DNA of 64,000 nucleotides from Lachnospiraceae bacterium (GTDB taxonomy: Bacteria > Bacillota > Clostridia > Lachnospirales > Lachnospiraceae), in assembly GCA_024687745.1 (NCBI GenBank), contig JAILEM010000182.1:1-64000 (forward strand), read 5' to 3'. Of this stretch, positions 1-64,000 are shown one piece after another (position 1 is the stretch's first letter; every line of letters begins with the position of its first letter). Below the pieces are notes generated by a model. It had not been told where the DNA came from. It did no database searches and saw only the letters and a list, made by a program, of their open reading frames with translations. The translations under genes and the position numbers were made by a program.

Positions 1-1367
1 AATAATTCAAAATCTATTTTAATACCCCGGGTTAAGATAAGCTTCCACGAACCATCTTGATTGTTTACCGCGGTAACTCCCTCCGGAAGATTACCAATAC
101 TGGTTATCGTATAACCGTCAACAGGTGTGATTGTTATTGTGGAAGTATCGGAACTATCTCCTTGTTTTCCAAGCCATTTATAACCATTATAATCGCAAAA
201 ATTCTCATTTGAACCATAAGTTAGCAAAGCATTATCAGAGTGGTTTATATTTACTTGGTAATACGCAAATCCATCTGCAACATTTGTCGTAACTGTACCA
301 TTATTATAATTGTATACGGTCCCCTTATTAGTAGTCACGGTTCCGTTATTGGTAGCGACTGTTCCGTTATTAGTGGTAATTACAGCATTAGCATTGTTAG
401 TAGTCACGGTTCCGTTATTGGTAGCGACTGTTCCGTTATTAGTAGTGATTGCAGCATTTTCGCTGTTAGTAGTCACGGTTCCGTTATTGGTACCGACAGT
501 AGCGTTATTAGTGGTGATCGTAGCATTTTCACTGTTAGTGGTCACGGTTCCGTTATTGGTACCGACAGTAGCGTTATTAGTGGTGATCGTAGCATTTTCG
601 CTGTTAGTAGTCACGTTTCCGTTATTTGTACCGACAGCTGCGTTATTAGTAGTGATTGCAGCATTTTCACTGTTAGTAGTCACGTTTCCGTTATTTGTAC
701 CGACAGCTGCGTTATTAGTAGTGATTGTACCATTTTCACTGTTAGTAATCACGGTTCCGTTATTTGTATCGACAGTCCCATAGTTAGTGGTTATCGTAGC
801 GCCGCTGTAGGATTCGGGGAGTTCAGGAAGTCCACTACTTTCATATTGGAAAACCTCTAATGTGCTAAGAGTAGTTCCGTATCCTGTAGATCCGATTCCG
901 CTTATATTATTATCATTTACACCGGCATTTAAGGTAACCTCGCCATTATTTGTACCTATATTTCCGTAGTTGCCACCTTCAAAGGAAGTTCCGCTTCCCG
1001 TATTGCTGCTATTTGTTTCTGTTATTCCTACGGTACCGTTATTTGTGGTAATTTCTCCGATATTAACAACTACTGTGCCACTTGTATCATTGGTTTTTAC
1101 CTCTCCGGTAAATGATTCTTCGCTATATCCATCTTCCTGTTTGTCATTAACGATCACGGTTCCTTCATTTTCAGTAATAGTACCCTGATTATCGCATACG
1201 GTTCCTTTATTGGTATCAACAGGTTCTTCCTTTGCAACAACATCTATCGTTTGATCGCTTTGAATGTCATTGTTTTCGTCTGCCATTATATACAAACTGC
1301 TCTGAGTCAGTGTGAGTGCCGTGATCACGGTAACTGCAATGACATTTTTCCAATTAAGTTTAATCAT
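1..1367 (-). CDS. Secreted repeat protein with TNNGTV-like repeats, C-terminus truncated by window edge
   Basis: Manual reverse translation from ATG at 1367 gives MIKLNWKNVIAVTVITALTLTQSSLYIMADENN (signal peptide) and stays open to position 1; central region is repeated TTNNGTVATNNGTVTTNSENAAI. Missing from the ORF track because it has no stop in the window. Confidence 0.85.
   Translation of the reverse strand, partial: MIKLNWKNVIAVTVITALTLTQSSLYIMADENNDIQSDQTIDVVAKEEPVDTNKGTVCDNQGTITENEGTVIVNDKQEDGYSEESFTGEVKTNDTSGTVVVNIGEITTNNGTVGITETNSSNTGSGTSFEGGNYGNIGTNNGEVTLNAGVNDNNISGIGSTGYGTTLSTLEVFQYESSGLPELPESYSGATITTNYGTVDTNNGTVITNSENGTITTNNAAVGTNNGNVTTNSENAAITTNNAAVGTNNGNVTTNSENATITTNNATVGTNNGTVTTNSENATITTNNATVGTNNGTVTTNSENAAITTNNGTVATNNGTVTTNNANAVITTNNGTVATNNGTVTTNKGTVYNYNNGTVTTNVADGFAYYQVNINHSDNALLTYGSNENFCDYNGYKWLGKQGDSSDTSTITITPVDGYTITSIGNLPEGVTAVNNQDGSWKLILTRGIKIDFEL
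331..800. repeat. Seven tandem copies of a 69-bp coding repeat (23 aa)
   Basis: GTAGTCACGGTTCCGTTATT-like units begin at about 331, 400, 469, 538, 607, 676 and 745, with exact 69-bp spacing. Confidence 0.9.
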
Positions 1368-1817
1368 CCTTTTCCTCCCCTGTTTTAAAACAAAAACCCT
1401 CTTACCTTACAATACAATTTCTACTTTACAACACAATTTTCTAAAATATTACTTTTTCCCATAATATATTCTTAATTTATACTATATAAATCGGATCATT
1501 AAATGATATATATAATATAAAATTCAAATCCAGAATATATTATAAACCTGATTTAATGATTTTGATACCCTCCATATTAAAAAATTTTTCTCTGTATTCC
1601 CGGCTTAAATATATGCCAACATATGTTTATACCTGTTTATACGATAATGAAAACAAAAAAGCTAAATATTTAATCTAAACAATTCTTTACTGTGTTATAA
1701 TAGGGAAATTTCCTAATATCTTATATAAATAAAAGAAATAGATGTATAAAATCAGAGAACATTTTAATGCATTTTTAAATATTTAAATATGCATTAAAAT
1801 ACATGATCAAATAAGTA

Positions 1818-3740
1818 TTACATTATACTGCTTTTAGAATTTGTGATTTTTTCTATAAATACATCAAGAGGAACGGGTTTTGAGAAATAATATCCCTGCT
1901 GATAGTGAACGCCTAGTTCATCAAGCTTTACTACCATCTCTTCATCTTCCACTCCTTCGACAATGATCTTTTTATTCCGGTCAAGAAACTGTCTTACAAC
2001 CCATAATAATAGATCATTTCCGCTTCTGAAATAGTCCCAGCATATGGATTTGTCTATCTTAACTATATCAAAAGGTATCTTAATTATGTTTACAAGATTG
2101 GAATAGCCGGTTCCGTAATCATCGAGAGAAAAACGTATCCCGTAATTTAGGAGGTCATCTATATTTTTAAGTGCATCTGATTTATCTAAGGCTTCCGTTT
2201 CAGTGATCTCCATTATTATCATTTCAGGATCTACCTCATAGTCGTTAACTATATTTATTAAACTTTCAGACAGATCTCTGAATATACACTGTTGCGGTGA
2301 CAGATTGATCTCTATACTGGTAATTCCGTATTTTTTTATATTTTCTTCCTTTATCATCCGGCAGACCTTCTTAAAAACGATCATGCCAAGCTTCATAATG
2401 CTTCCGTTTCTCTCTGCTATTCTTATAAAATCATCTGGAAAAATAATCTTTTCAAGGATTGGATCATAAATCCTTACCAAGGCCTCCGCGGAAACTATTC
2501 TTTTTTCGTTGTTTGAGTATATAGGCTGATAATATACAAGCAGGTTTTCTTCATGGTCGAGTGCGTATTTTAGGGCTTTTTCGGTATCCCTGCGTTTTTT
2601 TGCCTCAAGATGGAATTCTTCGGATATTTCTATATTTTTGATTCCGGGAACATCAAAAATATGTTCAATTACGATGTTAAGAGTATCCCTGAGATCATCA
2701 TAGTCTTTGAACTTTAAGTCGCCGTTGTTATAGAAACAGCTGACTTCAAAATTAAGGGAACCGTTTTCGAATTCAAAGGGTCTTTCAAACCTTTCGTTTA
2801 GCTTATCTACATATTCATGGACATTTCTCCTGCCCTGAAGACTGATTATAAATGTACCTCTTCCGAAATAAAATATTGCGTCATCTTTGAATGTGACTTT
2901 CAGATAATTACTGATATATCTTAAAACTTTAGTTGTATAATAATCACTGTCCGCAAATTTGAAGCTGCTGTAGTTTGTCAGGATAAATCCGACAAAGGGT
3001 TTATACTGATTATAATAGTATTCCTCGTCTGTGTATAGTTCAAGGCCACGTAAATTATATAGTTCCGTGCGGCTTTCCCTGTAATAGTCAGGGTTCTGAA
3101 AGGCAAGTGCTATTGCCGTTATTCCGATAACAGCACCTAATGACACTATTTGAGTAAAGGGAAAAACAAAACACTGTAAACTGTGAGTCAAAATCATTAC
3201 AGATATATAACCTAATATTGCGAAAATATGCCTTCTTCTTAACACTTTTTTACTGTTTCTTAACACAAAAACAGTAGATAAAAGCATATAAAAAACTGTT
3301 TCTATATACATTATGACTCTTCCGGGACCATAATGAAATATTCCATGTTCAGAAACAAAAAAGATCAGATGGTTTACAGGTGTTGATAACACTATGATGA
3401 TCACAAGTATTGCTGGGACATTTATAATAAGATAGGTTTTTAGCTTTACCTTGTCGGCATTTACGACATAATAACAGAAAGCACAGAAAACTAATGGAAC
3501 GATTGCCAAAAAGCAATAATATACCATATTGGAAATATATATCATGTTTGATCTGAAAAAATCGGGATAGGATGCAATAAACGCACTTAAAATATCAGCT
3601 ACGGTAAGACAAGTCTGCATAACAAGTAAACTCAAAAAGAGTCTGTTGCGACGAATCGGAAGATTTCTTCCAAGACAATAATATATAAGAAAAAGTAAGC
3701 ACACCGTAAGGGCACTTATATCGAATTCAAGGGACCACAT
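1818..3740 (-). CDS. Membrane-anchored EAL-domain c-di-GMP phosphodiesterase with degenerate GGDEF region
   Basis: Multiple N-terminal TM segments; AEALVRI, NLSPQQC, EITETEA, DDYGTGYSNL, KIDKSI, EGVEDEE motifs. Confidence 0.85.
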   Translation of the reverse strand: MWSLEFDISALTVCLLFLIYYCLGRNLPIRRNRLFLSLLVMQTCLTVADILSAFIASYPDFFRSNMIYISNMVYYCFLAIVPLVFCAFCYYVVNADKVKLKTYLIINVPAILVIIIVLSTPVNHLIFFVSEHGIFHYGPGRVIMYIETVFYMLLSTVFVLRNSKKVLRRRHIFAILGYISVMILTHSLQCFVFPFTQIVSLGAVIGITAIALAFQNPDYYRESRTELYNLRGLELYTDEEYYYNQYKPFVGFILTNYSSFKFADSDYYTTKVLRYISNYLKVTFKDDAIFYFGRGTFIISLQGRRNVHEYVDKLNERFERPFEFENGSLNFEVSCFYNNGDLKFKDYDDLRDTLNIVIEHIFDVPGIKNIEISEEFHLEAKKRRDTEKALKYALDHEENLLVYYQPIYSNNEKRIVSAEALVRIYDPILEKIIFPDDFIRIAERNGSIMKLGMIVFKKVCRMIKEENIKKYGITSIEINLSPQQCIFRDLSESLINIVNDYEVDPEMIIMEITETEALDKSDALKNIDDLLNYGIRFSLDDYGTGYSNLVNIIKIPFDIVKIDKSICWDYFRSGNDLLLWVVRQFLDRNKKIIVEGVEDEEMVVKLDELGVHYQQGYYFSKPVPLDVFIEKITNSKSSIM

Positions 3741-3864
3741 TCTGAAGCCTCATCATATCCGGTAATAGTTACTACCCTGATATAAGATCAATGGTTGATA
3801 TACTTATTTCATTATAAATTATGTGAACTATTAAATCCATTAAAAAACTTAAGAAAAAAGTGTT

Positions 3865-4530
3865 CTATTTTATCTTTGCATTTGGACAATGAGAAATAAT
3901 GAATTGTTCAACGAAATCAAAATCTTCATCTGATGCATATACCTGATTTTTGCCAAGAAGCTGATTGACATAAATAATATTGCGTTTGCGCTTTACTTTA
4001 ACAGACGCAACATTTTTAAAAACAGAGGTACTTGAGGAATGACCTGCAACCAGTAATCCCTGTCCGTTTGCGGTAATATTGCCTGCTATCGCTCCTGCAA
4101 ACATAGTTATCCAGCCTATTGCCTGAGCCTTTTTAAACTGTTTCGGCACGTGTATGTGATTAACCGTTTCTTCATTCAATTCAAACAGAACAATATAGCT
4201 TCCGCCATAAGTAGCGGCAACTATAAGATAGGCAATGGTACCAACCATGATAAATCCTATCATTATGATCCCAAACACTTTAGTGATTTCAAGAACCCCC
4301 TCTATTCCATCTCCATCAGACAATACGAGAAATAAAACAAATAACCATACTATAGAAAGGGAAAAAGCAAGTACCTTAAATATGGTATAGAGTATCGACG
4401 GGTTTTTATACATATTAAAATCATAAAACCAGCGATAGTTACCGTCATCACACAGGACAATGTTTGGAGTAACGTATTTTCCGGTAATTGTTTCATTTTC
4501 TGATCCATTTTCGTAATTTGGATAAATCAT
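3865..4530 (-). CDS. Hypothetical membrane protein
   Basis: 221-aa ORF with two or three hydrophobic segments; RBS-like sequence upstream (gggaggaagcg). Confidence 0.6.
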   Translation of the reverse strand: MIYPNYENGSENETITGKYVTPNIVLCDDGNYRWFYDFNMYKNPSILYTIFKVLAFSLSIVWLFVLFLVLSDGDGIEGVLEITKVFGIIMIGFIMVGTIAYLIVAATYGGSYIVLFELNEETVNHIHVPKQFKKAQAIGWITMFAGAIAGNITANGQGLLVAGHSSSTSVFKNVASVKVKRKRNIIYVNQLLGKNQVYASDEDFDFVEQFIISHCPNAKIK

Positions 4531-4549
4531 AGATCGCTTCCTCCCTTAA

Positions 4550-5899
4550 TCAATACATTGGCGGATTATATATCCATTCAATTTCAGGACCTTCGCTATA
4601 AGTGTATTCATATACATTATACATTCTGACATTTCCTGAAAAACCATCCATTACACCGTAAACTAAGTATATTTTATCTCCGTCTCTGTCTCCCGCCGGG
4701 AATACTCCGTCAAAACTTATTCTTCCGGGGGCTTCAAAGGTCACATCATTTTCATCGAGAAAGCTGCTTTCAAAATACATCTGCGGATGCACCTTTATAC
4801 CGTATTCTCCCTTGTTAAATTCAACATCGGCAAGTGCCAGTGAACAATGAAGAATTCCCTCTGTGTTTTCGGGATCACTGTAGGAGGTATTCTTTATCCA
4901 TATATAAAAGGATCCGTCAGCATATACAAATTCATCAGGATATATTTCAGGCAAGTATAATCTGCAATATGAGCCATCATCCATATTATAAGTATAGACC
5001 ATGTCTTCGCCTTCAACACCGTAACGCTCAGCTTTTATAATGATATCTCCATCTTTGAGCTCTTTTTTATTTCCACCGATGAATTTTATGTCGGTCATAT
5101 CCCAGTGTCCCTTGCGTTCTTCTGAATAGTACTCAGGATCACCTTCATGCGTCTGATCATTTTCATCTTTTATAGCTGATCCTTTTTCTGTTAGCCTGAA
5201 TGTATATTCCCAAATATAACGGGTGATCACTTTATCCTGCGAATCGGATATGTCCAGGACAACAAAGATAGTATCATTTTCGGCACAGATCCTTGGAAAA
5301 TTTGAACAGGGTTCAAAATAATACTCAAGATCACCGTCACTTCCCTCTGATTTTCCATATAATCCATCATTATCTTTAGAAAAATGACTCATCTCGATGG
5401 GATCGTATGTAAAATCGTTTTGTTGGAACTTAAAATATTTCCTTATAACAAGTTCATCGTCCAGGTCTGCTCCTTTATCGATTGTATCGGAAAAATACAT
5501 GGATCCCCAGATATCATCACTGTCCTTGATATCATCGGCTTCAACCCTGAATGTAAGATGAGCATCTATTTCCTCGCCGGGCATATACGTATCGGATATG
5601 TTTGATCGCCATATATCATAATGGTTAGGATATTCTTCGCCAAGAACTCTTTCTTGCGTCATGACCCATTGTCCTGACTTAAGGTTCTTGTTATGATATA
5701 TTCTGTCCCCTTGCTCAAAAACATATTCGCCACATGCGTCTACCCGACAGTATGCTTCTTTGCCTTCAGTATTAACGGTCCTTTCTTCTTTTTCGATCCT
5801 TTTGCTATTAGCTTCCACTGTTTCACATCCGGTTGAAAAAGATATAATGCACAAAAGGATTAACATGATAATGTATATTTTTTGATTTATTTTTATCAT
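4550..5899 (-). CDS. Hypothetical lipoprotein
   Basis: 449-aa ORF with lipoprotein signal MIKINQKIYIIMLILLCIISFSTGC. Confidence 0.65.
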   Translation of the reverse strand: MIKINQKIYIIMLILLCIISFSTGCETVEANSKRIEKEERTVNTEGKEAYCRVDACGEYVFEQGDRIYHNKNLKSGQWVMTQERVLGEEYPNHYDIWRSNISDTYMPGEEIDAHLTFRVEADDIKDSDDIWGSMYFSDTIDKGADLDDELVIRKYFKFQQNDFTYDPIEMSHFSKDNDGLYGKSEGSDGDLEYYFEPCSNFPRICAENDTIFVVLDISDSQDKVITRYIWEYTFRLTEKGSAIKDENDQTHEGDPEYYSEERKGHWDMTDIKFIGGNKKELKDGDIIIKAERYGVEGEDMVYTYNMDDGSYCRLYLPEIYPDEFVYADGSFYIWIKNTSYSDPENTEGILHCSLALADVEFNKGEYGIKVHPQMYFESSFLDENDVTFEAPGRISFDGVFPAGDRDGDKIYLVYGVMDGFSGNVRMYNVYEYTYSEGPEIEWIYNPPMY

Positions 5900-6222
5900 A
5901 AAACCTACCTATTATATTACAGTAATGATTTTGCCAAATTATCTTCTATATTATTATCAATAAATATTTTATTAAAATCAAGTTGTGACTGAATAATGTC
6001 AATGACTTTTTTGTCACGGCCTGTCACACCTGTCTGAAACCGTACATTTTAATGATGAAACTGATCTGTAATATATAATAACGAAGAAATAATAAGAAAA
6101 AAAGCAGATATAAGGGCAATTGTATAGTTTTATATGCTCTGCTATAATTATTTAATCAGGTCAGTGATTCAGTCCTTAATATTTATGGATAGATAAATAA
6201 CTATTCGACAGGAGGTTGAGAT

Positions 6223-8289
6223 ATGAAAAGCAGAATAGCATTGATCATGGTATTTACCTTAATCTTGGTTACTTTTTCCGGATGCGTGATGAGCACAGGT
6301 ACCGTTTCAGAGCCTGTTTCTCAGACTGATACAGATACAAAAGCCGATGAGGAGCCAGACCAGAATAAGGATAAAGATTCCGGGGATGCAGCTACAGCCG
6401 GTAAAGATGTTTATGCCAAAGATAGCGAAAAAGAAGAAATAAATGAATCCGGTGATGATATATCCGAGGGGGAGATTGAGGCTGTGGCAGAGGATATTCT
6501 TTCGAAAATGACAACAGAACAGAAGCTTGCCCAGATGATGGTTGTCACACTTCGCTCGAACCTTGATGATTCAGAGTTTGCACAGGAATTATCCGGGGAT
6601 TATTCGGATCTTTTTACCAAATATGATTTTGGGGGTGTCATATTATACAAGGGAAATATAGTTGATGCTGATCAGACTTTTACTATGATAAATGATATCC
6701 AGAAGGCTGCACTTAATTCGGAATTAGCTATTCCGATGTTTGTATGTGTTGATCAGGAAGGTGGAATTGTAAACAGAGTATCTTACGGTAGTGTTACAAG
6801 CGGTAATATGGCCCTTACTGCAACGGGTGAGGTATCTAATGCAAAAGAAAGCGGGAAGATCATAGGAAGCGAGTTATCCGCACTTGGTTTCAACGTTGAT
6901 TTTGCTCCTGTATGTGATGTAAACAGTAATCCCAACAATCCTATAATCGGAGTTCGTTCTTTCTCAGATGATCCGGATATAGTTTCAGAATATCTCACAG
7001 CCTTTATGGAAGGAATCCAGGATTATAATATAATCACTGCTTTAAAGCATTTTCCGGGGCATGGAGATGTAGATCAGGACAGTCATACCGGTCTTCCAAA
7101 ATCTATGCTTACTAAGGATAAGCTTATGGAATGTGAGTTGCTTCCCTTTAAAGCAGGGATCGAAAAGGGTGCAGATATGATAATGACAGCGCATATCCAG
7201 TATCCTGAGATAGAAACACAGACTTGTATCTCAAAGCTTGACGGAGAAGAAATATTTCTTCCGGCAACTCTCTCTGAAAAGATTCTTACAGGAATCCTCA
7301 GGGATGAGCTTGGTTATAATGGGATAATCATTACTGATGCTGTGGATATGGATGCCATCGCAACTCATTTTGACCGGACAGAAGCAGCGGAAATGGCAAT
7401 AAATGCGGGTGCCGATATACTATTATGTTCGATGAACCTCTATAAAGGGGATGAACACAATACTCTTGCCAATGAGGAGGCATTTTTCCAAAGTGTAGTC
7501 AAGAGTGCGGAAGAAGGAAAAATAGATGCTCAAAGGATAGATGAGTCTGTTCTGCGAATACTTAAACTCAAGTTAAAAAGAAATATTATGGATATAACAC
7601 TTGAAAATATCGAAGATGAGAGCGCAAAAGAGAGTCTTTCAGAGGTCGGTTCTGTTGAAAAGCGTCAGGCACAGTGGGATATAACCAAGCAGGCTGTAAC
7701 CCTTCTTAAAAATGATGATGTTTTACCATTTGACGGTACAAAGACAGAAAAAACCCTTGTTCTATATCCTTCAGACTCAAGAAAGGCATCAGTTGAATAT
7801 TCAATTGACAGACTGAAGGAAGAAGGACTTGTAACAGATACAGATTTTTCACTTCTTCTTTATGATGAGCTTACAGCTTCAGATGATACTCTTAATAAGG
7901 AGCTTGAGGAATCTGATAATATTATCATTATGTCTCAGTCGGCTACAAGAAACGAAGAACTTGTAAAGATTATAGATATGGCTCATGAATCAGGAAAGAA
8001 GGTTTTACTGTTGAGCCTGAATCTTCCTTATGATGCAGCCTGTTATGAGAATGCAGATGCTGTATTATGTGCTTATCAGGCTTATGGTACAGCTTATGAT
8101 GAAGAGGGACGGGGACCCTTTAATCTGAATGTTGCGGTTGCTTTTTGTATGTCGTACGGCGAGGCTGTTCCTCAGGGTACTCTTCCAGTTAATATTCCAA
8201 CTCTTATTTCAAAAGATGATGGTGAATATGAATTTTCGGACACATGGCTTTATGAAAGAGGAAGCGGTTTTATGAACTGGGGAAAATGA
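6223..8289 (+). CDS. nagZ: Glycoside hydrolase family 3 beta-N-acetylhexosaminidase-like lipoprotein
   Basis: Lipobox FSGC; DQEGGIVNRV and KHFPGHGDVDQDSHTGLP motifs typical of NagZ-type GH3; RBS aggaggttgag. Confidence 0.85.
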   Translation: MKSRIALIMVFTLILVTFSGCVMSTGTVSEPVSQTDTDTKADEEPDQNKDKDSGDAATAGKDVYAKDSEKEEINESGDDISEGEIEAVAEDILSKMTTEQKLAQMMVVTLRSNLDDSEFAQELSGDYSDLFTKYDFGGVILYKGNIVDADQTFTMINDIQKAALNSELAIPMFVCVDQEGGIVNRVSYGSVTSGNMALTATGEVSNAKESGKIIGSELSALGFNVDFAPVCDVNSNPNNPIIGVRSFSDDPDIVSEYLTAFMEGIQDYNIITALKHFPGHGDVDQDSHTGLPKSMLTKDKLMECELLPFKAGIEKGADMIMTAHIQYPEIETQTCISKLDGEEIFLPATLSEKILTGILRDELGYNGIIITDAVDMDAIATHFDRTEAAEMAINAGADILLCSMNLYKGDEHNTLANEEAFFQSVVKSAEEGKIDAQRIDESVLRILKLKLKRNIMDITLENIEDESAKESLSEVGSVEKRQAQWDITKQAVTLLKNDDVLPFDGTKTEKTLVLYPSDSRKASVEYSIDRLKEEGLVTDTDFSLLLYDELTASDDTLNKELEESDNIIIMSQSATRNEELVKIIDMAHESGKKVLLLSLNLPYDAACYENADAVLCAYQAYGTAYDEEGRGPFNLNVAVAFCMSYGEAVPQGTLPVNIPTLISKDDGEYEFSDTWLYERGSGFMNWGK

Positions 8290-8304
8290 TAAAATGAATT
8301 ATTT

Positions 8305-8345
8305 AAGGTCGGTTTAGCTGATAAAACTAAACCGACCTTTTTCAA
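8305..8345 (+). terminator. Intrinsic terminator after GH3 gene
   Basis: AAGGTCGGTTTAG-ctgataaaa-CTAAACCGACCTT followed by TTT. Confidence 0.85.
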
Positions 8346-8392
8346 TATTGTGCTGTTGTTAATAAGCCCATTATTTACGATAATCTTAATGT

Positions 8393-9271
8393 TTATTCGG
8401 GCGTACATGCTATCAGATCTTCTTTGGGGATCGTGAGGAATATTTCTACAAGTTTTTCATCAAGTTGTGTTCCGGCTACCTCTTTGATTATACTTATCGC
8501 ATCTTCATATGATCGGGGTTCTTTATAGGATCTTCGCATAGTGATGGCAGAGTATGTATCAGCAACTGCAATTATTTTTGAAGGAAAGGGGATATCTTCG
8601 TTTTTTAACTTATAGTAACCGTTTCCGTCTATTCTTTCATGATGGTAAAGGATCCAGTCGGATATTTCATCAAATGTGTTTAAAGATTTTAACAGATCAA
8701 CCCCAAGTTTAGGATGTGTTCTCATTATTTCCCACTCTTCTGCCGTCAGTTTTGCCGGTTTATTAAGTATAGCTTCAGGAATACCAAGCTTTCCGACATC
8801 ATGCATCAGAGCTGCATATTGAAGACTGACCTCATTAATGTCTTTTTTCATTTGACCGGGCATAGCCTTGTATAACAGCATTGTTACATCCTGAACCTGT
8901 CTGCTGTGACCGTTAAGATTGGGATCCCTGGCATCTATGACACCTATCAGTACCTGAGCGATGTCAATACTACGTTCTTTTGCGGTATCAAGCAGATTGA
9001 ATATAAGTGTCAAAACTATGGCCACAAAAACACTTCCCCAAAACAGTACCATTGACATGATAAAATCCGGATCCGAAAAAAGTGCGATTACAATATATCC
9101 GATCAGAAAAAAGATCAGAAGTATAAACGCTATCCTTGTCCAGGCTCTGTCACGTGAGCTTCCTGAGGAGATAACATCATGAGTAGATTTCATAAATTTT
9201 ATGTACCTTATGATGTTTATTACCATCAATAAGGCACCGGCCATAATAAAAGAAAAGATGATTATCTGCAT
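8393..9271 (-). CDS. Membrane HD-GYP domain protein
   Basis: N-terminal TM segments; HDVGKLGIPEAILNKPAKLT and HHERIDGNGYY. Confidence 0.85.
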   Translation of the reverse strand: MQIIIFSFIMAGALLMVINIIRYIKFMKSTHDVISSGSSRDRAWTRIAFILLIFFLIGYIVIALFSDPDFIMSMVLFWGSVFVAIVLTLIFNLLDTAKERSIDIAQVLIGVIDARDPNLNGHSRQVQDVTMLLYKAMPGQMKKDINEVSLQYAALMHDVGKLGIPEAILNKPAKLTAEEWEIMRTHPKLGVDLLKSLNTFDEISDWILYHHERIDGNGYYKLKNEDIPFPSKIIAVADTYSAITMRRSYKEPRSYEDAISIIKEVAGTQLDEKLVEIFLTIPKEDLIACTPE

Positions 9272-9343
9272 AGGATCCTTTCATATATGATAACAAGTAT
9301 GATAATACATGGTTTTAAATGATCATTTTCGTGATTTATGAGA

Positions 9344-10474
9344 TCAGGGCCAATCTATTGTATAACTTCCTTCAGTTACATTTATATGTACTTTTTCTCC
9401 CATAAGCAGAGGGTAATTATAATCTCCGTGACCGGATGGAAAATCAAATGCTACCGGGATGTCTGTATCCGTAAGAAACTCTTTTTGTATCATGTCGGCA
9501 ACCGATTCGAATTTTCCGCCTCTTATGGCACCGAAATTACCCGAACCATCTGCAGGAAGGTCAGTCCACTCTCCGAATATGATGCCTGAGGCCCTGTCCA
9601 AAACACCCATGTGTTTAAGTATTGTAAGATAGCGGTGTATATGCTGGATGTTTTCTCCGATCTCTTCAAAAAAGAGTATATATGGTTCATCTGTTTTAGT
9701 ACAGTCATAGGCTGTGTTTAGAACAGATGTAAATGTTGATAAGTTACCACCTATCAAAATACCCGATGCCTCTCCTTCGATCAGATGTGTATCTGTTTCA
9801 CATCTGTATGAAGGTATCTCACCCATCATCATATGAAGCCCTGCATCTGCACATTCTTTTGGAAATTCATTAAAAGTGACACTCATGCAGGAGTGTATGG
9901 ATGGAAATCCGGCTGCAGTCCATGCTGAATGATAAACAGTTATATCGCTGTAACCTATGATTGGCTTAGGGGATTTTTTTATCATATCAAGTGAAACCAT
10001 ATCCATTACTTCAGATGCCCCATAACCTCCACGTACACAGAAAATAGCCTTTATTTCCGGATCATTAATTGCCCATTCAAGGTCTTCTATCTGCTCATCA
10101 AGTGTACGGATTTCGGGGCATACATGTTTTCCCTCAACAGGAACAAATCCCCAGTTACTAAGGCCTTCTATCGTCATATCGACCTGATTCCTGCTCGGCA
10201 GACCGGAAGGTGATATTACGGCAATTTTATCTCCTTTGGATAGAAAATATGATTTCTTGTCACCATTGTAATTATTATATCCGGTTATCTCACATTTAGT
10301 ATTAACACCCTCGTTGAGATATTCAGGTTCGGGGGTCTCAGTTACCTGCGGTTCCACAATCTCATCCTCCTGTTCTAACGGCTCATTTATATTTACAGTC
10401 ATTGTACATGCGGATAATACTACACTAATAAGCGGCAGGATAATTATACAAATCCTGATAATGTTTTTTTTCAT
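9344..10474 (-). CDS. S66 family LD-carboxypeptidase-like lipoprotein
   Basis: Signal/lipobox VLSAC; GDKIAVISPSG, CVRGGYGA, PKPIIGYSDITV, FPSGHGDYNYPLLMG. Confidence 0.8.
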   Translation of the reverse strand: MKKNIIRICIIILPLISVVLSACTMTVNINEPLEQEDEIVEPQVTETPEPEYLNEGVNTKCEITGYNNYNGDKKSYFLSKGDKIAVISPSGLPSRNQVDMTIEGLSNWGFVPVEGKHVCPEIRTLDEQIEDLEWAINDPEIKAIFCVRGGYGASEVMDMVSLDMIKKSPKPIIGYSDITVYHSAWTAAGFPSIHSCMSVTFNEFPKECADAGLHMMMGEIPSYRCETDTHLIEGEASGILIGGNLSTFTSVLNTAYDCTKTDEPYILFFEEIGENIQHIHRYLTILKHMGVLDRASGIIFGEWTDLPADGSGNFGAIRGGKFESVADMIQKEFLTDTDIPVAFDFPSGHGDYNYPLLMGEKVHINVTEGSYTIDWP

Positions 10475-10671
10475 TTTGACACTCCTCTTATTATTTTATA
10501 TTTTTATTGTATCATTATTTGGCTTTTATAGTATTTTAATTTTTATAATGGTTAATAACAGTTTTTTTTTATACAGTCATTTCTGCTTCCTAATATGATA
10601 TAATCTGTTTATCTGCCATAATAAAGCAAAAGTTATGTGTAACTTAAAATTTTTGTCAGAGAGGAAATCCT

Positions 10672-11595
10672 ATGAATCCTATAGTTGAAGTTTTAAATAC
10701 AGTGCTTCCGGTACTTTTAATGCTTGCGATCGGTGTTCTCTGCAGAAGAACAGCTCTTCTTTCAAGGGAAGGTATAAATGCTTTAAAAAATGTAGCGGTT
10801 AATATCTGCCTGACGGCTGTAATGCTGAATGCTTTTGCTTCTATGAGATATTCGGCAAATAATATAATTCTCACCCTGATGATGTTTTTGATATGTCTTT
10901 TAGGGTGGGCTTTAGGTAAGCTTATCAACAGGTTTTTTAAGACTTCACCATTTCTTCCTTTCCTTACAACGGGTTTTGAAGCCGGAATGCTCGGGTATTC
11001 ACTTTTTACAATTCTTTATGGTTCTGAAAGGATATCTGAATTTGCCTGTATTGATCTTGGACAGGTGCTTTTTGTTTTTACTCTGTACAAGATGCTTCTT
11101 GGAAAGGAAAACAATGAAAGGACGGATTTTTCAAAGCTTTTTGTTGAAATGATAAAGTCTCCTACTATTATAGCGATAATAGTAGGAGTAATACTTGGTG
11201 TAACCGGTATTTATGAAGCGCTTATCCCATCCGGGATAAGCAGTGTAATGGATTCCTGTACTGATTTTATAAGTGCTCCGACTGCAGGAATAATTCTTAT
11301 AACTATCGGGTATGATCTTGTTCTTGATAATATTCCCTGGAAAAATGTCTGTACAACTGCAGTATCCAGAATAGCTATAATGCTTATACTGAGAATAGTT
11401 GCCGGATTTATTGTAAATGCCTTTTCTATGGGACAGGAACTTGACCTGGCACTCAATGTTATGTTCATCCTTCCGCCGCCTTATGTACTTCCGGTATTTG
11501 CCGATGACGAGAAACAAAGAAGTTATGTTTCATCTTCACTTTCAGTGATAACGGTTATTACCGTTATTTGCTTTATTATTCTTGCGGCGATATGA
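10672..11595 (+). CDS. AEC family transporter
   Basis: About 8-10 TM helices; auxin-efflux-carrier-like architecture and sequence. Confidence 0.75.
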   Translation: MNPIVEVLNTVLPVLLMLAIGVLCRRTALLSREGINALKNVAVNICLTAVMLNAFASMRYSANNIILTLMMFLICLLGWALGKLINRFFKTSPFLPFLTTGFEAGMLGYSLFTILYGSERISEFACIDLGQVLFVFTLYKMLLGKENNERTDFSKLFVEMIKSPTIIAIIVGVILGVTGIYEALIPSGISSVMDSCTDFISAPTAGIILITIGYDLVLDNIPWKNVCTTAVSRIAIMLILRIVAGFIVNAFSMGQELDLALNVMFILPPPYVLPVFADDEKQRSYVSSSLSVITVITVICFIILAAI

Positions 11596-11655
11596 TCTAT
11601 ATAATGTCTTAATCTGTTTTCCAAAAGATCAACAGGAATGTAATATACGGATCAG

Positions 11656-13398
11656 TTAATTAATTTTATGATCTGCCTCTTTTCCTGTATCCTCAAATTC
11701 TACGATACGTCCCTGTCCGTAAGGATCTCCATATGTCTCAGAATCAATATTTCCTCCAAGTGTATCTACGATATAATCGATAAGAACCTGGTTATCAAGT
11801 TTGACGGATTCCTGAAGTACTTCACAGTCCTTAAACATGCTGTACCCGTCACCCATATTTAACAACATATAATCATGAGATGCTATAGAATAGGTTTTTT
11901 CCGGATCTAAAGGTTTATCTCCTACCATAACATTTTTTACGCGGTATTCACCGCCAACTCCTGTAAACATTCCTTCATCATCAGAAGTACAGCTGCTGTC
12001 AATATATGTATGTATTTCATAGGTTAATCCTGAAACCTGGAGGAATGCTCCGGATTCTCCCGGGGTAACACGACTTCCCCACTCAAGTGCATCAAGTATC
12101 TGCTGACCGGTGGCTTCAACAACTGTTAGCATATTTCCGAAAGGATGAACTTTAAGGATGTCATTGAGTGTGATATCTCCTTCTGCTATATTTGACCTTA
12201 TGCCACCACCATTTACAAAGGCTATATCTGAACCGGCCTGATCTCTGTATGCATCGGCACAAAGATCTCCAAGATTTGTTTCCATTCTTCTTACTATTCT
12301 TACCGGCTTACCGTCTTCAACCTCCTCAGGGTCGTTGATAGTTAATTCGACATCAGTATGTGCGACCACTTCTTCGAGCCTTTCATTGAGTTCATCAGTT
12401 GCTTCTTTAAGTTCAGGTGTCATTTCATTTTCAAGGCCGAAAAGCTCAGAAGCGGATAAATCGTTATTATAACTGTAAAGTCCGGTATCCACACTTCCAT
12501 CTTCAGCGCTGATCTTTAACCAGCCTATGCCGTTCATTTTTGTTCCGCAGGCCTGACGTACGACATCTTCTCCGTTTTTATTTTTCATGACTACTTTGTC
12601 ACAGTCATGGCTATGTCCATCAAGAAATGCATCTATTCCCGTTGTATTTGCTATCACATCCGCATATGTCCAGGGCTCACACGCAGCTTCATTTCCCATG
12701 TGTCCCATGATGATCACATATTGAGCACCCTCTTTCCTTGCATCATCTGTTGCCTGCTGAACTGCATCATAAAGAGCTTTACCTGAATTATCCTGGAAAA
12801 AACCATAAATAAATTTTCCGTTTTCATCCATAAAGTATTTAGGTGTTGAGGATATAAGTGTCTTGGGAGTTGTTACTCCTACAAAGGCTATCTTCACTCC
12901 GTCAAATTCTTTTATGATATATGGATCGAATACAAGCTTTCCTTCCTTATTAAAATTACAGCTTATATAGGGAAAATCTGCCATTTTTACAAGCTCTAAA
13001 AATCTGTCCATACCGTAATCAAATTCATGGTTTCCGGGGATGGCTATATCATATTTCAATGCATTCATCAAGGTGATATCAGCTTCACCTTCTGTCATTG
13101 TACCAAGAGGTTCTCCCTGTATTGAGTCACCGTTGTCAACCAACATAAGATGACAGTCAGTTTTTTTTGTCTGATCGATGACCTGTTGTAAACCTATATA
13201 TCCGAAATTTTGATCTACACCGCAGTGAACATCGCTTGTAAACAGAACCATCAGATCCTTTTTTAGTGTTTCCTTTTCTGTCGCGCTTTCAGCCTCTGCC
13301 GAATTGTCACTCTTTGATTTATTCGTATCAGCATTAACGCAAACGCTGCTCATTGTCAGTGCAAGAAGTATCATAAGTGCAAATATTTTCTTTTTCAC
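11656..13398 (-). CDS. Secreted 5'-nucleotidase / UDP-sugar hydrolase-like metallophosphoesterase
   Basis: Signal peptide; FTSDVHCG, DNGDSIQG, PGNHEFDYG, GHSHD and the C-terminal FVNGGGIRSNI / HPFGNML motifs. Confidence 0.88.
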   Translation of the reverse strand: MKKKIFALMILLALTMSSVCVNADTNKSKSDNSAEAESATEKETLKKDLMVLFTSDVHCGVDQNFGYIGLQQVIDQTKKTDCHLMLVDNGDSIQGEPLGTMTEGEADITLMNALKYDIAIPGNHEFDYGMDRFLELVKMADFPYISCNFNKEGKLVFDPYIIKEFDGVKIAFVGVTTPKTLISSTPKYFMDENGKFIYGFFQDNSGKALYDAVQQATDDARKEGAQYVIIMGHMGNEAACEPWTYADVIANTTGIDAFLDGHSHDCDKVVMKNKNGEDVVRQACGTKMNGIGWLKISAEDGSVDTGLYSYNNDLSASELFGLENEMTPELKEATDELNERLEEVVAHTDVELTINDPEEVEDGKPVRIVRRMETNLGDLCADAYRDQAGSDIAFVNGGGIRSNIAEGDITLNDILKVHPFGNMLTVVEATGQQILDALEWGSRVTPGESGAFLQVSGLTYEIHTYIDSSCTSDDEGMFTGVGGEYRVKNVMVGDKPLDPEKTYSIASHDYMLLNMGDGYSMFKDCEVLQESVKLDNQVLIDYIVDTLGGNIDSETYGDPYGQGRIVEFEDTGKEADHKIN

Positions 13399-13522
13399 AA
13401 ATTATTCCCCCGTTTCCTGAAATATAAAGTAAATACTGTTTACATAGTAAATAGTAGCATGAACAAAAGACAATCTCAATAGGATAAAAACCAAACTTTT
13501 CACAAAGATCAGTGTGACACTA

Positions 13523-14458
13523 TCATATATCCAATCTCAACTGCATATCTATCCAACTAGATTGATCGGCCTTGTGAATAGTGTCTTCATGCATAGTACC
13601 ACCTATCAGAAATGGTGATTTCGGGTCATGTTTTATAATATTTTCTCTTACCAATGCTGCATTTGTATTTGCATAACAGTATTTACAGAGATGACCGCAG
13701 GTATCATATGCCCCTATATCATTTCCTAGAAGACAGGTACATTCCCCGTCACGCTGGTTTTTCCTTCCCTTTTGTACGCAAAGTCTCTTATTAAGAGCTT
13801 TTTCATATGTTTTTACACTCATACAGCCTGAACAATCTGCTCCATATTGTTCCAGTTCAGTTCCTTCTGCACAGGGTTTCAGCGTCATTCCACATTTACC
13901 GGCTATATCTATGAAAGCTTTACCGATTGTTATTTTATCTTTTTGACAGACATTTCTTGCTTGGGGGAAATTGCGTTCGACTTTTTTATAAATATCGATA
14001 AAGCTGATAACGCAAGTCTCTGTGTACCCCTTCAGATTCTTTGCCATCTTCTCAAATTCAGATATATGCCATCCCACAGAGTGCTCGAGATCGACAAGTA
14101 TGGGATCATAACGCCATCCTATACTGTCTACTCCGACTATATCCGAAAGCTTTTTAAAGTCTTCCATTACTTTTTGTTTATCTGGAACATTTGGTTCAAT
14201 ATCCTTTCCGTAGGGAGTAATGGTTACAAACCAATACTGACCATAGGGCTTAAGATAGTCCATTTTTGTAAGCATCGGGGCTGGATTTTTTGTACAAAAT
14301 CCGATCAGATCGACAACATCAGGCGAAAGATCATACTTTGTTACCTGATATGGATTATAGGGATTTCTTACAAGTACATATCCTTCCTTTATACGGTTTA
14401 TCAGCCATTCGGAATAGAATGCCGGAATATCGGTTCGCATTCCTGTTTGAATGATCAT
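13523..14458 (-). CDS. DUF1848 family protein
   Basis: MIIQTGMRTDIPAFYSEWLINRI and conserved C-terminal Cys cluster CGHLCKYCYAN. Confidence 0.85.
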   Translation of the reverse strand: MIIQTGMRTDIPAFYSEWLINRIKEGYVLVRNPYNPYQVTKYDLSPDVVDLIGFCTKNPAPMLTKMDYLKPYGQYWFVTITPYGKDIEPNVPDKQKVMEDFKKLSDIVGVDSIGWRYDPILVDLEHSVGWHISEFEKMAKNLKGYTETCVISFIDIYKKVERNFPQARNVCQKDKITIGKAFIDIAGKCGMTLKPCAEGTELEQYGADCSGCMSVKTYEKALNKRLCVQKGRKNQRDGECTCLLGNDIGAYDTCGHLCKYCYANTNAALVRENIIKHDPKSPFLIGGTMHEDTIHKADQSSWIDMQLRLDI

Positions 14459-14462
14459 AACA

Positions 14463-15383
14463 TCACTCCCTTAATTCTATGAGTACTTCTCCTATATCTT
14501 TGTCAATACAGATGCTTCTGTGACTGATCTCGTTTGGACAGAACGCTTCTCCATAATTGATGCATCCATATATTGCCCGTTTATTTGCTAAAGTCATCTG
14601 CCAGAATGGATATTTTATTATACCCGGAGTATTGCCTCCTACACCGAGTTCAAGGAAAAGTATATGAAGATTCTTGTGTTTTCGGATATAATCCGAATAA
14701 GCGGCAGAAGCTTTTTTCCAGCCTTCATCTTCCACAAAAGAGTCATCTGCCCTGAGATTGGTTGTCATATCAGATCCGTCCTCAATACATTTAGGGATGA
14801 TTTCTGTCGGAATAGTCATCAATATGCCATTTTCAGGCATTTCAAATATACCATCACTGTTTTTTATAAACCCCTGGGCATCCATTGCTTTCATAACCCA
14901 TTCTTCATTGTCGAAGGTTTTATTAATTGATGGATTAACACTTTGAAACAAACCATAATCACCCTGAGTATAGAAGAGCTTTTTTTTATTAAATCCGGAC
15001 TTTTGGAAACAGTGATCTACATTTGTCGTGATAACAAAATAATCCTTATTTTTTACTAACTCAAAAAGTTCATTATAAACCGGCTTTGGTGCATCGAGAT
15101 ATCTGTTGATATAGATATATCTCGCCCAGTAAGCCCAGAATTCTTCCTTTGTTGAATATGGATAAAATCCGCCTGAATACATATCTTTAAAACCATATTT
15201 TAAAGAAAAATCAGAAAACCATTTATCAAAGCGTTCTCCATTGTATATAAAACCTGCGGATGTAGAAAGACCGGCACCTGCGCCGATCACTATAGCATCT
15301 GCATTTTCGATCTCATTTTTAAGTTTTTTTATCTTTTCTTCTTTTGTTTCATTATAATAATTATTTTTATATAAGTTTTTCAT
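14463..15383 (-). CDS. SirTM-type (macrodomain-linked) sirtuin, Sir2 family
   Basis: ADAIVIGAGAGLSTSAGF and TTNVDHCFQKSGF; lies directly downstream of a macrodomain gene. ORF opens at 15413 but the Met at 15383 (MKNLYKNNYYN) is a plausible start. Confidence 0.85.
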   Translation of the reverse strand: MKNLYKNNYYNETKEEKIKKLKNEIENADAIVIGAGAGLSTSAGFIYNGERFDKWFSDFSLKYGFKDMYSGGFYPYSTKEEFWAYWARYIYINRYLDAPKPVYNELFELVKNKDYFVITTNVDHCFQKSGFNKKKLFYTQGDYGLFQSVNPSINKTFDNEEWVMKAMDAQGFIKNSDGIFEMPENGILMTIPTEIIPKCIEDGSDMTTNLRADDSFVEDEGWKKASAAYSDYIRKHKNLHILFLELGVGGNTPGIIKYPFWQMTLANKRAIYGCINYGEAFCPNEISHRSICIDKDIGEVLIELRE

Positions 15384-16164
15384 AAATAATCCTGTCCTCA
15401 TCCGTAAAAACATTGAAGATTATTCTCTCTATCCTTTCAGGATTCCTGTCTAGCCACTTTTTTACAGTACCAACTGCTATTTCTGCCGCTCTCTCATTTG
15501 GAAATCGGAAGACACCGGTAGATATACAGCAAAAAGCTACACTCTGTAATCTGTTTTCTACGCACATTTTTAATATATTTATATAACAGTCAGCAAGATC
15601 CTTTTCCAACTCAGGGGTAAGTCTGTTCTGTACTATAGGTCCTACTATATGTATTATTTTCCTTGACGGAAGGTTATAAGCATCTGTTAATAAAGGAACT
15701 GCAGTTGGCTGCTCGTAGTCTTTTCCGTATTTTATTCTTAGTTTCGTCATTTTCCTGCTGCATTCAGCTCTTAACTGTATTCCTGCATATGTATGAATGC
15801 AATTATCAATACAGGTATGCATAGGGACAAAACAACCAAGCATTTGTGAATTGGCGGCGTTAACTATAGCATCTACTGATAGTCTTGTGATATCTCCCTG
15901 CCAGATGGATAAACTATTTTTGATGGCGGGTATATCTTTGGGTTCAACTATACCCTTTTCTTTTGCGCATTCCTTTAGATATTCATTTTGAATTTTAAGT
16001 ACCTCTGGAGAGATGGTTTTAGGCATACGGACATTCATCAGGGAACGTAGGATACGTTTCTTTTCCATTATATCCAAAGGAACATCAGGATTTTTATAAT
16101 CTTCTGAATCATTTATAAATTCTTTAATCAGATAGTTAAGTCGTTCAACCTGTTTCATATTCAT
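15367..16164 (-). CDS. Zn-type macrodomain protein (protein-ADP-ribose hydrolase)
   Basis: WQGDITRLSVDAIVNAANSQMLGCFVPMHTCIDNCIHTYAG and CCISTGVFRFPNERAAEIA. Confidence 0.9.
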   Translation of the reverse strand: MNMKQVERLNYLIKEFINDSEDYKNPDVPLDIMEKKRILRSLMNVRMPKTISPEVLKIQNEYLKECAKEKGIVEPKDIPAIKNSLSIWQGDITRLSVDAIVNAANSQMLGCFVPMHTCIDNCIHTYAGIQLRAECSRKMTKLRIKYGKDYEQPTAVPLLTDAYNLPSRKIIHIVGPIVQNRLTPELEKDLADCYINILKMCVENRLQSVAFCCISTGVFRFPNERAAEIAVGTVKKWLDRNPERIERIIFNVFTDEDRIIYEKLI

Positions 16165-16175
16165 AAAAACACTCC

Positions 16176-16601
16176 TTAAAGTGTAAATATTCTTTTTTTC
16201 ATGTCCGTATGAAGACTTGATAATTCTATCGTTACATCATCCAATGTAAAGGGTAACACATCTTTATTATCTTTGTTTTTGCATATTTTTTTAAGGATCT
16301 GACTTGAAGCAATAACCTTTTTTCTTATATCTGTATTATTAACGAACCTAACTTTGCCGTCAATGCGGATCCACTGAGTTGTCTCTCTGTCTGCTACCGT
16401 AATCTCAACATACGGATTCTTTAAAAGCTCTATATATGTCTGTTGGGTTTTCATCACATCAAACCAGAGTTTTCCGTCTTCCTCATACTTAAATTCGAAG
16501 GGCTTTACCTTGGGTTTTCCGTCCATTCCGATAACACCTATATATTGCATGGGGTGATCTTTGAGAATATCCAAAACTATATCCATATCTTTCCTGTTCA
16601 T
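16176..16601 (-). CDS. Pyridoxamine 5'-phosphate oxidase-like flavin-binding protein
   Basis: 141 aa; GKPKVKPFEFKYEEDGKLWFDVMKTQQTYIELLKNPYVEI split-barrel pattern. Confidence 0.8.
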   Translation of the reverse strand: MNRKDMDIVLDILKDHPMQYIGVIGMDGKPKVKPFEFKYEEDGKLWFDVMKTQQTYIELLKNPYVEITVADRETTQWIRIDGKVRFVNNTDIRKKVIASSQILKKICKNKDNKDVLPFTLDDVTIELSSLHTDMKKRIFTL

Positions 16602-17185
16602 TCCCTTACCACCTTCACTCTGCCCTCGCGTCTTTTTTTGATATCAGGATATTTTCCATTAACATATCCTAAAAGAACGAAACATTTGCATTCCATATTT
16701 TGGGGAATATCCCATTTTCTCAGATATTCCTGACCTTCAGGAGTCATAAATGTTTCTTCTCCTCTTGCCACAATGCATGATGCCAGACCTAGATCATAGG
16801 CCTCAAGTACCATATTTTCGGAGATACAAAATGCATCCGGAATGTTATAAAGAAAGTTTTTCTGGGCAAATACAGCAATAACTGTCGGGGCACCGTAGAA
16901 TCCGCTTTTTATGGAAGGATCATCGATCAAAGAGGGTTGTTCTTCAGATACATACCCGCCTGAAAGTCTATCTCTTCTCATACAACCGGCATTTAGTCTT
17001 CCTACCTTTTCTACGAGCTCTTTATCATTCATTACCAACAACATGGAACGTTGTCCGCCGCCGGCATTTGGAGCATACAGACCGGCTTCTATTATCTTAT
17101 TAAGATCATCTTCTCTGATCTTCTGATCTGTATATTTTCTGATCGAACGACGTTCTTTTATTATATCTAAAAGGTCCTTATTCAT
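16598..17185 (-). CDS. Nitroreductase family protein
   Basis: IKERRSIRKYTDQKI, GLYAPNAGGGQ, CIVARGEE, GYVNGKYP; overlaps the next gene by 4 bp. Confidence 0.88.
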   Translation of the reverse strand: MNKDLLDIIKERRSIRKYTDQKIREDDLNKIIEAGLYAPNAGGGQRSMLLVMNDKELVEKVGRLNAGCMRRDRLSGGYVSEEQPSLIDDPSIKSGFYGAPTVIAVFAQKNFLYNIPDAFCISENMVLEAYDLGLASCIVARGEETFMTPEGQEYLRKWDIPQNMECKCFVLLGYVNGKYPDIKKRREGRVKVVRE

Positions 17186-17204
17186 GATATATTTTCTCCT
17201 TTTC

Positions 17205-18272
17205 TTATCCTGTCATCAGCTCGTCCTTACAAGGGCTTGTTTCTAACCAACATTGGGGATCTTCGGCATAAAAATCACCATAAGTTCCCTTTGCCACTGC
17301 AGGACAGCCTCTGCACCAAGCCAGAAGCTTACATTTGCTGCATTTATTGAATTTTGAATAGTCACGGTATTCCTCAACCTTCTCTATCCATAAATCCTTC
17401 AGACGATCCTTAAATACATTTCCGACTCTGCTGTCTTTTACTCTTCTGCAGGCATAAACTTCACCGGTAGGAAGAATTGTAATATGACAGTTGCCACAGT
17501 TACACCCTCCATAGATCATGCCCTCTTTTGCAGTCTCAGGGATTCTGAAATCGCCAACTTCATATTGATAAAGTGTCCAGAGATGATCTTTAAGGGTAAA
17601 ATATGTAACACATTCAGGATCATTTCGGTATTTTTTGTATTTTTTATCACAGGCCTCCAACAGGGCTCTGTATTCAATGGGACTTATGCCTGTGCTTTTC
17701 TCATTACTTGTGGGAACATATCTTGCAAAAGCAAATACATCAGTTTTTGATTTTACTACAGTATCAATGATGTCAGGAATTTCTTTTATGTTCACTGAAG
17801 AAACGGTCGTCATGACTACAGATGTAATACCGGAATTATTGATCATTCCGATCTTTTCCACAGTTTCGTCAAAAGAACCCGGTTTTCTGAACCAATCATG
17901 TGTATTTCTCGTTCCGTCGATAGAAAGCTGATACTTGTCACACCCGTATTTCTTTAATCGTATAAGGATTTCATCTGTCAGATGAAAAGGATTACCAAGT
18001 ATAGTAAATGGAATCTCTTTCTTTTTTAATAATCCCATCAACTTCCAGAAATCAGGATGAAGGATCGGATCACCACCTGTGATGTAAAAATAAGGGGATC
18101 TTTTGTAAGTATTGCAGAATTCCTCGACATTTTTCACAACCGTTTTCATCTCATTCCATGTCATTGAATCCAGTTTCTTACATGTATTTTCCGCAAATAT
18201 ATAACAATGCTTACATCTTTGGTCACATTCCTCCGTTATATGCCATTGAAATGCAAAATATTGTCCCATCAA
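17205..18272 (-). CDS. Radical SAM/SPASM enzyme, probable ACG(X)-repeat peptide maturase
   Basis: CDQRCKHC (CxxxCxxC), ITGGDP, Cys-rich C-terminal SPASM region (CNCGNCH, CRR, CSKCKLLAWCRGCP, CW); adjacent to an ACG-repeat peptide. Confidence 0.88.
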   Translation of the reverse strand: MMGQYFAFQWHITEECDQRCKHCYIFAENTCKKLDSMTWNEMKTVVKNVEEFCNTYKRSPYFYITGGDPILHPDFWKLMGLLKKKEIPFTILGNPFHLTDEILIRLKKYGCDKYQLSIDGTRNTHDWFRKPGSFDETVEKIGMINNSGITSVVMTTVSSVNIKEIPDIIDTVVKSKTDVFAFARYVPTSNEKSTGISPIEYRALLEACDKKYKKYRNDPECVTYFTLKDHLWTLYQYEVGDFRIPETAKEGMIYGGCNCGNCHITILPTGEVYACRRVKDSRVGNVFKDRLKDLWIEKVEEYRDYSKFNKCSKCKLLAWCRGCPAVAKGTYGDFYAEDPQCWLETSPCKDELMTG

Positions 18273-18322
18273 TCCTTCCTCCTGTTCTGAAAAATGTTTT
18301 TAAAGGTTATATTACCTTTATA

Positions 18323-18523
18323 TCAGGCTCCGCAAGCTGACGAAGGCTTTTCTTCAGGGGCTGAAGCACCACAAGCTGATGAAGGAGCTTCTTCAGGTGC
18401 TGAAGCACCACAGGCCGATGCAGGAGCTTCTGAGGGCTTCTCTGCTCCGCAAGCGCTCCCACAAGCTGAAGCAGCTTTTTCATTGTCATTTGCGTTCCAT
18501 CCTGATAAATTTGAAATTGCCAT
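18323..18523 (-). CDS. Cys-repeat RiPP-like precursor peptide (ACGX-type)
   Basis: MAISNLSGWNANDNEKAASACGSACGAEKPSEAPASACGASAPEEAPSSACGASAPEEKPSSACGA; strong RBS (GGAAAGG); immediately upstream of the radical SAM/SPASM gene. Confidence 0.85.
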   Translation of the reverse strand: MAISNLSGWNANDNEKAASACGSACGAEKPSEAPASACGASAPEEAPSSACGASAPEEKPSSACGA

Positions 18524-18578
18524 ATTTTTTTCCTTTCCGCAGTTCTCTGCTAAAAATTAATTTTACATTTGAATATTA

Positions 18579-18593
18579 ACAGTAAATAACTGT
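18579..18593. promoter_or_regulatory. Candidate LysR-type regulator box in divergent promoter
   Basis: Inverted repeat ACAGT-AAATA-ACTGT between the peptide gene and lysR. Confidence 0.45.
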
Positions 18594-18649
18594 ACTGTGA
18601 AATGAATATATGTTATTATTTATAAATAAATGGAATAAATAGGAGGATA

Positions 18650-19564
18650 ATGAAGTTGACTACTGCCCAACTTGAATGCTTTTTAAGCCTTGCCGGTACA
18701 CTTAATTATATGAAAACTTCTGAACAGCTTGGTCTGACACAGCCAGCGGTTACAAAACAGATACAATCTCTGGAAGCCGAGCTTGGCTGTAAACTTTTTA
18801 ACAGAACCACAAGGTCTGTAGCACTTACACAGGTCGGAACAGCTTTTCTTACGGATGCCAGCTCAATGATCGACACCTTTTATCATTCGATGGAGCGAAT
18901 ATCAAGCTTTCAGGAAAGAGAGCGGCATGCACTGCGAATTGGCTATATGGATCCACATACTATAAATCTTATAAGCCGAATACTTAAACCGCTTTTAATA
19001 TCAAAATCCAATGTAATACCTGAATTTATTCATGATCAGACAAATGCAAACCTAAGTCGTCTTGTAAATAGTCAGCTGGATATAATCGTTGGAATGAAGG
19101 ATGCAAAATTCAGAGATTCGGATATTAGTTTTACCCTGCTTCATGATGAATATTTTGTCTGTGTCATGCATAAGGATCATCCGTTAATAAGAAAATTGAA
19201 AATACAAAAAAAGGATAGGGTAACTACGGGTGATCTTTGGGATTATCGCCAGATCATATCTATCCCTCCCTATCTGTTGGGAAATTTTTTTTCAAGAGGC
19301 CGGCACATTGTTCCGGTAAATGATGATATGGATAATGCGATCTGTTCCAATGCCAACGAGGCCTATGGTCTTCTTCTTGCCGGCTTTGGTTATGCTTATC
19401 TTCCCGAACATGAGGTCATGGAACACCCTGATCTTGTTGTTTTTAAATGGGAAGAGTCTCCTCATGCGCCATTTGGAATATATAGTAAGGCATCAGTTTT
19501 TAAAAACAAGTCAACATCAGAGTATATTTTTATAAAAAATGCAAAAGAGATATACAAGATATGA
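18650..19564 (+). CDS. LysR family transcriptional regulator
   Basis: LECFLSLAGTLNYMKTSEQLGLTQPAVTKQIQSLEAELGCKLFNRT; RBS aggagg. Confidence 0.9.
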   Translation: MKLTTAQLECFLSLAGTLNYMKTSEQLGLTQPAVTKQIQSLEAELGCKLFNRTTRSVALTQVGTAFLTDASSMIDTFYHSMERISSFQERERHALRIGYMDPHTINLISRILKPLLISKSNVIPEFIHDQTNANLSRLVNSQLDIIVGMKDAKFRDSDISFTLLHDEYFVCVMHKDHPLIRKLKIQKKDRVTTGDLWDYRQIISIPPYLLGNFFSRGRHIVPVNDDMDNAICSNANEAYGLLLAGFGYAYLPEHEVMEHPDLVVFKWEESPHAPFGIYSKASVFKNKSTSEYIFIKNAKEIYKI

Positions 19565-19593
19565 TTATTATCTTGTATATCCCTGTATTTTTC
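19549..19593 (+). terminator. Intrinsic terminator overlapping lysR stop
   Basis: Perfect 13-bp stem GATATACAAGATA / TATCTTGTATATC, then a T-rich tail. Confidence 0.75.
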
Positions 19594-19594
19594 A

Positions 19595-20041
19595 TTATAA
19601 TTCTTTCCCCATTAATATGACTTTGTTTTCCTGAGTAAAACCGTATTTTTCATAAAATCCCGGAAGAAAACCTTCAGCTGCGGTTATAAGATGTACACCT
19701 ACTATTCCATGTGCTTTTATATCTTTAAGAAGCTTATCCATAAGTTGCTTTGCTATTCCTCTTTTCTGGTAAAACGGATCAACAGCCAGATCATTTATTT
19801 CAAATGTCCGACCATAATGAAATAACATGGATGTTCCCAGAATGAAGCCAAGGACTCTTCCGTCCTCTGTGTATTCAAGTCCATAGGACTGCTTTGATTC
19901 AAATATTTCCCGGACATGAATGACAGCATCCTCTTTTTTCCAGGGGTCATTCCACGGAGCTTTGGAAAATGCTGCTGCATATATCTCTCCATATCTTTCA
20001 AGATGTTCAATTGTACATTCTTGTATTACCTGATCTGACAT
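19595..20041 (-). CDS. GNAT family N-acetyltransferase
   Basis: INDLAVDPFYQKRGIAKQLMDKLL and FYEKYGF. Confidence 0.88.
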   Translation of the reverse strand: MSDQVIQECTIEHLERYGEIYAAAFSKAPWNDPWKKEDAVIHVREIFESKQSYGLEYTEDGRVLGFILGTSMLFHYGRTFEINDLAVDPFYQKRGIAKQLMDKLLKDIKAHGIVGVHLITAAEGFLPGFYEKYGFTQENKVILMGKEL

Positions 20042-20319
20042 TTTTCTCCTCCGAAACTATTTGAACATTTTTTTCATAGGTCAAAGTTTTACAATAAAAC
20101 GGTTTTACTGTTCATATAAAAAAATAATCCGGATTACTTTGCCTGTATGATGATATCACATCACAAATTATATTGCTATTATATAAATAAGATATATGGT
20201 TTCTTATTGTAAATGTTACTATAGTAATGATAATCCTGATAGAAAAAACTGATAAACTATGCTATAGTAGCCATATTATTTCAAATCTTATTTATTAAAA
20301 TTTTTTCAGGAGGTACATT

Positions 20320-20796
20320 ATGGAATTCACTACCGAGATTTTCGGACTCTTTCATATTAAGCGTGCTCTTTTAACGGCGGGAAATAAGGATAAGTTTAAT
20401 ACAATGACCATTGGCTGGGGAGGACTCGGGACCATATGGAATAAACCTATGGCAACTGTTTATGTCAGAGAATCAAGATATACACATGATTTTATGGACG
20501 AAAACGACTATTTTACTATCAGTGTGTATCCTGATGAATATAAAAAAATACTTGGAATTCTTGGACAGAGATCGGGACGGGATATGGATAAAATGAATGA
20601 TTCAGGTCTTACTCCAAAAATACTTTCAGATTCTGTGACCTTTGAAGAAGCAGAGGTAACTTTTGTATGTAAAAAGGTATTTAAGCAGCGCATCCCTATT
20701 GACATGGTACCAAAGGATGCAAGGGAAACCTTTTATTCAGATGGTGATCCGCATGACATGTATATCGGAGAGGTTGTTGAAGTCATTAAAAAATAG
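20320..20796 (+). CDS. Flavin reductase family protein
   Basis: NTMTIGWGGLGTIWNKPMATVYVRESRYTHDFMDENDYFTISVYP. Confidence 0.85.
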   Translation: MEFTTEIFGLFHIKRALLTAGNKDKFNTMTIGWGGLGTIWNKPMATVYVRESRYTHDFMDENDYFTISVYPDEYKKILGILGQRSGRDMDKMNDSGLTPKILSDSVTFEEAEVTFVCKKVFKQRIPIDMVPKDARETFYSDGDPHDMYIGEVVEVIKK

Positions 20797-20857
20797 CTTC
20801 ATTAATGGATCTGATAACTGTTATCAAACCATATCACCAGAGTATTGAAAAATAATA

Positions 20858-20904
20858 AGCCTCCTGCCGGGGATCTTTCCCTCAGCAGAAGGCCTATTTT
20901 TTAA
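20858..20904 (+). terminator. Intrinsic terminator
   Basis: AGCCTCCTGCCGGGG..CCCTCAGCAGAAGGCCT then ATTTTTT. Confidence 0.7.
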
Positions 20905-20930
20905 TTATATATTAGCTAGAAGGCAATTAA

Positions 20931-22652
20931 TTATTTAAGCTTTGTTGTAAGTCCATCATCAAACATCTGCTGTCTCTCATCGATAACTTCCTGATATCCG
21001 GCATCAAGATATTTCTGTGAAAGCTCATCGTAAAGTGCATCAAATTCTTCAGGCGCACACATTACAAGCTGATCACGATACTCAGGATAAACCTCTTCCT
21101 TAAGTGATGTTCCATAATCTGTAACAGATGTAAGAGCTCCACCAAACAGACAGTCTACATTTGCGTATCCTGCTTCATAGAGTGCTAACTGACCCTTGTA
21201 GTTTGCAAGAATGTCATCATAGAAATCCTGAGGAAGTCCCTGAGGATTGATTGCTGCTATATCGCTCTCGATATCTCCGAATGACTTAGATGCTGTAACA
21301 ACCATCCAATAGTCAACATTATTGTTATGTCCCTGCTGTTCGGGAAGACCTGTCTGATCTCCAACTGCTACAGGATTTCCGTTTTCATCATAGTTGAAGT
21401 TAACTCCTTCGATACCCCAGGTCATTGTGAAGAGTGTATCCTCCTGAGCCATCCACTCAAGATACATCTCACCGGCCTTTACTTCGTCTTCGGTTGCGTT
21501 GTTAGCAAATCCGATCATAGCACCAAAGATATTGTTGGGTCTGAATGCATTACTTGATCCCCAGGTATCATCCTGAATGAATTCGCTGCTTGAAACCTTA
21601 ACTCCGAGTTCTGCATCCGGATTTGCTTCATAGAAGGAATTAAGTACATCCATTGTTGACGATACATAACCTGACCACTCGAAAGCCTTACCATTGATAA
21701 AATCTGCATTTACATCATCTGTGCTTCTGAGATAGTATTCAGGATTTAAATATCCATCATTGTAAAGCTCGTTGTTCCATTTAAGAAGTCTCTTCTGTGC
21801 TTCTGTAGAAAGTGCAGGTATCTGATAATCACCGGTTGTGCACCATGTAGCCTCATCCTGAGGATAATCTCTGAACCAGTAGTTCTGATCAGCGCCTGCT
21901 CCGGCAACCTTAGATCCGCTCATAGGATATTCATGTCCGTTCTCAACCATCTTTGCAAGTGCATCTAAAAGCTCTGAGTTAGTTGCGGGATATGATCCGT
22001 CGAGACCTGCCTCTTTGAGCCAGTCCATACGATACCATGTAACGTATGTATAGTTGGTGTTACCATAAGGTCTCATACCCATAACGATGTAATCTTCATC
22101 CTCAAACTTTGTATAATCTGTAAGTCCGTTAGCTTCCATGTTCGACCAGTATGTAGGAGCTATAGCTTTGAACTGCTCAAGATCTATGGGCTGAAGGTAT
22201 CCGTCAGATGCCCATGTAGCAAGCTTATCATAGTCATATTCCATACAAAGAGTAGGAAGAGTGTTTGTTGAAGCAAGCATAGCATAGTCTGTCATTACGT
22301 CAGAACGTGTGATACCCACGTATTCAACCTTGATATTATACTTGTCACCAAAGTTCTCCTGAACCCAGTTTGTCCAATAGTTGTTTTCAACATCTGAGCA
22401 TCCGTTTCCGTTATCTCCTCTGTCGTAAACAGCAATTCTTAATGTTACTTCATCTGCAAATGGCTCCCATGCTCCGGCTTCTGCGGGTGCTTCAGCTGTT
22501 TCTTCGGTTGCTTCTTCTGCAGGTTCCTCAGCTGTCTCTTCTGCTGCTTCGCTTCCGGTTTCTGCAGGTGCTGCTGCTCCTGCTCCGCCGCAGGCTGTAA
22601 GTCCAATTACCATGCTTGCTGCAAGTAATGCACTTATTAATTTCTTCTTCAT
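20931..22652 (-). CDS. ABC transporter sugar-binding lipoprotein (LplA-type)
   Basis: Lipobox GLTACGG, Ala/Glu/Pro-rich linker, 573 aa solute-binding protein followed upstream by two permease genes. Confidence 0.85.
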   Translation of the reverse strand: MKKKLISALLAASMVIGLTACGGAGAAAPAETGSEAAEETAEEPAEEATEETAEAPAEAGAWEPFADEVTLRIAVYDRGDNGNGCSDVENNYWTNWVQENFGDKYNIKVEYVGITRSDVMTDYAMLASTNTLPTLCMEYDYDKLATWASDGYLQPIDLEQFKAIAPTYWSNMEANGLTDYTKFEDEDYIVMGMRPYGNTNYTYVTWYRMDWLKEAGLDGSYPATNSELLDALAKMVENGHEYPMSGSKVAGAGADQNYWFRDYPQDEATWCTTGDYQIPALSTEAQKRLLKWNNELYNDGYLNPEYYLRSTDDVNADFINGKAFEWSGYVSSTMDVLNSFYEANPDAELGVKVSSSEFIQDDTWGSSNAFRPNNIFGAMIGFANNATEDEVKAGEMYLEWMAQEDTLFTMTWGIEGVNFNYDENGNPVAVGDQTGLPEQQGHNNNVDYWMVVTASKSFGDIESDIAAINPQGLPQDFYDDILANYKGQLALYEAGYANVDCLFGGALTSVTDYGTSLKEEVYPEYRDQLVMCAPEEFDALYDELSQKYLDAGYQEVIDERQQMFDDGLTTKLK

Positions 22653-22748
22653 TTTGTTCCTCCTTTTTTTACTTATAAACTTTATATAGCTAACCCAAAC
22701 GGGTTACTTTTATAATTATCAGCTTTGTATTACGTATATGGATCAGCT

Positions 22749-23684
22749 TTAGCCTTTTACCGCACCTACCATTGTACCCTTAACAAAATACTTCTGAAGG
22801 AAGGGGTAGATTATTATGATAGGCACTGTAACAAACATTATACATGCTGCCTGAAGCACTTCAGGAGTAGTCTGAACAACTCCACCCGTATCTGCAAGAG
22901 AAGCATTCTGCGCCTCGGTAGCTGATGCAACAAGCTGATAGAGCTTGTACTGTATAAGCTTTAATTCCGATGATCTTGTATAGTACATATTATCAGCATA
23001 TGCGTTCCACCTTCCCACAGCATAGAATAAAGATAATGTGGCTATTATAGGCTTAGAAAGCGGAAGCACGATCTTCCAGAGTATCTGTATATTTGTAGCT
23101 CCATCCAAAAATGCCGATTCCTCCAAACTATCCGGAATAGTACTCTGGAAAAAGTTTTTCATTATAAGCATGTTGTATGGCGAATAAATGAGCGGAAGTA
23201 TCAGAACCCAAAAAGTATCAAGTATGTGTAACTGATAATATAATATGTACTGAGGTATGATACCGGCGGTGAAGTACATGGGAACCATTAGAATAAAGGA
23301 TAATGTACTCCTGCCCTTAAGTCTCTTCTTGGAAAGGGGATAAGCCGCACATGTACATACTATCATTCCAAGTATCGTAAATACCAGAGTTACAACTACG
23401 GAAAAGAGCATTGAATATGTCATGGACTCGTCCGCAAAAACCTGCTTAAATGCATCAAAGGTAATGTCCTTAGGCCAGAAATATACGGATTTTGACATTA
23501 CAGCCGTATTTCCTGAAATTGATTTTGCAGCAACATGTATAAAAGGGAATACGCAGGTTGCGCAAAGAATTACAATAACAAGGATCATAAGGGCATCACT
23601 TATCTTGAACTTATTGACAGCATTAGCTCCGCCGGATGAAAAGTTTTCTTCTGTTTTCTTTTTTACATCAGTTGTATTAGCCAT
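22749..23684 (-). CDS. Carbohydrate ABC transporter permease (LplC-like)
   Basis: MalG-type EAA loop ESAFLDGATNIQILWKIVLPLSKPIIAT. Confidence 0.9.
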   Translation of the reverse strand: MANTTDVKKKTEENFSSGGANAVNKFKISDALMILVIVILCATCVFPFIHVAAKSISGNTAVMSKSVYFWPKDITFDAFKQVFADESMTYSMLFSVVVTLVFTILGMIVCTCAAYPLSKKRLKGRSTLSFILMVPMYFTAGIIPQYILYYQLHILDTFWVLILPLIYSPYNMLIMKNFFQSTIPDSLEESAFLDGATNIQILWKIVLPLSKPIIATLSLFYAVGRWNAYADNMYYTRSSELKLIQYKLYQLVASATEAQNASLADTGGVVQTTPEVLQAACIMFVTVPIIIIYPFLQKYFVKGTMVGAVKG

Positions 23685-23697
23685 CTTTCAGTCCCTC

Positions 23698-24630
23698 CTA
23701 CAGAAGTCCGTCTTCGCCAAGCTTCTTGGCAATTCTGTCTGATATAAGAACCAGTATCACACCTATTACAGACTGGAACAGACCTACTGCCGTGGCCATA
23801 CTGAACTTATTGTTTCCTATACCTTTATTATAAATATATACGGCCAGCTGATACTGGAATTCCTTAACCTGTGTATTGCCAAGAGCTGTAAGTCTCTCAA
23901 GATTACTTCCCATTACCCTTCCAAGATTCATGATAAGAAGAGTAACAATAGTACTTTTAATACCGGGTAAGGTTATATATATGATCCTCTGCCATCGATT
24001 TGCCCCATCAATCATAGAGGCTTCATACTGTTCTCCGCTTATACCTGTTATAGCGGCCAGATATAAGATAGTTCCCCATCCCATTGACTGCCAGACACCT
24101 ATAAGCAGATACGTGATGGCCCAATGCCATTTTTCATTTAAAAAAGGAATCCCTTCATCTATTATCCCAAGATTCATAAGTGCTATATTTACAAGTCCGC
24201 TGGTAGGCTTAAACATTGTAAGTGCGACACTGCCTATGATCGCCCATGAAAGGAAGTGTGGCAGATATAGAATCGTCTGTGAGACTTTCTTGAATCTTTT
24301 AAATCTGAGCTCATTTAAAATAAGAGCAAGGATTATCGGCATAGGAAATCCTATAAGAAGATCCAGCACATTAAATACAAGTGAATTTCTAAGCGCTCTT
24401 TTGAAGTCTGCATCTTTAAACACTTTTCGGAAGGTGTCCCATCCGACCCACTTACTACCTGCATATCCTTTTGCCGGCTTATAATCCATAAACGCCATTC
24501 TAAGTCCGGGATATGCACCGAAACTGAATATGATTACCATAATGAGCGGTATAAGAAGCAGTAAATATAACTGCCAATCTCTTTTTAAAGCCTGTTTCCA
24601 ACTTGTTTTAGTTTTAACTGTAGCTTTCAT
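23698..24630 (-). CDS. Sugar ABC transporter permease (LplB-like)
   Basis: EASMIDGANRWQRIIYITLPGIKSTI; start moved to Met at 24630, preceded by aggaagg. Confidence 0.88.
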   Translation of the reverse strand: MKATVKTKTSWKQALKRDWQLYLLLLIPLIMVIIFSFGAYPGLRMAFMDYKPAKGYAGSKWVGWDTFRKVFKDADFKRALRNSLVFNVLDLLIGFPMPIILALILNELRFKRFKKVSQTILYLPHFLSWAIIGSVALTMFKPTSGLVNIALMNLGIIDEGIPFLNEKWHWAITYLLIGVWQSMGWGTILYLAAITGISGEQYEASMIDGANRWQRIIYITLPGIKSTIVTLLIMNLGRVMGSNLERLTALGNTQVKEFQYQLAVYIYNKGIGNNKFSMATAVGLFQSVIGVILVLISDRIAKKLGEDGLL

Positions 24631-24816
24631 ATTTTTGGATTCCTTCCTGTTCTTATGGCTAAATATTAGATTAAATGTTTTTTCATATCTATTCACTTAG
24701 TCGAAAATAATATGCATATTCGACCATTTATTTTCAAGCAAATCATAAATTATGTTTATTTTTAATAATAATCATGCCTATTATTTGTGAATATTTCACA
24801 GTAATCGTTTAAGTTA

Positions 24817-25797
24817 TCAGGTGCTCTCACTGAGTTTTTCCGCTCTGGTCCATCCTGTATATTTCATGATCGATGCATTGTCTATTTTCACCATACGCTT
24901 TCTCCATTCGCTTGGCTGAGATCCCATTTTGTCGGAAAAATGTCTGTTAAAGCTTGATACAGACCTGAATCCGACCTGTTCAGATACCGAAAGGATCGAA
25001 TCCTCTGTCGTTCTGAGAAGAATACAGGCCTGAAGTATCCTTATAGTATTCAGATAATCCAGGGGGCTTGTATTCATTATTTCATTGAATATCCTTCTGA
25101 AATGAGTCTGACTCAGATGGCACATATTAGAAAGGTCTTCAATACCGAATTCGGTCATGTAGTTTTCTCTTATATATTCAAGAGCAGGCGCAATAACAAT
25201 AGCATTCTCATGTGATTGCTCATCCGGTGTTTTTTTGTTACGGATCTCTGAATAAACTCTCAAAAGCTTCATGAAAAGCGCAAGAAACAGGCCTTTTACA
25301 CTTATCTGATAATTCATTTCTTTTTCGACCATCTCTCTTAATATCTGTTTTACTATATAATATATATCGCTGTTTTTTTCTCTTGAAAGAACAAGCTGTA
25401 CATTCTGGATCATGTCAGAATACAGTTCACTGTAGGGAGAAGCCCCTCCGTATAATCCTTTCAGAAGTGCATCGGGATTTATATAAATATAGGACCACAG
25501 GCTGCTCTTTCCCTTTGCACTGTAGGTTGTATGGGGTACATTTCGTGAAATTACCGTGACATCTCCTTCTTTAAAGGGTACTTTTTCCTCACCAAACTCC
25601 AAAAAACCGTTGTCACTGTGACATATTCCGATTTCCAAACAATTATGAAAGTGGAGTTTTCCGGATCTTACTTCAGATATGTACCATTCTTCGCCTGTAA
25701 GGACCAAGACCGGGAAGTTGAGCGGCAGCTCATAATTCCTGTATTCTATCATTGTTTTTCTGGGCCGTGACATATCCACATTTCTCCTTTTCCTCAA
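24817..25797 (-). CDS. AraC family transcriptional regulator
   Basis: C-terminal HTH: LSQTHFRRIFNEIMNTSPLDYLNTIRI..VSEQVGFRSVSSFNRHFSDKMGSQPSEWRK. Confidence 0.9.
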   Translation of the reverse strand: MRKRRNVDMSRPRKTMIEYRNYELPLNFPVLVLTGEEWYISEVRSGKLHFHNCLEIGICHSDNGFLEFGEEKVPFKEGDVTVISRNVPHTTYSAKGKSSLWSYIYINPDALLKGLYGGASPYSELYSDMIQNVQLVLSREKNSDIYYIVKQILREMVEKEMNYQISVKGLFLALFMKLLRVYSEIRNKKTPDEQSHENAIVIAPALEYIRENYMTEFGIEDLSNMCHLSQTHFRRIFNEIMNTSPLDYLNTIRILQACILLRTTEDSILSVSEQVGFRSVSSFNRHFSDKMGSQPSEWRKRMVKIDNASIMKYTGWTRAEKLSEST

Positions 25798-25999
25798 AAT
25801 ATCCTCACCTTATCTTTATATCCTGAGCTTTTTTCAGATATAAAAACAGATTTTGGATAAGCTAAATTGTATATGAAACAATTTTATATGTAAATAGTTG
25901 AATTTGCACATTTTTTTAATCTACATGAATAGACTTTTCGACCAAAAATCAATATAATTCAGCTAAATTGATAATACTATGCTGGAAGGAGTATTGATT

Positions 26000-27049
26000 A
26001 TGGCCAATCTGATTTATGACAAAACAGAAGTTGAAAATGCAATAGATAATATAGTTAAACGTACAATGCGAATGGATCTTACCTGGGACTGGCCGGGTGG
26101 TGTGGCTTATTATGGTGTATGTGAGGCATATAATGCAACAGGAAAAAAAGAATATATAGAAGCTCTAAAGGAAAGAGTAGATGAATATATAGAACTCGGT
26201 CTTCCTTCTTTTACAGTTAATACCTGCGCCATGGGACATGCGATGCTTTCTCTGTATGAGTATTCAAACGATGAGAAATATCTGGATATAGCAAAGAAAA
26301 AGATAGATTATCTTGAAAATGAAGCCTTACGATTTGCAGATAATGTTCTGCAGCATACTGTTTCAGTAAACAACGATTTTCCTGAGCAATGCTGGGCAGA
26401 TACGCTCTTTATGGCAGCCTTTTTTCTTCTAAGGGCCGGGGTTATGTTAAAAGATGAAAAACTTATAGATGATGCCCTTAATCAATATTACTGGCACATA
26501 AAATATCTTCAGGATCCTTCAACAGGTCTTTTCTATCACGGTTATAACAATATAACAAAAGATCACATGTCCGGGTTCTTTTGGGGAAGAGCAAATGCAT
26601 GGGCAGCTTATACCATGTCAGAAGTAGGCAGAGTTTTGCCTGAATGCTACCTTTATCCCAAATTTCTTGATGTTGTGGGCTCTCTTAATGAACAGCTTGC
26701 ATCCATCAAGCTCCTTCAGACGCCAGATGGCCTTTTCAGAACAATACTAAATGATGAGGAATCCTATGAGGAGATTTCCGCTTCATGTGGTATCGCTGCA
26801 GCTATGATCAATAAAGGTAATCCTTTACATATTAAATATATAAACAAATCCGTATCAGGAATTCTTAAGAATGTCTCTCCTGACGGAAGGGTTCTTAATG
26901 TTTCAGGTGGTACGGCAGTAATGAAGGACAGGGAAGGATACCGTAACATTTCAAGAGACTGGATACAGGGATGGGGACAGGGACTTGCTCTTGCCTTTTT
27001 CTCAGGTATTTTAAACTATGATAAGGTCAGGAGCGACGGAGCACTCTGA
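26000..27049 (+). CDS. GH105/GH88-type unsaturated rhamnogalacturonyl hydrolase
   Basis: MTWDWPGGVAYYG, FFWGRANAWAAY, DGLFRT; start moved to ATG at 26000 preceded by ggaaggagt. Confidence 0.85.
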   Translation: MANLIYDKTEVENAIDNIVKRTMRMDLTWDWPGGVAYYGVCEAYNATGKKEYIEALKERVDEYIELGLPSFTVNTCAMGHAMLSLYEYSNDEKYLDIAKKKIDYLENEALRFADNVLQHTVSVNNDFPEQCWADTLFMAAFFLLRAGVMLKDEKLIDDALNQYYWHIKYLQDPSTGLFYHGYNNITKDHMSGFFWGRANAWAAYTMSEVGRVLPECYLYPKFLDVVGSLNEQLASIKLLQTPDGLFRTILNDEESYEEISASCGIAAAMINKGNPLHIKYINKSVSGILKNVSPDGRVLNVSGGTAVMKDREGYRNISRDWIQGWGQGLALAFFSGILNYDKVRSDGAL

Positions 27050-27135
27050 TCGGTTTAAGATTAATAACTTATTTACAACGGAAGCTTTATAATTATCTAT
27101 TTTTAAATTAAGAATGTATTTTGGGGGTTATTGAA

Positions 27136-29304
27136 ATGGCAGATTCTATAAAGCATACAAAAGGCGGTTTTACTCTTCCCGGGGAATCCGGATATGAGGA
27201 GCTCACACTTAAACTTGCGGAAAAATGGGGAGCCGATGTCATCAGGGATTCAGACGGAACGGTTCTTTCTGATGAGATCCTTGATTCAGATTACGGAATA
27301 TATTCCACTATCTGTATAATAAGAGACCATAATGAATGGGCGAAGAAGAATACTGACAAGCTTCAGCAGACTTTCCTTATGACAAATCCCAAGGTTGCAG
27401 GAGATACTTTCCTGACCATACATCTTATGGATGACTTTTTTGAGGAACAGTTTCGGGTAAATGACAGCCCTGACTCCATGAAATACTGGCAGGTTTTTGA
27501 CAGAACAACAGGGCATGAAGTAATGGGTAGTTTATGGACCTACGAAAAAGAAGCTCAAAATGTCATTATAACGAATGCCATTCCTTTTCACAGATATACT
27601 GTAAGTTTTCTTGCGTACAGGATCTGGGAAGAGATCTCCATGTATAATCATATAACAAACAATTGGAATAAAGAGCATCTGATGCAGATAGATCCGATAT
27701 ATCCGGCCGTTCAGGAATACATGATCGACTGGCTTACAAACTGGTGTGAAACTCATCCACGTACAAATGTTGTTCGCTTTACCTCTATGTTTTATAACTT
27801 TGTATGGATCTGGGGAAAGAGCGAAAGAAACAGAAACCTTTTTACAGACTGGGGATCTTACGATTTCACCGTGAGTCCTCGTATGCTTGATGCCTTTGCG
27901 GAGAACTGCGGCTATAAGCTTACTTCGGAAGATTTCATCAATAAAGGGGCTCTTCACGTTACTCATACTCCTCCGGTGAAAACACAGAAAGATTATATGG
28001 AATTTGTAAATCAATTCGTAGTTTCTTTTGGTAAAAAACTTGTAAACATCGTACATAAATACGGGAAAAAAGCCTATGTTTTTTATGATGACAGCTGGGT
28101 AGGGGTAGAGCCATATTCAAAGCATTTTAAAGAATTTAATTTTGACGGACTGATAAAATGCGTATTTTCGGGTTTTGAAGTAAGGCTTTGTCAGGGCGCA
28201 TGTGTTGAAACACATGAACTTAGATTTCATCCTTACCTTTTCCCCGTCGGATTAGGAGGACTTCCCACTTTCTCAGAGGGCGGGGATCCGACAGCGGACG
28301 CAAGAAAATACTGGGTTTCTACAAGAAGAGCCTTGCTCAGGGCTAAAATAGACAGAATCGGGCTTGGAGGATACCTCCATCTTGTAGAAAACTTCCCTGA
28401 TTTTGTTGATTATATTGCTAAGATCTCTGATGAATTCCGGATGATTAAATCACTTCACGAAAACGGTACACCAGAATCGCTTCCTATAAAAGTTGCCGTA
28501 CTTCACAGCTGGGGAAGTTTAAGGAGCTGGACCCTAAGCGGCCACTTCCACGAAACTTATATGCATGATCTTATACATGTAAATGAAGCTCTCTCCGGTC
28601 TTCCGGTTGATGTCAGCTTTATAAGTTTTGATGATATTAAGAAAAATGATCTTAGCGAAATTGACGTGATAATTAATGCCGGAGCAGCTAATACAGCATG
28701 GAGCGGCGGCGAAAACTGGAACGATCCCATAATCGAAGAAATACTAAATTCCTGGGTATATAACGGCGGAATTTTCTTAGGAATTAATGAACCATCATCA
28801 GTAGAAGGATTTGACACCATGTTCAAAATGTCAGGGGTTCTGGGTGTAGATAAAGATACACCCGCAAGAGCATGTCATGGTAAGTGGATTTTTGAAAATT
28901 CTACGATAGAAGGACTGATCCCAAGAGGAGCCTATGTACCATCAAAATGCAAGGTACATCTTACAGACGGTAATGCAACTGTACTTTTATCCAAAGATGA
29001 TAATCCGCTATTTACTATCAATAATTTCGGAAAAGGTAAGGGTATATATTTATCTTCATTTGAGACTAATCCCGAGAACAACAGGATGCTTCTCAATATC
29101 CTTCTCTATGCCAAAGGTCTTTCGATGAAACAGAACTATATTGCTGATAATACTTATATCGAATGTGCTGCCTTTATCAACAGCGGAAAAATGGTGGTCA
29201 TTAACAATGTACGTACACTACAGAGTACATCCATACCAACGGAAAATGGTATGGTTAATATAAATGATATCAAACCCTTTGACACAGTTATAGTTGATAT
29301 TTAA
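27136..29304 (+). CDS. GH112 galactosyl phosphorylase (GLNBP/GalRhaP family)
   Basis: KHTKGGFTLPGESGYEELTLKLAEKWGADVIRDSDGTVLSDEIL characteristic of GH112; ATG at 27136 preferred to TTG at 27121. Confidence 0.85.
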   Translation: MADSIKHTKGGFTLPGESGYEELTLKLAEKWGADVIRDSDGTVLSDEILDSDYGIYSTICIIRDHNEWAKKNTDKLQQTFLMTNPKVAGDTFLTIHLMDDFFEEQFRVNDSPDSMKYWQVFDRTTGHEVMGSLWTYEKEAQNVIITNAIPFHRYTVSFLAYRIWEEISMYNHITNNWNKEHLMQIDPIYPAVQEYMIDWLTNWCETHPRTNVVRFTSMFYNFVWIWGKSERNRNLFTDWGSYDFTVSPRMLDAFAENCGYKLTSEDFINKGALHVTHTPPVKTQKDYMEFVNQFVVSFGKKLVNIVHKYGKKAYVFYDDSWVGVEPYSKHFKEFNFDGLIKCVFSGFEVRLCQGACVETHELRFHPYLFPVGLGGLPTFSEGGDPTADARKYWVSTRRALLRAKIDRIGLGGYLHLVENFPDFVDYIAKISDEFRMIKSLHENGTPESLPIKVAVLHSWGSLRSWTLSGHFHETYMHDLIHVNEALSGLPVDVSFISFDDIKKNDLSEIDVIINAGAANTAWSGGENWNDPIIEEILNSWVYNGGIFLGINEPSSVEGFDTMFKMSGVLGVDKDTPARACHGKWIFENSTIEGLIPRGAYVPSKCKVHLTDGNATVLLSKDDNPLFTINNFGKGKGIYLSSFETNPENNRMLLNILLYAKGLSMKQNYIADNTYIECAAFINSGKMVVINNVRTLQSTSIPTENGMVNINDIKPFDTVIVDI

Positions 29305-29343
29305 GCAGGTTACAATAATTTATCCTGATATTAATCCTAGGTT

Positions 29344-31260
29344 ATGAACCAAAGAGTGATTGCTATGTACGAATATATTTTAAAAGGATCATACTCCGAT
29401 AATATATATAATGAAGAAAAAGGATTTGGTTTCTATGATACCGGATATGCATCCTCTTCTTCTCTCACCCTTGCCGAAAGGTCTTTAAAAAACGGAGGAT
29501 GGTTCAGAAGAGATCTCAAAGAAAAAACCGATGTTTCCGACAGGGAAGTTCTTATAATAAAAATCCCCGTCCGGGAATTTGGTACCTATCAGATTAAACT
29601 GAAAATCCTTGCATTAAAAGAACCTGTAAAGAAGCTGTCAATCTTCTCAATGAGAAGGACAATTCTTAACAATATGTTAAGTCTTGAGCCGGACAAGGCT
29701 TATACAAGAACATTTTTCGTCGCTGTTACTCCCTATATTCCGGCATTTTCCTATAAAAGGTGTAATGATAAGGATATTTTTATAAGTCTTACGGGCGAAG
29801 GACTGATCAAGTCGTCCGGAGATTATGGAGCATATAATACCGATAATCTGGAAATATCCATTGAGATAGAAAAAAAAGAGGTTCCTGTTATTTATATTGC
29901 CGGTGATTCCACAGTTACGGATCAAAATGCGGGTATACCTTATTATCCATTTGATTCCTGTTGCGGATGGGCCCAGACACTTCCCATGTATATTGATTCG
30001 GCTGCCGTATGTAATCAGTCGCATTCCGGTCTGACCTCCAATTGCTTTAAGGATGATGGGCATTATGGCATTATTCTGGAAAGGATAAAACAGGGGGATC
30101 TTTTTATAATCCAATTTGGACATAATGATCAAAAAAGGCGAAATCTTAAAGCCTTTGAAGGATATGCGGACAATCTCAGAAGGTATATTTCAGATATTAA
30201 AGGAAAAAAGGCAGATATAATAATCTGCTCTCCCATCAGCCGAATTCCACAGAAAAATAAAGACGGATCTTCCTATTCTCTCCTTTATGACTATTCAAAG
30301 GCGGCAGAAGCAGTTGCAAATGAGTTTAATATTCCGTTTATAAATCTTCATTCACTGACTTTTGACAAATGGACAGAAATAGGCGATAAAAGCACGGATT
30401 ATTTTATGAAAGGCGACATAACACACACAAACGAATACGGTGCCTGCCTTATTTCATCACTGTTCATGAGGGAGATAAGAAAGATAGTATCAAAAGATCC
30501 TGATATTCTGATAAACTCTGCAGATAACGGTTTTACAGCTCCTTTTTTTTCTCCGGATTCAGATACTAAAATTATTCCTGAGCAGACGGCCGGAGATGAT
30601 ATCTTTTCAATCGGATTACCTTTTATCGACACTGTTAATTACCCTGCAAAGGAAGAGCTTGAAGAAGCCTTCCACAGAGGTCTTATGGATCCATGCGTTA
30701 TGTATCTTCACCCCTATGCAGTAATGCCCAGGGCCCAGCTCCTTATGATCCTGTTCAAGGCCTTACGAATAAGCGGAAAACGTCCCTATAAAGGGTACTA
30801 TGCAGATATTCATTATGATGAATGGGATTCAGGTTATATACAGACACTTCATGAAGAAAACCTTATAGACCCACAGACAGTAAAAAAATCAGATTCCGAT
30901 CTATATTTCAGGCCCGATGATCCGCTTACTTATGAGGAACTTTTCAGTTTTCTTATAAGATTTCTTGAAAAGGATAAGGAAAAAAGAGATATATCTATTA
31001 AGGATTGCGTTAAAAAAGCCAAAGCGCTGGGGATTGACACAAGAACCGATCATCCCGAACTAACATCCAAAACAATCGGATCCGGTAAATACAATATAGA
31101 TTTTGAAAAAAATATATCTATAGAAGAAACAGAAATTGAAAAAAGATATGAATCAGCTCAGGGAAACTATATTTCCAGAGGTGAGATATATATAGTTCTT
31201 TCAAGATTCATTGATATAGCAAAGGATATAAGAAAAAGGAGTATTAAATATGAAGCATGA
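29344..31260 (+). CDS. CE12-like rhamnogalacturonan acetylesterase (SGNH) with C-terminal SLH-like repeats
   Basis: IYIAGDSTVTDQ, GWAQTLP, NQSHSG, FGHNDQK, THTNEYGA; SLH-like C-terminus. Start may be 29365. Confidence 0.8.
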   Translation: MNQRVIAMYEYILKGSYSDNIYNEEKGFGFYDTGYASSSSLTLAERSLKNGGWFRRDLKEKTDVSDREVLIIKIPVREFGTYQIKLKILALKEPVKKLSIFSMRRTILNNMLSLEPDKAYTRTFFVAVTPYIPAFSYKRCNDKDIFISLTGEGLIKSSGDYGAYNTDNLEISIEIEKKEVPVIYIAGDSTVTDQNAGIPYYPFDSCCGWAQTLPMYIDSAAVCNQSHSGLTSNCFKDDGHYGIILERIKQGDLFIIQFGHNDQKRRNLKAFEGYADNLRRYISDIKGKKADIIICSPISRIPQKNKDGSSYSLLYDYSKAAEAVANEFNIPFINLHSLTFDKWTEIGDKSTDYFMKGDITHTNEYGACLISSLFMREIRKIVSKDPDILINSADNGFTAPFFSPDSDTKIIPEQTAGDDIFSIGLPFIDTVNYPAKEELEEAFHRGLMDPCVMYLHPYAVMPRAQLLMILFKALRISGKRPYKGYYADIHYDEWDSGYIQTLHEENLIDPQTVKKSDSDLYFRPDDPLTYEELFSFLIRFLEKDKEKRDISIKDCVKKAKALGIDTRTDHPELTSKTIGSGKYNIDFEKNISIEETEIEKRYESAQGNYISRGEIYIVLSRFIDIAKDIRKRSIKYEA

Positions 31261-32770
31261 ATTTTTACTGGATTTCAGGGCAACAGATACAGAAGCAGAG
31301 ATTTTTTGGGATCTTCCGGAAAATGCAACATCGGAAACCAGTTATGACATAATCAAGGACGGCATAAAGATCGATTCTACTAACAAAACTCACTTTTCTC
31401 TTTCAGATCTTTCTCCGGAATCAGACACGGAAATAGAAATAACAATGGGCGAAAACATCTCTCTTGGAATGATTACTGTTCATACCAAAAAAAGCAAAAA
31501 AAAGATCGATATCACTCTTCCGCCCTATAACGCAAGGGGTGACGGTAAGACGCTCAATACTAAGGCTATCCAGAAAGCACTTGATGACTGTGACAGAAAT
31601 TCCTATGTATTCATACCTAAAGGAACCTTCCTTACAGGAGCACTTAACATGCATTCTGACACGGAGCTGTATGTAGATAAAGAAGGTACTTTACAGGGGA
31701 CCGAGGAACCCGAGGATTATCTCCCCAAAATTCTCAGCAGATTTGAGGGGTATGAGATGGATTGTTACAGAAGTCTTATAAACCTTGGAGAACTTGATCA
31801 TAATTCAGGCTATAACTGTGAAAATGTTATTATACGGGGGGAAGGCAGTATAATAGGTGGTGGATGGATACTCGCAAAGAAAATCGCCAAGCTTGAGGCA
31901 ATCCGCCTTAAGGATTTTATTGAATCTCTTGGTGATAAAATAAAAGAGTATGAAAAACCCGAAACCATATCTCACAGGGCAAGGGGAAGGCTCATTAACA
32001 TGAGTAATTGCAAAAATATATGGATCCACGGGCTAATGCTTGGTTATGCTCCCGCATGGAACCTTCATTTTATTTATTCGGATAATATAGTGACAGATCA
32101 CTGTACAATAGAATCAAAAGGTGTTTGGAACGGTGACGGATGGGATCCCGATTCTTCCACAAATTCAACTATATATGCCTGTCAGTTTTTCACAGAGGAT
32201 GATTCTGTGGCAGTAAAATCCGGGAAAAATCCCGAAGGTAACGAAATTAACAGACCTTCCAAACATATACGTGTCTTTGACTGTGTATGTCATTTTGGAC
32301 ACGGTCTCTGTATCGGAAGTGAAATGTCCGGCGGAGTTGAAGATGTAAGGCTGTGGGACTGTGATATGGGTCCCACCTGGTCAGGCATAGAAATAAAAGG
32401 CACCAAAAAAAGAGGTGGTTATGTACGTGACCTTATAGTAAAGGATATAACTGCCTCACATGTTATGATCCATTCGGTTTTATTTAATGATGACGGTATA
32501 GGTTATCCCATACCACCGGTCTTTGAGAACTGTCATTTTGAAAGAATGCGCTTACTTGGAAGATTTCTTGACAATAATGCCGGGAAAAACGATTGGCATG
32601 ACTGTCCTTCCATACTTCTTTGCGGATTTGATATTCCCGGACACGAGGTAAAAAATATAACATTTAAAGATATCGAAATGGAAAATCCCGCTGAGGGCAC
32701 TGACAGTATCCATATGGAACACTGTGAAAATATTTCCTTTGAAAATATAAAAAGTGTTCCACGAAGATAA
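31250..32770 (+). CDS. GH28 polygalacturonase-like protein with N-terminal FN3-like domain
   Basis: YNARGDGKTLNTKAIQKALDDC, NGDGWDPDSSTNSTIYACQFFTEDDSVAVKSG, GHGLCIGSEMSGG. Confidence 0.9.
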   Translation: MKHEFLLDFRATDTEAEIFWDLPENATSETSYDIIKDGIKIDSTNKTHFSLSDLSPESDTEIEITMGENISLGMITVHTKKSKKKIDITLPPYNARGDGKTLNTKAIQKALDDCDRNSYVFIPKGTFLTGALNMHSDTELYVDKEGTLQGTEEPEDYLPKILSRFEGYEMDCYRSLINLGELDHNSGYNCENVIIRGEGSIIGGGWILAKKIAKLEAIRLKDFIESLGDKIKEYEKPETISHRARGRLINMSNCKNIWIHGLMLGYAPAWNLHFIYSDNIVTDHCTIESKGVWNGDGWDPDSSTNSTIYACQFFTEDDSVAVKSGKNPEGNEINRPSKHIRVFDCVCHFGHGLCIGSEMSGGVEDVRLWDCDMGPTWSGIEIKGTKKRGGYVRDLIVKDITASHVMIHSVLFNDDGIGYPIPPVFENCHFERMRLLGRFLDNNAGKNDWHDCPSILLCGFDIPGHEVKNITFKDIEMENPAEGTDSIHMEHCENISFENIKSVPRR

Positions 32771-32806
32771 GGATACATCACGAAGATAAGGATACATTAA
32801 TAACAC

Positions 32807-32858
32807 AAAAACCCTTAAGCTGCTCCTCACATTACTGTGATTCGCTTAAGGGTTTTTT
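32807..32858 (+). terminator. Intrinsic terminator after pectin-utilisation genes
   Basis: AAAACCCTTAAGC ... GCTTAAGGGTTTTTT. Confidence 0.85.
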
Positions 32859-32885
32859 ATCGTATCACGTTATTATTTTACTTCA

Positions 32886-33536
32886 TCATTTTTTTATGCT
32901 GTATCTGTCCATAAGCATTTCCTTAAGGGTCATCAGCTCCTTAACAGGATCAAATCCCTTTTGGGGTCTGTAAACAAGGCCAACCGCATAACGGGTCACA
33001 GCTGCGAGCATGATATGTAATGATGTTGAGAATATCTCCTGCCCCGAGACATCTGTTCTCATGGTACCGTCTTTCTTTGCCTTTTGGTTGATGATCCGAA
33101 AATTCTCGGCAAGCTTTTCAATTACATCCGTATAAGGCTTTATTACCTCTGATCCGATTGATTCAGATTGGATGTAAATGTTAAAATTCTGGTTGAATCT
33201 CAACAGATCTTTATGGGATTTATACAATTCCAAAAATGAATCAAGAAAGAATTCGTAAATCTGAGCGGCTGTCATGTTGTCAAATTTCTTATTCTTTCTG
33301 CTCTTTTGGTTGATCTGTGCATACTCCATCCATTTCCACCTTGCGATAGCTACTACAAGAACAGGTTTCGCACCAAAATACCTGTATAGCGTAGCAACTC
33401 CATAGCCGCTGGCATCAGCGACCTCCTGCATTGAAACCGTATCGATAGTATTTTTAGACATAAGATTATAGCCCTTTTCCAAAAAGGCATCTCTCTTAAT
33501 GACCATCTTTGGTTTCCTGATTTCCTTTGCTTCCAT
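32886..33536 (-). CDS. TetR family transcriptional regulator
   Basis: MSKNTIDTVSMQEVADASGYGVATLYRYFGAKPVLV. Confidence 0.88.
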   Translation of the reverse strand: MEAKEIRKPKMVIKRDAFLEKGYNLMSKNTIDTVSMQEVADASGYGVATLYRYFGAKPVLVVAIARWKWMEYAQINQKSRKNKKFDNMTAAQIYEFFLDSFLELYKSHKDLLRFNQNFNIYIQSESIGSEVIKPYTDVIEKLAENFRIINQKAKKDGTMRTDVSGQEIFSTSLHIMLAAVTRYAVGLVYRPQKGFDPVKELMTLKEMLMDRYSIKK

Positions 33537-33629
33537 TGTTTTGTCTCCCTCCTTAAAAATAAAACATATATATCAAATAATATGTTCCCTGAATCATGCT
33601 CCGATCAATATTAATGACCGGAAAGACAG

Positions 33630-35351
33630 TCAGATCTGTTTCTGCTTATTATCAGCCATTTTATTATCTCTGACCATTTTTTCAAAATCCTTCACAGGTA
33701 CGGGCTTTGAAAAGTAATATCCCTGAAATACAGTACATCCTAAGTTTACAAGTGAGTCCAACTGTATTTTGGTCTCGACACCCTCTGTAATCACACCCAT
33801 TCCAAGATTTTTTGCCATATCTATTACTGAACTTAGTATTATCGTTCCTCTTTCGTTATTCCTGGTTTTTCTTAAAAATCCCATGTCTATCTTAAGTACA
33901 TCTGATCTAAGATCCTTTAAGAGGCTAAGAGAAGACGAGCCTTTTCCAAAATCATCTATTTCTATGGTAAATCCTTTGTTCTGCATATATTCAATGATCT
34001 CATTGTTATCAAGCGTTTCATCCGCAACTGCTGTTTCGGTTATTTCAACGTGAAGTTTTTCATATGGAACATTATATTTATCACAGAGATCAATAATAGT
34101 TGAAGCGATATTTATATGATAAAAATCCAAAGGCGATACATTTATTGAAAGATAAAGATCGGCAAATTCACTATCTTTCCATGAATCAAGCTGTTCAATT
34201 GCCAACTCCCATACATACCGGTCGAGAGAGGCAATAAGATCGGATTTTTCAAGAATTCCAATAAATTCATAGGGTGGAACCATCTGACCGTCGGGAAGTA
34301 TCCATCTGACTAGGCATTCTGCACCAATTATCCTGTTATCCAGATTGATCTGAGGCTGTAAATATATCACAAACTGACCACTGCGCAGATTGTCCTCAAA
34401 ATTACTTATAACCTCCTGCTCGTGAAGAGCATTTTGAAGCATTGATTCATCAAACCAGGCGATCACCTTTTCCCTGTTTGTACGGATAGTCTGTAAAGCC
34501 ATATGAGCACGATCAAACATAATAGATATGGCCAGATCCTGGGTATTTACCTGATATATTCCTGCATGAAGAGTTAATCTGTATGTAGCACCATCGATCA
34601 GACTCTTGATCTTTTTGATACCTTCGATAAGAATTTCCTCTATATCAGCTCTATAAGGAATAAGAATTGCAAACCTGTCTCCGCCAAACCTGCCTGTACA
34701 TCCCTTTCTACCGCTAAGTTCAGAAAAAACAGCACCTGCCTCAACTAATATCTCATCACCCTTTTCGATACCAAAAAGGCTGTTAACAAGCTTAAAATTT
34801 TGAATATCCACAGATATTATAAGCCAGTTCTCATCAGGATAAAAGCTCATCAATTCTCTTGCCGTCTGACAGAAACCATCTCCGTTTAATACTCCTGTAA
34901 GAGTATCATGTGTTGAAAGGTAACCGGCTGTTTCTATACTGTCTTTATCATTGCCCATATTTTGAGGATCATCAGAAACAGGCGCAATATTTATCATTTC
35001 CATATTACAGCTATATCTGGTTCCATCAGCAAGATTAATAATAAGCGGAACTGATTGTATCTGGTATTTATTTCCATCGAAGAATTCTAAACGATCTTTT
35101 TTCTTAAGAGTCCTGCATGCTAAAAGACTTGTACAATTACTGCATCTATGATCGGCATTCCATACTGAATAACATTTATTTCCATAGGAAATCATTCCAT
35201 TGTCGTTATTAACGGATATTTCCCGACACTCCTGGGGATCCACAAGACGTACCAGATCAAATAAAGATTCCATACCCACTATAAGGGGATTAACATCTTT
35301 CCAGTTATATTCTTTTATCTTCACTGGCTTTACAGCCGAATTATCACTCAT
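33630..35351 (-). CDS. GGDEF/EAL protein with divergent active-site motifs
   Basis: GRFGGDRFAILIP in GGDEF position; GAECLVRW in EAL position; EITETAVADE, EGVETKIQLD. Confidence 0.85.
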   Translation of the reverse strand: MSDNSAVKPVKIKEYNWKDVNPLIVGMESLFDLVRLVDPQECREISVNNDNGMISYGNKCYSVWNADHRCSNCTSLLACRTLKKKDRLEFFDGNKYQIQSVPLIINLADGTRYSCNMEMINIAPVSDDPQNMGNDKDSIETAGYLSTHDTLTGVLNGDGFCQTARELMSFYPDENWLIISVDIQNFKLVNSLFGIEKGDEILVEAGAVFSELSGRKGCTGRFGGDRFAILIPYRADIEEILIEGIKKIKSLIDGATYRLTLHAGIYQVNTQDLAISIMFDRAHMALQTIRTNREKVIAWFDESMLQNALHEQEVISNFEDNLRSGQFVIYLQPQINLDNRIIGAECLVRWILPDGQMVPPYEFIGILEKSDLIASLDRYVWELAIEQLDSWKDSEFADLYLSINVSPLDFYHINIASTIIDLCDKYNVPYEKLHVEITETAVADETLDNNEIIEYMQNKGFTIEIDDFGKGSSSLSLLKDLRSDVLKIDMGFLRKTRNNERGTIILSSVIDMAKNLGMGVITEGVETKIQLDSLVNLGCTVFQGYYFSKPVPVKDFEKMVRDNKMADNKQKQI

Positions 35352-35666
35352 AATAATCTATTTCCGGATTTGGTTGACTGCCATAGTCAATCGCGCGTTT
35401 ATATAGCTGCAAATCTCTGTTTTCACTAATAATAGTGTTAAATCCCCTATTTTGTATTATGGAAAGGACATTTCTTTGTATTATACCACATAAATGATAT
35501 TTTAATTATTAATATTCTATAACATATATTTTTTATAAAAATGATTATACATAATATCATTAAATATGTCACGTATTTGGAAGCCTCGACAATGCTTGCT
35601 CTTGCAATTGCCTTTTATAAAAAAGATTATATTTCGGGGTTGTGATTTAATATATTATATTATAGA

Positions 35667-35682
35667 ATGTAATCGCTTACAT
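35667..35682. promoter_or_regulatory. LacI-family operator candidate
   Basis: ATGTAATCGCTTACAT; identical copy at 43170-43185. Confidence 0.75.
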
Positions 35683-35714
35683 TTTGGGTTTGGAAAATAC
35701 AAAAAGGAAATCAT

Positions 35715-36728
35715 ATGAATATATACGACATTTCGAAACTGGCCGGGGTCTCTACAGCAACTGTTTCACGGGTTATAAACGGTGCAGATAATGTTAAACC
35801 TTCAACAAGAGATAAAGTACTTAATGTCATTGAAAAAAACGGCTATACCCCCAATGCCTTTGCAAGAGGATTAGGGCTTAACACAATGAATTCCGTTGGT
35901 ATAATGTGTGTGGATTCCTCTGATCTTTATATTGCCAAAGCTGTGTATTGTATTGAAGGAGAATTACGAGAAAACGGATATCATACAATACTTACCTGTA
36001 CAGGTTTTGATCGCAAAGGCAAGGAAGAATCCCTTTCAATGCTTCTGGCTCAGCATGTAGACTGCATAATCTTTGCCGGTTCAGCATTTATCGATGATAA
36101 TAATGATAAAAATAACAAATATATATATGATGCTGCCGATATTGTTCCGGTTATGATCTTAAATGCCTGCCTCGACCACCCAAACATACACTGTGTACTA
36201 TGTGATGACAGTATAGCCACAAGAGATGCAGCCCTTTTTCTTATTGATAATGGAAGACGTGATATTCTTTATCTCTACAATTCACGCACCTACTCGGCAG
36301 TTCGTAAGGTTGCCGGATACAGAAAAGCGTTTGAACTAAGAAGAATGTCCTGCGATGAGAGATATCTTCAGTTTTTTGAAGGTTCTTCAAGAGATATAAA
36401 CGGTGTATGCAATTTTGTGACTTCCCTGCGCAGAAGTGGTCTTAATTTTGATGCAATTCTTACACTGGATGATCTCTTAGCTATCGGCGCTGTAAAGTAT
36501 GCTCTAAGAAACAGCATTTCCATACCTGATGAACTCTCCATTATGGGGTATAACAATTCAATCTTTACAGTCTGTTGTGAACCGGAGATATCAAGTGTTG
36601 ATAACAGACTTGAATCCATGTGTAAAAATCTTGTAAGTATCTGCCTTGATGTACTTTCCGGAAGGGAAGCACCCAAAAAATCAATGTTCAGTGGAATGCT
36701 TGTACATAGAAAGACCACCCTTTTATAA
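35715..36728 (+). CDS. LacI family transcriptional regulator
   Basis: MNIYDISKLAGVSTATVSRVINGADNVKPSTRDKVLNVIEKNGYTPNAFARGL. Confidence 0.93.
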   Translation: MNIYDISKLAGVSTATVSRVINGADNVKPSTRDKVLNVIEKNGYTPNAFARGLGLNTMNSVGIMCVDSSDLYIAKAVYCIEGELRENGYHTILTCTGFDRKGKEESLSMLLAQHVDCIIFAGSAFIDDNNDKNNKYIYDAADIVPVMILNACLDHPNIHCVLCDDSIATRDAALFLIDNGRRDILYLYNSRTYSAVRKVAGYRKAFELRRMSCDERYLQFFEGSSRDINGVCNFVTSLRRSGLNFDAILTLDDLLAIGAVKYALRNSISIPDELSIMGYNNSIFTVCCEPEISSVDNRLESMCKNLVSICLDVLSGREAPKKSMFSGMLVHRKTTLL

Positions 36729-36757
36729 GGGTGGCCAAATAGGAGAAAAAAAAGAAA

Positions 36758-38173
36758 TTAATACAACTCTATAACCTTTATTACCTCACCGTTTATGTCT
36801 GTGATCAGTTTGACATCTGCTTTTGTATTAAATATCTCACGAAAATCTATCATTCCTCTTGATCCTGTTTTTGAATTTTCAATCCTATATATATGACCGT
36901 TAAGATGCTGTTCATATACACTCTCTACTCCGGTTCTGCAACCCCAGTATAACTCGTCACCCTCTCTGTGAACTCCATATACCCTGGATACATATTCAAG
37001 AACAGAAAGCATGGCCGGACCGTAGCCGTCTATCTTTGTTCCATCCTCTGAAAACATTGAGGGCCTGGCACTAAAAGGATCAAACTGCTGGACAAATACA
37101 CAGTCCTCCTTAAGAGCCTCAAACAGTATTTTGCCAAGCTCTATTACAAGATGGTCATAACCATAATTTTCAAGTGCCCTTATCGCACGCTGATATGTCA
37201 GCATCTCGCATTGGCCGCTCCAGTTATTTGCAGATATATTTCGAAACATCGAATCACTTACCGAAACAGACGGTAAAGGCATTTTAGTCCAAAACTCATT
37301 AGGATTTAAAAGATGTCTGTCGACAAATTTCTCTGCCATATCATTATCTATACTGTTCCAGTACATTGCCCGCAATGTATTATGATATAGTATCGGCATC
37401 CTGAAATGGTTCTTATCTCTGTCATAACAAGTCGAATCTTCTTCACTCCATAGATATTCTCTTATCTTTCTTTTTATTTCCTTTGATCTAAGAGACCAGT
37501 ATGAAATGTCCTCGTCCCTGCCAAGCAGTCTTGAAACCTTTTCCAGTGTCTCACGGGCAGAATAGGAATAGCTCATGACATCGATCGAAGCCATTGGAAC
37601 AACGCGACATCCTTTGGGTGGATATTCTTCTTCCCAACCGTCGGGTGCATCCATATAACGCATAGCGTTATCCTCCCCGGTATCATATTTACACCACGTT
37701 TCTAGGCATCCATCCCCGTCGGAATCGCGTACAGACCAGAGATAATTATCAAATCTCTCAAGGGTCGAATATAACAGTTCCAGATAATCTTTATCAAGTT
37801 CCGCGATATAATACATGTTAAGGGCCGGTTTAGGAAAACAAAAGCCCTGAAATTTATTATACTGAGGCACGACTTTATTATCTATAAGAGCAATGGAACC
37901 GGGAAGTCTTCCATCCTCCCTTATATTTTCCATAAACATAAGCTGATTGTTCAGTCCTACTTCGATATTCCTCTTGGCATACATTTCTCCGCCCATAGGC
38001 TGGGTTTCAAGCCATATCTTTTCATAGCCCCCACCCTCGACAAGAACTTTTTTTCCGGCAAAATCCCTGATATTATCAAGACATTTCCTTTCAGCTTCAT
38101 CATATAAATGTTTAAGTTTTGTATCAGATATATCAAATATCACATGTGAATCCTTATTCACATTAACCCCCAT
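36758..38173 (-). CDS. MGH1/GH63-like alpha/alpha-toroid glycoside hydrolase
   Basis: DSDGDGCLETWCKYDTGEDNAMRY, NWSGQCEMLTYQRAI; next to GH43 gene. Confidence 0.65.
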   Translation of the reverse strand: MGVNVNKDSHVIFDISDTKLKHLYDEAERKCLDNIRDFAGKKVLVEGGGYEKIWLETQPMGGEMYAKRNIEVGLNNQLMFMENIREDGRLPGSIALIDNKVVPQYNKFQGFCFPKPALNMYYIAELDKDYLELLYSTLERFDNYLWSVRDSDGDGCLETWCKYDTGEDNAMRYMDAPDGWEEEYPPKGCRVVPMASIDVMSYSYSARETLEKVSRLLGRDEDISYWSLRSKEIKRKIREYLWSEEDSTCYDRDKNHFRMPILYHNTLRAMYWNSIDNDMAEKFVDRHLLNPNEFWTKMPLPSVSVSDSMFRNISANNWSGQCEMLTYQRAIRALENYGYDHLVIELGKILFEALKEDCVFVQQFDPFSARPSMFSEDGTKIDGYGPAMLSVLEYVSRVYGVHREGDELYWGCRTGVESVYEQHLNGHIYRIENSKTGSRGMIDFREIFNTKADVKLITDINGEVIKVIELY

Positions 38174-38184
38174 TCTTTAATTCA

Positions 38185-39723
38185 TCATCGTGAAAACCGA
38201 TGATTTATCTCAAAAAACTCAAATCCGGCACATGCTTTTTTTTCAAGCATATCATGTACATACATACCGAAGTGCGCTCCGGTAAAGCCTCTGCAGTATT
38301 CATCTGTAAGTATCTGAGTGCTTCCCTTTACATCAATACATATCCATTTTTCATTTTCCCGATATTCAAAATATATATCCGTTCCGTCTGTTTCTATCTT
38401 TAGTTCTATCGGTGCCTCTAATGACACCTTTATGGGATTGATAAGATCGGTTATCTCTCCCCGGTCACTTTTTAATATGGTAAGGACAGAATTTCCATCC
38501 CCGTCTGCCGTTTTTCCAAAAATGTAAAAATTCAGATTATCGTAAATATACGTTAATCCCGCAAACTCTTCCTGAACGATCGGATTAAAATACATTTTTG
38601 TGACCGCAGAGCATGCATGTTCCTTTTGACGAACAGCAAGAAGTGACACACTGTGCAGAGAATTAAGAGATTCCTGCCCCCTGAGCATAAGCATATTATT
38701 TTCTATATGCGCAAATTCATCATATCTTCTTCTTAATGAAGAATATCTTACGTTTATCGTTTTATCAGTAAAATTATCACAGAAATCCTGAGGATCGCTT
38801 TCTGTATACTCCTTAAGTCCTTTAGGTTCATTAATCCGGCTAAGACAGTAGCCATCCTTATTTGCCGGAAAAAAGAATCCGTCTTCACCTAAAAAGATTT
38901 CCTGAATGGCGGTTTCCCTGCCCAGAATACATCCCTTTGCACCTTCTGTTCTTCTTGCACACAGATGAACAAGATAATAAAAACCATTATCAGCCCTTAC
39001 AATGTCCGCATGTCCGCATTTTTGCAAAGCACCTGATATATCAGAGGTTAAAAACGGATTACCAGGACAGGTTTCATATGGACCATAAACATTATCTGAT
39101 CTTGCCATAGTAACACAATGATCATAGCCTGTTCCGCCCTCTGCAGCTATCAGATAATAATAATCTCCTATGTGATAAAGATGAGGCCCCTCAAGGAAAC
39201 CTATACCTGAACCCGAATAAACCTTAACGTAATCTCCCAGAGGTTTAAGATTTTCCGGATCTAATTCTCTTACAGTTATCCCCTTAAATCCGTTTATCAT
39301 ATTTACAAGGTATTTTTTTCCGTCAATATCATGAAACAGTGACGGATCAAAACCCATACTATTCAAATATAAGGGATCTGACCAATCCTTATAAATATCA
39401 TCTGTCCAGACAACATAATTATTTGTATTATAAAATCTGCCTTTTTTTGTCTTTACATCGGTATATACAAGATAAAACCTTTTTCCGTCATAACTAAGAC
39501 ACGGAGCCCAAACACCTCCCGATGGAGGATCTCCTGTAAGATCGAGCTGAGAATATCTGCGAAGCGGTGATCTTATCTGTTTATAATTCTTAAGATCCGA
39601 AGATTCAAAGATTTTAACTCCGGGCCACCATTCAAAAGTAGACACAGCAATATAATACATTCCATTTGCGTTTATTATGCTTGGATCAGGGCAAAATCCC
39701 CGAAGTATGGGATTTTCAATCAT
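38185..39723 (-). CDS. GH43 beta-xylosidase/arabinofuranosidase-like protein
   Basis: NPILRGFCPDPSIINANGMYYIAVSTFEWWPGVKIFESSDL, GVWAPCLSYDGKRFYLVYT, EGPHLY. Confidence 0.92.
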   Translation of the reverse strand: MIENPILRGFCPDPSIINANGMYYIAVSTFEWWPGVKIFESSDLKNYKQIRSPLRRYSQLDLTGDPPSGGVWAPCLSYDGKRFYLVYTDVKTKKGRFYNTNNYVVWTDDIYKDWSDPLYLNSMGFDPSLFHDIDGKKYLVNMINGFKGITVRELDPENLKPLGDYVKVYSGSGIGFLEGPHLYHIGDYYYLIAAEGGTGYDHCVTMARSDNVYGPYETCPGNPFLTSDISGALQKCGHADIVRADNGFYYLVHLCARRTEGAKGCILGRETAIQEIFLGEDGFFFPANKDGYCLSRINEPKGLKEYTESDPQDFCDNFTDKTINVRYSSLRRRYDEFAHIENNMLMLRGQESLNSLHSVSLLAVRQKEHACSAVTKMYFNPIVQEEFAGLTYIYDNLNFYIFGKTADGDGNSVLTILKSDRGEITDLINPIKVSLEAPIELKIETDGTDIYFEYRENEKWICIDVKGSTQILTDEYCRGFTGAHFGMYVHDMLEKKACAGFEFFEINHRFSR

Positions 39724-39760
39724 ATAGTATTATTCCTCTATTTATCCTGATAATTCTTTT

Positions 39761-40609
39761 TTATCCCTTTAGTCCACTGGTCCCTATTCCCTCTACAAGA
39801 TATCTGTTAAAGACAAGGAATATCAGGAATACAGGTATCAGAGACAGTGCCGACATTGCAAACATGGCACCATAATCAGTCTTAGACGCAGAGTCAGCAA
39901 ACATCTTGATCGCCAGCGATGCAGTATAAGATTCGGGTTTGCTTAAGTAAAGTAACGGCCCCATATAGTCATCCCATTTCCAATAGAACTGAATTATAAC
40001 AGTAGTTACAAGTGATGGCTTTAAAAGCGGCAAAATGATATTTGTATAAATCGTGTATTTACTACACCCGTCAATAGTTGCCGCCTCATCAAGTTCTCTT
40101 GGTATTCCCTTCATAAACTGCATCATCTGATAGATAAAAAATGCCTGACCACAGAAGTGAGGTAATATAAGCGGAACATAACTGTCGGAAAGACCGAGTT
40201 TATACCATATAAGGAAAGACGGTATCATTATAACCTGTCCCGGAAGCATCATGGTTGCAAGCATACAGGTAAACCAAAGCTTCTTACCCTTAAACTTTAC
40301 CCTTGCAAATGCATAAGCGACAAGAGATGAACTTATTACAGTTCCAAGTGTTGCTATTGCTGTTATGAAAAAGGAATTTAAAAAAAACGTTGCAAATGAT
40401 ATACCAGCAAATCCTTTCCATCCCGTAGAATAATTCTCAGGCTTTAATTCCTTGGGGATAAGGCTTAACGAACCTCTCAGTATTTCAGAATTATCCTTAA
40501 AAGATCCCGATATCATCCACAAAACAGGATATATCATAAAAAATCCCAAAGTTATTACAAGAACATGATATATGACCTTCTTAGAATTATTTTTGACTTT
40601 CATTGTCAA
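39761..40609 (-). CDS. Carbohydrate ABC transporter permease (MalG-like)
   Basis: ELDEAATIDGCSKYTIYTNIILPLLKPSL. Confidence 0.92.
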   Translation of the reverse strand: MTMKVKNNSKKVIYHVLVITLGFFMIYPVLWMISGSFKDNSEILRGSLSLIPKELKPENYSTGWKGFAGISFATFFLNSFFITAIATLGTVISSSLVAYAFARVKFKGKKLWFTCMLATMMLPGQVIMIPSFLIWYKLGLSDSYVPLILPHFCGQAFFIYQMMQFMKGIPRELDEAATIDGCSKYTIYTNIILPLLKPSLVTTVIIQFYWKWDDYMGPLLYLSKPESYTASLAIKMFADSASKTDYGAMFAMSALSLIPVFLIFLVFNRYLVEGIGTSGLKG

Positions 40610-41526
40610 TCTTCACCCCCTTCCTGGAATACCCAGAACTTGGAGGATTTGAATATTATGAGTGTGATAAGACTCATTATAACCAGCATGAACCAGCTCA
40701 TTGCACAGGCATATCCCATATGATTATATTTAAATGCCTGATTATAGACGTTAAGTGCATATAAAAGTGTACCGTTGTTCGGCCCTCCCTGTGTGATGAC
40801 AAAGGCCTGTGTAAATGACATAAATGCCTGAATAGTCTGCATTACCAAATTATAAAGGATTATGGGAGATAAACATGGAAGCGTGATATTTGTAAAGGTC
40901 TGTCTTCCGTTAGCTCCATCTATCCTTGCCGCTTCATAATATGTAGTGGGAATTTCCTTCAGTCCCGCTGCAAATATGATCATTGATGATCCGAACTGCC
41001 ACACTGTCATTAGGATAAGAGGATACAACGCCAGCTTTTGATCTCCAAACCAGTTAACAGTCTTAAGACCCATATCAGCCAAAACTACATTTATCAATCC
41101 TTTCCTGGCAAATAACTGCTTCCAGACAAGTGCAACGGCAACACTTCCACCGACAAGTGATGGTACATAATACAGGGATCTGTAAAGAGTAACCATGCCA
41201 CTCTTTCTTGTAAGAACATAGGCAACAAGCAGGGCAAAAGCGAGCTTAAGAGGTACTGACAGAAGTACATACTTAAGTGTTACTCCCAGCGATTTTATAA
41301 AAACATCATCCGAAAATAGCTGGATGAAATTTTTAAACCCGACATAAGTCACGCTCTTACTACCCATGGAATAATCTGTAAATGAATAATAAAACGAAGT
41401 AACTATAGGGATCAATGAAAAGCAGATAAATCCAAAGATAAATGGAAAAGCAAAAATATATCCCACCGTATTATTATTATTTATAAATTTTGAAAATCCT
41501 GATGTCCTTTCGGTCTTTTCAGACAT
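40606..41526 (-). CDS. Sugar ABC transporter permease (MalF-like)
   Basis: YEAARIDGANGRQTFTNITLPCLSPI; 4-bp overlap with next gene. Confidence 0.92.
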   Translation of the reverse strand: MSEKTERTSGFSKFINNNNTVGYIFAFPFIFGFICFSLIPIVTSFYYSFTDYSMGSKSVTYVGFKNFIQLFSDDVFIKSLGVTLKYVLLSVPLKLAFALLVAYVLTRKSGMVTLYRSLYYVPSLVGGSVAVALVWKQLFARKGLINVVLADMGLKTVNWFGDQKLALYPLILMTVWQFGSSMIIFAAGLKEIPTTYYEAARIDGANGRQTFTNITLPCLSPIILYNLVMQTIQAFMSFTQAFVITQGGPNNGTLLYALNVYNQAFKYNHMGYACAMSWFMLVIMSLITLIIFKSSKFWVFQEGGED

Positions 41527-41568
41527 GATGGCAAGCCTCCATAAATATTAATCATCATAAGCGGAGTG

Positions 41569-41605
41569 TTTAACTAAGTCGGGGAAATACCCCGACCTAG
41601 TTAAA
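41569..41605 (-). other. Strong intergenic hairpin between SBP and permease genes
   Basis: TTTAACTAAGTCGGGG-aaata-CCCCGACCTAGTTAAA; 16 bp, fully paired in minus-strand RNA with one G.U; no U-tract following. Confidence 0.75.
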
Positions 41606-41622
41606 AAATATATTTTTACTGC

Positions 41623-43032
41623 TTACTCAAAAAGGTTTTGAGCATCAGCATAGGTTTTATCTGCCGCCTCTGCCGCTGTTATATCTCCGGCAACTACCTG
41701 TTGTATGTAATTACGGTAATTATCTACAACCTCATCCTGTCCGGCGGGACTTAAAACATTGATCTTCTCAGGTGTTTCAAAAGTACCTACCAGAGTAACA
41801 TAATCATACATTGCCTTCTGTCCGTCGGTTGCTTCTGCTTCAAGAGCTTCACGAACCGCATCATTGATGGGGATTCCTCTCTCTCCCTTAAGTACATTAT
41901 TACAATCAACACTGTTCTGGAACCAGCTTATGAACTTAGCTGCTTCTTCTTTATACTGGCTGTCCTGAGATACACAAAGCATCTGTGAAGACTGTATTAC
42001 TGTTCCGGAAGGTCCGTCATTCTTTATGCGGGGCACTGTTGCAAGTGCAAGTGTACGTCCTTCTTCTGCACAAATATCATATATTGTGGGGAACTGATTA
42101 ACAGCTACCCATGTCATTGCTGCTTCACCTGTTACAAGGAAATCGTTCTCTATATCAGTTATTTCCATTTCAGCACCTGCATCCGGTGATGCACCTGAAG
42201 AAATAAGATTTGCCCTCATCTCTATATAAGGTGTGAGCATCTGAGGATCTTCAAAGCCCATTCCGTCAAGATCTATATTAAAGAAGCCATATTCTCCTAC
42301 TTCACCCTGCTGTGCAATATAAGTAGAACATCCTGCTATGAATTCACTGGAGGTAAATCCTGATGAACCAAAGTTACCTGTATGTTCACTTATCTTTAGG
42401 GCAGCTGCTTCAAAATCATCCCATGTCCAGTCATCAGTAGGAAGAGGAACTCCTGCTTCTTTAAACATATCAACATCATAAGCTATACCATATGTATTAA
42501 GTCCGTTTGAAAGACCTATCTGATTTCCCTCTGTATCCTGTGTGATCTTAAGATATGCATCAGATATTCCAGAAGTATCAACTACTCCGCTGTCAATAAA
42601 CTCATTCATATAATAAATCTTATCCAGATATTCGGGGAAATTTCCTCCAAGTTGGAAGATATCCCATACCTGATCAGATGCTACTAAAGTCTTAAGTTTT
42701 GTAAAATAACTGTCAAAATCATAAAATTCATACTCAATATTTACATTGGGATTTTCTTTTTCATACATCTCAATAACTTCTACTGTTATATCGTGTCTTG
42801 TCTGTGAACCCCACCATGCCATTCTTAACGTAATAGGTTCTCCCTCGGTAGCTGCTTCTGTTTCTTCCGTTTCTTCAGTCACCTCTTCTGCTTCAGCTTC
42901 AGATGTTTCTGCCTCAGCTTCCTTTGCAGCAGGCTCTGCAGCTGCAGGTGCCTCTGCCGTTGTTCCTGCACATGCTGTCAATGATAATGCCATTGCAGCA
43001 GTAAGAATTGTTGCCAAAAATCTCTTTTTCAT
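41623..43032 (-). CDS. Sugar ABC transporter substrate-binding lipoprotein
   Basis: Lipobox LSLTACAG, acidic/Ala-rich linker; start moved to Met at 43032 preceded by aaaggagc. Confidence 0.9.
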   Translation of the reverse strand: MKKRFLATILTAAMALSLTACAGTTAEAPAAAEPAAKEAEAETSEAEAEEVTEETEETEAATEGEPITLRMAWWGSQTRHDITVEVIEMYEKENPNVNIEYEFYDFDSYFTKLKTLVASDQVWDIFQLGGNFPEYLDKIYYMNEFIDSGVVDTSGISDAYLKITQDTEGNQIGLSNGLNTYGIAYDVDMFKEAGVPLPTDDWTWDDFEAAALKISEHTGNFGSSGFTSSEFIAGCSTYIAQQGEVGEYGFFNIDLDGMGFEDPQMLTPYIEMRANLISSGASPDAGAEMEITDIENDFLVTGEAAMTWVAVNQFPTIYDICAEEGRTLALATVPRIKNDGPSGTVIQSSQMLCVSQDSQYKEEAAKFISWFQNSVDCNNVLKGERGIPINDAVREALEAEATDGQKAMYDYVTLVGTFETPEKINVLSPAGQDEVVDNYRNYIQQVVAGDITAAEAADKTYADAQNLFE

Positions 43033-43169
43033 TAATCTGATTGCTCCTTTCCCTTTCATGATCATATGAATATGATATTCTGCGGACCTTTCAGAATATC
43101 AACCCTGATAAAGCTATACTTTGCGCATGAAGTATAAAATGCATTCATCTAAGATAAATTATGTATATC

Positions 43170-43185
43170 ATGTAATCGCTTACAT
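43170..43185. promoter_or_regulatory. LacI-family operator candidate (second copy)
   Basis: ATGTAATCGCTTACAT, exact match to 35667-35682, upstream of the SBP gene. Confidence 0.75.
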
Positions 43186-43339
43186 AAATACCAAAATATT
43201 TGTATTATTTTTGAAATATTACATATTTTTTGACTTTTTAGTGTTATAATATCATTAAATATCTATTTCTTTTGTCTATATTTATTGTTTTAATGGTAAA
43301 TCGAAATGATTTATTGGTTAATATTTTCAGGAGGATTTT

Positions 43340-44170
43340 ATGAGTAAAGAATACAGCGATGGAAATCTGTACATAGATACTAAGATACGTAACCCTGCAT
43401 TTGAAATGAATTATGAACACTCACACAACTATTGTGAAATATACTATCTTAAAAGTGGCTCATGCACCTACTGTGTAAATAAAATGAAGTATCATTTGAA
43501 TTCCGGAGATATGTTCATAGTAAGTACCGGAGAACCGCATTCAACCTACTACGAAGGCCAGACAAGCTGCGAACGTATAGTTATAGCCTGTTCAACGAAA
43601 AAACTACCTGCTGGTTTCCTAAATTCATTTCCCGAGATCAGGGATACCTTAAACTCTACCTCTAAGGTGGTTCTTGGCAAATCCCTCAAAACACGACTTG
43701 AAGCTATTTTCGAAAAAATGCTCAGGGAAAACTCAACACCTGATAACTATTCATCGGATCTCATGATGCTTTATACAATGGAAATGCTGGTAATGCTCAT
43801 GCGTGGAGGTATATTTGTACATGAAAACGAAAGAGAATCAAATGAGATAAGTGCTGACATAGAGCAGGCGATTAATTATATAGCGCTTAATTATAACCAG
43901 CCGCTTACGCTTGAGGAAACAGCTGCTCGTTTTAATCTTTGTCCTTCATATTTTTCCAGGAAATTCAAATCTGAAACCGGTTCCACTTTTAAGGAATACA
44001 TCAATTATATTCGATTACGACAGGCAGGGCAGATGCTTCTTACTACAGATGATTCGATAACAAAGATCGCAATAAACTGCGGCTATAACAGCAGCAATTA
44101 TTTTAAAGACTGTTTCCAGAAAAAATACGGCATGTCTCCCCGCAGTTACAGAAAGACAAGAACTCTTTAA
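43340..44170 (+). CDS. AraC family transcriptional regulator
   Basis: Cupin-like N-terminus; HTH FNLCPSYFSRKFKSETGSTFKEYINYIRL..IAINCGYNSSNYFKDCFQKKYGMSPRSYRK. Confidence 0.92.
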   Translation: MSKEYSDGNLYIDTKIRNPAFEMNYEHSHNYCEIYYLKSGSCTYCVNKMKYHLNSGDMFIVSTGEPHSTYYEGQTSCERIVIACSTKKLPAGFLNSFPEIRDTLNSTSKVVLGKSLKTRLEAIFEKMLRENSTPDNYSSDLMMLYTMEMLVMLMRGGIFVHENERESNEISADIEQAINYIALNYNQPLTLEETAARFNLCPSYFSRKFKSETGSTFKEYINYIRLRQAGQMLLTTDDSITKIAINCGYNSSNYFKDCFQKKYGMSPRSYRKTRTL

Positions 44171-44187
44171 AAAAATGCTTAAACAAG

Positions 44188-46593
44188 TTACATTACCATT
44201 ATATTCGTGATCGCACACTGTTCTCCTGTAAGAGCCACATAAACCATCTTTTTGCGATTATTTAATGTTGTTATGTTATGAATGGATACACCAAAATTCT
44301 GACTGGAAACATTAATTTTATTTCCTGATCTGGAAAATAAGACCGTACAGTTAAAGCCTTTTTTATTCTTTATCTTCCAGCTATCCCATCCCTCAAAATT
44401 TTCTGAAATATCTGTCTCAAATTTGTTCTGTGCAGTATCATTATTCTTGGATTCGCCGTTAAGACTGAACAGCGCAAGTTTTTCATAATCCGGACCATTT
44501 ATCTTACCATCTTTTGAACTGTACAGCAAAATATATGGACAATGCCATACAAGATTTGCCGTAGGAAGACTCATTGTATGGAATGATATCCTCATATCTT
44601 CTGTCAGGGGTACTCCTTCGGTAAAAGCGGAAAAGGTACCATCTATCTGAACATTTGGAATATCACCCTCCAAATGATCTATATAGCTTATTTCTTCTTT
44701 AATTCGCTGTATATCCCCTTCTTTTATCTCCTCATCAGTCTCATTTATCTCAATATCACTTATATAACAATACTCACCTGTAATACCTAAATAAGCCCAT
44801 CTGGAATTATCGGGAAGCGCCGCTGTTACCTCAAAACGGTTATTACCGTTATGAAGCCTTATCCTGACATGATCTCTGAACTTAACAGCCTCAATTTCAT
44901 AAATTGTATTATCTTCTTCCTTTGGTTCTTCAGTATTTTCGTTAAGATCTCCAACCCACTCTTTTATTATCATATCTCTGGCAGAAGTATTTACGATATG
45001 TCCATCAAACCAGAGCTCTCCGTATTCTAAATACTGGTTTAACTCTACCGTTTTTTCGGTATCATGTACACAGGCATCAAATGAATCAAAAAAGATCAGA
45101 GAGGGAACAGAAAACTCCTTCTTTCCTTTTCCTTCGGGCTTACTTTTAAAGCTGATCTTTACAGTTTTTGAAGTGATCTTAATCCCCCTTGAAATGCTTG
45201 TTCTGTATTCAAAACACTGCATCTCGTTTTTCCATGAAAACTCTCCGGTTTCCTGATTACCCAGTAGAAATTCCTTTTCATTATCTATAAGATCCACCAT
45301 TATACCTACATAATCCGGGTCATATTTCTTTCCTGATTCCTTAATAAGCTCCTCTCTGACCATAATATCTGGCATGGGATTTCTCCATCCGGTCCCCTGT
45401 ATCATGCTGTCATATGCATCTGCCACGGAGATTATCCTTGCTATATATGGTATTTCTTCACCCTTTAATCCTTCGGGGTATCCAGAACCATCATACTTTT
45501 CTTTATAATAATGTGCGCCTGTGGCAAGATATGGAAACTCTTTTATATCTGATAATATCTGGTTACCTACGATAGGATTATGTCTTACTATTTCCTTCTC
45601 TTCCTCTGTAAGATCCTCTTCTTTCTCCAAAAGAGAATCCGGTATACTAAGCTTACCAACATCATGAAGAAGCGCAGAATAGTATACTTCTTGACATTCT
45701 TTTTCACTTAATCCCTGTTTTCTTGCTATCTCCCTTGAATACCTTGCAACACGCAGTGAATGTCCCTGTGAATATACATCTCGTGCATCGATCGCATTTA
45801 CAAATGCTTTTGCTACCTGATCAAACAACCTATATGTTACCTTTTGTTCTTCCTTGAGATAATCTATTTCTATACGGTTAGCTCTGTCAACTCTTCTGTT
45901 AAGATCAGAAAGCGCAAAAAGATACAGAATAACCGACATACCCACCGATGCCATATTTGTAAGGGAAACCCCATACATAAATATCTGAACTATCGTAGCG
46001 ATAAGTGGTATTATCGTAAACATAAACAATGAGATACGTATATATTTATCGATCTTTTTTCCATACCGAATAATTGCTGAAAGCTGTATAAAAACTATAA
46101 TAAGCGGTATCATATAACACACAAGGAAACCAGATGACCTTCGATAATGATTGGTCTCATCAAAAGTATAATAGAATCCTGTAAATTGCGCGATCAATAA
46201 CATAATAACTCCGGCCAAATACATGATTTCTGCAACTCTAAGTCTCTTAGGTATCTCTTTCAAACCCCCCTCATTTATAAATAGATCAGATATATACTTA
46301 TTAAAACCATACAGATTCGAAAGAGACATGAGATAAACCATAAAATTGCTTATCCTGACCATCCAATACCCTTTTTCCGATACATCACCTCTGTAAATAT
46401 ACGCCATTCTGTCACATAGAAGGAGCAGCATTGAAAAAATCTCCACAAGCATCAATGCTTTTTTTCTTTCTTTGGACAGAGATGTTGTGAAATAGACAAA
46501 AATTGCAGTTATAAAGCAGATACTTCCCATGGAAAGCATAATATTTAACTGATGTTTAATTAAAATTTCAATTAAAGTCTGATTCACGCTCAT
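44188..46593 (-). CDS. Multi-TM HD-GYP protein with duplicated C-terminal beta-rich region
   Basis: N-terminal TM segments; HDVGKLSIPDSLL, YDGSGYPEGLKGEEIPYIARIISVADAYD. Confidence 0.85.
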   Translation of the reverse strand: MSVNQTLIEILIKHQLNIMLSMGSICFITAIFVYFTTSLSKERKKALMLVEIFSMLLLLCDRMAYIYRGDVSEKGYWMVRISNFMVYLMSLSNLYGFNKYISDLFINEGGLKEIPKRLRVAEIMYLAGVIMLLIAQFTGFYYTFDETNHYRRSSGFLVCYMIPLIIVFIQLSAIIRYGKKIDKYIRISLFMFTIIPLIATIVQIFMYGVSLTNMASVGMSVILYLFALSDLNRRVDRANRIEIDYLKEEQKVTYRLFDQVAKAFVNAIDARDVYSQGHSLRVARYSREIARKQGLSEKECQEVYYSALLHDVGKLSIPDSLLEKEEDLTEEEKEIVRHNPIVGNQILSDIKEFPYLATGAHYYKEKYDGSGYPEGLKGEEIPYIARIISVADAYDSMIQGTGWRNPMPDIMVREELIKESGKKYDPDYVGIMVDLIDNEKEFLLGNQETGEFSWKNEMQCFEYRTSISRGIKITSKTVKISFKSKPEGKGKKEFSVPSLIFFDSFDACVHDTEKTVELNQYLEYGELWFDGHIVNTSARDMIIKEWVGDLNENTEEPKEEDNTIYEIEAVKFRDHVRIRLHNGNNRFEVTAALPDNSRWAYLGITGEYCYISDIEINETDEEIKEGDIQRIKEEISYIDHLEGDIPNVQIDGTFSAFTEGVPLTEDMRISFHTMSLPTANLVWHCPYILLYSSKDGKINGPDYEKLALFSLNGESKNNDTAQNKFETDISENFEGWDSWKIKNKKGFNCTVLFSRSGNKINVSSQNFGVSIHNITTLNNRKKMVYVALTGEQCAITNIMVM

Positions 46594-49500
46594 ATAAGCT
46601 TCTCCATTTCATCCCAGTCAAACTTTTTTAATGCTTTTTCAAATTTTTCAAAGACTTCAGCATCCTTTGGAGGGAGCTTATATTCTTTTACCTGGTTTAT
46701 TACCATTTCCACTCCGTCATAATCCATTGTATCCACCAAATCCTTTAATGCAGAATAAGCCTCTGAAAGCTCATTTTCAGATATTTCCTCTTTTTCATCT
46801 TCTTCTTCATTTTCATCAAGTCTGGCAAGTTTTTCCGAATATGAACGATAATCTGTAATGAGCTTCTTTATATTATCTTCGATGAAATAAAGATCATCCT
46901 TATTACCTGCATCCTCCATTTCCTTAGATAATTCCGAAAGTTCATCTGCACCTATTATCCTTGCAGATGTCTTTAAGGCATGCACTTTTATTGTAAATAA
47001 TCTTATATCATGATCATTATATGCCTTCTCTAAAAGTGAACAGTTATCTTCAATTGTATCTTTGAACATATGCAGCGCATTAATAAATGAAGATACTCCT
47101 CCACTGTGATCGATACCAAGCTGAACCGATATTCCTTCTGTTTCGTTCAACCAGTCAAGCTCCTCGGGAAGTTCTGTCTGCATAACAGCATCATCCTCCC
47201 CGGGTTCCATCACGATTTCATCCGGAAGATATTTACGTATAGCCTTTTCCAGTACTATACCGTCTACAGGCTTTGTTAAAAAACCGTTAAACCCGTTTGA
47301 TATATAAAATTCTTCACCTTCAGAAGCATTAGCTGTAAGTGCATATACAGGAAGATCAGGATATTTTTCCCTTATCCGGTGTATTGTTTCTATACCATCC
47401 ATCCCGGGCATCATATGATCTAACAGAACAACATTAAAATCTCCAAATCTTATTTTTTCAAGACATTCTTCTCCGCTTTCAGCCGTAGTGATAAACATCT
47501 TTGTAGCAGATAATAGTCCCTTGATGACTGTAAGATTCATAGGCGTATCATCAACGACCAGTACTTCGGCATCCGGAGCTATAAACTGAGGCACATAGGG
47601 CCCTCTTGCCTTCTCAGTATTTTCATTAAATGTACCCAGTAATTCTTCACTTTCAATTCTCTGACTTATCTCGAGTATAAACTCTGAGCCTTTTCCGTAT
47701 ACACTTTCACACCAGAGTCTGCCTCCTAAAAGTTCGGCAAACTGTTTTGATATATTAAGTCCAAGGCCCGTTCCCTGAATTCCGCTGTTTCTCTGTTCAT
47801 CCAGCCTTTCATAAGCGCTGAAGAGATTATCTACTTCTTCCTCCTTTACTCCGATACCTGTATCCTTTACGGAGATCCTGAGTTTAACATTATCATCTTT
47901 TTTCTCAAGAACCTTGAAAATAAGGGTAAAACCTCCAATTTCTGTATATTTTACTGCATTTGTCAAAAGGTTGATCACTATCTGCTTGATCTTTTCCATG
48001 TCACCGTAAAGGATTCTCGGAAGCTCCGGATCGATCTCTGTATCAAAAAATAATTCCTTCTGATCACTTGTACCACGCACCATAGGTATTATTGACCGAA
48101 GCAGCTCTTCAGTGCTATATGATCTCTCAACAAGATGCATCTTCCCCGACTCGATCTTTGAAAGGTCCAATATTCCATTTACAAGCTCAAGAAGGGTTTT
48201 TGAGGCATTCTGGATATCCATTGCATAATTAATTATCGACATAAAATAAGTCTTGGGAACATCCTTTGAATCCTCACGAAGTATCATCTCATTCATACCC
48301 ATTATAGTATTGATGGGGGTCCTTATTTCATGGGACATGTTAGCAAGAAATCTGGATTTTGCACTGTTTGCCCGCTCTGCCTCTTCCTTTGCCTGCTGTA
48401 TCTCAATATACTGTCTCCGGACTATGGTTCCTGTCATTGTACGCCATACTATAAACCCTGCCAGGCCGGCAAGTAGAGCAATAAGTATAACCTGTACAAC
48501 TATAAGTTCATATATCTTTGGCTGCTTTACAACACTAAAGCTTGTATCCTGAAGTATGTTTTCCTTGGTATCATCAAGTATCTGAATATGCAGATTGTAA
48601 TTACCGTATTTTAGACCGGTAAACTCTATGGGTGTCAGCTTACTCTGTCTTGTGATAACGCCGGTGTTATCATCCCCTTCAAGGAATATATGAACAAAGG
48701 GATCATACATGGTATAATTCAAAACCGATGCATTTATCTGAATACGACCGTTTCCGGGAGGGATAACATACCCGTTCTCTCCTGCTTCTATTCTGGTATC
48801 TCCAAGATATACGCTGCTGATCGCTGTTTTAACCTTTGACGACGTTTCAAAAAAATTATTTATATTTACCTTTATAACTCCGGACCTACCCGCGATATAA
48901 AGATTACCTTCGTCATCCATCGCACTGTAGGAGTTTGACGTTGGTACATAATCCAGTCCGCTGGCAACAGTATAGGATTTATAATCCTTTACTACATCAT
49001 TATACATATCATCTGCATTTATCGAGTAAACACCAAAAGAAGAGAGTATCCATATATTATCATTGTTGTCAAAATAAAGGTCATAATTATTGTTGTATGG
49101 GAAAGAATTTACGTTAATGATCTTTCCGTCTTTATAGTATTCTATCGAGTTAGATGTGATGATCCAGTATATACCGCGCTTTTCATCCTTTTTTATCTTC
49201 ATGACAACATCACTGGTAAGTCCGTCATCCCTGCTAAGCTTTGTTATTTTATTTTCTTCTATTATTATTAATCCATCACCGTCGGAACCGGCATATATAC
49301 ATCCGTTATCGCCTTCTTCCACTGTCAGAAAGACAGTATTTGAGATTCCATCCTTTTCCCCCACTGTCCTTATTACTTTTCCGTTATCAATAACAGCAAG
49401 TCCACCATTAGTTCCTACAATAATGCGACCATTTTTGTCAATGATAACACTCCTGCAATCATTGCTCGGCATCCCGTCATCCACTGTATAATTTGTAATC

Positions 49501-50843
49501 TCTCCGTCAGATGAACAGCATACAAGACCTAATCCGGAAGAATATGTCGATATCCAGATATTACTATCCTTATCCTCCCTCATACATCTGATCCTCGAAT
49601 TTCCAAGATAATCTGTCAGTTCATCAGTCTCAAGCTTATTCCCTGATAATATCTTTATTCCTTCATTTGTACCTATATAAAGCTTATCATCATGAAAACA
49701 GGTGGCATTTACTACTTCTTCCTTCATTCCGGCAGTTCTGGTGATGTCCTTGAAATTGTTTGTAACGATCTTCATTACACCCTGAGCAGAAGAAGCATAC
49801 CAGATATTTCCCTGATAGTCTGCTCCCATCATTTCAATACCATCATTTATCGGCAGATCTTCAATAAGCCGGAAGTTCTGATTTTCATCAAGATAGCCGG
49901 TTTCATTTATAGAAGATATCCATACTCTGTTACAGGCATAACACATCCAATGAGTGGCATTGATATCCTTCATATCTATCTTTTTCATCTGATCTGCTTT
50001 ATCACCGAAATTACCGTAATAAATATTGGATGAATCCGTTCCTATATAAACCTTCCCTGAATTAAAAGGATCAGCAAGGATGGTACTGGGAGTTTCAATT
50101 CCCAGATAATCTGCATCATACACTTCTTTAATTTTTCCTGCTTCAGCAGAAAAGATTTTACCGCCACCGCTGGCTCCGTAAACTGTGCTTTTGTTGGCAT
50201 CCAGATCCAGCTTGAGAATTCTTTCATTATTTAATCTTTCATCGTCAATCCGGGTAATATTCATATCCTGATCAATATAAACAATTCCCGCAGTTGTACC
50301 TGCATAGACAATTTCATCGCTGTCCTGCATAAAAACACGGATAGAGGAGGAAGGAAGTCCTTCCTTATACGTTAAATGCGTTCTTTTCCCATTATCTAAA
50401 ACTACTATTCCGTTGTCATTTGTTGCAACCCAGATCCTTCCCTTATTATCTTCAAATAGTCCTCTTCCGTTTGTAAGTCCCTCTGACGTATCAAGTCTTT
50501 CAAACTCTTCCCCATCATATCTTATGATCCCACTGTATCCCGCTATCCAGATAAATCCATCACTGGATCCTAAGACATAATTGGCATCAGAAGTCGGGAG
50601 ACCACTCATAGCATCATATAATGTAGTTGAATACCCAATATCTTCAATCTGACCTGTAAGAGCATATCCTCCACCATAATATGACTCGTCCTCTTCAGAC
50701 GAATCTTCTTCATCACTCATAGACACTCCCTCTGTCTCAGATGCCAAAACATACTGTCTGTTTATGATCGATATCGCAGAAAGAAGAAATGAAAATATGC
50801 CTGTTATGATAAAACACTTCCTTAACCAGTCTTTTCTTCTCAT
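46590..50843 (-). CDS. Hybrid sensor histidine kinase: propeller (Reg_prop/Y_Y_Y) - TM - HisKA/HATPase - REC - HPt
   Basis: Repeated IWIATNDNGI-type propeller blades; FLANMSHEIRTPINTIMG, GTGLGLNISKQFAELLGG, VLLDHMMPGMDG, VHALKTSARIIGA. Confidence 0.93.
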   Translation of the reverse strand: MRRKDWLRKCFIITGIFSFLLSAISIINRQYVLASETEGVSMSDEEDSSEEDESYYGGGYALTGQIEDIGYSTTLYDAMSGLPTSDANYVLGSSDGFIWIAGYSGIIRYDGEEFERLDTSEGLTNGRGLFEDNKGRIWVATNDNGIVVLDNGKRTHLTYKEGLPSSSIRVFMQDSDEIVYAGTTAGIVYIDQDMNITRIDDERLNNERILKLDLDANKSTVYGASGGGKIFSAEAGKIKEVYDADYLGIETPSTILADPFNSGKVYIGTDSSNIYYGNFGDKADQMKKIDMKDINATHWMCYACNRVWISSINETGYLDENQNFRLIEDLPINDGIEMMGADYQGNIWYASSAQGVMKIVTNNFKDITRTAGMKEEVVNATCFHDDKLYIGTNEGIKILSGNKLETDELTDYLGNSRIRCMREDKDSNIWISTYSSGLGLVCCSSDGEITNYTVDDGMPSNDCRSVIIDKNGRIIVGTNGGLAVIDNGKVIRTVGEKDGISNTVFLTVEEGDNGCIYAGSDGDGLIIIEENKITKLSRDDGLTSDVVMKIKKDEKRGIYWIITSNSIEYYKDGKIINVNSFPYNNNYDLYFDNNDNIWILSSFGVYSINADDMYNDVVKDYKSYTVASGLDYVPTSNSYSAMDDEGNLYIAGRSGVIKVNINNFFETSSKVKTAISSVYLGDTRIEAGENGYVIPPGNGRIQINASVLNYTMYDPFVHIFLEGDDNTGVITRQSKLTPIEFTGLKYGNYNLHIQILDDTKENILQDTSFSVVKQPKIYELIVVQVILIALLAGLAGFIVWRTMTGTIVRRQYIEIQQAKEEAERANSAKSRFLANMSHEIRTPINTIMGMNEMILREDSKDVPKTYFMSIINYAMDIQNASKTLLELVNGILDLSKIESGKMHLVERSYSTEELLRSIIPMVRGTSDQKELFFDTEIDPELPRILYGDMEKIKQIVINLLTNAVKYTEIGGFTLIFKVLEKKDDNVKLRISVKDTGIGVKEEEVDNLFSAYERLDEQRNSGIQGTGLGLNISKQFAELLGGRLWCESVYGKGSEFILEISQRIESEELLGTFNENTEKARGPYVPQFIAPDAEVLVVDDTPMNLTVIKGLLSATKMFITTAESGEECLEKIRFGDFNVVLLDHMMPGMDGIETIHRIREKYPDLPVYALTANASEGEEFYISNGFNGFLTKPVDGIVLEKAIRKYLPDEIVMEPGEDDAVMQTELPEELDWLNETEGISVQLGIDHSGGVSSFINALHMFKDTIEDNCSLLEKAYNDHDIRLFTIKVHALKTSARIIGADELSELSKEMEDAGNKDDLYFIEDNIKKLITDYRSYSEKLARLDENEEEDEKEEISENELSEAYSALKDLVDTMDYDGVEMVINQVKEYKLPPKDAEVFEKFEKALKKFDWDEMEKLI

Positions 50844-52991
50844 TTATATTTCTCCCTCGTATTCACGATATTTACGTAATACACGTTTAACATCATCCAA
50901 CGAATCCATGAAAACCTCAACACATTTTGGATCAAAATGATTTCCTGACCCTTCTTCTATGATTGCAAGTGCCTTTTCAAGTGGCATCGCCGGCTTATAT
51001 ACACGCTTGGAAGATACTGCATCAAACACGTCTGCTACTGCCATTATACGGGCTGAAAGCGGTATCACCTCCCCATGAAGTCCATCCGGATAACCTGTAC
51101 CATCCCATTTTTCATGGTGATAAGCAGCCATATTCCTTGCTTCCTTTAGATAGTTCTCTCCGGACACAGTAGAGATAGCCTTTTCCATTATTATTCTTCC
51201 TGCGGTAGTATGAGTCTTCATGATCTCATACTCCTCCTCAGTAAGCTTTCCTGGCTTATTCAATATCTTATCAGAGATATTTATCTTTCCAACATCATGA
51301 AGCGGTGCCGACATCACAATATCTTCTATATATTTTGGCGTGATCTTTTCAGCATAATACCCCTTCTTTTTTAGTCCGTTTGCTATAATCCTTACATATT
51401 CTGCAGTCTTTTGTATATGAGCACCTGTATCGGAGTCACGGTTTTCTACCATGTCTGCCATAGTAATGATAAGACCATTCTGCATCTTTGATACCGCATC
51501 GGAATAATGCTGGATCTCCCATAACTGTTCAGTAACATTTCCCGTCAACGTACAAAGAACATTGTAAAGATTCTGCACCTCATCCTCGGTACGTATATTC
51601 ATTTTTTTGAATTCACCAACGTCCTTATTAAGCTTTTTAATATCATCATCAACATCGATATTTTTTACAAATCTGTTTGCCAGAGATGTTATACTCCTGA
51701 CCGGATATACAAGATAAAAATTTGCCTCCCGCATTATAAAAATAATAATAACGATTATTATTCCCGACATTATAAGAATGACTCTTGTGATAAACTGTCG
51801 CATATACTCTGACATATATGAAAAAGATGTATCAGCGCATATATAGCAGACACAATTTCTGTCATTATCATAAAGAGGCTTATAAACTGTCATAACCCAT
51901 CCTGAACTATCTTTAGTCTCTATCGTCTCTATCTCTTTTCCCGCAGCCAGTCTGTCAATATATGGATAAATCTTTTCCTCAAATTGAATAAAATCACCCG
52001 GTTCACGTATAGTCTCATCACCCGTGTTAAGATCAAAGATTACCTGATATCCATCTTCTATTATCTTAACCACATAAAGATGATCTATATCACTTAACCT
52101 GTCTTTTATGTTATAAAGCATGTTTTCTGTTTCCAAATAACCAAATGCATCCCTGCCCCCTTTAAGATATACTTCAACCTTATCAGGATCTATAACCTCA
52201 GAAGCAAACTCTACTATATTTTCGATGCTTTTCACCTTATCTGTCTTATATGTGTCTAAATAAACACTGATGGCAACATACCCAAGTATGAACATCATAA
52301 GTAAGATGATCAGAATAACTATTGCGAAGATTCTTTTCTGTAAAGAATGCTTTGTCGGATCAGTATTGTCATTAATAAAATCTATCTCTTTCCCGGTAAG
52401 TGGTTTTTGATGCCATCCACTGTTATAAATATGTATCCTTCTTTCTTCGGGTGTAAACCTTATTGCCAGCAGGGCAATGAGTACGGACAGACCTTTATCC
52501 ACTATGTTTAATAGAAAGGAAAACAATACAAATAATATAAACCTGTGTATACCTGTTGACAGATAAACAGCTTCCACGGTATCAGCAACCACACTGTGCT
52601 GAGGCTGCCCAAGTATCAGCCACTGCATAAGTGATCCTACAATACCGCTTATAACAGCTGTTTGAATAATTAATATTGTTATACTTCTCGGGGATTTAAA
52701 GGAATTATTTTTTGCGATATATGATGCGCATATAGCTAAAAGAACATTTATCAGAAGATAATACGGAGCAATCTCGTTAAAAAAGCTGAAGATAAACGTA
52801 GAAAAAAGTGCAGTTAAAACACCCGGAAATGCTCCCCCTATAAAAGCAACGATCATAGTTCCGACTGTATCAAAAGCAAGTGGTAGTCCCAGTTTCTGCG
52901 TAATAAATGCTAAGATTACATTTATAACAACTCCTCCCAATACAGAAAGGGCACGTTCCAAACTGAACCTGTCAATCTTTACATTTTTCAA
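50844..52991 (-). CDS. HD-GYP protein with polytopic N-terminus and extracytoplasmic sensor domain
   Basis: HDVGKINISDKILNKPGKLTEEE, HHEKWDGTGYPDGLHGEVIPLSARIMAVADVFDA; multi-TM N-terminus. Confidence 0.9.
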   Translation of the reverse strand: MKNVKIDRFSLERALSVLGGVVINVILAFITQKLGLPLAFDTVGTMIVAFIGGAFPGVLTALFSTFIFSFFNEIAPYYLLINVLLAICASYIAKNNSFKSPRSITILIIQTAVISGIVGSLMQWLILGQPQHSVVADTVEAVYLSTGIHRFILFVLFSFLLNIVDKGLSVLIALLAIRFTPEERRIHIYNSGWHQKPLTGKEIDFINDNTDPTKHSLQKRIFAIVILIILLMMFILGYVAISVYLDTYKTDKVKSIENIVEFASEVIDPDKVEVYLKGGRDAFGYLETENMLYNIKDRLSDIDHLYVVKIIEDGYQVIFDLNTGDETIREPGDFIQFEEKIYPYIDRLAAGKEIETIETKDSSGWVMTVYKPLYDNDRNCVCYICADTSFSYMSEYMRQFITRVILIMSGIIIVIIIFIMREANFYLVYPVRSITSLANRFVKNIDVDDDIKKLNKDVGEFKKMNIRTEDEVQNLYNVLCTLTGNVTEQLWEIQHYSDAVSKMQNGLIITMADMVENRDSDTGAHIQKTAEYVRIIANGLKKKGYYAEKITPKYIEDIVMSAPLHDVGKINISDKILNKPGKLTEEEYEIMKTHTTAGRIIMEKAISTVSGENYLKEARNMAAYHHEKWDGTGYPDGLHGEVIPLSARIMAVADVFDAVSSKRVYKPAMPLEKALAIIEEGSGNHFDPKCVEVFMDSLDDVKRVLRKYREYEGEI

Positions 52992-53292
52992 TATTTATTC
53001 CTCCATTGCATACATAAATATTCTAAACCTACTTTTTATTGCTTTCAAGTAAAATCATTCCATATATCTGTAATATCCGAAAGATTCCTGTTTGCGAAAA
53101 TATTTCGCAAATATCAATAGACAAATGTAATAACAATTTGACCCTGTACATATATAAATATGGTATTATAACCATAAAAGATTCTCATTTCGACTTTACA
53201 TTTATTATCATTTAATCCCTTTTATACATAAACTCTCTAAAGGGGTTATCAGAAATAATATTAAGGACATGTCTTGGAAAGGAGATAATAAA

Positions 53293-53703
53293 TTGGATAA
53301 AGAAAAAGAAAAAAAATTTAACAAGGGAAAATCATCTAATATTGAACAAAAACTTGCACGTGAAAGAACCGAATTATCCTATGACAGGACCGGATTATCG
53401 ATTCTTCGTACAAACCTGGCATTTCAGAGTTCAAGGATGTCCGTTGAGCAGACTCATCTGTCTTATCTCAGGACAATAGTATCTCTCATCGGAAGTTCTG
53501 CAACGATATATAAGGCTCTGCCTGCACTTGGCGTATCCGGAGTTTTCAGCACCATATTAGCCTGTTTCCTTATGCTCTCTGCCATATACTTCATAATAAA
53601 AGACAGAAAGATCTATCCTAAACTCAGTGCTGAGATTGAGGAAATGGAAAGACAACGTGATGAAATAATATCCAATTCCCGCGCAGATCTCCCCCACGTA
53701 TGA
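53293..53703 (+). CDS. DUF202-like small membrane protein
   Basis: LARERTELSYDRTGLSILRTNLAFQSSRMSVEQTHLSYLRTIVSLIG; TTG start at 53293 after GGAAAGGAG preferred to 53269. Confidence 0.7.
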   Translation: MDKEKEKKFNKGKSSNIEQKLARERTELSYDRTGLSILRTNLAFQSSRMSVEQTHLSYLRTIVSLIGSSATIYKALPALGVSGVFSTILACFLMLSAIYFIIKDRKIYPKLSAEIEEMERQRDEIISNSRADLPHV

Positions 53704-53755
53704 TCAATGAATATCTTAATATTTTATACATCTCAATTATCTGAAAAAAAATAAA

Positions 53756-53784
53756 ACACCGGGACAATTATCAAGTCCCGGTGT
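53756..53784 (-). terminator. Intrinsic terminator for chemoreceptor gene
   Basis: GACACCGGGAC..GTCCCGGTGT stem of 10 bp followed, on the minus strand, by TTTTATTTTTTT. Confidence 0.85.
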
Positions 53785-53829
53785 CCGACTTATGGATGAT
53801 CTGATTATTATCAAATCCTTAACTTCTTT

Positions 53830-55851
53830 TTATAAACCAAATTTGCCAACTGTATTCTTAAGATTCTCAGTAATATCAAGTACTCCTTTTGCCCTTCCTG
53901 CTATATCTTCTCCTGATGCTCTAAGCTCCTGAGTAGAAGCACTTGCAGTCTGCATTGCTTCAAAAATACTCTCCTGAGTCCTTGTTATAGTAGACAAAGC
54001 ATCATTTACGGAAGAGATATCTCTTAAAGCTTCTTCTGTCTTGCCTGTCAGTATGGATGATACTTCCGAATAATATTCCGAATCTTCCTTATAGCTGTTC
54101 GACATATCCTCGAGTCTGTCATAGTCCTTAATAACAACCTCATCAAGGAATTCCAGGATCTTATTACTCTCATCTGATAGTGCATTTACTGCTGTTGTAA
54201 CCCTGTTTGTAAGATTCTTAACCTTGTCGATCTCATTTGATGTATCAGAGCTTAGCTGATTGATCTCTGTAGCAACAACAGCAAATCCTCTTCCTGCCTC
54301 ACCGGCTCTTGCTGCTTCAATACTTGCATTAAGAGCCAAAAGATTGGTCTGCCCTGCTATGCCCTGTATAGATTCACTTACCTTATCGATCTCTTCTATA
54401 ACCTTTGATTCTTTTATAGCTTTTTCAAGCGTTGCTCTGCTGTTCTTTATGGTAGCTACCGCATTACTCTTATTCTTTATAACAGTAGGAATGATACTAC
54501 TGAGCTTATTTTTGATCTCATCAGACCTTTCATACATATTTTTAGCTTCATCTGAGAGACTTGATATAGCTGAAGTAATTTCAGAAGCTGATTCTGAGAT
54601 ATTTTCAACCGATGTTGTTTGACTGTTTGTCTTTTCAGTAACATTTTCAATGGTATCAGAGACATCAACTATACTCATACTCATTTCTTTTATAAGATCC
54701 GTAGTTGAGTCCATATCACCCATTATAGTATCGGTTTTGCTTCTGGTCTCTTTAATCGTTCCTATGAAGCTGCTTTGCATCTCTTTAATTAGATAACTGA
54801 TCTCTTCAACTTCATTTGTAAACTTCTTGTCTCTTTTGTCTTTAATGATATTTGAATTGATAAAATCCTTCATATCATTTAATGGAGCAAGCTGCTTTTT
54901 GAGAAGCGCGGAAATAAACAACACGCTGATCACTATGATAACTACACCAAAGATTACAGGAATTAAAAGCATATTCCTTATCTTACCGCTGATTACGGAA
55001 CTATTCTCTGCAACCCCAAGTTTCCATCCGGTACTATCAACCGTTCCTATAGCAACATACTTACTATTACCATCATAATCAACAAATTTTTCTACTCCTG
55101 TTGCACCAAGATTTATCTTTACCTTGTCAGTTAAGACAGTACTTCCCTCTTCAGTGATCAGAAAATCAGTATTTGCATGATTAATGACCATCCCATCTGA
55201 CGTCGTTAAAAAGACAGATTCTGTATTCTTATTAGTTATTATGGAATTAAGCTTGTCAAGAACGGTTGTCGTATCGATATCAAACAGAATAACCGCCTCG
55301 TGTCCCTGTATTTCCACAAGTTTGGAAAGTGATACAACCACATTCCCGGTTATTACATCAATATATGGATCAGATAACGCAAAAGAATCATAACCGGCAG
55401 AAACAGCACTCTGATACCATGGTCTCTCTGTGGGATCTATGGGTATATCTGCCCCTGTGGATGTCCATGCAGCACCGATCTGATTCTCTCCCGTATCGGC
55501 ATTAACATGCTCATAATCATGATCATAGCAGATGTAATATTCCATTGCATCCGGATTACTGCCTTTATTTTCTGCTAAAACTGCTATTATTTCTTCGGGC
55601 TTTTCATATTCCATACCCTTGATCTGATTTTTAAGAGTCTCTGCGATCGCTGCCTGCTTTAAAATCCAATCGTCTATTATTTCTGCATTATCTTTTGCCT
55701 TTACCGATAACGCAGACTGAGCAGATGATAAAATACTGTTTTTCATCGAAAATCCAAGGATTACCAAAATTAGGACTATAGCTAATGTTACAAATACGAT
55801 CACGGACAATCTTACTTTGTTATTGATACTTCCCAATTTACTCTTATACAT
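53830..55851 (-). CDS. Methyl-accepting chemotaxis protein with Cache-type sensor domain
   Basis: [33 protein letters not shown]; two TM helices flanking an extracellular domain. Confidence 0.93.
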
Positions 55852-56020
55852 GACTATCTCCTTTATAAAAAATTGATGATAGTCACTATCCCCTCAGACC
55901 ACCTGCAACTTCAATGATAAACTATAACGATTTCCACCTTTAATATAATATCACTCACATTTGAATTTTAAAAGAGTCATTATTATTTATTCTTCTCATA
56001 ATCTGATTATAAAGATATCT

Positions 56021-56983
56021 TTACTGTGCAAAAAGTCTGGCAGCTGCAGCCCAGGTATCTGCATTTCTTGAATAAATAGAACTGCTTTGGGACTGGCCTC
56101 TTATACCATAAGCAGATCCGCATTCAACGGTAATACCCGGCTTTTGCAGGCCCATAAGGATAAAATCACCAAAACCTCCGTAAGTTGTAGTACCTGAAGC
56201 ATTTGTACCTGATGTATTTACCATGGGATATCTGTTTATATTCTTAACCGTGGCTGCAAGAATTGTTGAAAGCGCAGAGGTTACAGATGAAGTAAGATCA
56301 TCATCATAATAAATAATATTGCCCTGCTGGTGATAATTTATATAACAGGAATAATCCCTTGCAGTAGCAAGCGACATAAGTGCAATTGTCTCCGGTTCGG
56401 AAGCAGGACTGTATCCTTTAAAATTTGCTGCCCCGGGAGCTGATGAACCCTTAGTCATTTCCCACCCTACAGGAAAATTACGATTCAGATCAATTCCGTT
56501 CGCATTGGCCTTCCATTCGGGAGCTGAACTCTGAGCTATCGTTACACCATCAGGATTTGCCATGGGAACTATATAAAAGCATGTAGAGGAGAGAACATCC
56601 TGGCAATTCCCTGCTGAAAACTGTCTGGCATAATATTCAACAGTTGCCATTGTTGTTTGGGAAACAATGTATTCTCTTCCATGAATAGATGCCTGTATCA
56701 TTATCGAATGCGGAGCCGCGGGATTTCCAAGTATTACAAGAGGAATGCTTCTTCCCTGGACAGTAGTTCCTATCGACCCGCTTGATACTATTCCGGGATA
56801 CAGCGCACAAAGCTCTGCAATATCCATATTCATTTCATCATATGTATATGTAGATGACATCTGAACGGTTGTCGGAGGCGTAGCCGCCTTTACAGGTATA
56901 GCTGTCGAAATTGATATAAATGCCATAGTTAGTATTGCAGATACTGCCTTCTTTTTGATCTTTTTAGTCATTTCTTTTTTCAC
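56021..56983 (-). CDS. Secreted M14 family zinc carboxypeptidase
   Basis: Signal peptide; SIHGREYIVSQT, DLNRNFPVGW, NYHQQG, GITVECG. Confidence 0.9.
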   Translation of the reverse strand: MKKEMTKKIKKKAVSAILTMAFISISTAIPVKAATPPTTVQMSSTYTYDEMNMDIAELCALYPGIVSSGSIGTTVQGRSIPLVILGNPAAPHSIMIQASIHGREYIVSQTTMATVEYYARQFSAGNCQDVLSSTCFYIVPMANPDGVTIAQSSAPEWKANANGIDLNRNFPVGWEMTKGSSAPGAANFKGYSPASEPETIALMSLATARDYSCYINYHQQGNIIYYDDDLTSSVTSALSTILAATVKNINRYPMVNTSGTNASGTTTYGGFGDFILMGLQKPGITVECGSAYGIRGQSQSSSIYSRNADTWAAAARLFAQ

Positions 56984-57480
56984 ACCTTTCTGATCTTTCC
57001 CTCATTTTTCAATGCCTTGGGGCCAAAGCTCTTAGGAAGAAGTTCATCCAGAGTCATTTCCTTATAATCCGTCTTTGATCTGGCAAAAATAACTCTCATT
57101 TTTTCTGGTTCACAGAATTCCCTCATTACCTGTCTGCATATTCCACAAGGAGAACAATAATCTATTATCGTATGATCCGGTCCACCTACTATGGCAATAG
57201 CAAGGATTTCCCTCTCGCCACAGGCAACTGCATGGAATATAGCATTTCTTTCGGCACATATTCCCGCCGGATAGGATGCATTCTCGACGTTGACGCCTGT
57301 ATAGATCTTCCCGGAATTCATAAGCACCGCCGCAGATACATTGAATCCGGAATATGGCGCATAAGAATATTTAAGATTTTCCATGGCTGTTTCTATCAAT
57401 TTCCCGCGATCGATATTATCTTCCAGAATATCCATATGGAATCTAGCCCTCTTTCCATTGAATTTAGTATTTATTATCAA
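56980..57480 (-). CDS. cdd: Cytidine deaminase
   Basis: YAPYSGFNVSAAVLMNSGKIYTGVNVENASYPAGICAERNAIF and CSPCGICRQVMREF. Confidence 0.92.
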   Translation of the reverse strand: MIINTKFNGKRARFHMDILEDNIDRGKLIETAMENLKYSYAPYSGFNVSAAVLMNSGKIYTGVNVENASYPAGICAERNAIFHAVACGEREILAIAIVGGPDHTIIDYCSPCGICRQVMREFCEPEKMRVIFARSKTDYKEMTLDELLPKSFGPKALKNEGKIRKV

Positions 57481-57760
57481 CGAATAAAATTATATCATTA
57501 TATTTTTAATATCACAATATCACTTGCACACATGTACGGTCACTTCATATTATCTAAACCGTATCTGCACCTGATCATATCTTATATGTGTCGGAAGTAT
57601 ATTCTCAATATCCATATTAAATATGAAAGAATTCGTAATTTAACCGTTTGACTATTTTATTGTTTTGCAATAATATGTTACAAGGTCTTTATAACAGCTG
57701 ATCCGATCATATTCAGTGATTATTTATTCATTATAAAAATATCAACAGGAGGCACCCGAT

Positions 57761-58933
57761 ATGAACTATGCAGAAGAATCATTAAGATTACATGAAGAAT
57801 GGAAAGGAAAGATAGAAATGATCTCCCGCGTTCCGGTAAAAAATAAGGAAGATCTTTCCCTTGCATATACCCCCGGAGTTGCCCAGCCCTGTCTCGAAAT
57901 ACAAAAGGATATAAATAAGTCATATGACCTTACAAGACGCCACAATCTCTGCGCAGTGATTACTGATGGAACTGCAGTTCTCGGACTCGGGGACATCGGT
58001 CCTGAAGCAGGAATGCCCGTTATGGAGGGAAAATGTGTCCTTTTCAAATCTTTTGGTGATGTAGATGCCATTCCTTTATGTGTAAAAAGTAAAGATGTTG
58101 ATGAATTTGTCAATACAGTAGCACTGATCTCAGGCTCCTTTGGCGGAATAAATCTTGAGGACATATCAGCTCCACGTTGTTTTGAAATAGAAAAGAAGCT
58201 TAAGGAACGTACAGATATTCCCATCTTCCATGACGATCAGCATGGAACAGCCGTCATAACCCTTGCCGGACTCACAAATGCTCTTAAGGTAGTAGGGAAG
58301 AAAAAGGAAGATGTAAAAATAGTTACATCAGGAGCAGGTGCAGCTGCAATAGCTATTGTTAAGCTTCTATTATCGGCAGGCTTTAAAAATATAACGATGT
58401 GTGACAGAAAAGGTGCCATATATGAAGGAAGAGATGGTCTTAACTGGATAAAAGAAGAGATGTCTAAGGTAACAAACCTTGAAAAGAAACCAGGAAGCAT
58501 AGGAGATGTATTGGCCGGTGCCGATATATTTATCGGTGTTTCAGCTCCCGGCACTGTAACTACTGAAATGATAAAGACCATGAATAAGGATGCTATCATC
58601 TTTGCATGCGCAAATCCTACTCCGGAAATCTTTCCTGATGACGCAAAAGCAGGTGGTGCTGCTGTTATAGCTACCGGTCGCAGCGATTTTCCTAATCAGA
58701 TAAACAATGTTCTTGCCTTTCCCGGAATCTTCAGGGGTGCCTTTGATGTAAGGGCAAAAGACATAAATGAAGAAATGAAAATGGCTGCAGCTAAGGCTCT
58801 TGCAGATCTTATTCCTGAAAACGAACTCAGTCCTGACTATATCATACCCTTTGCCTTTGATCCAAAGGTTGGACCTGCAGTAGCCAAGGCCGTAGCAAAA
58901 GCAGCCAGAGATAGTAAGGTAGCTAGAATATAA
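57761..58933 (+). CDS. NAD(P)-dependent malic enzyme
   Basis: AYTPGVAQPCLEI, TDGTAVLGLGDIGPEAGMPVMEGK, FHDDQHGTAVI; RBS caggaggc. Confidence 0.95.
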   Translation: MNYAEESLRLHEEWKGKIEMISRVPVKNKEDLSLAYTPGVAQPCLEIQKDINKSYDLTRRHNLCAVITDGTAVLGLGDIGPEAGMPVMEGKCVLFKSFGDVDAIPLCVKSKDVDEFVNTVALISGSFGGINLEDISAPRCFEIEKKLKERTDIPIFHDDQHGTAVITLAGLTNALKVVGKKKEDVKIVTSGAGAAAIAIVKLLLSAGFKNITMCDRKGAIYEGRDGLNWIKEEMSKVTNLEKKPGSIGDVLAGADIFIGVSAPGTVTTEMIKTMNKDAIIFACANPTPEIFPDDAKAGGAAVIATGRSDFPNQINNVLAFPGIFRGAFDVRAKDINEEMKMAAAKALADLIPENELSPDYIIPFAFDPKVGPAVAKAVAKAARDSKVARI

Positions 58934-58945
58934 GATATCATTTTT

Positions 58946-59683
58946 TTAAATATATTTGAAAGAATCTAAAAATTTCCTTAAACGTTCTGTTTTAGGACTT
59001 TCAAAGAATTTAATCGGGCTTCCTTCTTCAACAATACGGCCTGCATCGATAAATACCATTCGATCCGCAACAGCTCTGGCAAAGGATAGCTCATGTGTTA
59101 CAATTACCATTGTCCTTCCTTCTTTTGCAAGATTTATTACAACATCCAATACCTCCTTAACCATCTCCGGGTCAAGTGCTGCAGTGATTTCATCCAGGAG
59201 CAGAATCTCAGGATGCATCATAAGCGCTCTTACAATGGCTACTCTCTGTTTCTGACCGCCCGATAGCTGGCGGGGATAGTTATCTTTTTTTGTTAATAAT
59301 CCTACGCGGTCCAACAATGCTAAAGCCTCTTCTTCTGCTTCTTTTTTCTTTATCTTCTTTACCATTATCGGTGCAAGAGTCATATTCTGAAGAACCGTCT
59401 TATGGGGAAACAGTTCATAGCTTTGAAAAACCATTCCGATCTTTTCCCTTATCTCATTTAGTTTTCCTTTAAACGGATTAATCACTTCTCCATCCAATTT
59501 AACCATACCTTCCTGAATCTTTTCAAAAGCATTTATACAACGAAGCAAAGTGCTCTTTCCACAACCGGATGGTCCGACAATCACAACTACTTCTCCTCTG
59601 CTTACATCCAGATTTATCTGATTTAAAACTGTAAGATCATCATATGATTTTGTTAAATTTCTGATGCTTAATATCTCATCCAT
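58946..59683 (-). CDS. Polar amino acid ABC transporter ATP-binding protein (GlnQ-like)
   Basis: Walker A GPSGCGKSTLLR, signature LSGGQKQRVAIVRAL; start set at 59683 (MDEILSIRNLTK), not 59788, which overlaps the permease. Confidence 0.93.
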   Translation of the reverse strand: MDEILSIRNLTKSYDDLTVLNQINLDVSRGEVVVIVGPSGCGKSTLLRCINAFEKIQEGMVKLDGEVINPFKGKLNEIREKIGMVFQSYELFPHKTVLQNMTLAPIMVKKIKKKEAEEEALALLDRVGLLTKKDNYPRQLSGGQKQRVAIVRALMMHPEILLLDEITAALDPEMVKEVLDVVINLAKEGRTMVIVTHELSFARAVADRMVFIDAGRIVEEGSPIKFFESPKTERLRKFLDSFKYI

Positions 59684-59684
59684 A

Positions 59685-60353
59685 CTAATTCTCCCACTTC
59701 TTCTCAAGATATTTAGAGAAGATACTAATTGGCCAGCAGGCAAAAAAATATAATGCAAATATTGTGGCAAAAATTCCAAAAGCCGCATTAGGTGAACTTT
59801 TTCTGTTTGCTTCTACTATCTGTTGTCCCACTTTTAAAACTTCCACAATACCTATCATCATTACAAGACTTGTTGTTTTAATCATCCTGGTAACCAGATT
59901 GATCGAAAGAGGCAGCATTCTTCTGATGATCTGAGGGATGATAACATGAATATATGTCTGACGTACACTCATTCCCAATGAATAACTGCTTTCATACTGA
60001 ATGGTCGGAATACCGTTCAATGCTCCTCTTATCAAATCTGACATTTCTGCTGTTCCCCATAAAGTAAACACTATGATTGAAGCTGTTTCGGCAGATATAT
60101 TAACTCCAATTGCCTTGGTTGTCCCAAAATATACCAGAAACAACAAAACCATTTGAGGCATGATACGAATAAACTCCAAATATAATTTACCTGTGATATT
60201 GATCACAGGTTTCTTCAATGTCATAAGACTGCCGATGATCACTCCAAATACAATACTTAACATCACAGATATCATACTGATCCTTAGTGCAACTAATATT
60301 CCTGTAAACAACCTTATAAGATTACTTCCCTTTAATAAAACTTCAAATCCCAT
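59685..60353 (-). CDS. Amino acid ABC transporter permease (HisM/GlnP-type)
   Basis: EFIRIMPQMVLLFLVYFG, YSLGMSVRQTYIHVIIPQIIRRMLP. Confidence 0.9.
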   Translation of the reverse strand: MGFEVLLKGSNLIRLFTGILVALRISMISVMLSIVFGVIIGSLMTLKKPVINITGKLYLEFIRIMPQMVLLFLVYFGTTKAIGVNISAETASIIVFTLWGTAEMSDLIRGALNGIPTIQYESSYSLGMSVRQTYIHVIIPQIIRRMLPLSINLVTRMIKTTSLVMMIGIVEVLKVGQQIVEANRKSSPNAAFGIFATIFALYFFACWPISIFSKYLEKKWEN

Positions 60354-60355
60354 AT

Positions 60356-61015
60356 TTATGCTCCAAACATTTTATAATGAACTCTTCCCTCAATCACATT
60401 TCCTATAAGTGATACCGGAAGAAGCATTATGATATAAAAAACAACCAGCAGAAACAATGCCTCAGTGGTATTGTAATAAAGACCGATCAGATCCTTTGCC
60501 GTAAACATAAGATCCATCAGACTGATAGCAGAAAATACACTTGTTTCCTTTAACAGAAATATTACATTTGCAACTATTGCAGGTATGCTTAATGAAAAGG
60601 CTTCAGGAAATATCACATGAAAAAACATCTGTTTCCTTGTCATTCCCAGGGCCAATGCGCTTTCTCTCTGAGATTCAGATACTGCATCCATACCACTTCT
60701 TATCCCTTCCGCCATATAGCTTCCTCCCAAAAGTCCGATTCCCATAACACCACAGACTTCTGAAGTAATTGATATTCCCAGTTTGGGTAAACCAAAATAA
60801 AAAAAGAACAGCTGTACAAGTAAAGGAGTATTACGAAAGATCTCAATATATACGCGGAAAAACTGTGACATTATGGGGATTTTAAAATGTATGGAAAATG
60901 CTGAGATTATCCCCAGAATAAATGCTATCAGAATCCCAGTACAACCTATAATAACAGTAAGTTTAAATGCATCCAAATACCTCGGAAAATATGAGATTAA
61001 TATTTCCAGATCCAT
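60356..61015 (-). CDS. Amino acid ABC transporter permease (HisQ/GlnP-type)
   Basis: EIFRNTPLLVQLFFFYFGLPKLG, ESALALGMTRKQMFFHVIFPEAF. Confidence 0.92.
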   Translation of the reverse strand: MDLEILISYFPRYLDAFKLTVIIGCTGILIAFILGIISAFSIHFKIPIMSQFFRVYIEIFRNTPLLVQLFFFYFGLPKLGISITSEVCGVMGIGLLGGSYMAEGIRSGMDAVSESQRESALALGMTRKQMFFHVIFPEAFSLSIPAIVANVIFLLKETSVFSAISLMDLMFTAKDLIGLYYNTTEALFLLVVFYIIMLLPVSLIGNVIEGRVHYKMFGA

Positions 61016-61017
61016 AC

Positions 61018-61686
61018 TTAATTCCCTTTTCTCTTTCTTCGATCCAAACCGGTTGCGATCCTTGTTCCAATCATTTGAATGATCTGGAATATGACGATCA
61101 GAAGTAGAACCGTAGTGATCATAATATCTGTCTGCCAGCGATAATATCCATATCTAACTGCTATGTCTCCGAGTCCTCCCCCTCCAACTGTCCCAGACAT
61201 GGCAGAGTATCCAAGCAGGATTCCTGTCGTGATAGTAAAACCGGCGATCAAAGATGTTCTCGCCTCTAATAAAAGAACCTTTGTAATAATCTGCATATTA
61301 CTTGCTCCCATTGCCCTGGCAGCTTCTATCACTCCGGTATCCACCTCATTTAATGCTGCCTCAACAACTCTGGCAATATAGGGCGCTGCACAGATCACCA
61401 AAGGAACTATTGTAGCTGTAGAACCATAACTTTTTCCCACTATCAATCTTGTAAATGGTATCAGCAAAATCAACAGTATCAAAAACGGGATGCTTCGAAT
61501 GATATTGCATATAAAATCTCCCACCCTGTATATAAAACTGTTAGGACACAGTCCGTTTTTTGCAGTCACATACAACACGATCCCCAATGGAAGCCCTACT
61601 GCGTATCCGATCAAAACAGATCCTAACGTCATATACAGAGTATCTTTGATCCCTTCCGCCAGCATATTTATAATCTGTTCATTCAT
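61018..61686 (-). CDS. metI: Methionine-type ABC transporter permease
   Basis: YRVGDFICNIIRSIPFLILLILLIPFTRLIVG, EAARAMGASNMQIITKVLLLEARTSLIAG. Confidence 0.92.
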   Translation of the reverse strand: MNEQIINMLAEGIKDTLYMTLGSVLIGYAVGLPLGIVLYVTAKNGLCPNSFIYRVGDFICNIIRSIPFLILLILLIPFTRLIVGKSYGSTATIVPLVICAAPYIARVVEAALNEVDTGVIEAARAMGASNMQIITKVLLLEARTSLIAGFTITTGILLGYSAMSGTVGGGGLGDIAVRYGYYRWQTDIMITTVLLLIVIFQIIQMIGTRIATGLDRRKRKGN

Positions 61687-62734
61687 TCTTTGGTCCCTCC
61701 GATACGATTACTCCTGTTTCTTTTAAATAATCAATAATCTCATCCGAATTTTCAGAGCCGGAAGGAAGGCCCAGGATCATTTCTCCCACAGCCTTTCCTC
61801 CTATATTCTGAGTGTCTGCTTTTAAAATATTAATAGGTCGTCCCACTTTTAAAATAGCGTTAGCCAAAACAGGCTCATATGCAGAATTATCCTTAAAAAC
61901 AATACGGATCGTGCTTTGTGTATTCAGTTGTTTTACAGGTGTATAACGTATATCCTTTCCTGAGATCAGTTCTTTGGCGGCATCTGTCTTAGGAGATTCA
62001 AAGATTTCTTCTACTAAGCCTGACTCAACCAGTTTTCCCCCATCGATAATGGCAACCTTATCACAGATTTCAGTCACAACGGACATTTGATGAGTAATTA
62101 TAACAATTGTGATACCCAATGTTTCATTGATCTCTTTTAATAATCTTAGGATTGCCGTAGTAGTCTGTGGATCCAGGGCACTAGTTGCTTCATCACAGAG
62201 CAATATTCTGGGATTTGTTGCCAATGCTCTTGCAATTGCAACTCTTTGCTTCTGACCACCCGATAGTTGAGACGGATAAGCTTTCTCCTTGTCCTCAAGC
62301 TTTACAATTTTCAATAGATCACGTGCTCTGGCTTTTGCTTCTTTTCTTTTCATTCCTATAAGTTCCAGTGGAAAACAAATATTTCCCATAACATTCCTTT
62401 GCTCAAGGAGATTGAACCCCTGAAAGATCATTCCTATCTGAGAACGCTTCTTTCTAAGCTCCTTTTCTTTGAGTCCTGATAAATTGATACCATCTATCAA
62501 TACGCTGCCCTCAGTTGGCTTTTCAAGATAGTTTATCGAACGGACAAGGGTACTCTTTCCGGCTCCCGACATTCCGATAATACCGTAAATATCACCTTTT
62601 TCTATATATAGACTGATATTTTCAAGAGCTATTACTGTATTCCCTTCTACTTCAAATTTTTTTGTAAGATTTTTTATTTCTATAATATTCATCTTTGCTC
62701 CATCTAAAGCGGGAGAGCTATATCGCTCTCCCAC
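61679..62734 (-). CDS. metN: Methionine-type ABC transporter ATP-binding protein with C-terminal NIL domain
   Basis: IIGMSGAGKSTLVRSINYLEKPTEGSVLIDG, LSGGQKQRVAIARALATNP; NIL-like C-terminus. ORF opens at 62734; the Met at 62692 (MNIIEIKNLTKKFEVEG) may be the start. Confidence 0.92.
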   Translation of the reverse strand: MGERYSSPALDGAKMNIIEIKNLTKKFEVEGNTVIALENISLYIEKGDIYGIIGMSGAGKSTLVRSINYLEKPTEGSVLIDGINLSGLKEKELRKKRSQIGMIFQGFNLLEQRNVMGNICFPLELIGMKRKEAKARARDLLKIVKLEDKEKAYPSQLSGGQKQRVAIARALATNPRILLCDEATSALDPQTTTAILRLLKEINETLGITIVIITHQMSVVTEICDKVAIIDGGKLVESGLVEEIFESPKTDAAKELISGKDIRYTPVKQLNTQSTIRIVFKDNSAYEPVLANAILKVGRPINILKADTQNIGGKAVGEMILGLPSGSENSDEIIDYLKETGVIVSEGPKNE

Positions 62735-62748
62735 CCGTCTTACCTATA

Positions 62749-64000
62749 TTACTCTTCAAAAAAAACCACAGCCCCATCGTATGTTTCTTCAATGAATTCT
62801 TTGATAGCATCTGAACGAAGAACCGTTACTAATGCATTTATTTTGTCACTGTTTTCATTTCCTTCGTAAACTCCGATAATATTTACATATGTATGCGCTG
62901 CTATAGAATCAACCGCCTCGGCAGCGATCGCATCTTTTCCAACAGAATAACCTGCCTCAAGTGCATAATTACCATTTAATACTACAAAAGCAGCTTCATC
63001 AACTACTCTGGCAACCTGAGCTGCCTCCAACTCAACAAATTCGATTCTGTAAGGATTTTGTACAATATCATTGACTGTTGCTGTCAATCCCGCTCCTTCC
63101 TTCAACGTGATGATATCATTATCCTGAAGAAGAAGCAGAGCTCTGGCTTCGTTGGTCGTATCGTTTGGAATCGCTATGACATCACCTTTGCTTATTTCTT
63201 CAAAGGAAGACTTAATACCGGGGTATATTCCGAATGGCTCATAATGAATTCCACCCGCATTTACAATATGGGTTCCCTGTTCCTCATTAAAGCTGTTAAG
63301 ATAAGGAATATGCTCCATATAGTTTGCATCAAATTCCCCCGATTCAACTACAAGGTTTGGCTGTACATAATCATCAAACTCCACAATATCAAGCTCATAT
63401 CCATAGTCCTTAAGTATTTCAGCTGCTTTTGCAAGAATCTCTGCATGTGGAACTGGAGAAGCAGCTATTTTGATGGTCTCACCATTTCCGGGTACAATGT
63501 CATAAGCCGCCAAATCATCGCTCTCATTTTCTGTATTACCTGCTTTCCCACCTTCTACTACAAGAGTTTCCTCATAATCCTTACCATAAGTATCAATAAG
63601 TGTTGCTTCATATGCTTCATGAAAGAACTGCTCTTTTCCAAGTTCATTTATCTCATCATTTAACCAGTCAAGAAGTGTACTGTTTCCTTTTGAAACAGCG
63701 GGAGCAATAGTATCCTGACTTCCAAGAGATGGAATTCCCACAAAATAGCCTTCATTTTCGAGCGAATATGCTATAACCTCCGTATTGTCATTTGCCCAGG
63801 CAACGCCTGTTCCGTTTTCAAAAGAAGTCTTTGCGGAAGCATAAGTATCAAACTTCTGAAGCTTTATATCAGGATAATTCTTTTCAAAGTATGTCTCTGC
63901 CGTCGTTCCGGATATAACAATCACCTGATCATCTTCTGTGATCTGACTTATATCCTCTATCACTCTGTCCTCATGAGAAACAACCCCCAAAGCCACATTC
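62749..64000 (-). CDS. Fused substrate-binding protein: family-3 amino-acid SBP module + NlpA/MetQ module (N-terminus beyond window)
   Basis: N-terminal part IVISGTTAETYFEKNYPDIKLQKFDTYASAKTSFENGTGVAWANDN is SBP_bac_3-like; C-terminal part IKIAASPVPHAEILAKAAEILKDYGYELDIVEFDDYVQPN..YMEHIPYL is NlpA/MetQ-like. Frame continues to the window edge. Confidence 0.85.
   Translation of the reverse strand, partial: NVALGVVSHEDRVIEDISQITEDDQVIVISGTTAETYFEKNYPDIKLQKFDTYASAKTSFENGTGVAWANDNTEVIAYSLENEGYFVGIPSLGSQDTIAPAVSKGNSTLLDWLNDEINELGKEQFFHEAYEATLIDTYGKDYEETLVVEGGKAGNTENESDDLAAYDIVPGNGETIKIAASPVPHAEILAKAAEILKDYGYELDIVEFDDYVQPNLVVESGEFDANYMEHIPYLNSFNEEQGTHIVNAGGIHYEPFGIYPGIKSSFEEISKGDVIAIPNDTTNEARALLLLQDNDIITLKEGAGLTATVNDIVQNPYRIEFVELEAAQVARVVDEAAFVVLNGNYALEAGYSVGKDAIAAEAVDSIAAHTYVNIIGVYEGNENSDKINALVTVLRSDAIKEFIEETYDGAVVFFEE

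Follow-up and report, generated by a model that had tools for sequence, protein, structure and literature searches.

Cysteines of RiPP precursors are substrates of several SPASM-type radical SAM (rSAM) enzymes. SbtM, which acts in the SbtM/SbtA thio(seleno)oxazole RiPPs (TIGR04082), turns Cys into a thiooxazole with the loss of four hydrogens (PMC11002830), and PapB, of the freyrasin ranthipeptides, joins Cys to the acidic residue in Cys-X3-Asp/Glu and tolerates X0-6 (PMC9413430). Class M sirtuins (SirTM), in turn, are marked by a QG motif that replaces the HG of deacylases (PMC4518038). The SirTM of S. aureus and S. pyogenes ADP-ribosylates the lipoylated carrier GcvH-L (PMC11490716), and the extended SirTM operon of these species comprises GcvH-L, LplA2, SirTM, Zn-Macro, OYE and LLM (PMC4518038, PMC11490716). 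What other SirTM/Zn-Macro systems act on is, by the account of the SirTM authors, not known (PMC11490716).

The ACGX-repeat peptides and their rSAM enzymes (NCBIfam TIGR04341 and TIGR04340) form a family that is named, yet has no description of function in the searched literature, even though gut and rumen Clostridia commonly carry it (one scan confirmed more than 500 relatives). No paper on the peptide or the enzyme was found there by name or accession, subscription papers lying mostly outside that literature, and those matches for 'ACGX' that could be placed were accession numbers and other abbreviations. Here we examine a member of this family in a window of 64,000 nucleotides, the whole stretch of Lachnospiraceae DNA that was analysed (contig JAILEM010000182.1). 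Within this family the pair of peptide and enzyme stands recurrently in one operon with redox enzymes and a reversible ADP-ribosylation pair, an association that appears to be new; no paper joining the ACGX and SirTM systems was found in the searched literature. The best explanation of the locus, to which we give an even chance, is that of an ACGX RiPP that is modified at its cysteines by its own SPASM enzyme and retained in the cell for a redox or electrophile response.

The ACGX precursor and its maturase

The precursor (18323..18523, minus strand) is a 66-aa ORF, as the earlier note had reported, with its ATG start at 18523, and an AGGA-like ribosome site lies directly 5' of this ATG. Behind the leader MAISNLSGWN, all five cysteines (positions 20, 24, 37, 50 and 63) lie in ACG, again in agreement with the earlier reading. 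The spacing of the ACGs consists of one 4-residue step and then three exact 13-residue steps. The proposed 13-aa tandem repeat is thus right in its period but needs correction in its extent, the full 13-aa steps being only three, and the first two ACGs make up the 8-residue unit ACGSACGA, the common unit of the ACGX family. None of 200,000 residue shuffles of the peptide contained five ACG (the maximum was three), and Tandem Repeats Finder independently calls a 39-bp array (2.5 copies, 86% matches, score 142). The peptide holds one CGxxCG pair and three isolated Cys, and its last ACGA is the end of the chain, so that no residue stands downstream as a link partner for that Cys. A scan of the intergenic regions for promoters and terminators returned only consensus-level matches, near the shuffled expectation.

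The maturase rSAM_ACGX (17205..18269, minus strand) starts at ATG 18269 behind an AGGAGG, the ORF caller listing TTG 18272; counted from this ATG it lies 53 nt downstream of the peptide, close to the distance of about 50 bp given before. It carries the Pfam domains Radical_SAM and SPASM (model pLDDT 82.8), with the invariant CxxxCxxC at C13, C17 and C20 and the invariant SPASM cysteines C254, C256, C272, C308, C311, C317, C320 and C338. Both partners score above the curated NCBIfam cut-offs, the peptide with 38.1 bits against 28 for TIGR04341 and the enzyme with 582.8 bits against 400 for TIGR04340 (radical SAM/SPASM domain protein, ACGX system); the filing in the ACGX-repeat class, which the earlier note had offered together with an HMM search as its check, is therefore correct. 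To judge from these scores and from the adjacency of the two genes, which is that of the family, the window pair is an ordinary member of it.

A scan of named genomes yielded 581 confirmed relatives, and the neighbourhood survey used the best 80, a sample in which near relatives of the window enzyme are consequently overrepresented; their hosts are nearly all gut and rumen Clostridia, Lachnospiraceae and Oscillospiraceae among them. Within the host order, 27/392 genomes hold the enzyme at E <= 1e-100, 26 of these 27 above the cut-off, and within the window's genus the enzyme occurs in 1/37 genomes. The earlier proposal hinged on a peptide being conserved beside homologous enzymes, and such a peptide is there: a first automated pass with an ORF filter found a precursor with ACG units directly 5' of the enzyme at 90 of 104 loci, in the same peptide-enzyme order as in the window. 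When the frames of the loci missed by the filter were read, most turned out to have a precursor (lost by ORF trimming) or to be cut by a contig end, and only at two loci (L053 and L055) was the precursor absent despite enough upstream sequence.

The 90 precursors share a leader of the MALSNLxGW type (75 begin with MAL and 85 have a Trp before the first Cys) and cores from which aromatic residues are almost absent. The number of Cys ranges from 2 to 15 per precursor, with Gly next in 557 and Ala before in 529 of the 563 cysteines, and the precursors contain 237 CGxxCG pairs, in which the C-x3-C spacing is fixed while the number of units varies. The commonest repeat unit in the family is of the type ACGSACGAGDKPEEKP. 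The window peptide, with units ACGASAPEEKPSS, belongs to a small group shared with a Butyrivibrio MAG (enzyme 85% identical), in which single ACG units prevail and the Asp at +4 is missing; compared with the norm of TIGR04341, this clade lacks the common C-x3-D and has mostly single ACG units with an APEE linker.

Probable chemistry at the ACG cysteines

That the peptide itself is modified is suggested by its linkage to the enzyme, and the comparison with other maturases bears on the kind of modification. After that of its own family, the best-scoring HMM for the maturase is that of SbtM (TIGR04082), likewise a SPASM rSAM enzyme acting on Cys, with 180.3 bits, followed by a model with 132. The window enzyme nevertheless falls outside the SbtM family, whose cut-off is 350 bits, and leaves the first 197 model positions unmatched, i.e. 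it is without the N-terminal extension. A search for SbtM itself in 399 genomes of the host phylum found none, an absence that is unproven since the search had no positive-control match. The model of the PapB ranthipeptide maturase (NF047865) gives 70.7 bits against a cut-off of 340, which places the enzyme outside that family as well. The nearest solved structures to the predicted fold are SkfB, SuiB and anSME, all with TM 0.6-0.7; these matches are about equal and reflect the general SPASM fold, so the structure gives no choice of chemistry.

Around the cysteines of distinct precursors, the near-invariant features are Ala at -1 (512/544), Gly at +1 (539/544) and a small residue at +2. Of the 312 cysteines across the family that close their unit or are its only one, 260 (83%) are followed by an Asp or Glu at +4, which is missing from the window peptide and six others. 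Of the modifications suggested in the earlier note, thioether cross-links receive no specific support, only the residues at -1, +1 and +2 being near-invariant. A Cys-Asp (+4) bond as the universal cross-link is ruled out for the window peptide, where the acceptor is missing.

The lack of a downstream partner for the final Cys, together with the lack of an invariant acceptor, argues for a chemistry within the Cys and its preceding amide, and a Cys-centred radical modification that would need no cross-link partner is the most likely reading of the sequences. Weighed against it is a ranthipeptide-type reaction, in which the enzyme would join, in the manner of PapB, the thiol of each Cys with an acidic residue that is mostly found four positions further along (Asp at its beta carbon, Glu at its gamma carbon). 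Like the PapB/freyrasin system, the locus combines a SPASM rSAM enzyme with repeated Cys, and the precedent of Cys-X3-Asp/Glu linkage with its X0-6 tolerance (PMC9413430), the frequency of acidic residues at +4 and the 70.7 bits obtained with the PapB model all speak for this possibility. C-x3-D/E motifs, present in most of the family, are however absent from the window peptide, and no C-X3-[DE] follows a last or single Cys in that peptide or in 6 of the other 85 distinct precursors; in addition, no acceptor comes after the final Cys of the window peptide, the first Cys of every CGxxCG pair has Cys and not Asp at +4, and the PapB score is far under its cut-off and under the SbtM score. A PapB-type Cys-Asp thioether would hence fit most of the family better than the window peptide, and we regard it as unlikely, though worth keeping in view. 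Improbable, in our estimation, is a metallothionein-like metal or thiol buffer, unmodified or lightly modified, with CGxxCG pairs as dithiol sites and the rSAM enzyme acting elsewhere. The 237 pairs with their fixed spacing and the variable number of units (2 to 15 Cys) would suit such a buffer, but the peptide stands almost always directly beside one SPASM enzyme family, its conserved leader would be superfluous in a simple metal buffer, and the window peptide offers only one pair against three isolated Cys.

The operon and its recurrence

Five further minus-strand genes come after those of the peptide and enzyme, coding in turn for a nitroreductase, a PNPOx-like protein, a macrodomain, a sirtuin and a DUF1848 protein; each overlaps slightly with the gene before it or is separated from it by no more than about 20 bp. 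This operon context (SirTM, Zn-Macro and flavoproteins) was passed over in the earlier note and is the most informative part of the locus. It was compared over 45 ACGX loci (44 named and the window) with a downstream flank of 4.5 kb or more; many contigs break off close to the locus, which affects the resulting counts, and the labels come from BLAST to single references, such that those for regulators and ADH may include paralogues.

The nitroreductase-family flavoprotein (16598..17185, minus; Pfam Nitroreductase, 73.6 bits) is a neighbour in 24/45 ACGX loci, and the place of the PNPOx-like flavoprotein (16176..16601, minus; Pfam PNPOx_N, 42.2 bits) is taken in 23/45 by a Fer4-fused PNPOx homologue. 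The following gene (15367..16164, minus) encodes a zinc-type macrodomain (Zn-Macro), predicted to be a protein-ADP-ribose hydrolase, which belongs to NF003163 (306 bits, cut-off 272), matches PDB 8rsi (4e-72) and 5kiv (8e-55) and has the zinc-binding loop LGCFVPMHTCIDNCIH. Its companion (14463..15413, minus), whose true start may be an internal ATG, matches the SirTM structure PDB 5a3a, a SIR2 family protein (7e-48), and is a SirTM, predicted to be of the ADP-ribosyltransferase type, by the QG that replaces HG (YTQGDYG) and by the adjacent macrodomain. The last gene of the run encodes the DUF1848 protein (13523..14458, minus; Pfam PF08902, 331.9 bits), a variable member of the operon, as it is found near only 3/45 ACGX loci. 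On the other side of the peptide, a divergent LysR-type protein (18650..19564, plus; Pfam HTH_1 and LysR_substrate) is a candidate regulator of the operon.

Elsewhere in the window, 20931..24696 reads by eye as a solute-binding protein with two permeases, a probable carbohydrate ABC transporter unrelated to the ACGX pair, beyond which lie an AraC-type regulator and glycan-processing genes. An ORF at 3..1367 (minus), open at the window edge, combines a signal-like N terminus with long imperfect repeats TTNNATVGTNNGTVTTNSENA that have a DNA period of 69 bp in 6.5 copies; its product resembles a repeat protein of the surface or adhesin type.

With its QG-motif SirTM and Zn-Macro beside flavoprotein oxidoreductases, the run resembles the extended SirTM operon (PMC4518038, PMC11490716). 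It differs from that operon in lacking GcvH, in containing an rSAM-linked Cys peptide, and in having nitroreductase and PNPOx where OYE and LLM are found. The redox context recurs: a nitroreductase, PNPOx or Zn-ADH is present in 42/45 loci, and a regulator of the HxlR, LysR or Rrf2 type in 34/45 (HxlR-type in 29/45, LysR in 6/45). SirTM is found in 26/45 ACGX loci and together with a macrodomain in 18/45.

At the level of genomes of the host order, SirTM occurs in 19/27 with the ACGX enzyme and in 104/365 without it (Fisher odds ratio 6.0, p = 2e-5, in tests that ignore shared ancestry), and 13 of the 19 genomes with both carry them on a single contig within a few kb of each other. In a SirTM tree of 134 rows (FastTree, many weak branches), the ACGX label requires 24 changes, at least 10 of them on well supported branches, which indicates that the pairing was made or lost repeatedly. 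Among 98 SirTM loci from the order, a macrodomain is near 82, a Fer4-PNPOx protein near 37 and the ACGX enzyme near only 9, so that SirTM loci do not require the ACGX pair. Within the window's genus SirTM is found in 4/37 genomes, and this count, taken with the single genome holding the ACGX enzyme, makes the whole run look acquired, or lost by most relatives.

Proposed retention in the cell and a possible SirTM target

The proposal of a retained redox peptide can be put as a sequence of steps. The N-terminal leader of the MALSNLxGW type would recruit the maturase, which would move along the chain and oxidatively modify the Cys of each Ala-Cys-Gly unit, most likely within the residue and its preceding amide, as SbtM does in forming its thio-oxazole, and less likely through a bond to a remote side chain. 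The product would not be exported. Remaining inside, it could serve as a redox or electrophile-reactive carrier with multiple sulfur-based sites, whose production and recycling would go together with the operon's flavoproteins under the control of redox regulators, while the SirTM/Zn-Macro pair alongside would add and remove ADP-ribose on some partner. In this regard, 34/36 HxlR proteins of ACGX loci have a Cys followed by Pro or Ser near the N terminus; HypR, YodB and CatR carry their redox-sensing Cys in such an arrangement, and their regulons include the nitroreductase YodC (PMC6943732). Across 68 loci, the enzyme has no recurrent neighbour from any transporter or peptidase family, although an exporter or protease encoded elsewhere is possible. 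The Cys arrangement of the HxlR proteins, which is that of thiol-sensing regulators, together with this lack of a recurrent exporter or protease, leads us to read the product as a retained intracellular sulfur peptide that may serve in a redox or electrophile response. The operon context gives the ACGX pair a testable role, and if only the redox link holds, it would still point to a retained intracellular RiPP and not to an antibiotic.

A secreted RiPP, either a bacteriocin or a signal, with its exporter and protease encoded elsewhere, would agree with the small size of the peptide, its leader/core layout and its patchy distribution (1/37 genomes of the genus). We consider it very improbable: the 68 loci offer redox enzymes, redox regulators and SirTM/Zn-Macro instead of a recurrent transporter or peptidase, and a double-Gly leader end was not seen in the precursors when inspected by eye. 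A stronger claim, compatible with the retained redox peptide, is that the modified ACGX peptide is the ADP-ribose acceptor of the operon's SirTM, in the way of lipoylated GcvH-L. It draws on the recurrent ACGX-SirTM linkage, on the acidic residues in most repeats, on the gap in SirTM target knowledge acknowledged in PMC11490716, and on GcvH being absent from the window, the 67 other ACGX loci and the 98 SirTM loci (BLAST with four GcvH references). Nevertheless, the ACGX enzyme is missing from the vicinity of 89/98 SirTM loci of the order, and SirTM from that of 19/45 ACGX loci, meaning that neither needs the other, and we hold the claim to be doubtful. No more probable is its fuller form, in which the peptide would be a ribosomally made sulfur redox carrier replacing GcvH-L, switched off by SirTM and back on by Zn-Macro, that serves the operon flavoproteins in oxidative or electrophile stress. 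If true, the peptide would be a RiPP subject to reversible ADP-ribosylation, and SirTM would have a target besides GcvH-L; the searched literature describes neither. It would also be a candidate answer to the question raised by the SirTM authors, of what SirTM/Zn-Macro pairs target beyond the GcvH-L operon. GcvH itself is rejected as the carrier in ACGX operons, none having been found at the loci.

Some features of the SirTM loci deserve mention in their own right. The Fer4-fused PNPOx is the commonest partner of SirTM/Zn-Macro in the order after the macrodomain (37/98 loci, L142-L241), and the available excerpts of the two SirTM papers (PMC4518038, PMC11490716) do not mention it. Several loci (L239, L238 and others, in G173, G269 and G108) have at least two SirTM-like genes side by side, 30-40% identical to that of the window, some of them without a macrodomain match nearby. 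At one further locus (L027, G345:C11:480081-483083), one in-frame stop is present in the ACGX enzyme and one in the SirTM that shares its contig (TGA and TAG), a finding that would fit a joint decay of both genes or a sequencing error.
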